DNA from: Clostridiales bacterium
GTDB taxonomy: Bacteria; Bacillota; Clostridia; Lachnospirales; JAQSXR01
Reading direction: 5' to 3'
Assembly: GCA_029256575.1 (NCBI GenBank)
Contig: JAQSXR010000026.1
Coordinates: 1-40,918, forward strand
DNA length: 40,918 nucleotides
How positions within the stretch are numbered: position 1 is the stretch's first letter; each line of letters opens with the position of its first letter. Under the pieces are notes generated by a model, which saw only the letters and a program-made list of their open reading frames with translations, was not told the origin of the DNA and made no database searches. The translations under genes were made by a program, and so were the position numbers. Shown in pieces: positions 1-40,918 of the stretch.

Positions 1-189
1 AAAGTTATTTATCCCATGTTTGAACAGAGTATAGATCATTTAAATGAGGGTGGACAATTATATATTGTAATTCAAAAAAAACAAGGCGCAGACTCTGCAA
101 TAAAGAAGCTCACAGAAGTATACGGGAATTGCGTGGTTATAGCAAAGGATTCTGGTTATTGCATTTTACTTAGTTGTAAAATTGGTTAA
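1..189 (+). CDS. Class I SAM-dependent methyltransferase, RsmC-like, C-terminal fragment
   Basis: The reading frame is open from the first base and ends with TAA at 187-189, so only the last 62 residues are in the window. The segment reads like the end of a small-domain (MTS) methyltransferase. It has a predicted helix, the turn LNEGGQLYIVIQKKQGA, and a final strand GYCILLSCK, which is how RsmC-type 16S rRNA guanine-N2 methyltransferases finish. The catalytic NPPF-type motif would lie upstream and cannot be checked. Its position directly before the S10 operon is not universal; in Bacillus the comparable gene lies near rpoB. Assignment to the family is fairly safe, but the exact substrate is not. 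Confidence 0.7.
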   Translation, partial: KVIYPMFEQSIDHLNEGGQLYIVIQKKQGADSAIKKLTEVYGNCVVIAKDSGYCILLSCKIG

Positions 190-351
190 AAATCTTTTCT
201 GCTTTGAAGTATAAACTTGCGTATTTAAGTTAAGATTTAATATTGGTCAATTATAAAAATAAGTAGAGACATAGTAAATATGCACAAAAAATATAGTAAG
301 AAAGCATTAAAAGTTTATCTAATATATTTTTGAGAATAGCAAAAAAATAAC
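190..351. other. Gap before the S10-operon promoter
   Basis: This AT-rich stretch lies between the methyltransferase stop and the S10 promoter. I see no gene, no clear U-tract terminator and no strong palindrome in it. An 88-residue minus-strand reading frame that runs across 251-517 is antisense to the ribosomal leader, lacks family resemblance and is not called. Confidence 0.5.
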
Positions 352-380
352 TTGCAAACGTATAAATTATAGTGTATACT
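352..380 (+). promoter_or_regulatory. Sigma-A promoter of the S10 operon
   Basis: TTGCAA at 352-357 and TATACT at 375-380 are separated by 17 bases. Each hexamer is close to the vegetative consensus. Transcription would start near 387, giving an untranslated leader of about 175 bases before rpsJ. Confidence 0.75.
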
Positions 381-386
381 AGCCTA

Positions 387-556
387 TGTTGTGACATTGA
401 TAGCGTTGAAGTGTGAGGTTGCTGTATTGAGCTTATTTCGAGATACAGGTATTCCACGGAGTGCTGTGTAGGTATGTTGAAAAACATGACACGCACGGAG
501 CAGTGTACAGTCACCACTACGTCGTACTGAAAATCAAAGTGCGAAAAGGAGGCGAC
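387..556 (+). promoter_or_regulatory. Structured 5' leader of rpsJ (candidate ribosomal-protein leader)
   Basis: The leader contains a long hairpin at 461-496. GTGC (461-464) pairs with GCAC (493-496), GTGT (466-469) with ACAC (489-492), and ATGTT (474-478) with AACAT (483-487), closed by a GAAA tetraloop (479-482). An asymmetric internal loop, AGGT against G, interrupts the stem. S10 leaders in other bacteria are bound by L4 as feedback control. That role here is inference; only the fold is visible. Confidence 0.5.
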
Positions 557-563
557 TTTTTTT

Positions 564-875
564 ATGGCAAGTCAAGTAATGAGAATCACATTAAAGGCGT
601 ATGATCATCAATTAATCGATCAATCTGCAATGAAGATCATCGAAACTGTTAAGAAGAATGGCTCAAAGGTAAGCGGACCAGTTCCACTTCCAACTAAGAA
701 AGAGATAATAACAATTCTTAGAGCTGTACACAAGTACAAAGATTCTAGAGAACAATTCGAACAAAGAACTCATAAGAGATTAATCGACATCATTACACCA
801 ACACAAAAAACAGTAGACGCATTATCTAGATTAGAAATGCCAGCTGGTGTGTACATCGATATTAAAATGAAATAA
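564..875 (+). CDS. rpsJ: 30S ribosomal protein S10 (NusE)
   Basis: The 103-residue product has the normal S10 length and sequence: the start [30 protein letters not shown], the loop region [42 protein letters not shown] split across the fold, and the end [12 protein letters not shown]10 sits in the 30S head and, with NusB, also acts in transcription antitermination. The ATG follows an AAAGGAGGCGA site at 545-554. It is the first gene of the S10-spc-alpha superoperon and has its own promoter and leader upstream. Nothing is unusual in the protein. Confidence 0.97.
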
Positions 876-900
876 TCCTTGCGGTTTAAATATTTAAGCC

Positions 901-938
901 ATCTAGGATGATTACAAGAATTGTAATCCGCTGTAGAT
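901..938 (+). promoter_or_regulatory. Hairpin between rpsJ and rplC
   Basis: GATTACAA (910-917) and TTGTAATC (921-928) form a perfect 8-bp stem with a 3-base loop, enclosed by ATCTA (901-905) and TAGAT (934-938). No U-tract follows, so it is not an intrinsic terminator. It could be an RNA-stability or protein-binding element before the rplC ribosome-binding site; its function is unknown. Confidence 0.5.
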
Positions 939-957
939 TAATTAGGAGGTAATAAGA

Positions 958-1587
958 ATGAAAAAAGCAATTTTAGCAACAAAAGTCGGAATGACTCAAA
1001 TATTCAATGCTACTGGCGAACTTACTCCAGTAACTGTATTGCAGGCTGGCCCAATGTTTGTTTCTCAAGTTAAAACAATTGAAAACGACGGTTATGAAGC
1101 AATTCAAATAGCTTTTGGAGAAAAAAGAGCAGCATTAGTAACAAAACCTATGAAAGGTCACTTTGCAAAAGCCGGTATTGCCGACAAAAGATTCGTTAGA
1201 GAGTTCAGATTTGATAACACTAGTGAATACACTGTAGGACAAGAAATTAAAGCGGACATTTTTGCTGAAGGCGATAAAATTGACGTTACAGGCATTTCAA
1301 AAGGTAAAGGTTACCAAGGCGCTATTAAAAGACACGGATTCCGTACTGGTCCAGTAACACACGGTTCAAAACATCACCGTCATATTGGTTCTGCCGGTGC
1401 AGCAACATCTCCAGGTAGAGTATTCAAAGGTAAGAAAATGGCTGGACATATGGGCGCTGAAAGAGTAACAATTCAAAACTTAGAAATAGTAAGAATTGAT
1501 GCAGAAAAGAACTTAATTTTAGTAAAAGGTGCCGTACCAGGCCCAAGAAAATCTTTGATTACTGTAAAGCAGACAGTAAAAGCGTAA
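958..1587 (+). CDS. rplC: 50S ribosomal protein L3
   Basis: The 209-residue protein begins [16 protein letters not shown], the classic L3 opening. It carries the extended central loop with [19 protein letters not shown] and the glycine-rich [14 protein letters not shown] near the peptidyl transferase centre. L3 is one of the first proteins to bind 23S rRNA and nucleates 50S assembly. The ATG at 958 follows AGGAGGTAATAAG with ideal spacing. The length matches the family and no changes are evident. Confidence 0.97.
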
Positions 1588-1615
1588 TTGATGCTTGAAG
1601 GAAGGAGGAATACAG

Positions 1616-2236
1616 ATGGCAACAGTTTCTGTTTATAATATGGAAGGTAAAGTAGTTGGCGAGATAAACTTAAGCGATGCAGTATTTGGTGTAGAAGTTA
1701 GTAACCATTTACTTCATACAGCAGTAGTTAGCCAATTAGCTAATAAGAGACAAGGGACACAAAGCGCACTTACTCGTGCAGAAGTACGTGGAGGTGGAAG
1801 AAAACCTTGGAGACAAAAAGGAACAGGTCATGCAAGACAAGGTTCAACTCGTTCACCACAATGGAAGGGCGGCGGCGTTATTTTCGCTCCAAAGCCAAGA
1901 GATTATTCATTTAAGATGAACAAGAAAGAAAAGAGAATTGCATTACTTTCAGCACTTACTTCAAAAGTACTTGATAATAAAATTATTGTACTTGATGAAT
2001 TAAGATTTGATGAAGTAAAGACAAAGAAAATGGTAGCATTTTTAGAAAACTTTAAATTAAACAAAGCTTTAGTTGTTTTAAATGAGCAAGATAATAATGT
2101 ATTCTTATCAGCAAGAAATATCCAAGGGGTAAGAACAGCTCTAACAAACACTATTAATGTATATGATTTATTAAAATACAATACATTAGTGGTAACAAAA
2201 GCAGCGATAGCAACTATCGAGGAGGTGTATGCATAA
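1616..2236 (+). CDS. rplD: 50S ribosomal protein L4
   Basis: L4 lines the peptide exit tunnel through an extended loop, seen here as [20 protein letters not shown] followed by RSPQWKGGG. The start is set at ATG 1616 (MATVSVYN) because GGAAGGAGG ends about 7 bases before it. An upstream in-frame TTG/ATG would place the Shine-Dalgarno inside the gene. The product is 206 residues, normal for the family. In enterobacteria L4 represses the S10 operon by binding the leader, and the structured rpsJ leader here leaves that possible. Its TAA overlaps the rplW ATG by one base. Confidence 0.96.
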
Positions 2237-2535
2237 TGGCAGACTTGAAATATTATGATATTATCCTTAGACCAGTAGTTACTGAAAAGAGTATGAATGC
2301 TATGGCTGAAAAGAAGTACACATTCTTAGTAAGACCAGAAGCAAATAAAATACAAATTAAAGAAGCAGTAGAAAAAATGTTCGAAGGAACTAAAGTTAAA
2401 CAAGTAAATACAAGCAACAAAGATGGCAAGACAAGAAGAAGAGGAATGACTCTTGGCAAAACTGCTAAAACAAAAAAAGCAATCGTTCAATTAACAGCTG
2501 AAAGCAAAGAAATCGAATTCTTTGAAGGAATGTAA
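2236..2535 (+). CDS. rplW: 50S ribosomal protein L23
   Basis: The 99-residue protein contains the L23 signatures [15 protein letters not shown] near the N-terminus and [24 protein letters not shown] in the loop. L23 sits at the tunnel exit, where trigger factor and SRP dock. The ATG shares its A with the rplD stop codon, so translation is probably coupled. The site GAGGAGGTG lies 5' within rplD. Confidence 0.96.
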
Positions 2536-2551
2536 TTAAACGAATTATAGA

Positions 2552-2567
2552 AACGCTAGGCAGCGTT
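2552..2567 (+). other. Small hairpin between rplW and rplB
   Basis: AACGCT (2552-2557) and AGCGTT (2562-2567) form a 6-bp stem with loop AGGC in the 73-base gap before rplB. There is no U-tract. It may be a processing site or may have no function. Confidence 0.35.
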
Positions 2568-2608
2568 GTTAACATTAAGAGAAGAATTGCTTGAAAGGAG
2601 TGAACACA

Positions 2609-3442
2609 TTGGGAATAAAAACTTATAACCCATATACATCTTCCAGAAGAAATATGACCGGTTCAACATTCGAAGAAATTACTAAGACTTCACCAGAAAG
2701 ATCTCTTGTTGAATCTTTAAAAAAGAATGCTGGTCGTAACAGTCAAGGAAAGATAACAGTAAGACATCGTGGTGGCGGTGAAAGAAGAAAATATAGAATA
2801 ATCGATTTTAAGAGAAGAAAAGATGGAATACCTGCAGTTGTTGTTAGTATCGAATACGATCCAAACAGAACAGCAAATATCGCTCTTCTTCATTATGCAG
2901 ATGGTGAAAAAACTTATATTTTAGCTCCTAACGGATTAGTTGTAGGACAAAAATTAATGAGTGGACCAAGTGCAGAAATTAAAGTAGGTAACTGTTTAGC
3001 ACTTGAAAACATGCCAGTTGGTACAACAGTTCACAACATTGAACTTTATCCAGGTAAAGGCGGACAAATGGTTCGTACTGCTGGAGGAGTAGCTCAATTA
3101 ATGGCTAAAGAAGGTAAATTTGCAACATTAAGATTACCATCAGGCGAAATGAGACTAGTTCCAAGTCAATGTAGAGCAACAATTGGTCAAGTTGGAAATG
3201 CTGATCATGAATTAATTAAAATAGGTAAAGCAGGTCGTACACGTCATAAAGGCTTCCGCCCAACTGTTCGTGGTTCTGCGATGAATCCTAATGACCATCC
3301 ACATGGTGGTGGTGAAGGTAGAACAGGTATCGGTCGTCCTGCTCCAGTTACTCCTTGGGGTAAACCAGCACTTGGCTACAAGACAAGAAAGAACAATAAG
3401 AAATCTAATAAATTAATTATCAGAAGAAGAAACGGAAAGTAA
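2609..3442 (+). CDS. rplB: 50S ribosomal protein L2
   Basis: L2 helps form the peptidyl transferase centre and joins the subunits. The conserved C-terminal stretch [19 protein letters not shown], holding the invariant histidine, is present, as is [16 protein letters not shown] near residue 50. The start is a TTG at 2609 giving [21 protein letters not shown] ends about 8 bases before it, whereas an earlier in-frame TTG (2591) would overlap that ribosome-binding site. The resulting 277 residues match the usual 275-277. Confidence 0.96.
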
Positions 3443-3481
3443 TCGTTTCTGTAAAGATAATAACTTAAGGAGGTTAGATCA

Positions 3482-3763
3482 ATGGCTCGTTCATTAAAAA
3501 AAGGACCATTTGCTGATGATCATTTGTTGAAAAAAGTGGCTGCTCAAAACGCTGCTGGGACAAAACAAGTTATTAAAACTTGGTCACGTCGTTCAACAAT
3601 ATTCCCAGAAATGGTTGGACATACAATAGCAGTTCATGACGGAAGAAAACACGTTCCTGTGTATATTACTGAAGATATGGTTGGACACAAGCTCGGAGAG
3701 TTTGTAGCAACTAGAACGTACAGAGGACACGGAAAAGATGAAAAGAAATCAAGAATCCGTTAA
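3482..3763 (+). CDS. rpsS: 30S ribosomal protein S19
   Basis: The 93-residue product opens [19 protein letters not shown], has the core [28 protein letters not shown], and ends KKSRIR, all standard for S19. S19 lies in the 30S head, pairs with S13 and touches the A-site. The ATG follows AAGGAGGTTAGATCA. It lies 39 bases after rplB, the second largest gap in the S10 section. Confidence 0.97.
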
Positions 3764-3793
3764 TTTTAGAAAAGTTCGAAAGGAGGTTTTATA

Positions 3794-4183
3794 ATGGCAA
3801 AGGTACAACATAGATCCCAAGTTAAAAGAGAGAGAAATGCTGTTAAAGACACTAGACCGAAAGCGACAGTTTCTTACACAAGAGTTTCTACAACTAAAGC
3901 AGCATTTGTTTTAGATGCCATTAGAGGAAAAAGTGCTACAGAAGCAATTGCAATATTAATGTACTCACCAAGATATGCTTCTAGAGTTATAGAGAAATTA
4001 TTAAAATCAGCTGTTGCTAATGCTGAGAATAACAATAATATGAGTGCTGATACTCTTTATGTTCAAGAATGTTTCGCTAATCAAGGTCCTATTATGAAAA
4101 GAGTAAGACCAAGAGCACAAGGTAGAGCATACAGAATTCAAAAGAAATCAAGCCACATCACAGTAATTCTTAATGAAAGATAA
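3794..4183 (+). CDS. rplV: 50S ribosomal protein L22
   Basis: L22 contributes a beta-hairpin to the exit tunnel; macrolide-resistance changes map to that hairpin. In this 129-residue protein the hairpin region reads [28 protein letters not shown]. The N-terminal half has the helix [33 protein letters not shown]. The N-terminus is about 15 residues longer than in E. coli, as is usual in clostridia. A strong AAGGAGG precedes the ATG. Confidence 0.96.
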
Positions 4184-4194
4184 GGAGGGTCAGA

Positions 4195-4851
4195 ATGGGA
4201 CAAAAAGTTAATCCTCACGGCTTAAGAGTCGGAGTTATTAAAGATTGGGACTCAAAATGGTATGCTGAAGCTGATTTTTCTAGCTATTTAGTAGAAGATT
4301 ACAACATCAGAAAATATCTAAAGAAAAAACTATACGCTTCTGGTATTTCTAAAATAGAAATCGAAAGAGCATCAAATAGAATTAAAGTTACAATTCATAC
4401 AGCTAAACCAGGTGTTGTAATTGGTAAAGGCGGAGAAGCTATTGAAACTTTAAAAGCTGACTTAGCTAAATTAACTGAAATGAAAATACTAGTAGACATC
4501 AAAGAAGTAAAAAGACCAGATAAAGATGCTCAATTAGTTGCGGAAAACATTGCACTTCAATTAGAAAATCGTATATCTTTCCGTAGAGCAATGAAATCAT
4601 CAATGGCAAGAACTATGAAATCCGGAGCAAAAGGTATTAAAACAGCAGTTGCTGGCCGTCTTGGTGGTGCTGATATGGCTCGTACAGAGTTCTATAGTGA
4701 AGGTACTATTCCACTACAAACTTTACGTGCGGACATAGATTATGGATTTGCTGAAGCAGATACTGCATTTGGTAAATTAGGTATCAAAGTTTGGATATAT
4801 CATGGCGAAATACTTCCAGTTAAAGCGAAAAAGGAAGGGAGCGATAAATAA
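4195..4851 (+). CDS. rpsC: 30S ribosomal protein S3
   Basis: S3 guards the mRNA entry tunnel and has helicase-like function with S4 and S5. The 218-residue product starts [22 protein letters not shown]. It carries the KH-type GXXG motif in [15 protein letters not shown] (near residue 75) and the C-terminal domain [23 protein letters not shown], all standard. The stop TAA at 4849-4851 overlaps the rplP ATG by one base. The SD AAGGAGGGT overlaps the end of rplV. Confidence 0.97.
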
Positions 4852-5291
4852 TGTTAATGCCTAAAAGAGTTAAGCGTCGTAAGCAATTTAGAGGTTCTAT
4901 GGCAGGTAAAGCATTAAGAGGTAACGTAATTACTAACGGTGAATACGGTATCGTTGCAGCAGAACCATGTTGGATTAAATCTAACCAAATAGAAGCAGCT
5001 CGTATTGCAATGACTCGTTATATTAAACGTGGTGGTCAAGTTTGGATTAAAATATTCCCAGATAAGCCAGTAACAACGAAACCAGCTGAAACACGTATGG
5101 GTTCTGGTAAAGGATCATTAGAATACTGGGTAGCAGTAGTTAAACCAGGTAGAGTAATGTTCGAAATATCAGGAGTTCCAGAAGAAACAGCAAGAGAAGC
5201 TTTACGATTAGCAATGCATAAGTTACCATTAAAATGCAAAATCGTTTCTCGCGCAGATTTAGAAGGCGGTGATAACAGTGAAAAAAACTAA
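4851..5291 (+). CDS. rplP: 50S ribosomal protein L16
   Basis: The protein starts [15 protein letters not shown], the usual Firmicute L16 opening, so the ATG at 4851 is preferred over the second Met at 4857. L16 organises the A-site of the 50S subunit and is added late in assembly. Central sequences [20 protein letters not shown]-like (here [13 protein letters not shown]) and [19 protein letters not shown] are conserved. It is 146 residues, close to the usual 137-145. The C-terminal codons overlap the rpmC start region. Confidence 0.96.
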
Positions 5292-5487
5292 TCTTGTAAA
5301 GGATTTAAAAACAAAATCAATTGCAGAGTTAAATCAGGATTTAGTAGCTGCTAAAAAAGAATTATTTAATTTAAGATTTCAAAACGCTACTAACCAATTA
5401 GATAATACTAGCAGAATTACAGAAGTAAGAAAAAACATTGCAAGAATTCAAACGATCATCACTGAGAATGCAAGGGCTGCTGAGTAA
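5278..5487 (+). CDS. rpmC: 50S ribosomal protein L29
   Basis: This is a short two-helix protein at the tunnel exit beside L23. The conserved pieces are [22 protein letters not shown] and the run [19 protein letters not shown]. The GTG at 5278 is chosen because GAAGGCGGTGA ends about 7 bases before it, giving 69 residues. A GTG three codons earlier is too close to that site. It overlaps the end of rplP by 14 bases in another frame, suggesting coupled translation. Confidence 0.93.
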
Positions 5488-5509
5488 AATACGGAGAGGA
5501 GGAATTATT

Positions 5510-5764
5510 TTGGAAAGAAACCTTAGAAAGACACGTGTAGGAAAAGTAGTAAGTGATAAGATGGATAAAACTGTTGTTGTCGAAATAGAAAGCAACGTAA
5601 AACATCCTAAATATAACAAGGTTATTAAAAGAACTTATAAATTAAAAGCACACGATGAAAACAATGATTGTAACATTGGCGACCGTGTTAGAGTTATGGA
5701 AACAAGACCATTATCTAAAGATAAAAGATGGAGACTTGTAGAAATTATGGAAAGAGCAAAATAA
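5510..5764 (+). CDS. rpsQ: 30S ribosomal protein S17
   Basis: S17 is a small OB-fold protein needed early in 30S assembly. The start TTG at 5510 ([20 protein letters not shown]) follows GGAGAGGAGG, and gives 84 residues, the family norm. Longer upstream extension would run into rpm[31 protein letters not shown] is split over the beta-barrel, and the conserved [20 protein letters not shown] follows near the end. Confidence 0.95.
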
Positions 5765-5792
5765 TCTTTTTTGCTGAAAGGAGGTTAGTTTC

Positions 5793-6161
5793 ATGTTACA
5801 ACAAGAATCGAGAATGAGAGTTGCCGACAATACAGGTGCTAAAGAATTACTTTGCATTAGAGTATTAGGCGGTTCAACTAGAAGATACGCAAACATTGGT
5901 GACATTATTGTAGCTACGGTTAAAGATGCAACACCAGGTGGCGTTGTTAAAAAAGGTGATGTTGTTAAAGCAGTTATAGTTCGTACAGTAAAAGGAGCTC
6001 GTCGTAAAGATGGTTCATATATCAGGTTCGATGAAAACGCTGCAGTAATAATCAAAGATGACAAGAACCCAAAAGGTACTCGTATATTTGGACCAGTAGC
6101 AAGAGAACTTAGAGAAAAACAGTTTATGAAAATAATTTCTTTAGCACCAGAAGTATTATAA
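5793..6161 (+). CDS. rplN: 50S ribosomal protein L14
   Basis: The 122-residue protein has all L14 hallmarks: [20 protein letters not shown] at the start, the loop [20 protein letters not shown], and the end [24 protein letters not shown]14 lies at the subunit interface and is the binding point of the silencing factor RsfS. The length is exactly standard and the SD is AAAGGAGGTTAG. Confidence 0.97.
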
Positions 6162-6174
6162 GGAGGTGTAGGAC

Positions 6175-6498
6175 GTGTCAAAAATTAAACTAAAAGTAGG
6201 CGATTTGGTTAAAGTTATCGCTGGTAAAGATAATACAAAAACAGGTAAAATCATAAGAATTGACCATAAAAAAGAAAGTATTTTAGTTGAAGGCGTAAAC
6301 ATGATAACAAAACATGCGAAACCAAGTGCTAAAAACCAACAAGGTGGAATTATACACCAAGAAGGTCCTATCAACGTGTCAAATGCAATGTATTTACACA
6401 AAGGAAAACCAACAAGAATCGGATATAAGCTAGTTGATGGTAAGAACGGCACTGAAAAAGTACGTGTTGCTAAATCTACTGGAGAAGTAATCGACTAA
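6175..6498 (+). CDS. rplX: 50S ribosomal protein L24
   Basis: L24 begins 50S assembly and carries a KOW motif, visible here as VGDLVKVIAGKDNTKTGKIIRID near the N-terminus. The GTG at 6175 follows AAGGAGGTGTAGGAC. The 107-residue length is a few residues above the typical 101-105. The middle stretch EGVNMITKHAKPSAKNQQGGI is conserved, and so is EGPINVSNAMY. Confidence 0.95.
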   Translation: MSKIKLKVGDLVKVIAGKDNTKTGKIIRIDHKKESILVEGVNMITKHAKPSAKNQQGGIIHQEGPINVSNAMYLHKGKPTRIGYKLVDGKNGTEKVRVAKSTGEVID

Positions 6499-6520
6499 TA
6501 CAGGAGAGGAGGACAATTAA

Positions 6521-7060
6521 TTGAACAGAATTAAAGAGATTTATCTTAATGAAATCGTACCAGCAATGGTTAAGAAATTTGGATATACAAATGTTATGCA
6601 AGTTCCTAAGATTAGTAAGATCATTATTAATATGGGTGTTGGCGAAGCAAAAGACAACGCTAAGTTATTAGATTCAGCTGTTAAAGACATGGAAATTATT
6701 TCAGGTCAAAAACCAGTTGTAACAAAAGCTAAAAAATCAATCGCCAACTTTAAATTAAGAGAAGGTATGGCTATTGGATGCAAAGTAACACTAAGAGGAG
6801 ATAGGATGTATGAATTTTCAGATCGTCTTATAAACTTAGCACTACCACGTGTACGTGACTTTAGAGGAGTTAGTGCAAATTCATTTGATGGTAGAGGAAA
6901 CTATGCATTAGGCATTAAAGAACAATTAATATTCCCTGAAATCGAGTATGATAAAATCGATAAAGTAAGAGGTATGGATGTTATATTCGTAACTACTGCT
7001 AATACTGATGAAGAAGCTCGTGAATTATTAACATTGTTCGGTATGCCTTTCAAGAAATAA
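6521..7060 (+). CDS. rplE: 50S ribosomal protein L5
   Basis: L5 binds 5S rRNA with L18 and contacts the P-site tRNA. This 179-residue protein has the family length. It carries [19 protein letters not shown], then [20 protein letters not shown] and the P-site loop [19 protein letters not shown]. The start is a TTG at 6521 with the strong site GGAGAGGAGG. In enterobacteria S8 represses the spc operon by binding near this start. No obvious S8-like stem is visible here. Confidence 0.96.
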
Positions 7061-7075
7061 TAAGGAGGAGATATC

Positions 7076-7261
7076 ATGGCAAAGAAATCTATGATTATTA
7101 AGCAACAACGTCCACAAAAATTCTCAACTAGAGAATATACACGTTGTACTATCTGTGGACGTCCACATGCTGTTTTAAGAAAATACGGAATTTGCAGAAT
7201 CTGCTTCCGTGAATTAGCATACAAAGGACAAATACCAGGCGTTAGAAAAGCAAGTTGGTAA
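7076..7261 (+). CDS. rpsZ: 30S ribosomal protein S14, zinc-binding type
   Basis: This is the short (61-residue) S14 of the zinc type. Two CXXC pairs, C24-C27 (RCTICG) and C40-C43 (ICRICF), can hold one zinc ion. It ends [10 protein letters not shown], the family signature. S14 completes the 30S head near S3 and S10. Many Firmicutes also keep a longer zinc-free S14 elsewhere for zinc starvation; that cannot be judged from this window. Confidence 0.97.
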
Positions 7262-7292
7262 GACTAGTTAAACTAGGAAGGAGGCAAATATA

Positions 7293-7694
7293 ATGTCAAT
7301 GAGCGATCCAGTTGCAGATATGCTTACAAGAATACGTAATGCAAATACTGCGAAACACGATAAAGTAGATATACCTGCTTCAAAAATGAAGGTGGCTATA
7401 GCAAACATTCTATTAAACGAAGGTTACATTAAAGGCTACGAAACAATTGAAGAGGGAATTTTTAAAACAATTCGTATAACATTAAAATACGGAAAAGATA
7501 AAAACGAAAAAATAATATCAGGTATTAAAAGAATTTCAAAACCTGGTTTAAGAGTATACGCTAGCACACTTGAATTACCTAGAGTTCTAGGCGGTTTAGG
7601 AATAGCTATAGTATCAACAAACAAGGGCGTTATCACTGATAAAGAAGCTAGAAAGCTTAAAGTTGGTGGAGAAGTTTTAGCATTTGTTTGGTAA
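7293..7694 (+). CDS. rpsH: 30S ribosomal protein S8
   Basis: S8 binds helix 21 of 16S rRNA and directs platform assembly. The 133-residue product shows [20 protein letters not shown] at the start and the C-terminal signature [21 protein letters not shown] followed by GGEVLAFVW. The ATG at 7293 follows GAAGGAGGCAAAT. A second Met two codons on (MSDP) is the more common N-terminus, but the first has the better spacing. Confidence 0.96.
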
Positions 7695-7723
7695 TTTAAT
7701 TACGAATTTAAGGAGGTGCAAGA

Positions 7724-8266
7724 ATGTCACGTATCGGAAGATTACCAGTAGCAATTCCTACTGGTGTAGACGTTAAAATTGCTGAAGGCAATAAAATAAC
7801 AGTAACAGGTCCTAAAGGTACACTTGAAAGAGTAGTTCCAGTTGAAATGGACGTAAAAATAGAAGCTGATCAAATACTTGTTACAAGACCAAATGATTTA
7901 AAGAAAATGAAATCATTACACGGCCTTACAAGAACACTTGTATTCAATATGGTTGAAGGTGTTACTAACGGATACCAAAAAACTCTTGAAATAAACGGTG
8001 TTGGTTACAAAGCATCAAAACAAGGAAACAAATTAGTTCTTAACTTAGGATATTCTCATCCAGTTGAAATGCAAGACCCTGAAGGTATTGAAGCAGTTTG
8101 TGAATCACAAACTAAAATTACTGTAAAAGGTATAGACAAAGAAAAAGTTGGACAATTTGCCGCTGAAATTAGAAGTAAAAGAGAACCTGAACCATACAAG
8201 GGTAAAGGAATCAAGTATTCTAATGAAACTATCAGACGTAAAGTTGGTAAGACAGGTAAGAAATAG
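7724..8266 (+). CDS. rplF: 50S ribosomal protein L6
   Basis: L6 has two duplicated domains and sits near the sarcin-ricin loop where the translational GTPases act. In this 180-residue protein the first domain opens [17 protein letters not shown]. The second carries [20 protein letters not shown] and the conserved end [20 protein letters not shown]. Length and motifs are normal; the SD is AAGGAGGTGC. Confidence 0.97.
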
Positions 8267-8283
8267 TAAAGGAGTGAAAGACC

Positions 8284-8652
8284 ATGATAAAAAGTGTATC
8301 AAGAACAAAGGTTCGTGTGAAAAAACACTTAAAATTGCGTAATCGTTTTAGCGGAACAAGTGCTAGACCACGTTTAGCGGTTTTCAGAAGTAATAACCAT
8401 ATTTACGCTCAAATTATCGATGATACTATAGGTAACACACTTTGCTCAGCATCAACTTTAGATAAAACAGTGAAAGCTGAATTAACAAAGACAAACAATG
8501 TTGAAGCAGCAGCTTATCTAGGAAAAGTAATTGCTGAAAAAGCACTAGAAAAAGGCATTACTACAGTAGTATTTGATAGAGGCGGATTTATATATCACGG
8601 AAAAATTAAGGCAGTAGCAGATGCAGCAAGAGAAGCTGGTCTAGAATTCTAG
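8284..8652 (+). CDS. rplR: 50S ribosomal protein L18
   Basis: The 122-residue protein carries [18 protein letters not shown] and the C-terminal [19 protein letters not shown] motif with REAGLEF, which define L18. It binds 5S rRNA together with L5 and forms the central protuberance. The basic N-terminal tail ([22 protein letters not shown]) contacts rRNA. The SD is AAAGGAGTGA, somewhat weaker than that of its neighbours. Confidence 0.96.
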
Positions 8653-8668
8653 ATAAGGAGGTAATTTT

Positions 8669-9178
8669 ATGAAGCATGAGATTATTGATGCTAGTCAAAT
8701 AGAATTAAAAGATAAAGTAGTATCAATCAAACGTGTTACTAAGGTAGTAAAGGGTGGTCGTAACTTTAGATTCGCAGCTTTAGTAGTAGTTGGAGATAAC
8801 AACGGACACGTTGGTGCAGGCTTAGGAAAAGCAACTGAAATTCCAGATGCAATTCGTAAAGGTAAAGATGATGCAGCGAAGAAGTTAATCGTAGTTCCTA
8901 TAGATGAAAACGGAAGTATTACACATGACTACCTAGGAAAATTTGGTAGTGCAGTAGTATTACTAAAGAAAGCTCCTGAAGGTACTGGTATTATCGCAGG
9001 AGGACCTGTTCGTGCAGTACTTGAATTAGCAGGTATCAGAAACATTCGTACTAAGTCTTTAGGCTCAAATAACAAACAAAATGTAGTGCTAGCTACAATC
9101 ACTGGTTTAAGTGAATTAAAGACTCCAGAAGGAGTTGCAAAACTTCGTGGCAAATCGGTAGAAGAGATATTAAGCTAA
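8669..9178 (+). CDS. rpsE: 30S ribosomal protein S5
   Basis: S5 acts in decoding accuracy and mRNA unwinding; spectinomycin-resistance mutations map to its loop near [13 protein letters not shown] (residues 23-35). The double-stranded-RNA-binding fold is followed by [18 protein letters not shown]. The C-terminal domain carries [19 protein letters not shown]. The 169-residue length is usual. The SD AAGGAGG overlaps the rplR stop region. Confidence 0.97.
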
Positions 9179-9192
9179 GGAGGTAATTAGTA

Positions 9193-9375
9193 ATGGCTGG
9201 AAAATTAAAAATAACTTTAGTAAAATCAACTATAGGTTCTTTACCTAAACATAGAGCAACTATTGAAGCACTAGGTTTGAAGAAAATTCGCCAAACAACT
9301 GAACAACAAGATAATGCTGCAATCAGAGGTATGGTATTTCAAGTAAAACATTTAGTTCAGGTAGAGGAAATCTAA
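9193..9375 (+). CDS. rpmD: 50S ribosomal protein L30
   Basis: A 60-residue protein with the short L30 pattern [29 protein letters not shown] in the first half (here split) and the end [14 protein letters not shown]30 lies on the back of the 50S subunit and is absent in some bacteria. The ATG follows AAGGAGGTAATTAGTA. Gene order rpsE-rpmD-rplO is that of the spc operon. Confidence 0.95.
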
Positions 9376-9402
9376 TACACTAAAAAGTAAGGAGGTGTAG
9401 GC

Positions 9403-9843
9403 ATGAATTTAACAGAATTAAGACCTGTTGAAGGTTCAAAACAAAATTGTTATAGAAAAGGTCGTGGACACGCTTCAGGAAATGGAAAAACTGCTGGTAA
9501 AGGTCATAAAGGTCAAAACGCACGTGCAGGCGGCGGAGTAAGACCAGGCTTTGAAGGTGGACAAATGCCTTTATATAGAAGAATCCCAAAAAGAGGATTT
9601 ACTAATAGAAATACAAGAGAAATAATCGGAATCAATGTTAGCGCGCTTAATATATTTGAAGATGGCACAGAAGTAAACGTTGAAACATTAATGGAAGCAA
9701 GAATTGTAAACAATCCTAAAGATGGTATTAAGATTCTTGGAAATGGTGAATTAACAAAAAAACTTATAGTAAAGGCTAATGCTTTTAGTGCAAGTGCAAC
9801 TCAAAAAATAATAGCCATGGGCGGAAACGTAGAGGTGATCTAA
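9403..9843 (+). CDS. rplO: 50S ribosomal protein L15
   Basis: L15 joins late in 50S assembly. The 146-residue protein has the glycine- and basic-rich N-terminal arm [20 protein letters not shown] followed by [17 protein letters not shown], its signature. The C-terminal domain ends [12 protein letters not shown]. The SD is AAGGAGGTGTAGGC. The stop codon TAA at 9841-9843 shares its last base with the secY ATG. Confidence 0.96.
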
Positions 9844-11135
9844 TGCTTAAAACACTTCGCAATGCTTTTAAAATACCAGACTTAAGAAATAAAATTATCT
9901 ATACAGCTTTAATGATTGCAGTAATTCGTTTAGGCGCATTTATATTTCTTCCAGGTACTAATCCAGATGCATTGAGTGTTGCTGATAATAGCGCTACGAG
10001 CTTTTTAGATGCTATTACAGGAGGATCACTAAACACGATGACAATTTTCGCTCTCGGCGTAATGCCTTACATTACATCATCAATCGTAATGAACCTTTTA
10101 ACAATTGCTATTCCTAAGTTGGAAGAAATGCAAAAAGAAGGCGAAGACGGAAGAAAAAAGATTGCAGAAATCACTCGTTATGTAACAATTATTTTAGCAC
10201 TTATTGAAGGTACTGGTATTATGGTTAGTGCTGCACTAAGTAACTATTTAGTTGAAGGATATACAGTATTATTTGTAATCGTTGGTGTAATTGCTCTTAC
10301 AGCAGGATCTGCATTTACTATGTGGGTTGGTGAAAGAATTACAGAAAAGGGTATTGGTAATGGTATCTCAATCATTTTAATGGTTAATATCTTATCAAGA
10401 ATTCCTTTTGAAATAAAAGTTCTGTGGAGTTCACATTTCACAGGAAGATCAATTGGTACAAAAACACTTTATGGGGTAATTGGATTAGCCATATTAACAT
10501 TTATGGTAGGCTTTGTAGTTCTTCTACAAAATGCTGAAAGAAGAATACCTGCACAATATGCAAAAAGAGTTCAAGGAAGAAAAACGATGGGTGGACAATC
10601 AACTCATATACCACTTAAAGTAAATACAGCGGGAGTAATCCCTGTTATCTTTGCTTCATCATTACTATCATTTCCAGGGGTTATAGTAGGTTTCCTACCA
10701 AACAAACCAACTGGTGGATGGGCAACCTTCCTTAACATAATGAACCAAAGAATGTGGAGTACAAAAGAATATTGGTATGGAGCAATCATTTATATTACTT
10801 TAATTATATTCTTTGCTTACTTCTATACTTCTATATCATTTAATCCAATTGAAGTTGCAAATAACATGAAAAAAAGCGGTGGTTTTATTCCAGGTATCAG
10901 ACCAGGTAAAACAACTGTAGACTATTTGAAAAAAGTAGTAAAATATATAGTATTTATTGGAGCTATGGGACTAGTAATAGTTGCTGTTATTCCAATATTA
11001 TTGGGAGTAGTAGGTATTCATGTTTCTTTCAGTGGAACATCACTTATCATTATCGTTGGTGTTGTAATTGAAACAATCAAACAAGCTGAATCTCAAATGT
11101 TAGTTCGTCATTACAAAGGTTTCTTAAATGCATAA
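9843..11135 (+). CDS. secY: Preprotein translocase subunit SecY
   Basis: SecY is the channel of the Sec translocon in the cytoplasmic membrane, working with SecE, SecG and SecA. The 430-residue protein has the expected ten membrane segments. It has the early motif LGVMPYITSSIVM, the plug region after helix 1, the cytosolic loop RRIPAQYAKRVQGRK that meets SecA or the ribosome, and a late loop IRPGKTTVDYL. It sits between rplO and adk as in most Firmicutes, overlapping rplO by one base, with GAGGTGATC as SD. Confidence 0.97.
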   Translation: MLKTLRNAFKIPDLRNKIIYTALMIAVIRLGAFIFLPGTNPDALSVADNSATSFLDAITGGSLNTMTIFALGVMPYITSSIVMNLLTIAIPKLEEMQKEGEDGRKKIAEITRYVTIILALIEGTGIMVSAALSNYLVEGYTVLFVIVGVIALTAGSAFTMWVGERITEKGIGNGISIILMVNILSRIPFEIKVLWSSHFTGRSIGTKTLYGVIGLAILTFMVGFVVLLQNAERRIPAQYAKRVQGRKTMGGQSTHIPLKVNTAGVIPVIFASSLLSFPGVIVGFLPNKPTGGWATFLNIMNQRMWSTKEYWYGAIIYITLIIFFAYFYTSISFNPIEVANNMKKSGGFIPGIRPGKTTVDYLKKVVKYIVFIGAMGLVIVAVIPILLGVVGIHVSFSGTSLIIIVGVVIETIKQAESQMLVRHYKGFLNA

Positions 11136-11183
11136 TTATGAATCGGGTGTCGGAGCATCAGCTTCGATCCTCGTGAAATTGAG

Positions 11184-11204
11184 ATAATGCTGTTAAAGCA
11201 TTAT
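11184..11204 (+). other. 8-bp hairpin between secY and adk
   Basis: ATAATGCT (11184-11191) and AGCATTAT (11197-11204) form a perfect stem with loop GTTAA, ending just before the adk ribosome-binding site. No U-tract follows. It may partly separate secY from adk by processing or stability, or carry no function. Confidence 0.45.
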
Positions 11205-11223
11205 TCATCCTAGGAGGATAAAT

Positions 11224-11868
11224 ATGAGAATAATAATGTTAGGTGCTCCGGGTGCAGGAAAAGGAACACAAGCAAAAAAAATAGCCGAGAAATATTTGGT
11301 TCCACATATCTCTACTGGAGATATTTTAAGATCGAATATTAAAAATTCAACTGAACTAGGACTTGAGGCAAAACAATATATGGATAAAGGGCAATTAGTT
11401 CCAGATTCATTAGTAGTAAGCCTGGTTGTAGATCGTTTTAAAGAGGCTGATTGTAAAAATGGTTATGTACTAGATGGTTTTCCTAGAACAATACCACAAG
11501 CTGAGGCACTTGATACTGCACTAAATGCAATTAGTGAAAAAGTAGATTATGCTATAAATGTTGAAGTACCAGATGAAAATATCGTTAAGAGAATGTCAGG
11601 ACGTAGAGCTTGTTTAGGATGTGGTGCAACATACCATATTCAACACATTCCACCTAAGACTGAAGGAATCTGCGATACATGTGGTAATGAATTGATTTTA
11701 AGAGCGGATGATGCTCCAGAAACAGTACTAAATAGATTGAAAGTTTATCATGATCAAACTCAACCTTTAATTGAATATTACTCAGCTAAGAACATTTTAA
11801 AGGAAGTCGACGGAGTTCAAGATATGAAGGATGTTTTTAATGACATCGTTACTATATTGGAGGCGTAA
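11224..11868 (+). CDS. adk: Adenylate kinase, zinc-lid type
   Basis: Adk catalyses ATP + AMP = 2 ADP in the cytosol. The P-loop is GAPGAGKGT (residues 7-15), the AMP site contains STGDILR (30-36), and DGFPRT is at 84-89. The lid carries four cysteines, C130, C133, C150 and C153, which should bind structural zinc as in Gram-positive long-form enzymes. The 214-residue length is standard. It follows secY and precedes map, the usual order. The SD is AGGAGGATAA. Confidence 0.97.
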   Translation: MRIIMLGAPGAGKGTQAKKIAEKYLVPHISTGDILRSNIKNSTELGLEAKQYMDKGQLVPDSLVVSLVVDRFKEADCKNGYVLDGFPRTIPQAEALDTALNAISEKVDYAINVEVPDENIVKRMSGRRACLGCGATYHIQHIPPKTEGICDTCGNELILRADDAPETVLNRLKVYHDQTQPLIEYYSAKNILKEVDGVQDMKDVFNDIVTILEA

Positions 11869-11871
11869 AGT

Positions 11872-12627
11872 ATGCCAGTTTCAATTAAATCAGAAAATGA
11901 AATTGAAAAAATGCGAAAAGCCGGTAAAATAGTCGCAATGACACTTAATTTACTTGAAAAAGCTATAAAACCTGGAATTTCTACGTTTGACATTGATAAA
12001 ATAGGTGAAGAATATATAAGGAGTCAAGGGGCTGTGCCATCCTTTAAAGGTTATAATGGTTATCCTGCTTCTATATGTGTTTCTATAAATGATGAAGTTG
12101 TTCATGGCATTCCAAGCAAAAAAAGAATGCTAAAAGATGGCGATATTGTAAGCCTAGATGTTGGTGCTTATATAGACGGTTTTCATGGTGACGCTGCAAG
12201 AACATTTGCTGTTGGAACTATATCTGATGAAGCAAAGAGATTGATAGAAGTTACCGAGAAAAGTTTTTATGAAGGAATTAAGCTAGCAAAAGAAGGAAAT
12301 CATTTATACGAAATCTCCGCAGCCATTCAAGCATATGCTGAAGCAAAAGGTTATTCAGTAGTTAGAGATTTAACTGGGCATGGAATTGGAAAAAAACTTC
12401 ATGAAGATCCTTCGATACCAAATTTCAAGATTAGTAAACAAAGAGGTCTCAGACTGCAAGCAGGAATGACCTTGGCAATTGAACCGATGATAAATGTAGG
12501 TGATTATGAGGTTGCGTGGCTAGATGATGAATGGACTGTTGTTACTGATGACGGAAGTCTTTCAGCACACTATGAAAATACAATTCTCATAACAAAAGAA
12601 GGTTGTGAACTTCTAACCCTTATATAG
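11872..12627 (+). CDS. map: Methionine aminopeptidase, type I
   Basis: The enzyme removes N-terminal methionine from new proteins. All metal ligands and the catalytic histidine can be placed: H79, D96, D107, H170, E204 and E235, within VVHGIP, SLDVGAY, HGDAART, LTGHGIG, AIEPM and HYENT. The 251 residues match type I without an SH3-like extension. It starts 4 bases after the adk stop, with GGAGGCG in the end of adk as SD. Confidence 0.97.
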   Translation: MPVSIKSENEIEKMRKAGKIVAMTLNLLEKAIKPGISTFDIDKIGEEYIRSQGAVPSFKGYNGYPASICVSINDEVVHGIPSKKRMLKDGDIVSLDVGAYIDGFHGDAARTFAVGTISDEAKRLIEVTEKSFYEGIKLAKEGNHLYEISAAIQAYAEAKGYSVVRDLTGHGIGKKLHEDPSIPNFKISKQRGLRLQAGMTLAIEPMINVGDYEVAWLDDEWTVVTDDGSLSAHYENTILITKEGCELLTLI

Positions 12628-12657
12628 GTTGTAAACAACAAACAATGAGGTGAAGAA

Positions 12658-12930
12658 ATGAATGATTACCAAGTGGGTCAAATAGCTAAGTCTAGAGCTG
12701 GTAGAGATAAAGCTAATTTATTTGTTATAATAGACAAGGATACAGAATATGTATATTTGGTAGACGGGAAAATCAGAAAAGTGGATAACCCGAAGAAAAA
12801 GAAGTTTAAACATATTGAAGCTACTAATTATATAGATTCGAATATTGTTTATAAAATAAATGATGACCAAAAAATTGTAAATGCAGACATTCGAAAAGCG
12901 ATTCAGTTTTTCGAAACAGAGGCAAATTGA
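12658..12930 (+). CDS. KOW-domain RNA-binding protein
   Basis: This 90-residue basic protein begins with a KOW-like barrel: VGQIAKSRAGRDKANLFVIID (residues 6-26), then TEYVYLVDGKIRKVDNPKKKKFKHIE. That pattern is seen in clostridial proteins annotated as KOW or L14e/L27e-like and found at this place between map and infA. The family has no assigned function that I know; a ribosome- or rRNA-associated role is inferred from location and charge. The SD is GAGGTGAAGAA. Confidence 0.85.
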   Translation: MNDYQVGQIAKSRAGRDKANLFVIIDKDTEYVYLVDGKIRKVDNPKKKKFKHIEATNYIDSNIVYKINDDQKIVNADIRKAIQFFETEAN

Positions 12931-12954
12931 ATTTGACATCGAGGAGGTTTTAGT

Positions 12955-13173
12955 TTGTCAAAAGACGACGTTATAGAAGTAGAAGGAACAGTTATTGAAA
13001 AGCTACCAAATGCTATGTTTCAAGTTGAGTTAGAGAATGGACATAGAGTTTTAGGACATATTAGTGGTAAATTGCGTATGAACTTCATTCGTATATTGCC
13101 AGGAGATAAAGTTACTATAGAACTCTCTCCATATGATTTAACTAAAGGAAGAATAATTTGGAGAGACAAATAA
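12955..13173 (+). CDS. infA: Translation initiation factor IF-1
   Basis: The 72-residue OB-fold protein reads [20 protein letters not shown] and later [22 protein letters not shown], the standard IF-1 pattern. IF-1 blocks the 30S A-site during initiation together with IF-2 and IF-3. The start is a TTG at 12955 after GAGGAGGTTTTAG. It precedes rpmJ, as in most bacteria. Confidence 0.97.
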
Positions 13174-13213
13174 GTTCGTGATATTTTCGAACTATTTGAA
13201 AGGAGAGATTACA

Positions 13214-13327
13214 ATGAAGGTTAGAGCATCTGTTAAACCTATCTGTGAAAAATGTAAAGTAATTAAAAGAAAAGGTAGCGTAAGAGTAATTTGCGAAAAT
13301 CCTAAACATAAACAGAGACAAGGTTAA
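13214..13327 (+). CDS. rpmJ: 50S ribosomal protein L36, zinc form
   Basis: A 37-residue protein, [20 protein letters not shown] at the start and ending HKQRQG. It keeps the zinc-ribbon residues C11, C14, C27 and H32, so it is the zinc-containing form. L36 joins 23S domains late in assembly. The ATG follows AAAGGAGAGATTAC. The reading frame is short and easily missed, but the match to the family is complete. Confidence 0.96.
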
Positions 13328-13356
13328 CAAATTAATTAGTTAATATAAAAATAGCC

Positions 13357-13385
13357 TTGCATTTTAGTTCCAAATACATTATAAT
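13357..13385 (+). promoter_or_regulatory. Internal sigma-A promoter before rpsM
   Basis: TTGCAT (13357-13362) and TATAAT (13380-13385) are separated by 17 bases. It lies 30 bases after rpmJ and would give the alpha-operon genes (rpsM to rplQ) their own transcript with a leader of about 180 bases. Confidence 0.75.
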
Positions 13386-13392
13386 GTGTATT

Positions 13393-13573
13393 TGTGAAAT
13401 AGTAGAAGCGGCTGCAGTGATGAACCACTCGGAACAGTTGTAAGTTCTAGGTTCAGTTGCTGGATAAATACAGACAAAAATTCGAATCCGGGGGATACGG
13501 TATTACAAATGCTCATCACATTATAATATCTAAACCCAATGACAAAACTTTTTTAATGGAGGTGTATGAACAC
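13393..13573 (+). promoter_or_regulatory. Alpha-operon leader upstream of rpsM (candidate S4-responsive leader)
   Basis: The 246-base gap between rpmJ and rpsM holds the promoter and this leader. Possible stems include AGTG with CACT near 13416-13429 and GAAC with GTTC near 13431-13446. In several bacteria S4 represses the alpha operon through a pseudoknot at this place. I can see structure potential but cannot prove the known fold. An in-frame extension of rpsM through this region lacks a ribosome-binding site and is not used. Confidence 0.4.
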
Positions 13574-13942
13574 ATGGCACGTATCGCTGGTGTAGACTTA
13601 CCAAGAGAAAAACGCGTTGAAATTGGCCTTACTTATATTTATGGAGTAGGAAAAGTTAGTTCACAACGTATTCTTAAGGAAACAGGAATTAACCCTGATA
13701 CTCGTGTAAGAGATTTAACAGACGAAGAAGTTGGAAAAATTCGTGACGTTATTGATTCTTCACAAATGGTTGAAGGTGATCTAAGAAGAGAAATCGCTTT
13801 AAACATAAAGCGTTTACAAGAAATCGGATGTTTTCGTGGTATCCGTCATAGAAAAGGATTACCTGTTCGTGGTCAAAATACTAAGAACAATGCAAGAACA
13901 CGCAAAGGTCCTAAGAGAACTGTAGCTAATAAGAAAAAATAA
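13574..13942 (+). CDS. rpsM: 30S ribosomal protein S13
   Basis: S13 sits in the 30S head, touching the P-site tRNA and L5. The ATG at 13574 yields [20 protein letters not shown], the universal start, and follows TGGAGGTGTATGA. The 122-residue length is right. The C-terminal tail [20 protein letters not shown] is conserved. It is the first gene of the alpha section behind its own promoter. Confidence 0.96.
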
Positions 13943-13964
13943 CCCATAAGGGAGGTTTGAGCGA

Positions 13965-14360
13965 ATGGCTAAAAAAGTAGCTAAAAAAGTGATGAAGAAG
14001 CGTGTTAAGAAACACGTAGAGCGTGGACAAGCGCATATTCAGTCAACTTTCAATAATACAATCGTTACTTTAACTGATGCTGAAGGAAATACGTTATCAT
14101 GGGCAAGTGCAGGAGGTTTAGGTTTTAGAGGTTCAAGAAAATCTACACCTTATGCAGCGCAAATGGCAGCTGAAACTGCAACAAAAGCAGCTTTAGTACA
14201 CGGATTAAAAATAGTAGAAGTTATGGTAAAAGGTCCAGGATCAGGCAGAGAAGCAGCTATCCGTGCTTTACAAGCTTGTGGTCTTGAAGTAACAAGTATA
14301 AAGGATGTAACACCAGTACCACATAATGGATGTCGTCCACCAAAAAGAAGAAGAGTATAA
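13965..14360 (+). CDS. rpsK: 30S ribosomal protein S11
   Basis: The 131-residue protein carries [20 protein letters not shown] followed by [20 protein letters not shown], and ends [18 protein letters not shown], all diagnostic. S11 forms the platform next to the E-site mRNA with S7. The N-terminus is lysine-rich ([16 protein letters not shown]), as in other clostridia. The SD is GGGAGGTTTGAG. Confidence 0.97.
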
Positions 14361-14376
14361 TAGGAGGTGCAGATAA

Positions 14377-14970
14377 ATGGCAGTAGATAGAACTCCCGTC
14401 CTTAAAAGATGTAGATCTTTAGGCTTAGACCCAATTTTCATGGGAATAGACAAAAAATCAACTAGAACTTTAAAGAGAGCGAACAAGAAATTAAGCGAAT
14501 ACGGTCTACAATTACGTGAAAAACAAAAAGCTAAATTTATATATGGCGTTTTAGAAAAACCTTTCAGAAATTATTTCGCAAAGGCTTCTAAAATGAATGG
14601 ATTAGCTGGTCCAAACTTAATGATATTATTAGAATTAAGATTAGACAATGTATTGTACAGACTTGGTTACGGTAGAACAAGAAAAGAATGTAGACAAATA
14701 GTTGACCACAAGCATTTATTAGTTAATGGTAAATCAGTTAACATTCCATCATACAAAGTTAAACCAGGTGATGTAATTGAAGTAAAAGAGAAGCACAAAG
14801 CTTCACAAAGATATAAAGATATTCTTGAATTAACTGAAGGAAGATTAGTTCCTGCTTGGCTTGAAGCTAACCATGAAGCACTTTCTGGTACTGTTAAAGA
14901 ATTGCCTTCAAGAGAACAAATCGATGTACCAGTAAACGAAACACTTATTGTCGAATTATATTCTAAATAA
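14377..14970 (+). CDS. rpsD: 30S ribosomal protein S4, zinc-free type
   Basis: S4 starts 30S assembly and, in many bacteria, controls the alpha operon. The S4 RNA-binding domain is [20 protein letters not shown] followed by [13 protein letters not shown] (residues about 88-124). The N-terminal domain has only one cysteine (C12 in LKRCRSLG), so the four-cysteine zinc site of many S4 proteins is absent. This zinc-free form of 197 residues is typical of Lachnospiraceae-like clostridia. The SD is AGGAGGTGCAG. Confidence 0.96.
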
Positions 14971-15118
14971 TAAGTTTTTAACTATTATAGATTATATAAT
15001 TTTACGTATGTGCTATAGGTCTTTTCATTTATTACAAATTATTAATGGGTAAAAATGATAATTTAGGCTGTTAATAACTACCCTCAATAATAATAAACCC
15101 ATAAAGGAGGGTCTTTGA
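14971..15118 (+). other. rpsD-rpoA spacer
   Basis: This 148-base AT-rich spacer contains a TATAAT at 14995-15000 without a good -35, and GGGTA (near 15047) that can pair with TACCC (near 15079) around a long loop. It may hold a weak promoter or leader for rpoA. No gene is visible. Confidence 0.3.
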
Positions 15119-16078
15119 TTGTTCGACTTTGAAAAACCAAAAATAGAAATAACAGAAATATCAGAAGATAAGAAATACGGACGTTTTGTTGTTGAACCAC
15201 TTGAAAGAGGATATGGTATTACACTTGGTAATTCACTAAGAAGAATAATGTTATCTTCTTTACCTGGTGCTGCTGTAAGCGGTGTTAAAATTGATGGTGT
15301 CGTTCATGAATTTAGTAACATTCCAAGTGTTAAGGAAGATGTTACTGAAATTATAATGAATATCAAGAATATTGCTATTAAAAATAATAGCGATAGTCTT
15401 GAAACTAAATATGCATACATTGAATTTGAAGGTGAAGGTGTTGTGAGAGCAGGAGATATTCAAGCAGATGCTGATATCACTATCTTGAACCCAGAACTCG
15501 AAATTGCTACATTAAGTGGCGGACCAGAAAGTAAATTATTTATGGAATTAACTATAACAAAAGGCAGAGGATATGTTGGTGCTGATAAGAACAAGGCATT
15601 AGATCTTCCAATTGGAGTTATACCAGTTGATTCTATATACACACCAGTAGAACGTGTTAACCTCACTGTAGAAAATACACGTGTAGGACAAATCACAGAC
15701 TATGACAAACTTACTTTAGATGTATTCACAGATGGAACTTTAGTTCCTGATGAAGCAGTAAGTTTAGCAGCCAAAGTTCTTAGCGAACACTTAAAACTAT
15801 TCATTGACTTATCAGAAAATGCAAAAACTGCAGAAGTAATGACCGTTAAGGAAGAAAATGAAAAAGAAAAAGTGCTTGAAATGAGCATTGATGAGTTAGA
15901 ATTATCAGTACGTTCATACAATTGTTTAAAACGTGCAGGTATTAACACGGTAGAGGAATTAACGAACAGAACTGCTGATGATATGATGAAGGTGCGTAAC
16001 CTTGGTCGTAAATCATTAGAAGAAGTATTAAACAAATTAAAAGAATTAGGCTTATTGCTTAGACCAAGCGATGAGTAA
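15119..16078 (+). CDS. rpoA: DNA-directed RNA polymerase alpha subunit
   Basis: The 319-residue alpha subunit starts polymerase assembly. The N-terminal domain shows [20 protein letters not shown] followed by [11 protein letters not shown]. The C-terminal domain binds UP elements and regulators, with [20 protein letters not shown] and [19 protein letters not shown]. The start is a TTG ([11 protein letters not shown]) after AAAGGAGGGTC. The length is close to the usual 314-315. It lies between rpsD and rplQ, the conserved order. Confidence 0.97.
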
Positions 16079-16114
16079 TCATATATCAAATCATTGTATA
16101 AAGGAGGTTAAGTG

Positions 16115-16651
16115 ATGGCAGGCTATAGAAAACTTGGTAGAACTTCTGACCAAAGAAAAGCTTTACTTAGAAACTTAACAACTAATTTACTACATCATGG
16201 AAAAATCACAACAACTGAGAGCAAAGCAAAAGAAGTTCGTAAAATTGTTGAAAAACTAATTGCTATGGGCGTAAGAGAAAAAGATAACTTCGCAGAAGTT
16301 ACCGTTACAGCCAAAGTAGCTAGAAAAGATAAAGATGGTAAGAGAGTAAAAGAAGTTGTAGATGGTAAAAAAGTAGACATTTTTGATGAAGTTCAAAAAA
16401 CAGTTAAGAAGGATGCACCTTCTCGCTTACATGCAAGAAGACAAATGCTTCAAGTTCTTTATCCAGTTAAAGAAGTTCCAAAAGATGCAGCTCAAAAAAA
16501 GGCTAATACTAAGGAAATCGACTTAACAGAAAAACTATTTAACGAATATGCTGCAAAATATGCTGATCGTAAAGGTGGATACACTAGAATGATCAAACTC
16601 GGAGCTCGTAAGGGCGATGGCGCTGAAACAGTTGTTATTGAGTTAGTGTAG
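16115..16651 (+). CDS. rplQ: 50S ribosomal protein L17, enlarged form
   Basis: L17 lies near the tunnel exit. It begins MAGYRKLGRTSDQRKALLRN (ATG 16115 after AAAGGAGGTTAAG; a GTG one codon earlier is less likely). It ends GGYTRMIKLGARKGDGAETV plus VIELV, as usual. At 178 residues it is about 55-65 longer than the common 112-120. The extra, lysine-rich segment lies between the first helices (to about residue 56) and the C-terminal part, roughly residues 60-145. Similar enlarged forms occur in related clostridia, so it is a lineage trait and not a fusion. Confidence 0.94.
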   Translation: MAGYRKLGRTSDQRKALLRNLTTNLLHHGKITTTESKAKEVRKIVEKLIAMGVREKDNFAEVTVTAKVARKDKDGKRVKEVVDGKKVDIFDEVQKTVKKDAPSRLHARRQMLQVLYPVKEVPKDAAQKKANTKEIDLTEKLFNEYAAKYADRKGGYTRMIKLGARKGDGAETVVIELV

Positions 16652-16660
16652 TTATTAATT

Positions 16661-16698
16661 AAGGGGGTACGAGCTATTGCTCTTATCCCTTTATTTTT
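16661..16698 (+). terminator. Intrinsic terminator after rplQ
   Basis: AAGGG (16661-16665) pairs with CCCTT (16687-16691), and GAGC (16671-16674) with GCTC (16679-16682) around the loop TATT. A T-rich run follows (16690-16698). It ends the ribosomal superoperon, or attenuates read-through into ecfA1 22 bases downstream. Confidence 0.7.
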
Positions 16699-16720
16699 AA
16701 ATATAAAAGGTGGTGTAATT

Positions 16721-17572
16721 ATGGAGATTATTAAAGCTCAAAATTTAGTGTATGAATATTATTCGCAGGATGAAGTTGATGGAGCTGATAGTCCTTTTAG
16801 AGCAATAGATGGAGTTGATTTATCCATAGAAAAAGGCGGGTTTATAGCTATTTTAGGTCATAATGGATCTGGAAAATCAACATTAGCTAAACATTTAAAT
16901 GCATTACTTACTCCAACCAGTGGTAGTTTATTTGTTAAAGGATATGACACAACAAAAGAAGAAAATATTTGGAATGTAAGACAAGTTGCTGGAATGGTTT
17001 TTCAAAATCCGGATAATCAAATTATTGCATCAATTATTGAAGAGGATGTAGCATTTGGTCCTGAAAATTTAGGAGTGCCAACCGAAGAAATTAAGATTAG
17101 AATAAAAGAATCATTAGAAGCAGTTGGAATGACAGAATATAGGAAGCATTCTCCTAATAAATTGTCGGGTGGACAAAAACAAAGAATTGCAATTGCTGGA
17201 GTGTTAGCAATGAAACCTGAATGTATTGTATTAGACGAGCCGACAGCCATGTTAGACCCTATCGGTAGAAAAGAAGTTTTAAAAACAGTGAAACGACTAA
17301 ATAAAGATGAAGGTATGACAGTAATTATGATTACTCATTATATGGAGGAAGTTATAGATGCTGATATCATATTTGTAATGAATCATGGGAAAATAGTGAT
17401 GCAAGGAACACCAAAAGAGATATTCTCTCAAGTAGACAAACTGAAAGAACTTCGATTAGATGTACCTCAAGTTACAGAGATAGCTCATGAACTTAAAAAG
17501 AAAAATATAGATATTCCAGATGGAATACTAACAATAGATGAATTTGTAGAAGCTTTTTCTAAGCTAAAATAA
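16721..17572 (+). CDS. ecfA1: ECF transporter ATPase, EcfA1-like
   Basis: This is one of two ATPases that drive energy-coupling-factor vitamin and metal uptake through shared EcfT and separate S-components. Walker A is GHNGSGKST (46-54), the Q-loop is FQNPDNQ, the signature is LSGGQKQR, and Walker B is [13 protein letters not shown]. The 283 residues include the C-terminal extension typical of EcfA. No S-component gene is next to it, so it probably serves several of them (group II ECF). The SD is AAAAGGTGG. Confidence 0.94.
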
Positions 17573-17589
17573 ATTTAAGGAGGTCTTGT

Positions 17590-18435
17590 ATGTCAATATT
17601 ATTAAAAGATGTTAATTACGTTTATAGTCCTGATACGGTATATCAAAAACATGCTTTGAAGGATGTGAATTTAGTTATCAATGACGGTGAATTTATTGGG
17701 ATAATTGGACATACGGGTTCTGGTAAATCGACATTAGTACAGCATTTAAATGGACTTATGAAAGCAACAAGTGGCGATATCATTTTTAATGGACAAGATA
17801 TTAATGCGCCAAAATATAGCCAAGTTGAATTAAGACAACAAATCGGTCTCGTTTTCCAATATCCAGAACATCAATTATTTGAGGTAAGTGTTTATAAGGA
17901 TGTAGCTTTTGGACCAAAGAATCAAAAGTTATCAGAGGATGAGATTAAGATACGAGTGAAAGAAGCTCTTGAGACAGTTGGACTAGACGAAAGTTATTAT
18001 GAAAAATCACCATTTGAACTTTCTGGTGGGCAAAAAAGAAGAGTTGCTATTGCGGGAGTACTTGCAATGAAACCTAAAATACTAATACTCGACGAGCCTA
18101 CAGCTGGACTTGACCCTCAGGGAAGAGACGACATATTAGAACAAATAGCAAAATTACACAAAGAACAAGGAATAACAATAATTTTGGTATCACATAGTAT
18201 GGAAGATATAGCGAAATATGTAGGAAGAATAATAGTTATGAATAAAGGTGGAGTAAGCTATGATGGAATACCAAGCGAGGTATTTCAATATTATAAAGAA
18301 CTTGAAAATATGGGCTTATCTGCACCAAAGGTGACATATCTAATGAATGCATTAAAGGAAAAAGGGTATGACGTTTCTACAGAAGTAACAACAGTTGAAG
18401 AGGCGATAGAAGAGCTACTAAAAATACTAAAATAA
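17590..18435 (+). CDS. ecfA2: ECF transporter ATPase, EcfA2-like
   Basis: The partner ATPase of EcfA1, forming the heterodimer. Walker A is GHTGSGKST (40-48), the Q-loop FQYPEHQLFE is the EcfA2 type, the signature is LSGGQKRR, and Walker B is ILILDEPTAGLDPQGR. The length is 281 residues. It starts 17 bases after ecfA1 with AAGGAGGTCTTGT as SD and is followed by ecfT, the conserved group-II order. Confidence 0.94.
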   Translation: MSILLKDVNYVYSPDTVYQKHALKDVNLVINDGEFIGIIGHTGSGKSTLVQHLNGLMKATSGDIIFNGQDINAPKYSQVELRQQIGLVFQYPEHQLFEVSVYKDVAFGPKNQKLSEDEIKIRVKEALETVGLDESYYEKSPFELSGGQKRRVAIAGVLAMKPKILILDEPTAGLDPQGRDDILEQIAKLHKEQGITIILVSHSMEDIAKYVGRIIVMNKGGVSYDGIPSEVFQYYKELENMGLSAPKVTYLMNALKEKGYDVSTEVTTVEEAIEELLKILK

Positions 18436-18472
18436 CTATAGATCAATTTTTAGATAGAGAAGGAACAGTGCG

Positions 18473-19276
18473 ATGATTAGAGATATAACGATTGGGCAAT
18501 ATTATCCAACAGAATCAAAAATACATAAACTTGATCCACGTACTAAAATACTTGGTACAATGCTATATGTAGTTTCACTTTTTTTAGTGAATAATTTATG
18601 GATTTATATTGGCGTAGCCCTATTTCTAGGTATAATCATAAAGATATCAAAGGTACCTTTTAAATTTATGATGAAAGGCTTAAAGTCAATATTGTTTATA
18701 TTACTATTTACTATATTGCTAAATGTATTTATAACACCAGGAGAAACTAAATTAGTAGAATGGAGTTTTATAACGATTACACTTGAAGGTGTACTGAATG
18801 CTGCGCTTATGGGTATTAGGCTTGTATTCTTAATAATTGGATCTTCACTTATGACATTAACAACATCTCCAATACAATTAACAGATGGAATCGAGAGACT
18901 ACTTAATCCATTAAGAGTCATTAAAGTACCAGCTCACGAAATAGCAATGATGATGTCAATAGCACTCAGATTTATTCCAATACTACTAGAAGAAACAGAT
19001 AAGATAATGAAAGCTCAAAAAGCAAGAGGAGCTGATTTTGAATCAGGTGGTATAATGAAACGTGCAAAAAGTATGATTCCACTTCTTGTTCCCCTTTTCA
19101 TCCTAGCCTTTAGACGGGCTGATGACTTAGCAATGGCAATGGAAGCACGCTGCTATCGAGGTGGAGAAGGCAGAACCAAACTAAAGCAACTAATTTATAA
19201 AAGACGTGATGCTATTGCATACTTACTACTATTCACATATCTTGGCTCGCTAATAGCTGCAAGAATAATACTATAA
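18473..19276 (+). CDS. ecfT: ECF transporter transmembrane protein EcfT
   Basis: EcfT is the membrane scaffold that links the ATPases to S-components. The 267-residue protein has an N-terminal QYYPTESKIHKLDPRTKILG start, several membrane helices (about 30-60, 65-90, 105-130, 245-265), and both coupling-helix Ala-Arg motifs: QKARGADF and EARCYRGGEGRT. The first is canonical ARG; the second reads ARC. It completes the module. The SD is GAGAAGGAACAG, weaker than the others. Confidence 0.94.
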   Translation: MIRDITIGQYYPTESKIHKLDPRTKILGTMLYVVSLFLVNNLWIYIGVALFLGIIIKISKVPFKFMMKGLKSILFILLFTILLNVFITPGETKLVEWSFITITLEGVLNAALMGIRLVFLIIGSSLMTLTTSPIQLTDGIERLLNPLRVIKVPAHEIAMMMSIALRFIPILLEETDKIMKAQKARGADFESGGIMKRAKSMIPLLVPLFILAFRRADDLAMAMEARCYRGGEGRTKLKQLIYKRRDAIAYLLLFTYLGSLIAARIIL

Positions 19277-19292
19277 ATAAAGTGATACAATG

Positions 19293-19425
19293 GTGATACA
19301 AAGGGGACGGTTCTTTTTGTATCACTTTGATACAATGGGGACGGTTCTTTTTGTATCATAATGATACAATGGGGACGGTTCTATTGAATCACTTTAATAC
19401 AAAGGGGATGATTCTTTTTGTATTA
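19293..19425 (+). repeat. Four tandem GGGGACGG palindromic units
   Basis: Four units at 19293-19325, 19328-19358, 19362-19391 and 19395-19425 each have the form TGATACAA-(T/A)GGGGACGGTTCT-TTGTATCA: short inverted arms around a fixed GGGGACGG core. A fragment of another arm is at 19283-19290. Spacing is 33-35 bases. Unit 4 has TAATACAAA with TTTGTATTA, a paired change that keeps the stem, and its core reads GGGGATGA. The array fills most of the 203-base ecfT-truA gap. It resembles REP-like elements reported near Y1/IS200-type transposases; that link is from memory. Confidence 0.85.
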
Positions 19426-19479
19426 TTAAATATATAAGAATTGTCACCTTTGTTCACTAATACTATGTGAGGGATTTAT

Positions 19480-20214
19480 ATGAGAAAAATTAAACTTATA
19501 ATAGCATATGATGGTACTAACTATTCTGGTTGGCAACGACAAAATAATGCGATTACCGTAGAAGAAGTAGTAACAAAAGCAGTTAAATCTGTTTTTCAAA
19601 AAGAGATTGAAGTTGTGGGGGCAAGTAGAACAGACGCAGGGGTACATGCCTATGGTCAGGTTGCAACCATTTCGATTGAAAGTGAACTTTCTACGGAAAA
19701 GATTATTGGTGCAATTAATGCATATATGCCAGAAGATATAAGAATTCACGAAATTGAAGAAGTTCCAGAGGACTTCCATCCTCGATTTGCAGCGAAAATG
19801 AAGACGTATGAGTATACTATTGTCAATAATACATATTTAATGCCTCAAAAGCGATTATATGCGCATTTTATGAGGCGTAAATTAGACGTTGTCTTGATGC
19901 AAGCTGGAGCGAATCATTTAATTGGGGAACATGATTTTAAAAGTTTTTGCTCAATTAAAACATCAAGTAATTCAACCGTAAGAACAATATATGATATAAA
20001 TGTAAAAAAAGTTGATGATACAATAATAATTCAAGTGACAGGGAACGCATTCTTGTATAATATGATAAGAATAATAGCAGGAACCTTAATTGAAGTAGGG
20101 TATGGAAGACTAGTTCCTGATGATGTTAAATTTATATTAGAACAGTGTGATAGGCAGAAAGCTCGAAAGACTGCTCCTGCAAAGGGACTAACTCTAATGA
20201 AAATTGAATATTAA
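19480..20214 (+). CDS. truA: tRNA pseudouridine(38-40) synthase TruA
   Basis: TruA makes pseudouridine in the tRNA anticodon stem-loop. The catalytic aspartate is D53 in GASRTDAGVHAYGQ. Other family blocks are AYDGTNYSGWQRQ near the start, GEHDFKSFCS, and GNAFLYNMIRIIAGTLIEVG near the end. It has 244 residues, a normal length. Separated from ecfT by the repeat array, it follows the ECF module as in many clostridia. The SD is GTGAGGGA. Confidence 0.96.
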   Translation: MRKIKLIIAYDGTNYSGWQRQNNAITVEEVVTKAVKSVFQKEIEVVGASRTDAGVHAYGQVATISIESELSTEKIIGAINAYMPEDIRIHEIEEVPEDFHPRFAAKMKTYEYTIVNNTYLMPQKRLYAHFMRRKLDVVLMQAGANHLIGEHDFKSFCSIKTSSNSTVRTIYDINVKKVDDTIIIQVTGNAFLYNMIRIIAGTLIEVGYGRLVPDDVKFILEQCDRQKARKTAPAKGLTLMKIEY

Positions 20215-20241
20215 TTAATATGAAAATTGAATATTAATTAA
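20197..20241 (+). repeat. 23-bp tandem duplication at the truA stop
   Basis: The last codons of truA and the bases just after its stop (20197-20219) are repeated directly from 20220, with 22 of 23 positions identical. The second copy again encodes the closing codons MKIEY and a stop but has no ribosome-binding site. It looks like a recent slippage duplication. Confidence 0.8.
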
Positions 20242-20245
20242 AAGC

Positions 20246-20274
20246 TTGACAATTTATCATTAATACAATATAAT
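20246..20274 (+). promoter_or_regulatory. Consensus sigma-A promoter of rplM-rpsI
   Basis: TTGACA (20246-20251) and TATAAT (20269-20274) are both perfect consensus with a 17-base spacer, as expected for a highly transcribed ribosomal-protein operon. Confidence 0.88.
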
Positions 20275-20282
20275 AAAATACT

Positions 20283-20380
20283 GTGTGAAACTTTAGTGAA
20301 CAAACGTATATATCCGCTAGCCCCGGGTAGAAAACGTTCATAATAAATTAATCCAAAAACATTCGATATTTAAGGAGGTA
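20283..20380 (+). promoter_or_regulatory. Leader of rplM (candidate L13 leader RNA)
   Basis: TGAAC (20297-20301) pairs with GTTCA (20336-20340), enclosing a C/G-rich segment around CCGCTAGCCCCGGGTAG. A conserved leader is known before rplM in other Firmicutes and is thought to bind L13. The position and stem agree with that, but the family match was not computed. Confidence 0.5.
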
Positions 20381-20386
20381 AATAAG

Positions 20387-20821
20387 ATGAAAAGCTTCAT
20401 GGCAAATCCACAAACAGTGGAAAGAAAATGGTACCTTGTTGATGCATCAGGACAAACATTAGGACGCTTAGCATCTGAAGTTGCAGCGGTTTTAAGAGGT
20501 AAAAACAAACCTACTTTTACACCACATGTTGACACAGGTGACTTTGTAATTATAATAAATGCAGATAAAGTTAAGGTAACTGGTAAAAAAGCAGAACAAA
20601 AGGTTTATAAAACTTACTCAGGTTATGTTGGTGGTTTGAAAGAAATACCATACAAAGTAATGTTAGATACTAAACCAGAAGAAATATTACATTTAGCAAT
20701 AAAAGGAATGCTTCCAAAGAACGCTATTGGAAGACAAATGATAACAAAACTTCGCGTATACAAAGGTGCAGAGCACGATCACATAGCTCAACAACCAGAA
20801 GTATTAGTATTCAATAAATAA
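20387..20821 (+). CDS. rplM: 50S ribosomal protein L13
   Basis: L13 is an early 50S assembly protein. The 144-residue product has [20 protein letters not shown] at the start and [20 protein letters not shown], then the typical [20 protein letters not shown], and the late motif [20 protein letters not shown]. The SD is AAGGAGGTAAAT. It begins a two-gene operon with rpsI. Confidence 0.97.
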
Positions 20822-20849
20822 TTATACAATTTGAAAGGAGGCAATTATC

Positions 20850-21251
20850 TTGGCAAAAGTAAATTCAGCAAAATACTACGGTACTGGTAGAAGAAAGAAA
20901 AGTATTGCAAGAGTATATTTAGTACCAGGTACTGGTGCAATTATTATTAATAAAAGAGCAATGGACGAATTTTTTGGTCTTGAAACTTTAAAATTAATCG
21001 TTCGTCAACCATTAGAAGCAACACAAACTACAGATCAATTTGATGTGTTAGTTAATGTTCACGGTGGTGGTATGACAGGTCAAGCAGGAGCAATTCGTCA
21101 CGGAATTTCAAGAGCATTGTTACAAGCAGACTTAGATTACAGACCTACATTGAAAAAAGCAGGTTTCTTAACAAGAGATCCAAGAATGAAAGAAAGAAAG
21201 AAATACGGTCTTAAAGCCGCTCGTAGAGCTCCTCAATTTTCAAAGAGATAA
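20850..21251 (+). CDS. rpsI: 30S ribosomal protein S9
   Basis: S9 reaches the P-site with its C-terminal arm. The 133-residue protein has [20 protein letters not shown], the middle [20 protein letters not shown], and the basic tail [17 protein letters not shown] that ends with the conserved SKR. The TTG start at 20850 follows GAAAGGAGGCAAT. It lies 28 bases after rplM. Confidence 0.97.
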
Positions 21252-21281
21252 GCAGTTACCTGCGAACAGAATCGTATACAA

Positions 21282-21318
21282 ATGGCCCGTGGAAGTTCAC
21301 TTCCAAAGGGCCATTTTT
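21282..21318 (+). terminator. Intrinsic terminator after rpsI
   Basis: ATGGCCC (21282-21288) pairs with GGGCCAT (21308-21314) and GGAAGT (21291-21296) with ACTTCC (21299-21304), followed by a T-run. An A-run on the 5' side means it could also act on the other strand. Confidence 0.9.
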
Positions 21319-21326
21319 ATGCGATT

Positions 21327-21421
21327 TTGTTCATAGGAACGCAAGAATGACCGAGCCGCAGCAAAGCGAAGGTGAGGTTATTCTTGTGTTCGCAGGTAAC
21401 GTAGATTGCGACACGTTTAAT
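21327..21421 (+). repeat. 95-bp repeat, copy 1
   Basis: This 95-base segment recurs at 21488-21582 with only two mismatches. Inside, GAACGCAAGAAT (21337-21348) pairs with ATTCTTGTGTTC (21380-21391) to give a long hairpin with further partial pairing in its loop. It follows the rpsI terminator. The same terminator-then-repeat order occurs twice, so a unit of about 160 bp seems duplicated. The element is unnamed to my knowledge. Confidence 0.9.
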
Positions 21422-21443
21422 CGAACAATTCGTATATCAAAAG

Positions 21444-21474
21444 CCCCAGAATGCTTGCATTCATGGGGTTTTTT
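21444..21474 (+). terminator. Second intrinsic terminator, between the 95-bp repeats
   Basis: CCCCA (21444-21448) pairs with TGGGG (21464-21468) and GAATG (21449-21453) with CATTC (21458-21462), followed by six T. Its stem differs from the first terminator although the flanks are repeated. Confidence 0.88.
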
Positions 21475-21487
21475 ATATATGTATGGA

Positions 21488-21582
21488 TTGTTCATAGGAA
21501 CGCAAGAATGACCGAGCCGCAGCAAAGCGAAGGTGAGGTTATTCTTACGTTCGCAGGTAACGTAGATTGCGACACGTTTAAT
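21488..21582 (+). repeat. 95-bp repeat, copy 2
   Basis: It differs from copy 1 at two adjacent positions (AC instead of GT at 21546-21547), inside the 3' arm of its internal hairpin. Its segment 21549-21560 and the equivalent in copy 1 are also complementary to 21256-21267 just after the rpsI stop, so pairing across units is possible. Confidence 0.9.
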
Positions 21583-21638
21583 GGTGTGGGTTTGGTGCGG
21601 CAACTAAACATAGTTCCTAGAAGATAGAAATTAGCCCG

Positions 21639-21667
21639 TTGACAAATAATTAATTTAAATATATAAT
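21639..21667 (+). promoter_or_regulatory. Consensus sigma-A promoter of the metG T-box
   Basis: TTGACA (21639-21644) and TATAAT (21662-21667) are perfect hexamers with a 17-base spacer, starting a transcript near 21674. Confidence 0.88.
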
Positions 21668-21684
21668 TACTTAAATTTATATTA

Positions 21685-21975
21685 AAGGCATTGAAGAGAA
21701 GAGTAAACTATTTGCGTTTTTACAGAGACCTCAGGATGGTGAAATTGAGGAAAACTATATAATAGTTGAACATGGCCTCGGAGCTGCGTACCGAAAACAA
21801 TCTATGTTTAGGATACGACGGAAGCACCCGTTAAAGTGATAAACTATCGATGAATCATTTCTCGTTCGTAGTTGATAAGGTCTATATTGTGAGATATAGG
21901 TGAATTTAGGGTGGTAACACGAAGCGTCGCTCTCGTCCCTGAAAAAGAAATTTTTCAGAGAGGAGAGCTTTTTTA
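21685..21975 (+). promoter_or_regulatory. T-box riboswitch, methionine-specific
   Basis: T-box RNAs sense uncharged tRNA and prevent termination. Stem I has the AGAGA and ATGGTGAAA distal features (near 21724-21745). The specifier loop GTTGAACATGGCCTCGG places ATG at 21772-21774, i.e. Met. The T-box AGGGTGGTAACACG is at 21908-21921; its TGGT fits a tRNA with A73. The terminator follows: GCTCTC (21929-21934) with GAGAGC (21963-21968) and CTGAAAAA with TTTTTCAG, then six T. All parts look intact although the gene behind it is broken. Confidence 0.92.
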
Positions 21976-21984
21976 TATACTTTT

Positions 21985-23441
21985 TTAAGTGATTGTCATG
22001 GAACACCAGTGACCATCCGTGCAAAGCAAGAAAATAAAACTCCGCTAGAGGTAAGTAACTATTACCATGAGGAATTTAATGAATGTTTTAAAAAATTAGG
22101 TTTTAGCTATGATGTTTATACGAAGACTTCTTCGGAAGATCATAAACAGTTTGTAAAGGAATTCCATGAAAAGTTATATGAGAGTGCTTACGTTTATGAA
22201 AAAGAAGCACCACAAGTCTATTGTGATCATTGTCATACTTTTTTGGCAGATAGATTTGTTACTGGAAAATGCCCGGAATGTGGAAAGGGTACCAGAGGCG
22301 ATCAATGTGATTCATGTGGAACGGTGTTAGAGCCAGAACTTTTAGAAATACAAACCATCTTTATATAGCCATTTCAAAGTTAGAAAATGAACTTAAGGAA
22401 TTTGTAGACACACATTCTAATTGGAGAAAAAATGCAATTGCATTTACAAACCGTTATATAAATGAAGGGTTAAGAGACAGGGCGCTGACACGAGATTTGG
22501 AATGGGGAATTGATGTTCCAAAAGAAGGATTTGAGGATAAAAAAATTTATATTTGGGCTGAAAATGTACTCGGATATTTATCGGCTAGTAAGATTGCATC
22601 TTCAATAAGACACGAAGATATTAATAAAATATGGGGGGCAGATGCTAAACATTATTATATTCATGGGAAAGACAATATTCCATTTCATACCATTATTTTA
22701 CCCTCATTACTCATAGCAAACGGCGCAGGTTGGCATTTACCTGATGAGATTGTATCTAGTGAATATTTGACTTTAGAGGGCAGGAAGATATCAACAAGTC
22801 AAAATTATGCTATCTGGGTAAAAGATATAATAAACCGATATGATGCGGATTCATTGCGCTATTATCTTTTGGCTAACGGTCCTGAAAAGAAGGATGCAGA
22901 CTTCTCGTGGCGAGAGTATGTGAACAGCCACAATAATGAATTGCTTGGTGCTTATGGTAATTTTGTAAATAGGTCTTTGGTATTTATCTCAAAATATTTA
23001 AATGGCTTTGTTCCAGAAGGTGATATTAATAGTGATATTAATGACAAGATTGATTTGCTATTTGTTGATACAGGAAGAAGAATAGAAAGTGGAAATATCA
23101 AAGAGGCAACTGATGGAATATTTGAATTTGTGCGGTATGCAAATAGATATTTTGACTTTGAGCAGCCGTGGATTACTAGAAATACTGATGTGACTGTTTG
23201 TAATAATACTCTCTATAACTGTGTACAGATTATTGCTAATCTTGCAGTACTGTTATTTCCGTTTTTGCCATTTTCCTCTGAAAAAGTATTTAAATGGCTA
23301 AATCTTGAGAGTGTATGGGAAAAACAATTTGTCCTTGTAGGTTTTCATCTACCAGAAACTCAGATATTGTTTGAACGTATCGATAAAAAGATTGTAGAGG
23401 AAGAAGTGGATAAATTAGTAAGTCAGGGGGAAAAGAAATAA
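21985..23441 (+). pseudogene. metG: Methionyl-tRNA synthetase, decayed copy
   Basis: The E. coli-type MetRS sequence is unmistakable but damaged. Homology starts only at SDCHGTPVTIRAKQENKT (21988 on), so roughly the first 50-60 residues with the HIGH motif are missing, directly after the T-box terminator. Three zinc-knuckle pairs (CDHC, CPEC, CDSC) remain. Near 22341-22346, after GTVLEPELL, about a dozen residues including the fourth pair are deleted and the frame changes; sequence resumes as NHLYIAISKLENELKEF. The rest is intact: the KMSKS-equivalent KISTSQNYAIW, SLRYYLLANGPEKKDADFSW, and the anticodon-binding domain to 23441. It cannot encode a working enzyme; a functional copy should exist elsewhere. 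Confidence 0.93.
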
Positions 23442-23463
23442 TCAATGTAAATGCTTAACCCCA

Positions 23464-23492
23464 TTGACATATTCCAAAGTTTGCTATATTAT
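23464..23492 (+). promoter_or_regulatory. Sigma-A promoter of the first two-permease ABC operon
   Basis: TTGACA (23464-23469) and TATTAT (23487-23492) with a 17-base spacer. The transcript would have an untranslated leader of about 370 bases. Confidence 0.8.
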
Positions 23493-23525
23493 TTAAATTA
23501 TTAAAAAGAAAAGTGAGGTGTGTGT

Positions 23526-23564
23526 TTGTTAAATGTATCAGTAGTGAAGAAATCAACTAACTAA
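23526..23564 (+). CDS. Candidate leader peptide 1 (12 aa)
   Basis: TTG start with GAGGTG about 6 bases upstream, encoding MLNVSVVKKSTN. It is the first reading frame after the promoter. Too short to prove; supported only by its ribosome-binding site and its place before the attenuator. Confidence 0.35.
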   Translation: MLNVSVVKKSTN

Positions 23565-23581
23565 ATAGTTGAAAAGGAAAG

Positions 23582-23602
23582 ATGTTAGTGACCACACTAT
23601 AA
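23582..23602 (+). CDS. Candidate leader peptide 2 (6 aa)
   Basis: ATG at 23582 after AAAAGGAAAG encodes MLVTTL and a TAA stop. The stop overlaps the AGTCTA segment that can enter alternative pairing. Spacing to the ribosome-binding site is short. Speculative. Confidence 0.3.
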   Translation: MLVTTL

Positions 23603-23717
23603 GTCTACCCTTTTATCGGCTAGAATGCCGATGTATCTGACTTACTGAATGCTTAACTCTTGCACGACAAGAGTTCACACCACTTCAAATAGATGTCTGT
23701 ATAAATTAGACTCTTTG

Positions 23718-23747
23718 AAAGCATAACAGCATTGTTATGCTTTTTTT
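23718..23747 (+). terminator. Leader terminator 1 of the first ABC operon
   Basis: AAAGCATAACA (23718-23728) and TGTTATGCTTT (23733-23743) form an 11-bp stem with loop GCAT and a run of seven T. Confidence 0.9.
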
Positions 23748-23793
23748 ACTCCTTTTTTATAAAGGAGAGTCTAACTGTATACAAGATATATTT

Positions 23794-23846
23794 ATGACCA
23801 CTGAAGTAGCATGTCTAAGAGACAGGTACATAGGGGTCATTTTTTA
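23794..23846 (+). terminator. Leader terminator 2 of the first ABC operon
   Basis: ATGACC (23794-23799) pairs with GGTCAT (23835-23840), with an inner TGTCT/AGACA hairpin (23812-23824), then seven T. It ends 24 bases before the ATPase start. Confidence 0.75.
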
Positions 23847-23869
23847 TTATAAAAAACGGAGGAACGTAC

Positions 23870-24848
23870 ATGAGAATAATTGAAACAACTGATTTGACTA
23901 AAAAATATAAAAGGTATAAGAAACAGGAAGGCATAATTGGAAGTATTAAAGGTTTAGTCAGAAGAGAATATGAAGAAAAAATAGCAGTAGGTAATTTGAA
24001 TTGAAAAAGGGGAATTTATTGGGATGATCGGTCCAAATGGGGCCGGAAAGACTACTTTGGTTAAAATGCTGACAGGAATTATCGCACCAACGTCTGGAAA
24101 AATAAGTGTACTAGGGTATTATCCGAACGATTTAAAGAATGAATTCAAGCAGCAGTATGCAGTAGTAATGGGACAAAAGAGCCAGTTGTTTTTTGAACTA
24201 ACAGCAGAAGATACACTTCGACTTTTCAAAGAAATCTATGGTATACCGGAAGAGGAATATCAGAAGACAAAAAATTATTTCATTAATTTATTTGATTTAA
24301 AGGACCTAATGAATGTACAGGTAAGGACGTTGTCATTAGGAGAAAGAATGAAAATGGAACTGATTGTTGCATTGCTGCATAATCCTCAGATTATATTTCT
24401 GGATGAGCCGACTATAGGGTTAGATGCTGTAGCATCAAAACAGATTCGAAGTTTTTTAAAAGAAATAAATGAAAAAAGAGGAACCACTATTATATTAACA
24501 TCACATTATATGGATGATATCAAAACATTGTGCAAACGTTCCATTGTAATAAATCATGGATGTAAAATCTATGATGGTGACACCGAAAAACTATTTGAAC
24601 AGTATCAGAAAAATAAAAAGATTACATTAACTTTTGATTTGCCAACAGAATTACCGGAATTAGAATATGAATTAGAATTAATAGAGGATTCACCATATAA
24701 AAAAGTTATGATGGTGTCAAAAGAGAAAACAAGTGAACTACTAGGATGGTTGATGAAATTTTCACCTAGCGATATATCTGTCGAGGAGGAAGAGATTGGA
24801 ACGATTGTAGAACGTATCTATATGGAAGGAGGGAGAGCATTTGCGTAA
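23870..24848 (+). pseudogene. ABC transporter ATPase, frameshifted
   Basis: The gene starts at ATG 23870 after ACGGAGGAACG and reads MRIIETTDLTKKYKRYKKQE, then hits TGA at 24002-24004 after AVGNLN. From 24000 the family sequence continues in the +1 frame as IEKGEFIGMIGPNGAGKTTL through the signature LSLGERMK and Walker B IIFLDEPTIGLD to 24848. Compared with the intact paralogue at 31747 (AVDNISFAVEEGEI), three residues are lost, so a net 8-base deletion is implied. A reinitiated product from ATG 24024 would keep Walker A but lack the first 60 residues. It may be inactive, or the frameshift may be a sequencing error. Confidence 0.85.
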
Positions 24849-25635
24849 GTACATAGAAATTGCAAAAATATATATCAAAGCACAGCTGGTATGGCGGGTT
24901 GATGTTGTATTCAATATGGTATTTACAATTACAAAGATACTGTTTGCGTACCTGCTATGGGGAGCGATTTTTGGAACCAAGACAGAAGTGGCTGGGTTTA
25001 CATTTTATAGCATGCTTTCTTATTATATTATTAGTACCTTTCTGAACCAGCTTGATATGTCTAGTGGGATAAGTAACGAAATTAGTGCAAAAATTAGAAA
25101 TGGTACTTTTTCGAAATATATGACAATTCCAGTAAACATTGAAAAATACTTTATTGCAATGGAGGCAGGTGTGGTAGCTTTTTATTTGACATTTGATTTT
25201 ATTGCAGCTATCGTTTGGATTTATATTTTCAAAATCGAATTTGTATTTACCACCAATTTCGTGATGATTGCTGGCGCCCTATTGATGATTCTATTAGGTT
25301 TACTATTTATGGTACAGTTGAATTACTATCTTGGATTACTGACTTTGAAATATCAGGAAATTGGAACTTTTTTAATGATAAAGAATAACATAGTAGCTTT
25401 TGTGACGGGAAGTATTGTTCCCTTGGTACTACTGCCAGATGCATTTGTTTCAGTTATGAAACTATTTCCGTTTTACTATGTAACTTATCTTCCGTCTATG
25501 CTACTTATCGGGAGATATCAAAACGAGATGTTAATAGGCTTAATCGTTATTTTTCTATGGTGTGTGCTATTACAGATTGTTATTCAAGTAACCTGGAAAA
25601 AATATCGAAGAAAGTATGACGGGGTAGGAATATGA
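24841..25635 (+). CDS. ABC-2-type permease, DUF990/ABC2_membrane_6-like, first partner
   Basis: A 264-residue membrane protein with about six helices (roughly 22-42, 58-75, 105-130, 140-170, 185-205, 228-250). The N-terminus MRKYIEIAKIYIKAQLVWRV and the charged loop NEISAKIRNGTFSKYMTIPV match the paired-permease exporters annotated as ABC2_membrane_6. The TTG start overlaps the ATPase end by 8 bases after GGAGGGAGAG, so the genes are coupled. The substrate is unknown. The gene itself is intact although the ATPase upstream is not. Confidence 0.85.
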   Translation: MRKYIEIAKIYIKAQLVWRVDVVFNMVFTITKILFAYLLWGAIFGTKTEVAGFTFYSMLSYYIISTFLNQLDMSSGISNEISAKIRNGTFSKYMTIPVNIEKYFIAMEAGVVAFYLTFDFIAAIVWIYIFKIEFVFTTNFVMIAGALLMILLGLLFMVQLNYYLGLLTLKYQEIGTFLMIKNNIVAFVTGSIVPLVLLPDAFVSVMKLFPFYYVTYLPSMLLIGRYQNEMLIGLIVIFLWCVLLQIVIQVTWKKYRRKYDGVGI

Positions 25636-26435
25636 TAAATCGAATTAAAAAAAATAGTAGAGTAATTAGAGTCTTAATCGGATTACGATTTCAAAATTTA
25701 ATGATGATTCGCTTGGGGTTTTTTGGACCATTCTTTGTTGATGGAAGTTTATTCTTAATTCAATTAGTAGTATTTCAGACAATTTATACGGAAGTAGATC
25801 GAATTGGAACATGGGAAAGCGGAGAAATGATATTGTACATTGGGACCTTTTCTATGCTTAATGCTATTAATATGTTGATATATTTTTTTGGAGTAATTGG
25901 AATTCCGGACAAAATTAAAAGTGGAGAGATGGATTTATATCTTACAAAACCAATAAGTCCTTTATTACGATTGAGTTTTGAAAAAATAAACTTAGGTTCT
26001 TTTCCTTTGGTTATCATGAGTGCTTTTATTATTGTATATGGAATAAGCTTAGGAAACATACAACTTACCGTAGAAAAAATAGTTGTTTATATATTTTGGA
26101 TGTTAATAATGTCCATTCTGTATTATGACTTAATAGTTATAATACGCTCAATCTCGTTTTTTGTAATTTCGAACTCCAATATTACAAGGGTTGAAGAAGC
26201 GGGGCTTGAACTATGCATGCAACTTCCGGGGATTGTATTTTATGGAGTATATAAATTCATATTTTATTGTGTGTTACCATATGGAATACTGGCAACCATA
26301 CCGGTTCAATCGTTGCTAGGAGAGCTTAAAGTAATTAACGCCATATATGGAATTATGGTAGTAGCAGTGTTTACGGTAATCACATGTGTAATTTGGAAAA
26401 GAGGAATTAGGCATTATAACAGTGCCAGTTCTTAG
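25632..26435 (+). CDS. ABC-2-type permease, DUF990/ABC2_membrane_6-like, second partner
   Basis: A 267-residue permease with the family segments FQTIYTEVDRIGTWESGEMI and PDKIKSGEMDLYLTKPISPL, the latter a cytosolic loop equivalent to that of its partner. About six membrane helices are predicted. Its ATG overlaps the previous stop (ATGA, 25632-25635). It closes the operon: no terminator is obvious before the next promoter at 26472. It would form a heterodimeric channel with the preceding gene product. Confidence 0.85.
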   Translation: MINRIKKNSRVIRVLIGLRFQNLMMIRLGFFGPFFVDGSLFLIQLVVFQTIYTEVDRIGTWESGEMILYIGTFSMLNAINMLIYFFGVIGIPDKIKSGEMDLYLTKPISPLLRLSFEKINLGSFPLVIMSAFIIVYGISLGNIQLTVEKIVVYIFWMLIMSILYYDLIVIIRSISFFVISNSNITRVEEAGLELCMQLPGIVFYGVYKFIFYCVLPYGILATIPVQSLLGELKVINAIYGIMVVAVFTVITCVIWKRGIRHYNSASS

Positions 26436-26471
26436 GGGTGGAAATAAATAGAAAATTTTTAATGGGAGTTA

Positions 26472-26522
26472 TTGACATTTAATATGAATAAAAGTATAAT
26501 TAGTCATACAAGTTATACTAAT
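26472..26522 (+). promoter_or_regulatory. Promoter and operator-like dyad of the AbrB-ABC operon
   Basis: TTGACA (26472-26477) and TATAAT (26495-26500) are consensus hexamers 17 bases apart. ATTAGT (26499-26504) and ACTAAT (26517-26522) form an inverted repeat overlapping the -10 end, with AGTATA/TATACT (26493-26498, 26514-26519) nested as a second dyad. This is a likely binding site for the AbrB-type protein encoded next. Confidence 0.75.
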
Positions 26523-26544
26523 ACTACTTTTAGGAGGTCAAAAA

Positions 26545-26772
26545 ATGGCAGAACCAAAAGGAAAACATATCTTTGGTACAGTTAAGGTGGGAGAAAAAGG
26601 ACAAATCGTAATTCCAAAAGAAGCACGAAACATATTCAACATCAAACCAGGTGATAGTTTGTTAGTGCTTGGAGATGAAGAACAAGGAATAGCTATTGTA
26701 AAAAGTGAGCTATTCATGCAATTTGCACAGGATATATTTAATGCAAAGGAATGTAAGGAGGATGAGGAATGA
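26545..26772 (+). CDS. AbrB/SpoVT-family DNA-binding regulator
   Basis: The 75-residue protein holds one swapped-hairpin AbrB domain, GTVKVGEKGQIVIPKEARNI through FNIKPGDSLLVLGDEEQGIA (about residues 11-50), followed by a short acidic tail. Members at this position commonly control the ABC genes that follow and themselves. The ATG follows TAGGAGGTC. Its stop overlaps the ATPase ATG by 4 bases. Autoregulation through the dyad at 26493-26522 is inferred. Confidence 0.9.
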   Translation: MAEPKGKHIFGTVKVGEKGQIVIPKEARNIFNIKPGDSLLVLGDEEQGIAIVKSELFMQFAQDIFNAKECKEDEE

Positions 26773-27503
26773 TTGCGATACAAACCGAAAATTTAACAAA
26801 GAAGTTTAAGGATAATACAGCTGTAAATAATCTCAATCTAACAATTAATCAAGGTGAGCTATTCTCATTACTTGGTGTGAATGGTGCAGGAAAGACAACA
26901 ACGATTAAAATGTTGTCATGTCTTATTAGCCCTACAAGTGGTGATGCTTTTTTACTAGGGGATAGTATTGTAACTAATCCACAGGCGGTAAAAGAGAAAA
27001 TAAATGTTTCACCTCAAGAAACAGCAGTAGCTCGTAATTTATCTATCAGAGAGAATCTTGAGCTAATCGCTGGGATATATGGTAGTGATAAGAAAACATC
27101 TAAGGTGAAAGCAAACGAAATGATTATGACCTTTAACCTTACTAAGGTTGCCAATGATAAAGCTAAAACATTATCGGGTGGTATGCAACGCCGCCTTAGC
27201 ATCGCGATGGCACTCATTTCTAATCCGGAAATATTATTTCTAGATGAACCGACGCTTGGACTTGATGTTCTTGCTAGGAGGGAATTGTGGTCTACAATTA
27301 AGGAACTAAAAGGTAAAATAACGATTATTCTTACAACACACTATATGGAGGAAGCAGAAGCACTTTCAGATAGAATAGGGATTATGTCAAATGGGGAAAT
27401 GAAAGCAGTGGGAACAGCTAAAGAATTGATTTCTAAGACTAAAGTTCAAACACTTGAGGATGCTTTTATTGTTCTTGCTACGGAAGCGGAGGTGAATGTA
27501 TGA
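26769..27503 (+). CDS. ABC transporter ATP-binding protein
   Basis: A 244-residue CcmA/ABC-2-type exporter ATPase. Walker A is GVNGAGKTT (36-44), the signature is LSGGMQRR, Walker B is ILFLDEPTLGLD and the switch histidine is in LTTHYMEEAE. It is translated in overlap with the AbrB-like gene before and the permease after, so the three form one unit. The substrate is unknown; drug or peptide export is usual for this class. Confidence 0.92.
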   Translation: MIAIQTENLTKKFKDNTAVNNLNLTINQGELFSLLGVNGAGKTTTIKMLSCLISPTSGDAFLLGDSIVTNPQAVKEKINVSPQETAVARNLSIRENLELIAGIYGSDKKTSKVKANEMIMTFNLTKVANDKAKTLSGGMQRRLSIAMALISNPEILFLDEPTLGLDVLARRELWSTIKELKGKITIILTTHYMEEAEALSDRIGIMSNGEMKAVGTAKELISKTKVQTLEDAFIVLATEAEVNV

Positions 27504-28237
27504 GATTTTTAGAGTTTTCATCACGTAACCGTAAAGAAATTCTCCGAGATCCAATAAATTTAGCTTTTGGTATCGGGTTTCCATTAGTTTTGTTATTTCT
27601 GCTTTCTGCTATTCAAGCAAACATTCCGGTTAATATATTTGAAATTGAGAAACTTTCCCCAGGAATCGCGGTTTTTGGTCTTTCATTTATATCTTTGTTC
27701 TCTGGAACTTTGATTGCAAAGGACAGAAGCACCTCATTTTTGATGCGACTTTTCACTTCACCACTTTCTGCGTCTGATTTCATACTTGGATATGCAGTAC
27801 CACTATTGCCAATGGCAATTGTTCAAAGTGTAATATGTTTTATAGCTGCATCTTTCTTCGGATTATCACTCAATGTCAATGTAGTTGTTGCTATTATTGT
27901 TCTGATTCCTGCGGCTGTACTGTTTATAGCGATAGGTTTATTAGCGGGAAGCATATTTAATGATAAACAAGTGGGTGGAATCTGCGGAGCACTGTTAACA
28001 AATCTAAGTGCATGGCTTAGTGGTACGTGGTTTGATTTGGAGCTCGTAGGTGGAACATTCAAAAAGATTGCTAATGCACTTCCGTTCGTTCATGCAGTGG
28101 ATGCAACCAAAGCTGCTGTTGCTGGGGATTATTCTAAGATATTCCCGGATCTTTGGTGGGTAATTGGGTATGCAACTATCATAATGATCATTGCTATTAT
28201 TGTATTCAGAAAGAAAATGAAGAGCGATAAGGTATAG
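27500..28237 (+). CDS. ABC-2-type permease
   Basis: A 245-residue membrane protein with about six helices and the ABC-2 signature region NALPFVHAVDATKAAVAGDY near the C-terminus. The N-terminal SSRNRKEILRDPINLAFGIG with the following LFLLSAIQ is typical. Its ATG overlaps the ATPase stop by 4 bases; GGAGGTGA serves as SD. It completes the AbrB-ATPase-permease operon. Confidence 0.9.
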   Translation: MRFLEFSSRNRKEILRDPINLAFGIGFPLVLLFLLSAIQANIPVNIFEIEKLSPGIAVFGLSFISLFSGTLIAKDRSTSFLMRLFTSPLSASDFILGYAVPLLPMAIVQSVICFIAASFFGLSLNVNVVVAIIVLIPAAVLFIAIGLLAGSIFNDKQVGGICGALLTNLSAWLSGTWFDLELVGGTFKKIANALPFVHAVDATKAAVAGDYSKIFPDLWWVIGYATIIMIIAIIVFRKKMKSDKV

Positions 28238-28269
28238 AAATCCTGAGATTATAAATAATATTAGAAATT

Positions 28270-28320
28270 AACTAGAAGCTATGATATAATTGCTTTGCGA
28301 GACGTATATCACTTCTAGTT
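28270..28320 (+). repeat. 9-bp inverted repeat with an embedded TATAAT
   Basis: AACTAGAAG (28270-28278) and CTTCTAGTT (28312-28320) are perfect inverted arms. TATAAT lies between them (28285-28290) and a terminator follows at 28337. It could be an RNA hairpin after the operon, an operator, or a small-RNA promoter. Confidence 0.5.
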
Positions 28321-28336
28321 TAGTTTTGATTACGTA

Positions 28337-28370
28337 AACAGTTCCTATTAGAGTAGGGGCTGTTTTTTTA
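28337..28370 (+). terminator. Intrinsic terminator after the AbrB-ABC operon
   Basis: AACAG (28337-28341) pairs with CTGTT (28360-28364) and CCTA with TAGG around TTAGAG, followed by seven T. It ends at the stop codon of the minus-strand gene. Confidence 0.85.
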
Positions 28371-28994
28371 TTTTGTTGCTACGAATGTAATTTTTTTTCC
28401 CCAGAAATCAGGCGTATAATTAATTTCAATCTCTTTCCAATCTGTAGGTACTTCATAAACAATTATTCCACTCATTTTCTTGCCAGTTGCAACGATTCCA
28501 TCTAATGACTTTTTGTCAGCAGCATCAACTATACCCATAATGCTTTGATTAATTGAAAAATCATCACAATAAGCTTCAAAACTTATAAGGGAACTTACAG
28601 CTATATCTTTAGTTGAATTATTCTCAATAAGAAACTCGCATTGTAGAAAAACCTTTCCATCGGTTGGTTTATTATACTCGCTTCCAGTTGATTCCGTAAG
28701 AGAAGTTAGTGTCGTAAGTATATCCTTATATTCAACAACCTCGCCAAGCCCAAATTCTGTTTTATCTACATTTGATGGTTCGACATCACCAGATTTAGTC
28801 GTTGTAACATTTCCATTGTTAACTTCCTTGACCTTTGGTTCATCTTGATTTAAAGCTGCTACAATGATTGCAATTGCTATAAAACCGATAATAAAAAATT
28901 TTAGATTTCCACCTTGTTTTCTTTGACAGTTTGGGCATTGAGATAGCCTCTTATCCATCTCAGTACCACAAAATTTACATCTTTTAATAGCCAT
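28368..28994 (-). CDS. Membrane-anchored zinc-ribbon protein with DUF4352-like domain
   Basis: The 208-residue protein opens with a zinc ribbon, CKFCGTEMDKRLSQCPNC (C6, C9, C20, C23). One membrane helix follows (about 32-48, FFIIGFIAIAIIVAALN), then a Ser/Thr-rich linker and an extracellular beta-sandwich resembling DUF4352 (about 80-208). This domain order is common in Gram-positive surface lipoprotein-like and telomere-of-genome hypothetical proteins; the role is unknown. It is a single gene on the minus strand with AGAGGGAATT as ribosome-binding site. Confidence 0.8.
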   Translation of the reverse strand: MAIKRCKFCGTEMDKRLSQCPNCQRKQGGNLKFFIIGFIAIAIIVAALNQDEPKVKEVNNGNVTTTKSGDVEPSNVDKTEFGLGEVVEYKDILTTLTSLTESTGSEYNKPTDGKVFLQCEFLIENNSTKDIAVSSLISFEAYCDDFSINQSIMGIVDAADKKSLDGIVATGKKMSGIIVYEVPTDWKEIEINYTPDFWGKKITFVATK

Positions 28995-29461
28995 TATTAA
29001 TTCCCTCTTTCTTATTAATTTATAATGAACTCAATAGAGTTACATTCCCTCAAAAACTTTTGAAACTACTATAGTTAGCTCGAAACTTACTCCCATATGT
29101 TACCGTCAGCTATAGAGCTTCTTTAAATCTTTCAGTTACAGTATTCATTTATTTGAATATATCCTTGCTATAATACAATAACATAAATGTTCAGAAAACA
29201 ACAATAAAATATTACTAAATAATGGAAAAATATTTAGAAAAGATAATTTAAGGTATAATAAAAGGAATATGGATATTGAAATGATTAGTTGAGAAACACG
29301 AATAATTAAGAAAGTAGTATTTTTTGTTTATTCTGGAATGCATCTAAAAGATTTGTTATAATAGTTAAGAATAAATGCAGAAGCATATTTTTTTGATTCA
29401 CGATATATTAATCTAAAGCTTAAAGTACTAAAAAACTGCTACTAACATTGGGAGAGATATT
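28995..29461. other. 467-base divergent intergenic region
   Basis: It separates the minus-strand DUF4352 gene from the plus-strand methyltransferase-like gene. Extended -10 elements (TG-N-TATAAT) point rightward at 29166-29174 and 29354-29362; another TATAAT lies at 29254-29259. The last is nearest the downstream gene among the good ones, with no clear -35. A small AACTC/GAGTT stem lies near 29029-29041. No gene is visible. Confidence 0.5.
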
Positions 29462-30658
29462 ATGATAATAAACTTAAACCAAATTGATCAAGACAAATCT
29501 AAAAAAATTGCTGAAATAAGAGATATGAATTCTGAAGTTGTTGAAATGTACGCATCATATCTTACAAAAAACCCATGCTTTATAACCAAAGATTTAATCA
29601 ATGAAATCGTTAATGACTGTAAAGTATCGGAAGAGTATGCGTATTATGTTCTGTTGGCAGCAGCCTGTGGATTGGATTTAGAAAATAATAAGAGGGATAT
29701 ACAGTTGGCAAAGAGCTATTTTATCCCTTCCATAAAGAAGTTGGATACGAAAATCTATAAAGAGAATTCTTATTATAAGAATATCAAGATACCAGAAGTA
29801 AAGTTTGGGGATTGGGAATTAAAATACGAGAAATATCAGCCATATGAAGCTTTTATTTATAACGACCTTGAAATAGATAAGGATTTTAGGGAAATACCAC
29901 GCTTGGGATTTTTTGATGAAGAAATTTTATTTCCGGCGGTGTTGGAATCCGGAATCGAATGGATGACTATAACACCAAATGAAATTGAAACAATGCAGCC
30001 AGTTGTGGAAGAAGTGGAAGGTAAGGTCATTACATTCGGACTTGGTCTAGGATATTTTGCTTATATGGTTTCTGAAAAGGAACAAGTACAATGTATTACA
30101 ATCGTTGAAAAAAATGAGGAGGTCATTCGATTATTTAAGAACTATATACTTCCACAGTTTCCACATAAGGAAAAGGTAGAGATTATATCCAAGGATGCCT
30201 TTGAATATGCAGAAAAATATATGGTAGATGGAAATTATGATTATGCTTTTGTGGATTTATGGCATAATGCATCTGATGGCGTGGATATGTATCTTAATAT
30301 GAAGAAGTTGGAATTTTTAAATCCGAATACAAAGTATTTGTATTGGATTGAGGAATCTCTTCTTTCAAACTTACGCTGGTATGTTTATATCGTACTGTTG
30401 GATGGATTGAAAACGGAAACTAAAAACAATCTTCTACAAGAAGAACAACAAGAACAAGAACAAGAACAACAAGAACAACAAGAACAACAAGAAAATATGG
30501 GTGTTTGTAATAACACCGACGAATCGTGTCAGCAAGAATTTGAACGAAAAATTAATGTTATATCATCCTGTTTGAAAGGGAAAAACATCCACAGCTTTGA
30601 CGAGATTACCTATTATCTTGGAAACTCATTCTTAAAAAAACTTGCAACAAAGTTGTAA
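29462..30658 (+). CDS. Unassigned protein with a SAM-methyltransferase/spermidine-synthase-like fold
   Basis: The 398-residue protein has an N-terminal part of about 180 residues I do not recognise. A Rossmann-like core follows: VITFGLGLGYFAYMVSEKEQ (189-208, glycine-rich loop), the acidic strand end CITIVEKNEEV with E216, and DYAFVDLWHNASDG (260-273). These resemble motifs I, II and post-II of class I methyltransferases. The segment 327-344 is only Gln and Glu, encoded by a microsatellite, and is followed by a cysteine-containing tail. SD is GGGAGAG. It stands alone, with no partner gene or metal site visible. Substrate unknown. Confidence 0.75.
   Translation: MIINLNQIDQDKSKKIAEIRDMNSEVVEMYASYLTKNPCFITKDLINEIVNDCKVSEEYAYYVLLAAACGLDLENNKRDIQLAKSYFIPSIKKLDTKIYKENSYYKNIKIPEVKFGDWELKYEKYQPYEAFIYNDLEIDKDFREIPRLGFFDEEILFPAVLESGIEWMTITPNEIETMQPVVEEVEGKVITFGLGLGYFAYMVSEKEQVQCITIVEKNEEVIRLFKNYILPQFPHKEKVEIISKDAFEYAEKYMVDGNYDYAFVDLWHNASDGVDMYLNMKKLEFLNPNTKYLYWIEESLLSNLRWYVYIVLLDGLKTETKNNLLQEEQQEQEQEQQEQQEQQENMGVCNNTDESCQQEFERKINVISSCLKGKNIHSFDEITYYLGNSFLKKLATKL
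30440..30493 (+). repeat. GAA/CAA microsatellite inside a coding region
   Basis: Fifty-four bases made only of GAA and CAA codons, mostly as a 9-base GAACAACAA unit repeated in tandem, coding 18 Glu/Gln residues. Units keep the frame, so slippage would change only tract length. Confidence 0.9.
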
Positions 30659-30720
30659 AAAGCAATGAATTCTATCTGCGATCATGATTACTTCGATTCG
30701 TTAAAGGGTAGTTACATAAT

Positions 30721-30790
30721 TTTCTACTCATATTTCGTATTTTTATGGTAGAAACTAAAATTAGAATCTAAGATATTTTATATATCTTAG
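30721..30790 (+). promoter_or_regulatory. Two inverted repeats before the CHAP-like gene
   Basis: TTTCTAC (30721-30727) with GTAGAAA (30748-30754), then CTAAGATAT (30768-30776) with ATATCTTAG (30782-30790) around a 5-base loop. The second ends 7 bases before GGAGG and could hide or mark the ribosome-binding site, or be an operator. No consensus promoter is evident. Confidence 0.5.
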
Positions 30791-30810
30791 TATAGGTTTG
30801 GAGGAATAAA

Positions 30811-31305
30811 ATGAATCAACGTCTTGCTAACATTGCCCAAGTTGAAGCACAAAAATTTTATCATGGTTTTGTAATGAAAACAGAGCCCTATATCGAACCA
30901 ATCACAAGATTATTTCCAGATAATAAAGAAAATAAATGGGATAATCACTGGTGTGCAGAATTTATTTACTTTTGTTGCAAGCAAGCAGGGTATGATCTTC
31001 CTGTTCGTTATCCAGACGAACGTGTAACAAGCGATTTTTCAGCAAGTTTAGCGTGGGAACAATGGGCACAGCTACCGAGTAACAATTGTTGGCACTGCAC
31101 CAAAGAGGTAGGGTTTGCTCCGGAAAGAGGAGATATCGTAATATATGATAAAGTTTTTAAGAATAAAGAACATGACCATATAGGGATAGTGCTGGAGGTA
31201 AAAGAAAATTCAATTATTACCGCAGAAGGAAATATTAATAATGTTTCGGGAATTATAGAAAGAAAACTGGATAAACATATAAGAGGATTTATTCGTATGA
31301 AATAA
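30811..31305 (+). CDS. CHAP-domain-like amidase/peptidase
   Basis: The 164-residue protein matches the CHAP (NlpC/P60-like) pattern. Catalytic candidates are C48 in NHWCAEFIYFCCKQAGY, H123 in EHDHIGIVLEV and E139/N141 in AEGNINNVSG; PERGDIVIYD precedes the histidine strand. Such enzymes cut peptidoglycan or glutathionylspermidine amides. No signal peptide or membrane segment is present, so it stays inside the cell unless exported otherwise. The SD is TTTGGAGGAATA. It is monocistronic between two unrelated genes. Confidence 0.8.
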   Translation: MNQRLANIAQVEAQKFYHGFVMKTEPYIEPITRLFPDNKENKWDNHWCAEFIYFCCKQAGYDLPVRYPDERVTSDFSASLAWEQWAQLPSNNCWHCTKEVGFAPERGDIVIYDKVFKNKEHDHIGIVLEVKENSIITAEGNINNVSGIIERKLDKHIRGFIRMK

Positions 31306-31457
31306 TTGCAATACAACCCTTCCGATTCCTGAGAAGGGTATTGTTTTAGGTGGACAGAACTGCTCTTAGAGAACAGGCACAAGATGTATTTGAGGAATCT
31401 CTTCTTTCAAATCTGTATTGATATTTTTTTATAGTGATAATATTAAAAACTTTCTAC
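31306..31457 (+). other. Spacer with a short duplicated fragment
   Basis: A small C/T and A/G hairpin-like segment follows the CHAP-like gene (CCTTCCGATTCCTGAGAAGG near 31318-31337, then TATTGTTTTAGG), a possible weak terminator. At 31390-31411 there are 22 bases identical to 30348-30369 in the methyltransferase-like gene; in the same frame they read EESLLSNL and then stop. It looks like a remnant of a paralogous gene. Confidence 0.45.
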
Positions 31458-31486
31458 TTGCATTTCCCCTTACCCCATGTTACACT
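31458..31486 (+). promoter_or_regulatory. Sigma-A promoter of the second two-permease ABC operon
   Basis: TTGCAT (31458-31463) and TACACT (31481-31486) with a 17-base spacer; the transcript starts near 31493, ahead of the leader peptide. Confidence 0.7.
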
Positions 31487-31531
31487 ACCAAGAAATCCAT
31501 TAAATGGAAAAGCCGAATAGGAGATAAAGAG

Positions 31532-31594
31532 ATGTTAAAGAATCGAATTTATACAATTAAGCTCATGCAGCACTACTTACATAAGAACTTGTAG
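31532..31594 (+). CDS. Leader peptide of the attenuator (20 aa)
   Basis: ATG at 31532 follows TAGGAGATAAAGAG with ideal spacing and encodes MLKNRIYTIK then LMQHYLHKNL, stop TAG at 31592-31594. The stop codon is the first base block of hairpin 1 in the attenuator, so a terminating ribosome would cover it. The peptide has no run of one amino acid, so it more likely senses ribosome stalling, for example by an antibiotic, than an amino-acid shortage. Inferred from layout. Confidence 0.7.
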   Translation: MLKNRIYTIKLMQHYLHKNL

Positions 31595-31708
31595 CTATAC
31601 TTGTACCCATAGCTATAAGTAACCTGTGTTTACTTTAAGCTATGCGGAATTCGGTTTTTACATCCTTACCGCATTGTATCTATCTATAGATTACAAGGCG
31701 GTTTTTTA
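31592..31708 (+). promoter_or_regulatory. Ribosome-mediated attenuator with four alternative hairpins
   Basis: Pairings seen: 1:2, TAGCTAT (31592-31598) with ATAGCTA (31609-31615). 2:3, ATAGCT and AAGTAA (31609-31622) with TTACTT and AGCTAT (31630-31643). 3:4, ATGCGG (31642-31647) with CCGCAT (31669-31674). 4:5, the terminator: ACCGC (31668-31672) with GCGGT (31698-31702) plus TTGTA/TACAA, then six T. Neighbouring stems exclude each other. With 1:2 formed, 3:4 blocks the terminator. A ribosome finishing the leader peptide covers 1, lets 2:3 form and frees 4:5 to terminate. Stalling early in the peptide should thus switch the ABC genes on. Confidence 0.75.
31668..31707 (+). terminator. Terminator hairpin of the attenuator
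   Basis: ACCGC...GCGGT closing stem with inner TTGTA/TACAA and CTAT/ATAG pairs, followed by T at 31702-31707. It lies 39 bases before the ATPase start. Confidence 0.85.
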
Positions 31709-31746
31709 TACTCTTTTTTAGACTTATTAGAAAGGGGAGGATAAAC

Positions 31747-32733
31747 ATGTATGCAATTGAAGTCAATGGATTATCAAAGAACTTCAAAGTAAAGATCAAA
31801 GAAAAAGGGTTTAAGGGAAGCTTGAAGTCAATCATTAAGCCTGAGTACAAGACAATAAGAGCGGTAGATAATATTAGTTTCGCGGTTGAAGAGGGGGAGA
31901 TACTCGCGTTTATTGGACCAAACGGTGCAGGAAAAAGTACAACAATTAAAATGTTAACAGGAATTCTATACCCGCAGAGTGGGGGTGTATCAGTTCTCGG
32001 GATAGACCCAACAAAGAAAAGAAAACAATTAGCGTATAACATTGGAACAGTTTTTGGACAAAAGGAACAATTATGGACACATCTAACCCCATACGATAAT
32101 TTTAAATTTTTTGGAGCAATTTATGACCTATCAGCGAAAGAAGTAGAATTTAGGATTGATGAACTAAGGACAACATTTGAACTTGATGAGTTTATTAATA
32201 TTCCAGTGAGGAATCTTTCGTTGGGCCAACGAATTCGCTGCGAGATAGTAGCATCATTAATACATAAACCCAAAGTACTGTTCTTAGATGAGCCAACGAT
32301 TGGTTTGGATCCAGTTGTAAAAGAAAATGTACGAAAACTAATTAAACAGATGAACAAAGAACTTAACACAACTATTTTTCTAACCAGCCATGATATCGGA
32401 GACATTGAGAAACTTTGCAAAAGAATAATTATTGTGAATCAAGGTCAAATTGTGTTGGACGATTCCATGGAGAACATTAAATATCATTATTTAAATAAAA
32501 AAATCGTAGAGATTAAGCTTAAGGAAGAAGTAGAATGGCCAGTCGAAGAAGGCATTACGATCATTAAGAGTAAAGGTTGCAATGCCAAGCTTGAAGTTGA
32601 TACAACAGTTAAGAAAATTAGTGATGCAATTAAGTGGATTGATGCTGACAATATAGAGGATATAACAATATCAAACGTTCCTTTGGAGAAAATTATCACA
32701 GAAATCTATAAGAATGTGGAGATGAGAACTTGA
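31747..32733 (+). CDS. ABC transporter ATPase of the two-permease exporter
   Basis: An intact 328-residue ATPase. Walker A GPNGAGKST (57-65), signature LSLGQRIR, Walker B VLFLDEPTIGLDP, switch LTSHDIGDIEKLC. A C-terminal domain of about 90 residues follows, as is usual for the class that pairs with DUF990/ABC2_membrane_6 permeases. It is the closest relative in the window of the frameshifted ATPase at 23870. SD GAAAGGGGAGGATAA. Its stop overlaps the first permease start. Probable drug or metabolite export. Confidence 0.92.
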   Translation: MYAIEVNGLSKNFKVKIKEKGFKGSLKSIIKPEYKTIRAVDNISFAVEEGEILAFIGPNGAGKSTTIKMLTGILYPQSGGVSVLGIDPTKKRKQLAYNIGTVFGQKEQLWTHLTPYDNFKFFGAIYDLSAKEVEFRIDELRTTFELDEFINIPVRNLSLGQRIRCEIVASLIHKPKVLFLDEPTIGLDPVVKENVRKLIKQMNKELNTTIFLTSHDIGDIEKLCKRIIIVNQGQIVLDDSMENIKYHYLNKKIVEIKLKEEVEWPVEEGITIIKSKGCNAKLEVDTTVKKISDAIKWIDADNIEDITISNVPLEKIITEIYKNVEMRT

Positions 32734-33521
32734 GAAAATATGCAGTTATTTATAAAGCAACCCTCATGGAAAATATGCAATATGCATTAAACATTGCACT
32801 TGGTTTCATCAGTTATTTTATGATGATATTTGTATTTATTAATTTATGGGACTATATTTACTCAGATTCAAGTCAATTAATTGCCGGATACAATAAAGAG
32901 CAGATGATATGGTATATTATTATTACTGAGATGATATGGTTCGGAACAAGAAGTGCAACGATTACGAGAGAAGTAGCAAATGATATAAAGAGTGGTCAAA
33001 TAGCCTACGGAATAAATAAGCCATACCATTACACCTTTTACATACTTGCGAAATATTTCGGAGAGATATCGATAAGACTTATTCTCTATATATCACTCGC
33101 AGTGATTGTAGGGGTAAGCTTTGTAGGTGGTCTATCCAATTTTAGAATACTATATCTACCTGCAATAATAGTAGTGTTAATTCTAGGTATTATAATAAAT
33201 GCAATACTAAAATTAAGCATCAGCCTTATTTCATTTTGGATAGAAGATTCAAACCCTTTTCAATGGTTGTACGATAAATTGATTCTGGTAATCGGTACGA
33301 TATTTCCTGTTGAGATATTCCCAAGGTGGGCCCAACCTATTATTCGTTGTACACCAATCTATGTAGTGGTATATGGTCCGGCTAAGCTTATTGTAGATTT
33401 TAGTATGGAGATGTTTTTTCGTGTTTTAGCAACTCAATTAATTTATTTAGGTATAGCTATCGTGATAATGCTGTTCTTGTATAAGAAGGGAGTGAAAAAA
33501 GTAAATGTTAATGGCGGCTAA
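32730..33521 (+). CDS. ABC-2-type permease, DUF990/ABC2_membrane_6-like, first partner
   Basis: A 263-residue permease with about six helices. The loop TREVANDIKSGQIAYGINKPY is the family's cytosolic signature, equivalent to that in 24841-25635. It starts with TTG at 32730, overlapping the ATPase stop by 4 bases after TGGAGATGAG. The N-terminal MRKYAVIYKATLMENMQYAL is amphipathic. The sequence is clearly paralogous to the permease of the first operon. Confidence 0.87.
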   Translation: MRKYAVIYKATLMENMQYALNIALGFISYFMMIFVFINLWDYIYSDSSQLIAGYNKEQMIWYIIITEMIWFGTRSATITREVANDIKSGQIAYGINKPYHYTFYILAKYFGEISIRLILYISLAVIVGVSFVGGLSNFRILYLPAIIVVLILGIIINAILKLSISLISFWIEDSNPFQWLYDKLILVIGTIFPVEIFPRWAQPIIRCTPIYVVVYGPAKLIVDFSMEMFFRVLATQLIYLGIAIVIMLFLYKKGVKKVNVNGG

Positions 33522-34299
33522 GAATCAGTTTAGAGTTTGTTTTCTATCAATTAAGTATAACATTATGCGAGAAATGATTAACAAAGTTACATTTCTTACA
33601 AATATTTTCTTCATGATGCTAAACAACGGAACCTTTATTGTTCAATGGTTACTTCTATTTCAAATAAAAGAGGATATCGGTGGTTATACACTTGACCAAG
33701 TTATGTTACTTTGGGGATTAGCGGCTTGTACCTACGGTTTATCGCATGTGCTATTTCAAAAAGCCTTTGAACTACCTGAATTAATCATTAACGGAAAACT
33801 AGACTCCTTCCTGGTTCAGCCTAAGAATGTATTACTTAGTGTAATAACCTCTGCAACCAACAGTTCTGCAATTGGCGATGTACTCTATGGATTTGTTATT
33901 ATGTGTGTATTTTCCTTCAGCTTTGGAAGGCTAGGACTATTTATTCTATTTAGCATAACAGGTGCAATCATTATAACTGCATTTTCTGTACTTGTAGGAA
34001 GTCTTTCGTTTTGGATTGTAAGAGGAGAGATGTTTGGGACAAATCTTACAAATATATTAATAAGCTTTGCCACATATCCCGATGGTATATTTAAAGGAGC
34101 AGTTAAATTTATATTATATATACTTATTCCGGTAGGAATGACGAATTATCTACCAGTACATATAATGACGAACTTCAACCCTTTATTTATGCTTACAGTT
34201 TTAGGATATATGGTTATGTTAGTAATAGTTGCGTTGTATGTTTTTTATAAAGGATTAAAAAGATATTCATCCAGTAGTTTGATGGTAGCGAGAATGTAA
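33505..34299 (+). CDS. ABC-2-type permease, DUF990/ABC2_membrane_6-like, second partner
   Basis: A 264-residue permease. The family loop reads ELPELIINGKLDSFLVQPKN; membrane segments are predicted near 28-50, 60-80, 105-130, 145-170, 195-215 and 230-252. The ATG at 33505 follows GAAGGGAGTGAAAAA and overlaps the previous gene by 17 bases. A second Met two codons later is possible. The C-terminus YKGLKRYSSSS is typical. It closes the operon. Confidence 0.87.
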   Translation: MLMAAKNQFRVCFLSIKYNIMREMINKVTFLTNIFFMMLNNGTFIVQWLLLFQIKEDIGGYTLDQVMLLWGLAACTYGLSHVLFQKAFELPELIINGKLDSFLVQPKNVLLSVITSATNSSAIGDVLYGFVIMCVFSFSFGRLGLFILFSITGAIIITAFSVLVGSLSFWIVRGEMFGTNLTNILISFATYPDGIFKGAVKFILYILIPVGMTNYLPVHIMTNFNPLFMLTVLGYMVMLVIVALYVFYKGLKRYSSSSLMVARM

Positions 34300-34312
34300 T
34301 CAAAATCAATGT

Positions 34313-34341
34313 TTGTAAATATTTCCACAGTATATTATAAT
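34313..34341 (+). promoter_or_regulatory. Sigma-A promoter before the PUA/ASCH-like gene
   Basis: TTGTAA (34313-34318) and TATAAT (34336-34341) with a 17-base spacer, 34 bases before the start codon. Confidence 0.75.
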
Positions 34342-34375
34342 GGTATTATTTACTAGAAAAGAAGGAGATCTAATT

Positions 34376-34828
34376 ATGGTTCATTTGGTATATTGTGATG
34401 ATAAAGAAAAAGTACTGGAAAAAATATTAGAAGGCTCTAAAACTATGATAGTCCGTGGAGCAGCAGGTAGAAAGATACCGCACAGCCGAGTTAATGAGGG
34501 TGAAACACTATATTTTATGAAAAAGGGTACGGCAAAAATAACGGCAATGGCTACCGTAAAAAATGTACAAAATTATGTAAAACTAAGCGAAGAAGAGATA
34601 GTGAAAACGCTAGATGACAATCAAGGTAAACTTAATCTTACGAACAAGCAAAAAGAAAGATGGAACAAAAAATGTCTATGCTTAGTTGAATTTGAGAATC
34701 GAAAGCAAATCGAGCCTTTGGTTTTTGACCACCAGGGGAATATGGATGACTGGCTAATCATAGAAAAAATTGAAGATGTTGTAGTTGGGACCAGTATTCC
34801 GTACAATTATGAGAAATCAAGATTCTAA
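34376..34828 (+). CDS. Small protein, possibly PUA/ASCH-like
   Basis: The 150-residue protein is not firmly recognised. The segment ILEGSKTMIVRGAAGRKIPH followed by VNEGETLYFMKKGTAKITAM resembles the beta-barrel of ASCH/PUA-like domains, which bind RNA or modified bases. A helical insert (KLSEEEIVKTLDDNQGKLNL) and a charged middle follow. The start is ATG 34376 after AAGGAGATCTAATT; a longer frame from 34340 has no ribosome-binding site. It has its own promoter and converges on the minus-strand SDR gene. Confidence 0.7.
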   Translation: MVHLVYCDDKEKVLEKILEGSKTMIVRGAAGRKIPHSRVNEGETLYFMKKGTAKITAMATVKNVQNYVKLSEEEIVKTLDDNQGKLNLTNKQKERWNKKCLCLVEFENRKQIEPLVFDHQGNMDDWLIIEKIEDVVVGTSIPYNYEKSRF

Positions 34829-34870
34829 TTGAATAAAAAGAAGATGTTTACTAAAATATAAGGAATAGAT

Positions 34871-34941
34871 AATAAAAGTTATGTAGCTGATTGAAGACGG
34901 TTTTTCCGAAACCGTCTTCAATCAGCTACATAACTTTTATT
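34871..34941. repeat. Perfect 33-bp inverted repeat
   Basis: The arms 34871-34903 and 34909-34941 are perfectly complementary over 33 bases with loop TTCCG. It lies between convergent genes, so it may be a bidirectional terminator (TTTTATT on both strands). The stem is far longer than usual for one and has no mismatch. It might instead be a remnant of a palindromic mobile element. Confidence 0.9.
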
Positions 34942-34974
34942 CAATCTTACAAACTCTACACACATTATGAATAT

Positions 34975-35709
34975 TTAAATCCAAGCACCATCAAATTTAA
35001 TGACTTGTCCAGTAAGATAATTACTTTCTATTTCAGCAATTGAATATACAAATCGCGCAACTTCATCCGGACTTCCAAGCCTTGAAGCAGGAATTTCGTC
35101 AGCAAGAGAAATCAAGTCTTCGTCTGATAACATCCGATTCATTGCTGTATCAATGGCCCCACATGCAATAGCATTTACGCGAACGTTACTTGGTGCTAAT
35201 TCCTTAGCTAGCGCTTTGGTGAAAGCGTTGACGCCACCTTTAGAAGCAGAATAAGCAACTTCACATGAAGCCCCAACCTCTCCCCATACGGAAGAAATAT
35301 TTATAATTGTTCCTTCCTTTTTAAAAACCATATGAGGAACAATAAGATTACAACAATTAAATACAGAATATAAATTAGTTTGTATTACTTTATTCCAATC
35401 AGAATAAGTCATGTCAGTTAATAAACCTAAATAAGCGATACCCGCATTGTTAATTAGAACATCGATATCTCCAAAGGTAGAATAGATCTCACTAACCATT
35501 TTCTCAGCTGTATCAAAGTCGCTTATATCACCGATAAGTGCGAGACAGGGAACATTTTTTTCTTCAATCTCGTCTTTAAGTAATGAAAGTAAGTCATGGG
35601 ATTTTCTTGAGTTTATTACGACAGCATAACCTTTTGATGCAAATTCTAAAGCAATTGATCTCCCAATTCCTCTGGATGAACCTGTAATAAAGACTGTCTT
35701 TCGTTTCAT
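34975..35709 (-). CDS. Short-chain dehydrogenase/reductase, FabG-like
   Basis: An NAD(P)-dependent oxidoreductase of 244 residues. The cofactor motif TGSSRGIG (9-16), NNAG (87-90) and the catalytic Ser140, Tyr153 and Lys157 (SAYSASK) are all present. Ends with the classic NYLTGQVIKFDGAWI. The EF-P-like 3-oxoacyl-ACP reductase assignment is plausible but the substrate is unclear; no other fatty-acid genes lie nearby. The start follows AAGGGGGTAAT, which overlaps the end of nfo, so both form one minus-strand operon. Confidence 0.9.
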   Translation of the reverse strand: MKRKTVFITGSSRGIGRSIALEFASKGYAVVINSRKSHDLLSLLKDEIEEKNVPCLALIGDISDFDTAEKMVSEIYSTFGDIDVLINNAGIAYLGLLTDMTYSDWNKVIQTNLYSVFNCCNLIVPHMVFKKEGTIINISSVWGEVGASCEVAYSASKGGVNAFTKALAKELAPSNVRVNAIACGAIDTAMNRMLSDEDLISLADEIPASRLGSPDEVARFVYSIAEIESNYLTGQVIKFDGAWI

Positions 35710-35713
35710 AATA

Positions 35714-36568
35714 TTACCCCCTTATCATTGCAATTTCTTCCTTATATAGATTAGTTTTTTTATCTAACCAAGGAGTTTCAAGTATAAAATGTCGATTTGC
35801 TATTAATGGATGGTGAACAATTCGAAAAATTACTTCTGCTCCAATATAATCAGCACCTTTTGGATTATCTGAGGAAGCACCGATATTTGCATGTCTGTCT
35901 TTTTTTGCACCTAGTTTATTTAAGGATCCATTAATATGGACTACCTTTAACTTATCAAGACCTATTATGGTATCAAATTCGGATAAAACAGAATCTAAGT
36001 CATTCACAATATCATATCCCGCATCGTGTATATGACAAGTATCCATACACACTCCGATTTTATTTGGAAAATTCACCTTACTGATTATTTCTGCAATATG
36101 TTCAAAACGATATCCAACTTCAGATCCCTTACCAGCCATTGTTTCTAATAATATAGTAGGAACTGTATCATTGTTAATAACTTCATTGAGACCCTCAACA
36201 ATTCGATTAATACCGTATTCAAGATCCATATCAGTATATGAACCTGGATGAAGAATTAAATAATCAGATCCCATAGATGCAGTTCTTGATATTTCCTCAC
36301 CTAAAAATCTTTTTGCTAATTCAAATATTTCTGGTTTATAAGAAGCTAAGTTAATTATATAAGGGGCATGTACGACAAAATCGATTAAGCCATTTTTGGA
36401 CATAAACTCTTTTCCCTCGACTAACTTTAAAGCATCAATTGGTTTTCTGATTGTATTCTGAGGAGCGCCAGTATAAAGCATAAATGTATTTGCTCCGTAC
36501 GATTGGGCCTCTTTCGCTGCACCTAACAAACCGTTCGATATTGAAACGTGTGAACCAATTTTTAGCAT
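35714..36568 (-). CDS. nfo: Endonuclease IV (AP endonuclease)
   Basis: Nfo cuts DNA at abasic sites in base-excision repair. This 284-residue TIM-barrel enzyme shows the expected metal-site blocks: VVHAPY, LILHPGSY, LLETMAGKGSEVG, VCMDTCHIHDAGYD, KVVHING, KKDRHANIG and FILETPW. So the nine expected zinc ligands (E. coli H69, H109, E145, D179, H182, H216, D229, H231, E261) are in place. HING replaces the more usual HxND. It begins KIGSHVSISNG. SD TGGAGGTGGTTT. Operon with the SDR gene. Confidence 0.96.
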   Translation of the reverse strand: MLKIGSHVSISNGLLGAAKEAQSYGANTFMLYTGAPQNTIRKPIDALKLVEGKEFMSKNGLIDFVVHAPYIINLASYKPEIFELAKRFLGEEISRTASMGSDYLILHPGSYTDMDLEYGINRIVEGLNEVINNDTVPTILLETMAGKGSEVGYRFEHIAEIISKVNFPNKIGVCMDTCHIHDAGYDIVNDLDSVLSEFDTIIGLDKLKVVHINGSLNKLGAKKDRHANIGASSDNPKGADYIGAEVIFRIVHHPLIANRHFILETPWLDKKTNLYKEEIAMIRG

Positions 36569-36854
36569 AAAACCACCTCCATAAATATTTTAACATAATT
36601 TATTATGTTTTAATAGGTTATATAAGATTCGATTTATGAACATAATATTAGACACAGAAAAGTAACAAAATTTAATAAAAAATAAACCAATCGAGAGTAA
36701 TAGTGTGGTATAATAACTTCGTGCGAAATCCAATAGGGTAAACAATGGTAATTTGCTAGGTTATTATCTTGATGAAAGCTTTATTTATAACGGTTGTACG
36801 TTATTATTCTCAAAATAACTTAAGATATCCATTTATCCTTAGGAGGACAAACAC
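36569..36854. other. Divergent promoter region between nfo and the LCP gene
   Basis: An 18-base palindrome, AACATAAT-TT-ATTATGTT (36592-36609), lies 23 bases before the nfo start and could be an operator. For the plus strand, an extended -10 (TGGTATAAT, 36706-36714) without a good -35 is the best promoter, about 140 bases before the LCP gene. No gene is visible. Confidence 0.55.
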
Positions 36855-37871
36855 ATGGTTTCAATATTAAAACGATATATGCTACACATTGTATTTTGTG
36901 TATCAGCAATGGTATTATTATCTTCGGCGACATTTTTTTCAATATATGCGGTTAACAATGAAAGTAAAATTATAAATGAAATTGAGCAAATTCCTGATAA
37001 TCCGAAACAAGGAAATAATGAAGTCGACAATTCAGGAGGGAATGGATTTGTTCAAACGCCTGCCAAATTGAAGAAATATGAGACTGGACTATTACTAGGG
37101 GTTGATAAGTCAGGGTCCTTAACTGATGTTATTATGCTTTTTTATCTTGATGTAGATGCACGTAAAGTAAAGGTTATTTCAATACCAAGAGATATTAAAA
37201 TAGACTTTAGGAAAAAAGAATTTCGCAAGATAAAACAAAATAATCCGAATAACAACGTATTATATTGTAAACTTAATGAAGTTTACGGATATTGTGGTCA
37301 GGGAGAACAAGGACTTAAAGATTTACAATCAGTGGTTAGTGTCATTACCGGAATAGACATAAATTATTATGCAACTGTAAACTTGGATCTCTTGGTTGAA
37401 GTGGTTGACACGGTAGGTGGAGTTTGGTTTGATGTGCCACAGAATATGAGATATGATGATAAATATCAAGATTTGTACATTAATTTGAAAAAAGGTTATC
37501 AATTATTAGACGGAGAGAAGGCAGAGCAATTAGTAAGATATAGACGATATGAATGGGGAGACCTACAGAGAATAGAAGTTCAGAGAAATTTTATATCAGC
37601 ATTAGCTAGGGAAGTATTGGAAAACAGTAGCCTTAGGGAATTATCAAATGTAGTAACTTTAGCATATGATGGAATGGAAACAGACATACCATTATCCGTT
37701 GTATTGAATTATGCAACATATTTTTATAATAATCGACATCTTAACCTGTTTACTAGTATGTATATGATGACGATACCTTCCTTTCCAGAAGAATCAAATG
37801 ATGGGCCATATTTTCAAGCGTATGATTCTGAAGAGGTACTTGACAGTGTAAAAAGGTTGATAGATAAATAA
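36855..37871 (+). CDS. LytR-CpsA-Psr (LCP) family protein, first copy
   Basis: LCP enzymes attach teichoic acids or other undecaprenyl-linked polymers to peptidoglycan outside the membrane. The 338-residue protein has a short cytosolic tail, a signal-anchor helix (about 10-32) and the LCP domain (about 77-265). Landmarks are GLLLGVDKSGSLTDVIMLFY, VISIPRDIKIDF, NEVYGYCGQGEQG, VVDTVGGVWFDVP and QLVRYRRYEWGDLQRIEVQR. Arg and Asp positions expected to bind pyrophosphate are kept. SD TTAGGAGGACAA. It is next to a second LCP gene. Confidence 0.92.
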   Translation: MVSILKRYMLHIVFCVSAMVLLSSATFFSIYAVNNESKIINEIEQIPDNPKQGNNEVDNSGGNGFVQTPAKLKKYETGLLLGVDKSGSLTDVIMLFYLDVDARKVKVISIPRDIKIDFRKKEFRKIKQNNPNNNVLYCKLNEVYGYCGQGEQGLKDLQSVVSVITGIDINYYATVNLDLLVEVVDTVGGVWFDVPQNMRYDDKYQDLYINLKKGYQLLDGEKAEQLVRYRRYEWGDLQRIEVQRNFISALAREVLENSSLRELSNVVTLAYDGMETDIPLSVVLNYATYFYNNRHLNLFTSMYMMTIPSFPEESNDGPYFQAYDSEEVLDSVKRLIDK

Positions 37872-37915
37872 TAAAGCGAGATTTAGTTAGTTAAATCAAT
37901 TAGGAGGAAATAAAA

Positions 37916-39223
37916 GTGAATAAAAAGATTAGAAAAAATAAATTTCATTTACGAGTGCTTAAGGTTTTTGCTACTACGCTACTCGTAATGTTTGTAATAT
38001 GTGGAGCTATTGTAGGAGCGTATGCAATATGGGGGGACAACTTACCTTCTGCTAAGAATATAATCCAATTTATTTCAGGAGTAGCAAATTCTGTTACACC
38101 GGGAGATAAAAAAGAAAGAATCACTGTGTTAGTCTTTGGAGAAGATAAAGCTGCTGGATTAACAGATGTTATGATGTATGTTTCTGTAGATATGAAGACA
38201 AATAAAGTTGATATAATTTCATTGCCAAGAGATACAAGAGTCGAGTTTGATGATCAGACATATAAAGTTTTTAGTCAAGTTGGGAAACGGTTACCAGAAG
38301 TCATTAAGATGAACTCAGCCGCTAATTATTATACAAAGGTTGATACTTATTCAGCAGCAGAAAATAAAGAAGCGAGATATTTATTTTCTAAGAAGGTAAT
38401 CGAATATAAATTTGGTATTAAGTTTGATTATTATGTACAAATGGATTTAAATGGATTTAAGCAAATAGTTGATGCAATTGGTGGAGTTACAATGGATGTA
38501 CCAAGAGATTTAGACTATGAAGATCAATTCCAAGATTTATATATTCATATTAAAAAAGGTGTTCAGACACTTATGGGTGCTGATGCAGAAGGAATAGTTC
38601 GATTTAGACATGGATATGCAAATGCAGATTTAGGTAGAATTGAAATGCAACAACTATTTATGAAGGCTTTTGTCAAAGAAATGCTAAGTGAATCCAATCA
38701 ATTAAATAAAGCTAAGATAATTACGAAGATGTTTAACGAAGGATACATAACAACGAATATGTCATTAACAGATGCATTATTATATGCAGGTGATTTAGTA
38801 GAATTAAAGAGTGAATCATTTAACATGCAAGTAATACCAGGAAGTCCTAAAACGATTGATAGAGCATCTTATTTTATTATTGATCAGGAAGCAACGAACC
38901 AATTATTTACTGATATTTTAGGAATAGTTGAAGAAGAAGGAACTGCAAAAGATATCTCTTCAAAAGGATTGAAAATCGAAATACTAAATGGAACTGATAT
39001 AAATGGGTTAGCGAGTGAATATAAAGAAAAGCTTGAAGATGATGAGCTTACAATTACTCAAATCGGAAATTATGGTGAGAGCAATAATGAAAAAACTAGG
39101 ATTATTGTTAGTAAAAAAGGTATGGGAAATGACTTGAAAAAGTATTTTAATGAACCAGAGATCGTAGTTGAAGAGTTACCAGATAACATTGATATCAGAA
39201 TAATAATTGGCGACGACAAATAA
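37916..39223 (+). CDS. LytR-CpsA-Psr (LCP) family protein with LytR_C domain, second copy
   Basis: A 435-residue paralogue. Signal-anchor helix about 14-38, LCP domain about 75-300 with VLVFGEDKAAGLTDVMMYVS, IISLPRDTRVEFD, IVDAIGGVTMDVP and GIVRFRHGYANADLGRIEMQ. A C-terminal LytR_C-like domain starts at LKIEILNGTDINGLASEYKE. GTG start at 37916 after TTAGGAGGAAAT. The two LCP genes, 44 bases apart, probably arose by duplication and share a transcript. Confidence 0.93.
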   Translation: MNKKIRKNKFHLRVLKVFATTLLVMFVICGAIVGAYAIWGDNLPSAKNIIQFISGVANSVTPGDKKERITVLVFGEDKAAGLTDVMMYVSVDMKTNKVDIISLPRDTRVEFDDQTYKVFSQVGKRLPEVIKMNSAANYYTKVDTYSAAENKEARYLFSKKVIEYKFGIKFDYYVQMDLNGFKQIVDAIGGVTMDVPRDLDYEDQFQDLYIHIKKGVQTLMGADAEGIVRFRHGYANADLGRIEMQQLFMKAFVKEMLSESNQLNKAKIITKMFNEGYITTNMSLTDALLYAGDLVELKSESFNMQVIPGSPKTIDRASYFIIDQEATNQLFTDILGIVEEEGTAKDISSKGLKIEILNGTDINGLASEYKEKLEDDELTITQIGNYGESNNEKTRIIVSKKGMGNDLKKYFNEPEIVVEELPDNIDIRIIIGDDK

Positions 39224-39239
39224 TACGGGGGTTAAACGG

Positions 39240-39686
39240 ATGAAAAAAAAGTTAATTGTAATTCTTTCCGCAGTATGTTTGATAATACTAGGCACAGTTA
39301 TTGGTGTGAAAATTAATGCAACAAATGCTCAACCAGGTTCTATACAAGATCCGTTAATAACAAAGGCATATCTTGATGTTAGACTTAATAATTTGAGGAC
39401 AGAACTTGGATTATCTCCTGGAACCGGAACTACAAATAACGATGGTAATGTAGGCGATTTAACTGCTATTACCCAGTATATAGATACTCAAATGGCACAA
39501 ATAAAATTAGATTTAGATAAAAAAATTGCAGAGAATGCAGGTGGAACTGGAGCAGCTGGATATGTTCCAATAAGTGTACCAAACGGAGTTAAGATTGTTT
39601 GTTATGAAGGAACTGAATTTATTGTACGATCAGGAAAAAGTAATGGAACATACGTCATGATAAAAGGAAAGTATACAATAGAATAG
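39240..39686 (+). CDS. Small membrane-anchored or secreted protein of unknown function
   Basis: A 148-residue protein with an N-terminal hydrophobic segment (about 4-24) after KKK, then a Gln/Asn-poor repeatless exterior. It contains QPGSIQDPLITKAYLDVRLN, a stretch common in Firmicute surface proteins with the DPLVTKSYVD-like signature, and a short coiled-coil-like part (YIDTQMAQIKLDLDKKIAEN). The start is ATG 39240 after ACGGGGGTTAAAC; an earlier frame start inside the LCP gene has no such site. It lies between the LCP and LtaS-like genes. Confidence 0.75.
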   Translation: MKKKLIVILSAVCLIILGTVIGVKINATNAQPGSIQDPLITKAYLDVRLNNLRTELGLSPGTGTTNNDGNVGDLTAITQYIDTQMAQIKLDLDKKIAENAGGTGAAGYVPISVPNGVKIVCYEGTEFIVRSGKSNGTYVMIKGKYTIE

Positions 39687-39695
39687 GTGAATATG

Positions 39696-40918
39696 ATGAG
39701 TTTAAAAAAATACAAAGACTTTTTAGCAAAGAAAAACACACAATTAGCATTACTTATTTTTATTAATTTAGGATTTATTATAAGTATATTTGTGAAAGCA
39801 TTTTATTTTCAAGGAACATCAAAATTGTGTACAATTCCATTATTGACTAGAGTAAATTTGAATATGTTTATAGCTCTTTTCGCATCAATAATGATTATTT
39901 TTGCACTTGTTTGGTTATTGTCTGGAAGAAAAACAACAATAACTCTTTTAATAGTAAATATTATTATTAGTATTTTATTGTTTTCAGATGCATTATATTC
40001 AAGATATTACGATTTACCAATTGGCATATATGTAGCAATCTTCCAAATTCAATTCTTGGGAGATATAGGTGGAAGTGTTGGTAGTATTTTTAAGATTAAA
40101 GATTTAATATTCTTTATTGATTTCCCTCTATGGATTTACCTCTATGTTGTTGTTAGGAAAACAAAGTTGCCAAAATCTTGGAAGGTATTTGGTATAAGAA
40201 TTGGAAGTGCAGTAGCAGTTCTTTTAATAAGTTTACTTGTTATGAGCAAATGTTATAGTAAAACAAATAGCCCAATGTTCTATTTTAGAAAAGATAATGT
40301 AGCACGTGAAATGGGAGTTTTCTATTTTCACTATTATGATATAAAAGAAACGATTAATACAGAAAGAAATAAGAAAAAAGATGTTACCAATGAAGAGATT
40401 GAATTAATTAAAGAAATGATTAATAAACAAATTCCAAATGAATATACCGGATTAGCTGGAGGGAAAAACTTAATTATTCTGCAGTTAGAGGCATTTCAGG
40501 AATTTCTAATTGGATCTACAATAGAAGGGGAAGAAGTTACCCCATTTTTAAATGAATACATTAAAGAAAGTTTATATTTTAATAATGTATATCATCAAAT
40601 TAGTAGCGGAAATACAAGTGATGCTGAATTCCTTGCAAATAATTCACTTCATGCGGCTGCAGCTGGTGCAAACTATTATTTATTTCCATTTAATAAATAT
40701 AATTCATTAGCAAATGTATTAAAGGATAGCCATAAATACAATACTTTTGCTGCACACCCATTTGATCAAACGTTTTGGAATAGGAATATTGCTTATCAAA
40801 GTCTCGGATTTGAAGAATTTTATAGTCTGACTGATTTTGTTATTGATGAACCTAGGGGTTGGTCAGTAGGAGATAAATCTTTCTTCAAACAATCAATCGA
40901 TAAAGTTGTAGAAAGTAG
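39696..40918 (+). CDS. LtaS-like lipoteichoic-acid synthase/phosphoglycerol transferase, N-terminal part
   Basis: The gene runs off the window after 407 codons. Five membrane segments (about 18-38, 55-76, 80-100, 135-152, 168-186) precede an extracellular alkaline-phosphatase-type domain. Its key residues are visible: the metal-binding E265 in LIILQLEAFQEF and the nucleophile T307 in SSGNTSDAEF. Family members polymerise glycerol phosphate or add it to glycans. ATG 39696 is chosen because AGGTGA ends 5 bases before it; ATG 39693 is in frame too. Confidence 0.88.
   Translation, partial: MSLKKYKDFLAKKNTQLALLIFINLGFIISIFVKAFYFQGTSKLCTIPLLTRVNLNMFIALFASIMIIFALVWLLSGRKTTITLLIVNIIISILLFSDALYSRYYDLPIGIYVAIFQIQFLGDIGGSVGSIFKIKDLIFFIDFPLWIYLYVVVRKTKLPKSWKVFGIRIGSAVAVLLISLLVMSKCYSKTNSPMFYFRKDNVAREMGVFYFHYYDIKETINTERNKKKDVTNEEIELIKEMINKQIPNEYTGLAGGKNLIILQLEAFQEFLIGSTIEGEEVTPFLNEYIKESLYFNNVYHQISSGNTSDAEFLANNSLHAAAAGANYYLFPFNKYNSLANVLKDSHKYNTFAAHPFDQTFWNRNIAYQSLGFEEFYSLTDFVIDEPRGWSVGDKSFFKQSIDKVVES

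Follow-up and report, generated by a model that had tools for sequence, protein, structure and literature searches.

A probable ribosome-mediated transcription attenuator tuned to early stalling upstream of a PF06182 ABC exporter operon

We analysed the leader of an ABC exporter operon in a stretch of 40,918 nucleotides from a Clostridiales bacterium (contig JAQSXR010000026.1, positions 1 to 40,918; termed the window). Very probably, this leader controls an exporter with a PF06182 permease by ribosome-mediated transcription attenuation and responds to an early stall of the ribosome on a short upstream reading frame. Its frame, its arms, its terminator and the covariation between them are read from the sequence and from comparison with relatives.

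Layout of the leader and of the exporter operon

A first-pass annotation of the window had described a 20-codon frame with a good ribosome-binding site, which ends at the first arm of a chain of alternative stems (1:2, 2:3, 3:4) and a terminator (4:5). Frame and ribosome-binding site are indeed seen in the window (Table 1). An intrinsic terminator precedes the first gene of the operon, and an alternative pairing that excludes this terminator is present as well. Moreover, the early codons of the leader frame pair with the segment that immediately follows arm 3, which adds a sixth element to the five arms. We term the two partners arm 0 and segment 3b. The promoter is probable and was assigned by its position and by its likeness to that of the relatives, many of which carry a promoter-like TTGC..-17-TATACT with TG some 30-40 nt ahead of their leader ATG; an automatic promoter scan of the window ranked a different site, at 31406-31435, above it.

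Table 1. Positions of the leader elements and operon genes in the window, and of examples of a second RNA (R2) found before related exporters.
Feature	Position	Strand	Evidence or remark
Probable promoter, TTGCAT-17 nt-TACACT, extended -10 (TG upstream)	31458-31486	+	Sequence; position and likeness
Leader ribosome-binding site, AGGAG	31519-31523	+	Sequence; also in relatives
Leader frame, 20 codons and TAG, peptide MLKNRIYTIKLMQHYLHKNL	31532-31594	+	Sequence, relatives; ATG at 31532, TAG at 31592-31594, inside arm 1
Arm 0, within the leader frame; partner 31648-31664	31531-31549	+	Permutation, covariation
Arm 1 (CUUGUAGCUAU), overlaps the leader stop codon; partner arm 2	31588-31598	+	Duplex energy, permutation, compensation
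Arm 2; partner arm 1 or arm 3	31608-31619	+	Duplex energy, permutation
Arm 3, core AGCTATGCGG at 31638-31647; partner arm 2 or arm 4	31633-31647	+	
Segment 3b; partner arm 0; would hinder the antiterminator 3:4	31648-31664	+	
Arm 4; partner arm 3 (antiterminator) or arm 5 (terminator)	31668-31682	+	
Arm 5 (31686-31702) and T run to about 31707, 3' half of intrinsic terminator 4:5	31686-31707	+	
ABC ATPase (DrrA/NodI-like), first operon gene	31747-32733	+	PF00005, 7.8e-31
First permease, ABC-2 type by position; 4-nt overlap with the ATPase gene	32730-33521	+	
Second permease, ABC2_membrane_6	33505-34299	+	PF06182, 1.6e-30
R2 RNA examples	L081:2682-2762, L054:2531-2607, L108:2814-2886		

The operon combines a PF06182 permease with an ABC ATPase partner (PF00005), as is expected of an ABC2_membrane_6 exporter. 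PF06182 is a family which we take to be the former DUF990, and the match of the second permease bears out the earlier description of a DUF990-type exporter. The ATPase also matches the drrA model (8.2e-73, below the cut-off). For the first permease, Pfam gave no match and the DrrC model a weak one (3.7e-4). A 162-residue gene that follows the exporter (34340-34828) has neither a Pfam nor an NCBIfam match. Elsewhere in the window, a T-box leader (RF00230, 108.5 bits) is found at 21682-21943 and an S10-Clostridia ribosomal protein leader (RF03136) at 398-492.

The four duplexes in the window have energies of -12.9 (1:2), -11.3 (2:3), -10.5 (3:4) and -15.4 kcal/mol (4:5), and composition-shuffled arms were as good in 0, 4, 7 and 3 of 2000 trials, respectively. 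Taken as a whole, the leader folds more stably than its shuffled versions (z -3.7). When we searched for a strict chain of four helices with overlaps of at least 4 nt, 34 of 300 shuffled leaders were equally good. That the window is unexceptional in this search is due to helices 2:3 and 3:4, which share only three bases (AUG). The single window sequence alone would thus not prove the chain; it is the comparison with relatives, described below, that settles its existence at the level of sequence. The 34 shuffled leaders are also what speaks for a rival view, in which the upstream CHAP gene ends at an ordinary terminator here and the hairpins around it arose by chance. A terminator-like repeat of the CHAP gene's own, however, lies at about 31317-31346, and relatives with a different upstream sequence keep the arms and show compensatory changes in them. 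The comparison refutes this explanation, to which we give hardly any credence.

Conservation and covariation in relatives

As a comparison set we used 80 relatives of the ATPase with 70-80% identity. The same layout, with the stems and the terminator in the same order, is found in 32 of them, and in all 32 a frame of 17-30 codons with a ribosome-binding site has its stop at arm 1. Loss of the pairings or of the frame in homologous leaders had been named beforehand as grounds for rejection; the 32 relatives keep both. The conserved frame also bears on the idea that the leader senses a protein or a metabolite and that the short frame is incidental. Other relatives of the exporter do carry a structured RNA that works free of a ribosome (see below), but against the retention of frame, ribosome-binding site and stop in 32 of 32 leaders, and since Rfam offers no match, we consider this very unlikely. 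Searching Rfam 15 with the window leader gave no match at the gathering threshold and only sub-threshold chance matches, and no covariance model identifies it as a T-box or other leader of that collection.

The leaders, including that of the window, fall into two groups: eight with short peptides, the window leader among them, and 25 with longer peptides. The covariation check that had been proposed on homologous leaders revealed compensation in 1:2 and 4:5 and a partner-specific fit for 1:2, 2:3 and 4:5. In the window's group, true partners fit better than swapped ones: permutations with swapped arms did as well in 0 of 5000 cases for 1:2, in 1 of 5000 for 2:3 and in 10 of 5000 for 4:5. Among the 25 longer-peptide leaders, three pairs of 1:2 show compensatory changes, and in 4:5 four pairs are compensated (14 cells versus 6.8 in shuffled alignments). 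Helices 2:3 and 3:4 are conserved in this group. Helix 3:4 is nearly invariant, in the window's group as well, and what it offers is conservation without covariation.

The additional helix 0:3b is supported in both groups. In the window's group, 0 of 5000 swapped-arm permutations matched it. In the 25-leader group, where it lies at about codons 9-13, the two partners change together (TCGATTA/TAATCGG, CTGATTA/TAATCAG), 84.8% of the cells are paired, and the covariation score of 0.279 versus 0.184 (0 of 500 shuffles) is well above slid controls. The permutation by energy alone is weaker in this group (297 of 5000). A further pairing, 1':3', between the region of the stop codon and the segment after arm 3 was rejected, since its covariation was not above that of shuffles. 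In these alignments, the supported partner of the segment after arm 3 is arm 0.

The peptide itself is not conserved. Its pN/pS is about 0.95, no better than that of other frames, and a constraint at the codon level was discarded since synonymous and non-synonymous changes are about equal. Because codon constraint is not seen, we infer translation of the leader frame from its position.

We also looked for leaders outside the comparison set. When run on the genome that contains the window, a covariance model built from the 25-leader group only detects a single site, the window leader; the score of this leader, 30.1 bits, stems partly from the terminator, and terminators on the reverse strand reach 29 bits. 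A second site that DNA similarity suggested in this genome (L002) is part of a coding sequence, not a leader. Searches of plasmids and phages by DNA similarity, and of viral contigs with a conserved-core pattern, gave no match. Model R1, run over 392 genomes of the order, gave one plausible further leader, L114, while the other seven inspected sites were terminators at gene ends or had no leader. Over the class, R1 found no matches with filters so strict that they miss even the window leader. In L114 (1460-1670), a leader frame (MNQRYMYNYMEMMYRHICL), similar arms and a terminator lie 5' of a gene that by eye resembles a SAM-dependent methyltransferase (its first 70 residues gave no hit in Pfam) and is followed by a GNAT-like gene.

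Ribosome position, cause of the stall and known attenuators

We calculated the folding of each leader as a transcript that stops short of arm 5, blocking out the footprint of the ribosome; the footprint is a simple one, and the model omits pausing and pseudoknots. With the P site on codons 9-10, the probability of the antiterminator, P(3:4), has a mean of 0.8, and over the last codons and the stop it is at most 0.1 in most leaders. For the window, P(3:4) is 0.5-1.0 at codons 1-9 and drops to 0.0 at codon 10 and beyond. Thus, for the antiterminator to be favoured, the P site has to lie at about codons 1-9 in the window and 6-11 in most relatives. In four leaders (L036, L043, L053, L096), no antiterminator appears at any ribosome position in the calculation. 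In a subset of 16 native leaders, P(3:4) is 0.14 with no ribosome, 0.92 with a ribosome at codon 9 and 0.15 at the stop; shuffling the early leader codons changes these values to 0.47, 0.55 and 0.28. It is therefore 0:3b that would tie the leader to an early stall and not to a mere lack of translation. When the full-length RNA is folded at equilibrium, 4:5 is favoured in every ribosome state and the switch is not visible. The switch must therefore be kinetic, as is usual for attenuators. On the strength of these calculations, the choice between terminator and antiterminator would be set by the position of the ribosome.

In the mechanism that we propose, RNA polymerase would start at about 31493 and a ribosome would load on the leader frame. 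During normal translation, the ribosome that reaches the stop codon would cover arm 1 and free arm 0; 2:3 and 0:3b would then form, arm 3 would be occupied, and formation of 4:5 would end transcription. A ribosome that stalls early, on the first codons, would instead cover arm 0 and leave arm 1 free to form 1:2. With arm 3 and segment 3b both free, 3:4 would form before arm 5 is made, and polymerase would read through into the exporter genes. With no ribosome, 0:3b would prevent 3:4 in the window and the exporter would stay off. The prediction that stalling causes read-through and normal translation causes termination is thus supported, but it was incomplete: the stall has to be early and the extra helix is needed, since by the folding calculation the untranslated RNA would tend to read through without 0:3b.

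Could the leader instead gauge the general rate of translation, such that any slowing, be it by drugs acting on the 30S subunit or by poor initiation, gives read-through without a window for an early stall? Conservation at the amino-acid level is absent, which makes a specific arrest peptide unnecessary, and in several relatives P(3:4) is at least 0.7 without a ribosome. In the window and in many relatives, however, the covarying helix 0:3b holds the untranslated RNA off. We consider a gauge of this type improbable, and prefer an attenuator tuned to the early stall.

The first-pass annotation had noted that the peptide lacks an amino-acid run. We confirm this for the window and, in addition, find neither a run nor a single codon that is common to all leaders. 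Since there is no run and the peptide drifts freely, starvation for a single amino acid is an unlikely signal; the free drift also means that the leader can do without a dedicated arrest peptide. Slow translation for want of a charged tRNA, in which starvation and not a drug stalls the ribosome, could use the same RNA logic, and Ile, Leu and Phe are frequent in the first half of many leaders. Yet the FISIM/LIM codons of the 25-leader group are explained by the pairing of arm 0, and the operon encodes an exporter and no biosynthetic pathway. Together with the missing run and the missing shared codon, this leaves starvation a low probability. Stalls within the first ten codons are where drugs of the exit tunnel commonly act. 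The natural cause of an early stall may be a drug or toxin that acts on the 50S subunit, and the exporter may remove this compound.

The closest precedent is BmrB/BmrCD of Bacillus subtilis, an ABC exporter under ribosome-mediated transcription attenuation, which is induced by lincomycin, erythromycin and chloramphenicol, but not by kanamycin or gentamycin, and whose induction depends on translation of the BmrB leader (PMC4191407). Both systems have a translated leader, a terminator, an antiterminator, an anti-antiterminator and, as the target, a drug exporter or, in the window, its putative counterpart. They differ in the family of the exporter, which is heterodimeric in BmrCD and of the ABC-2 type here, and in the layout of the arms: three alternative stem-loops are described for BmrB, whose terminator lies inside a longer leader frame (PMC4191407), whereas here the frame ends at arm 1 and the terminator lies beyond it. 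Unlike in BmrB, the early codons of the window leader form an arm of their own. The first-pass annotation knew of no described case of such attenuation with a DUF990-type exporter. In the open papers, which are weak evidence on this point, we found no description of leader control of a PF06182 exporter, but control of an ABC exporter as such is already known from BmrCD.

Other systems share single features. In mef/mel (msrD), a drug-stalled ribosome on a short leader peptide likewise controls transcription attenuation of resistance genes, with a different peptide and with an MFS pump and an ABC-F factor as targets (PMC4335068, PMC10314930). The leaders of ermB and ermC also rely on an early stall in a short frame, and codon 10, at which ErmBL stalls, falls within the calculated window of most relatives (PMC8274638; ermC, PMC4191407). 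They act, however, by translation attenuation that frees a ribosome-binding site, whereas here a terminator is used and the site of the ATPase gene (31732-31738) lies 3' of it, outside the hairpins, and not in a hairpin as in erm- and cat-type leaders. Finally, the chain of alternative stems read by a leader ribosome resembles the trp-type attenuator of E. coli (general knowledge; PMC1183508). Unlike the trp and his types, the window leader has no codon run for a regulating amino acid, and with its one extra stem an early stall would read through by 1:2 and 3:4.

A second structured RNA before the same exporter

In 45 of the 80 relatives of the ATPase, a compact structured RNA (model R2) takes the place of the leader, and at no locus among the 80 are both found. 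Three relatives (L035, L051, L070) have neither; L070 comprises only 98 bases upstream, and in L051 a promoter-like sequence lies directly before the ATPase gene, as if an attenuator had been lost. The R2 RNA has the form GUGAG..P2..AGCU..GGG..CCUACACG..CGGAGUCAC and is often present in tandem (upstream regions of L032-L111, alignment A2). Its four helices have strong support: compensation is seen in 15 of their 19 pairs, both sides have changed in 157 cells versus 48.5 in shuffled alignments, and the covariation score is 0.596 versus 0.221. It has no match in Rfam 15. In many copies a terminator takes its 5' arm from the 3' strand of the closing helices, as in GUACGGAGUCA...UGACUCUGUAC-UUUUU. 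Because this strand is shared, the folded RNA would be an ON switch, which makes R2 a candidate riboswitch-like element.

Within the class, R2 was found in 24 of 391 genomes, where it precedes GNAT acetyltransferases, ABC and MFS exporters and an aminoacyl-tRNA synthetase of the Glu/Gln type (L121, L124, L127-L156), as well as a methyltransferase gene and a dCTP deaminase-like gene. In L150, two genes follow R2 in line, one for a GNAT protein and one for a related ABC ATPase. Judged from these neighbourhoods, the genes look like a defence set against small molecules.

The boldest reading of these observations is a leader that works as a position filter, in which its own first codons would act as the anti-antiterminator arm. 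Only a ribosome on about the first ten codons would open it, and an untranslated or a fully translated leader would keep the exporter operon closed. In evolution, such a filter would have been swapped with an uncatalogued structured RNA unrelated to it, suggesting that the two read the same chemical threat in different ways. We give this reading as a whole about even chances. The split between leader and R2 offers a route to the substrate of the exporter, since the trigger of either RNA is a candidate. With the leader described here, a family of ABC-2 exporters in Lachnospiraceae and their relatives joins those for which a stalled ribosome appears to be the trigger, and the position at which this ribosome must stall follows a rule that can be tested. 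Cells would thus produce the pump under an attack on translation.
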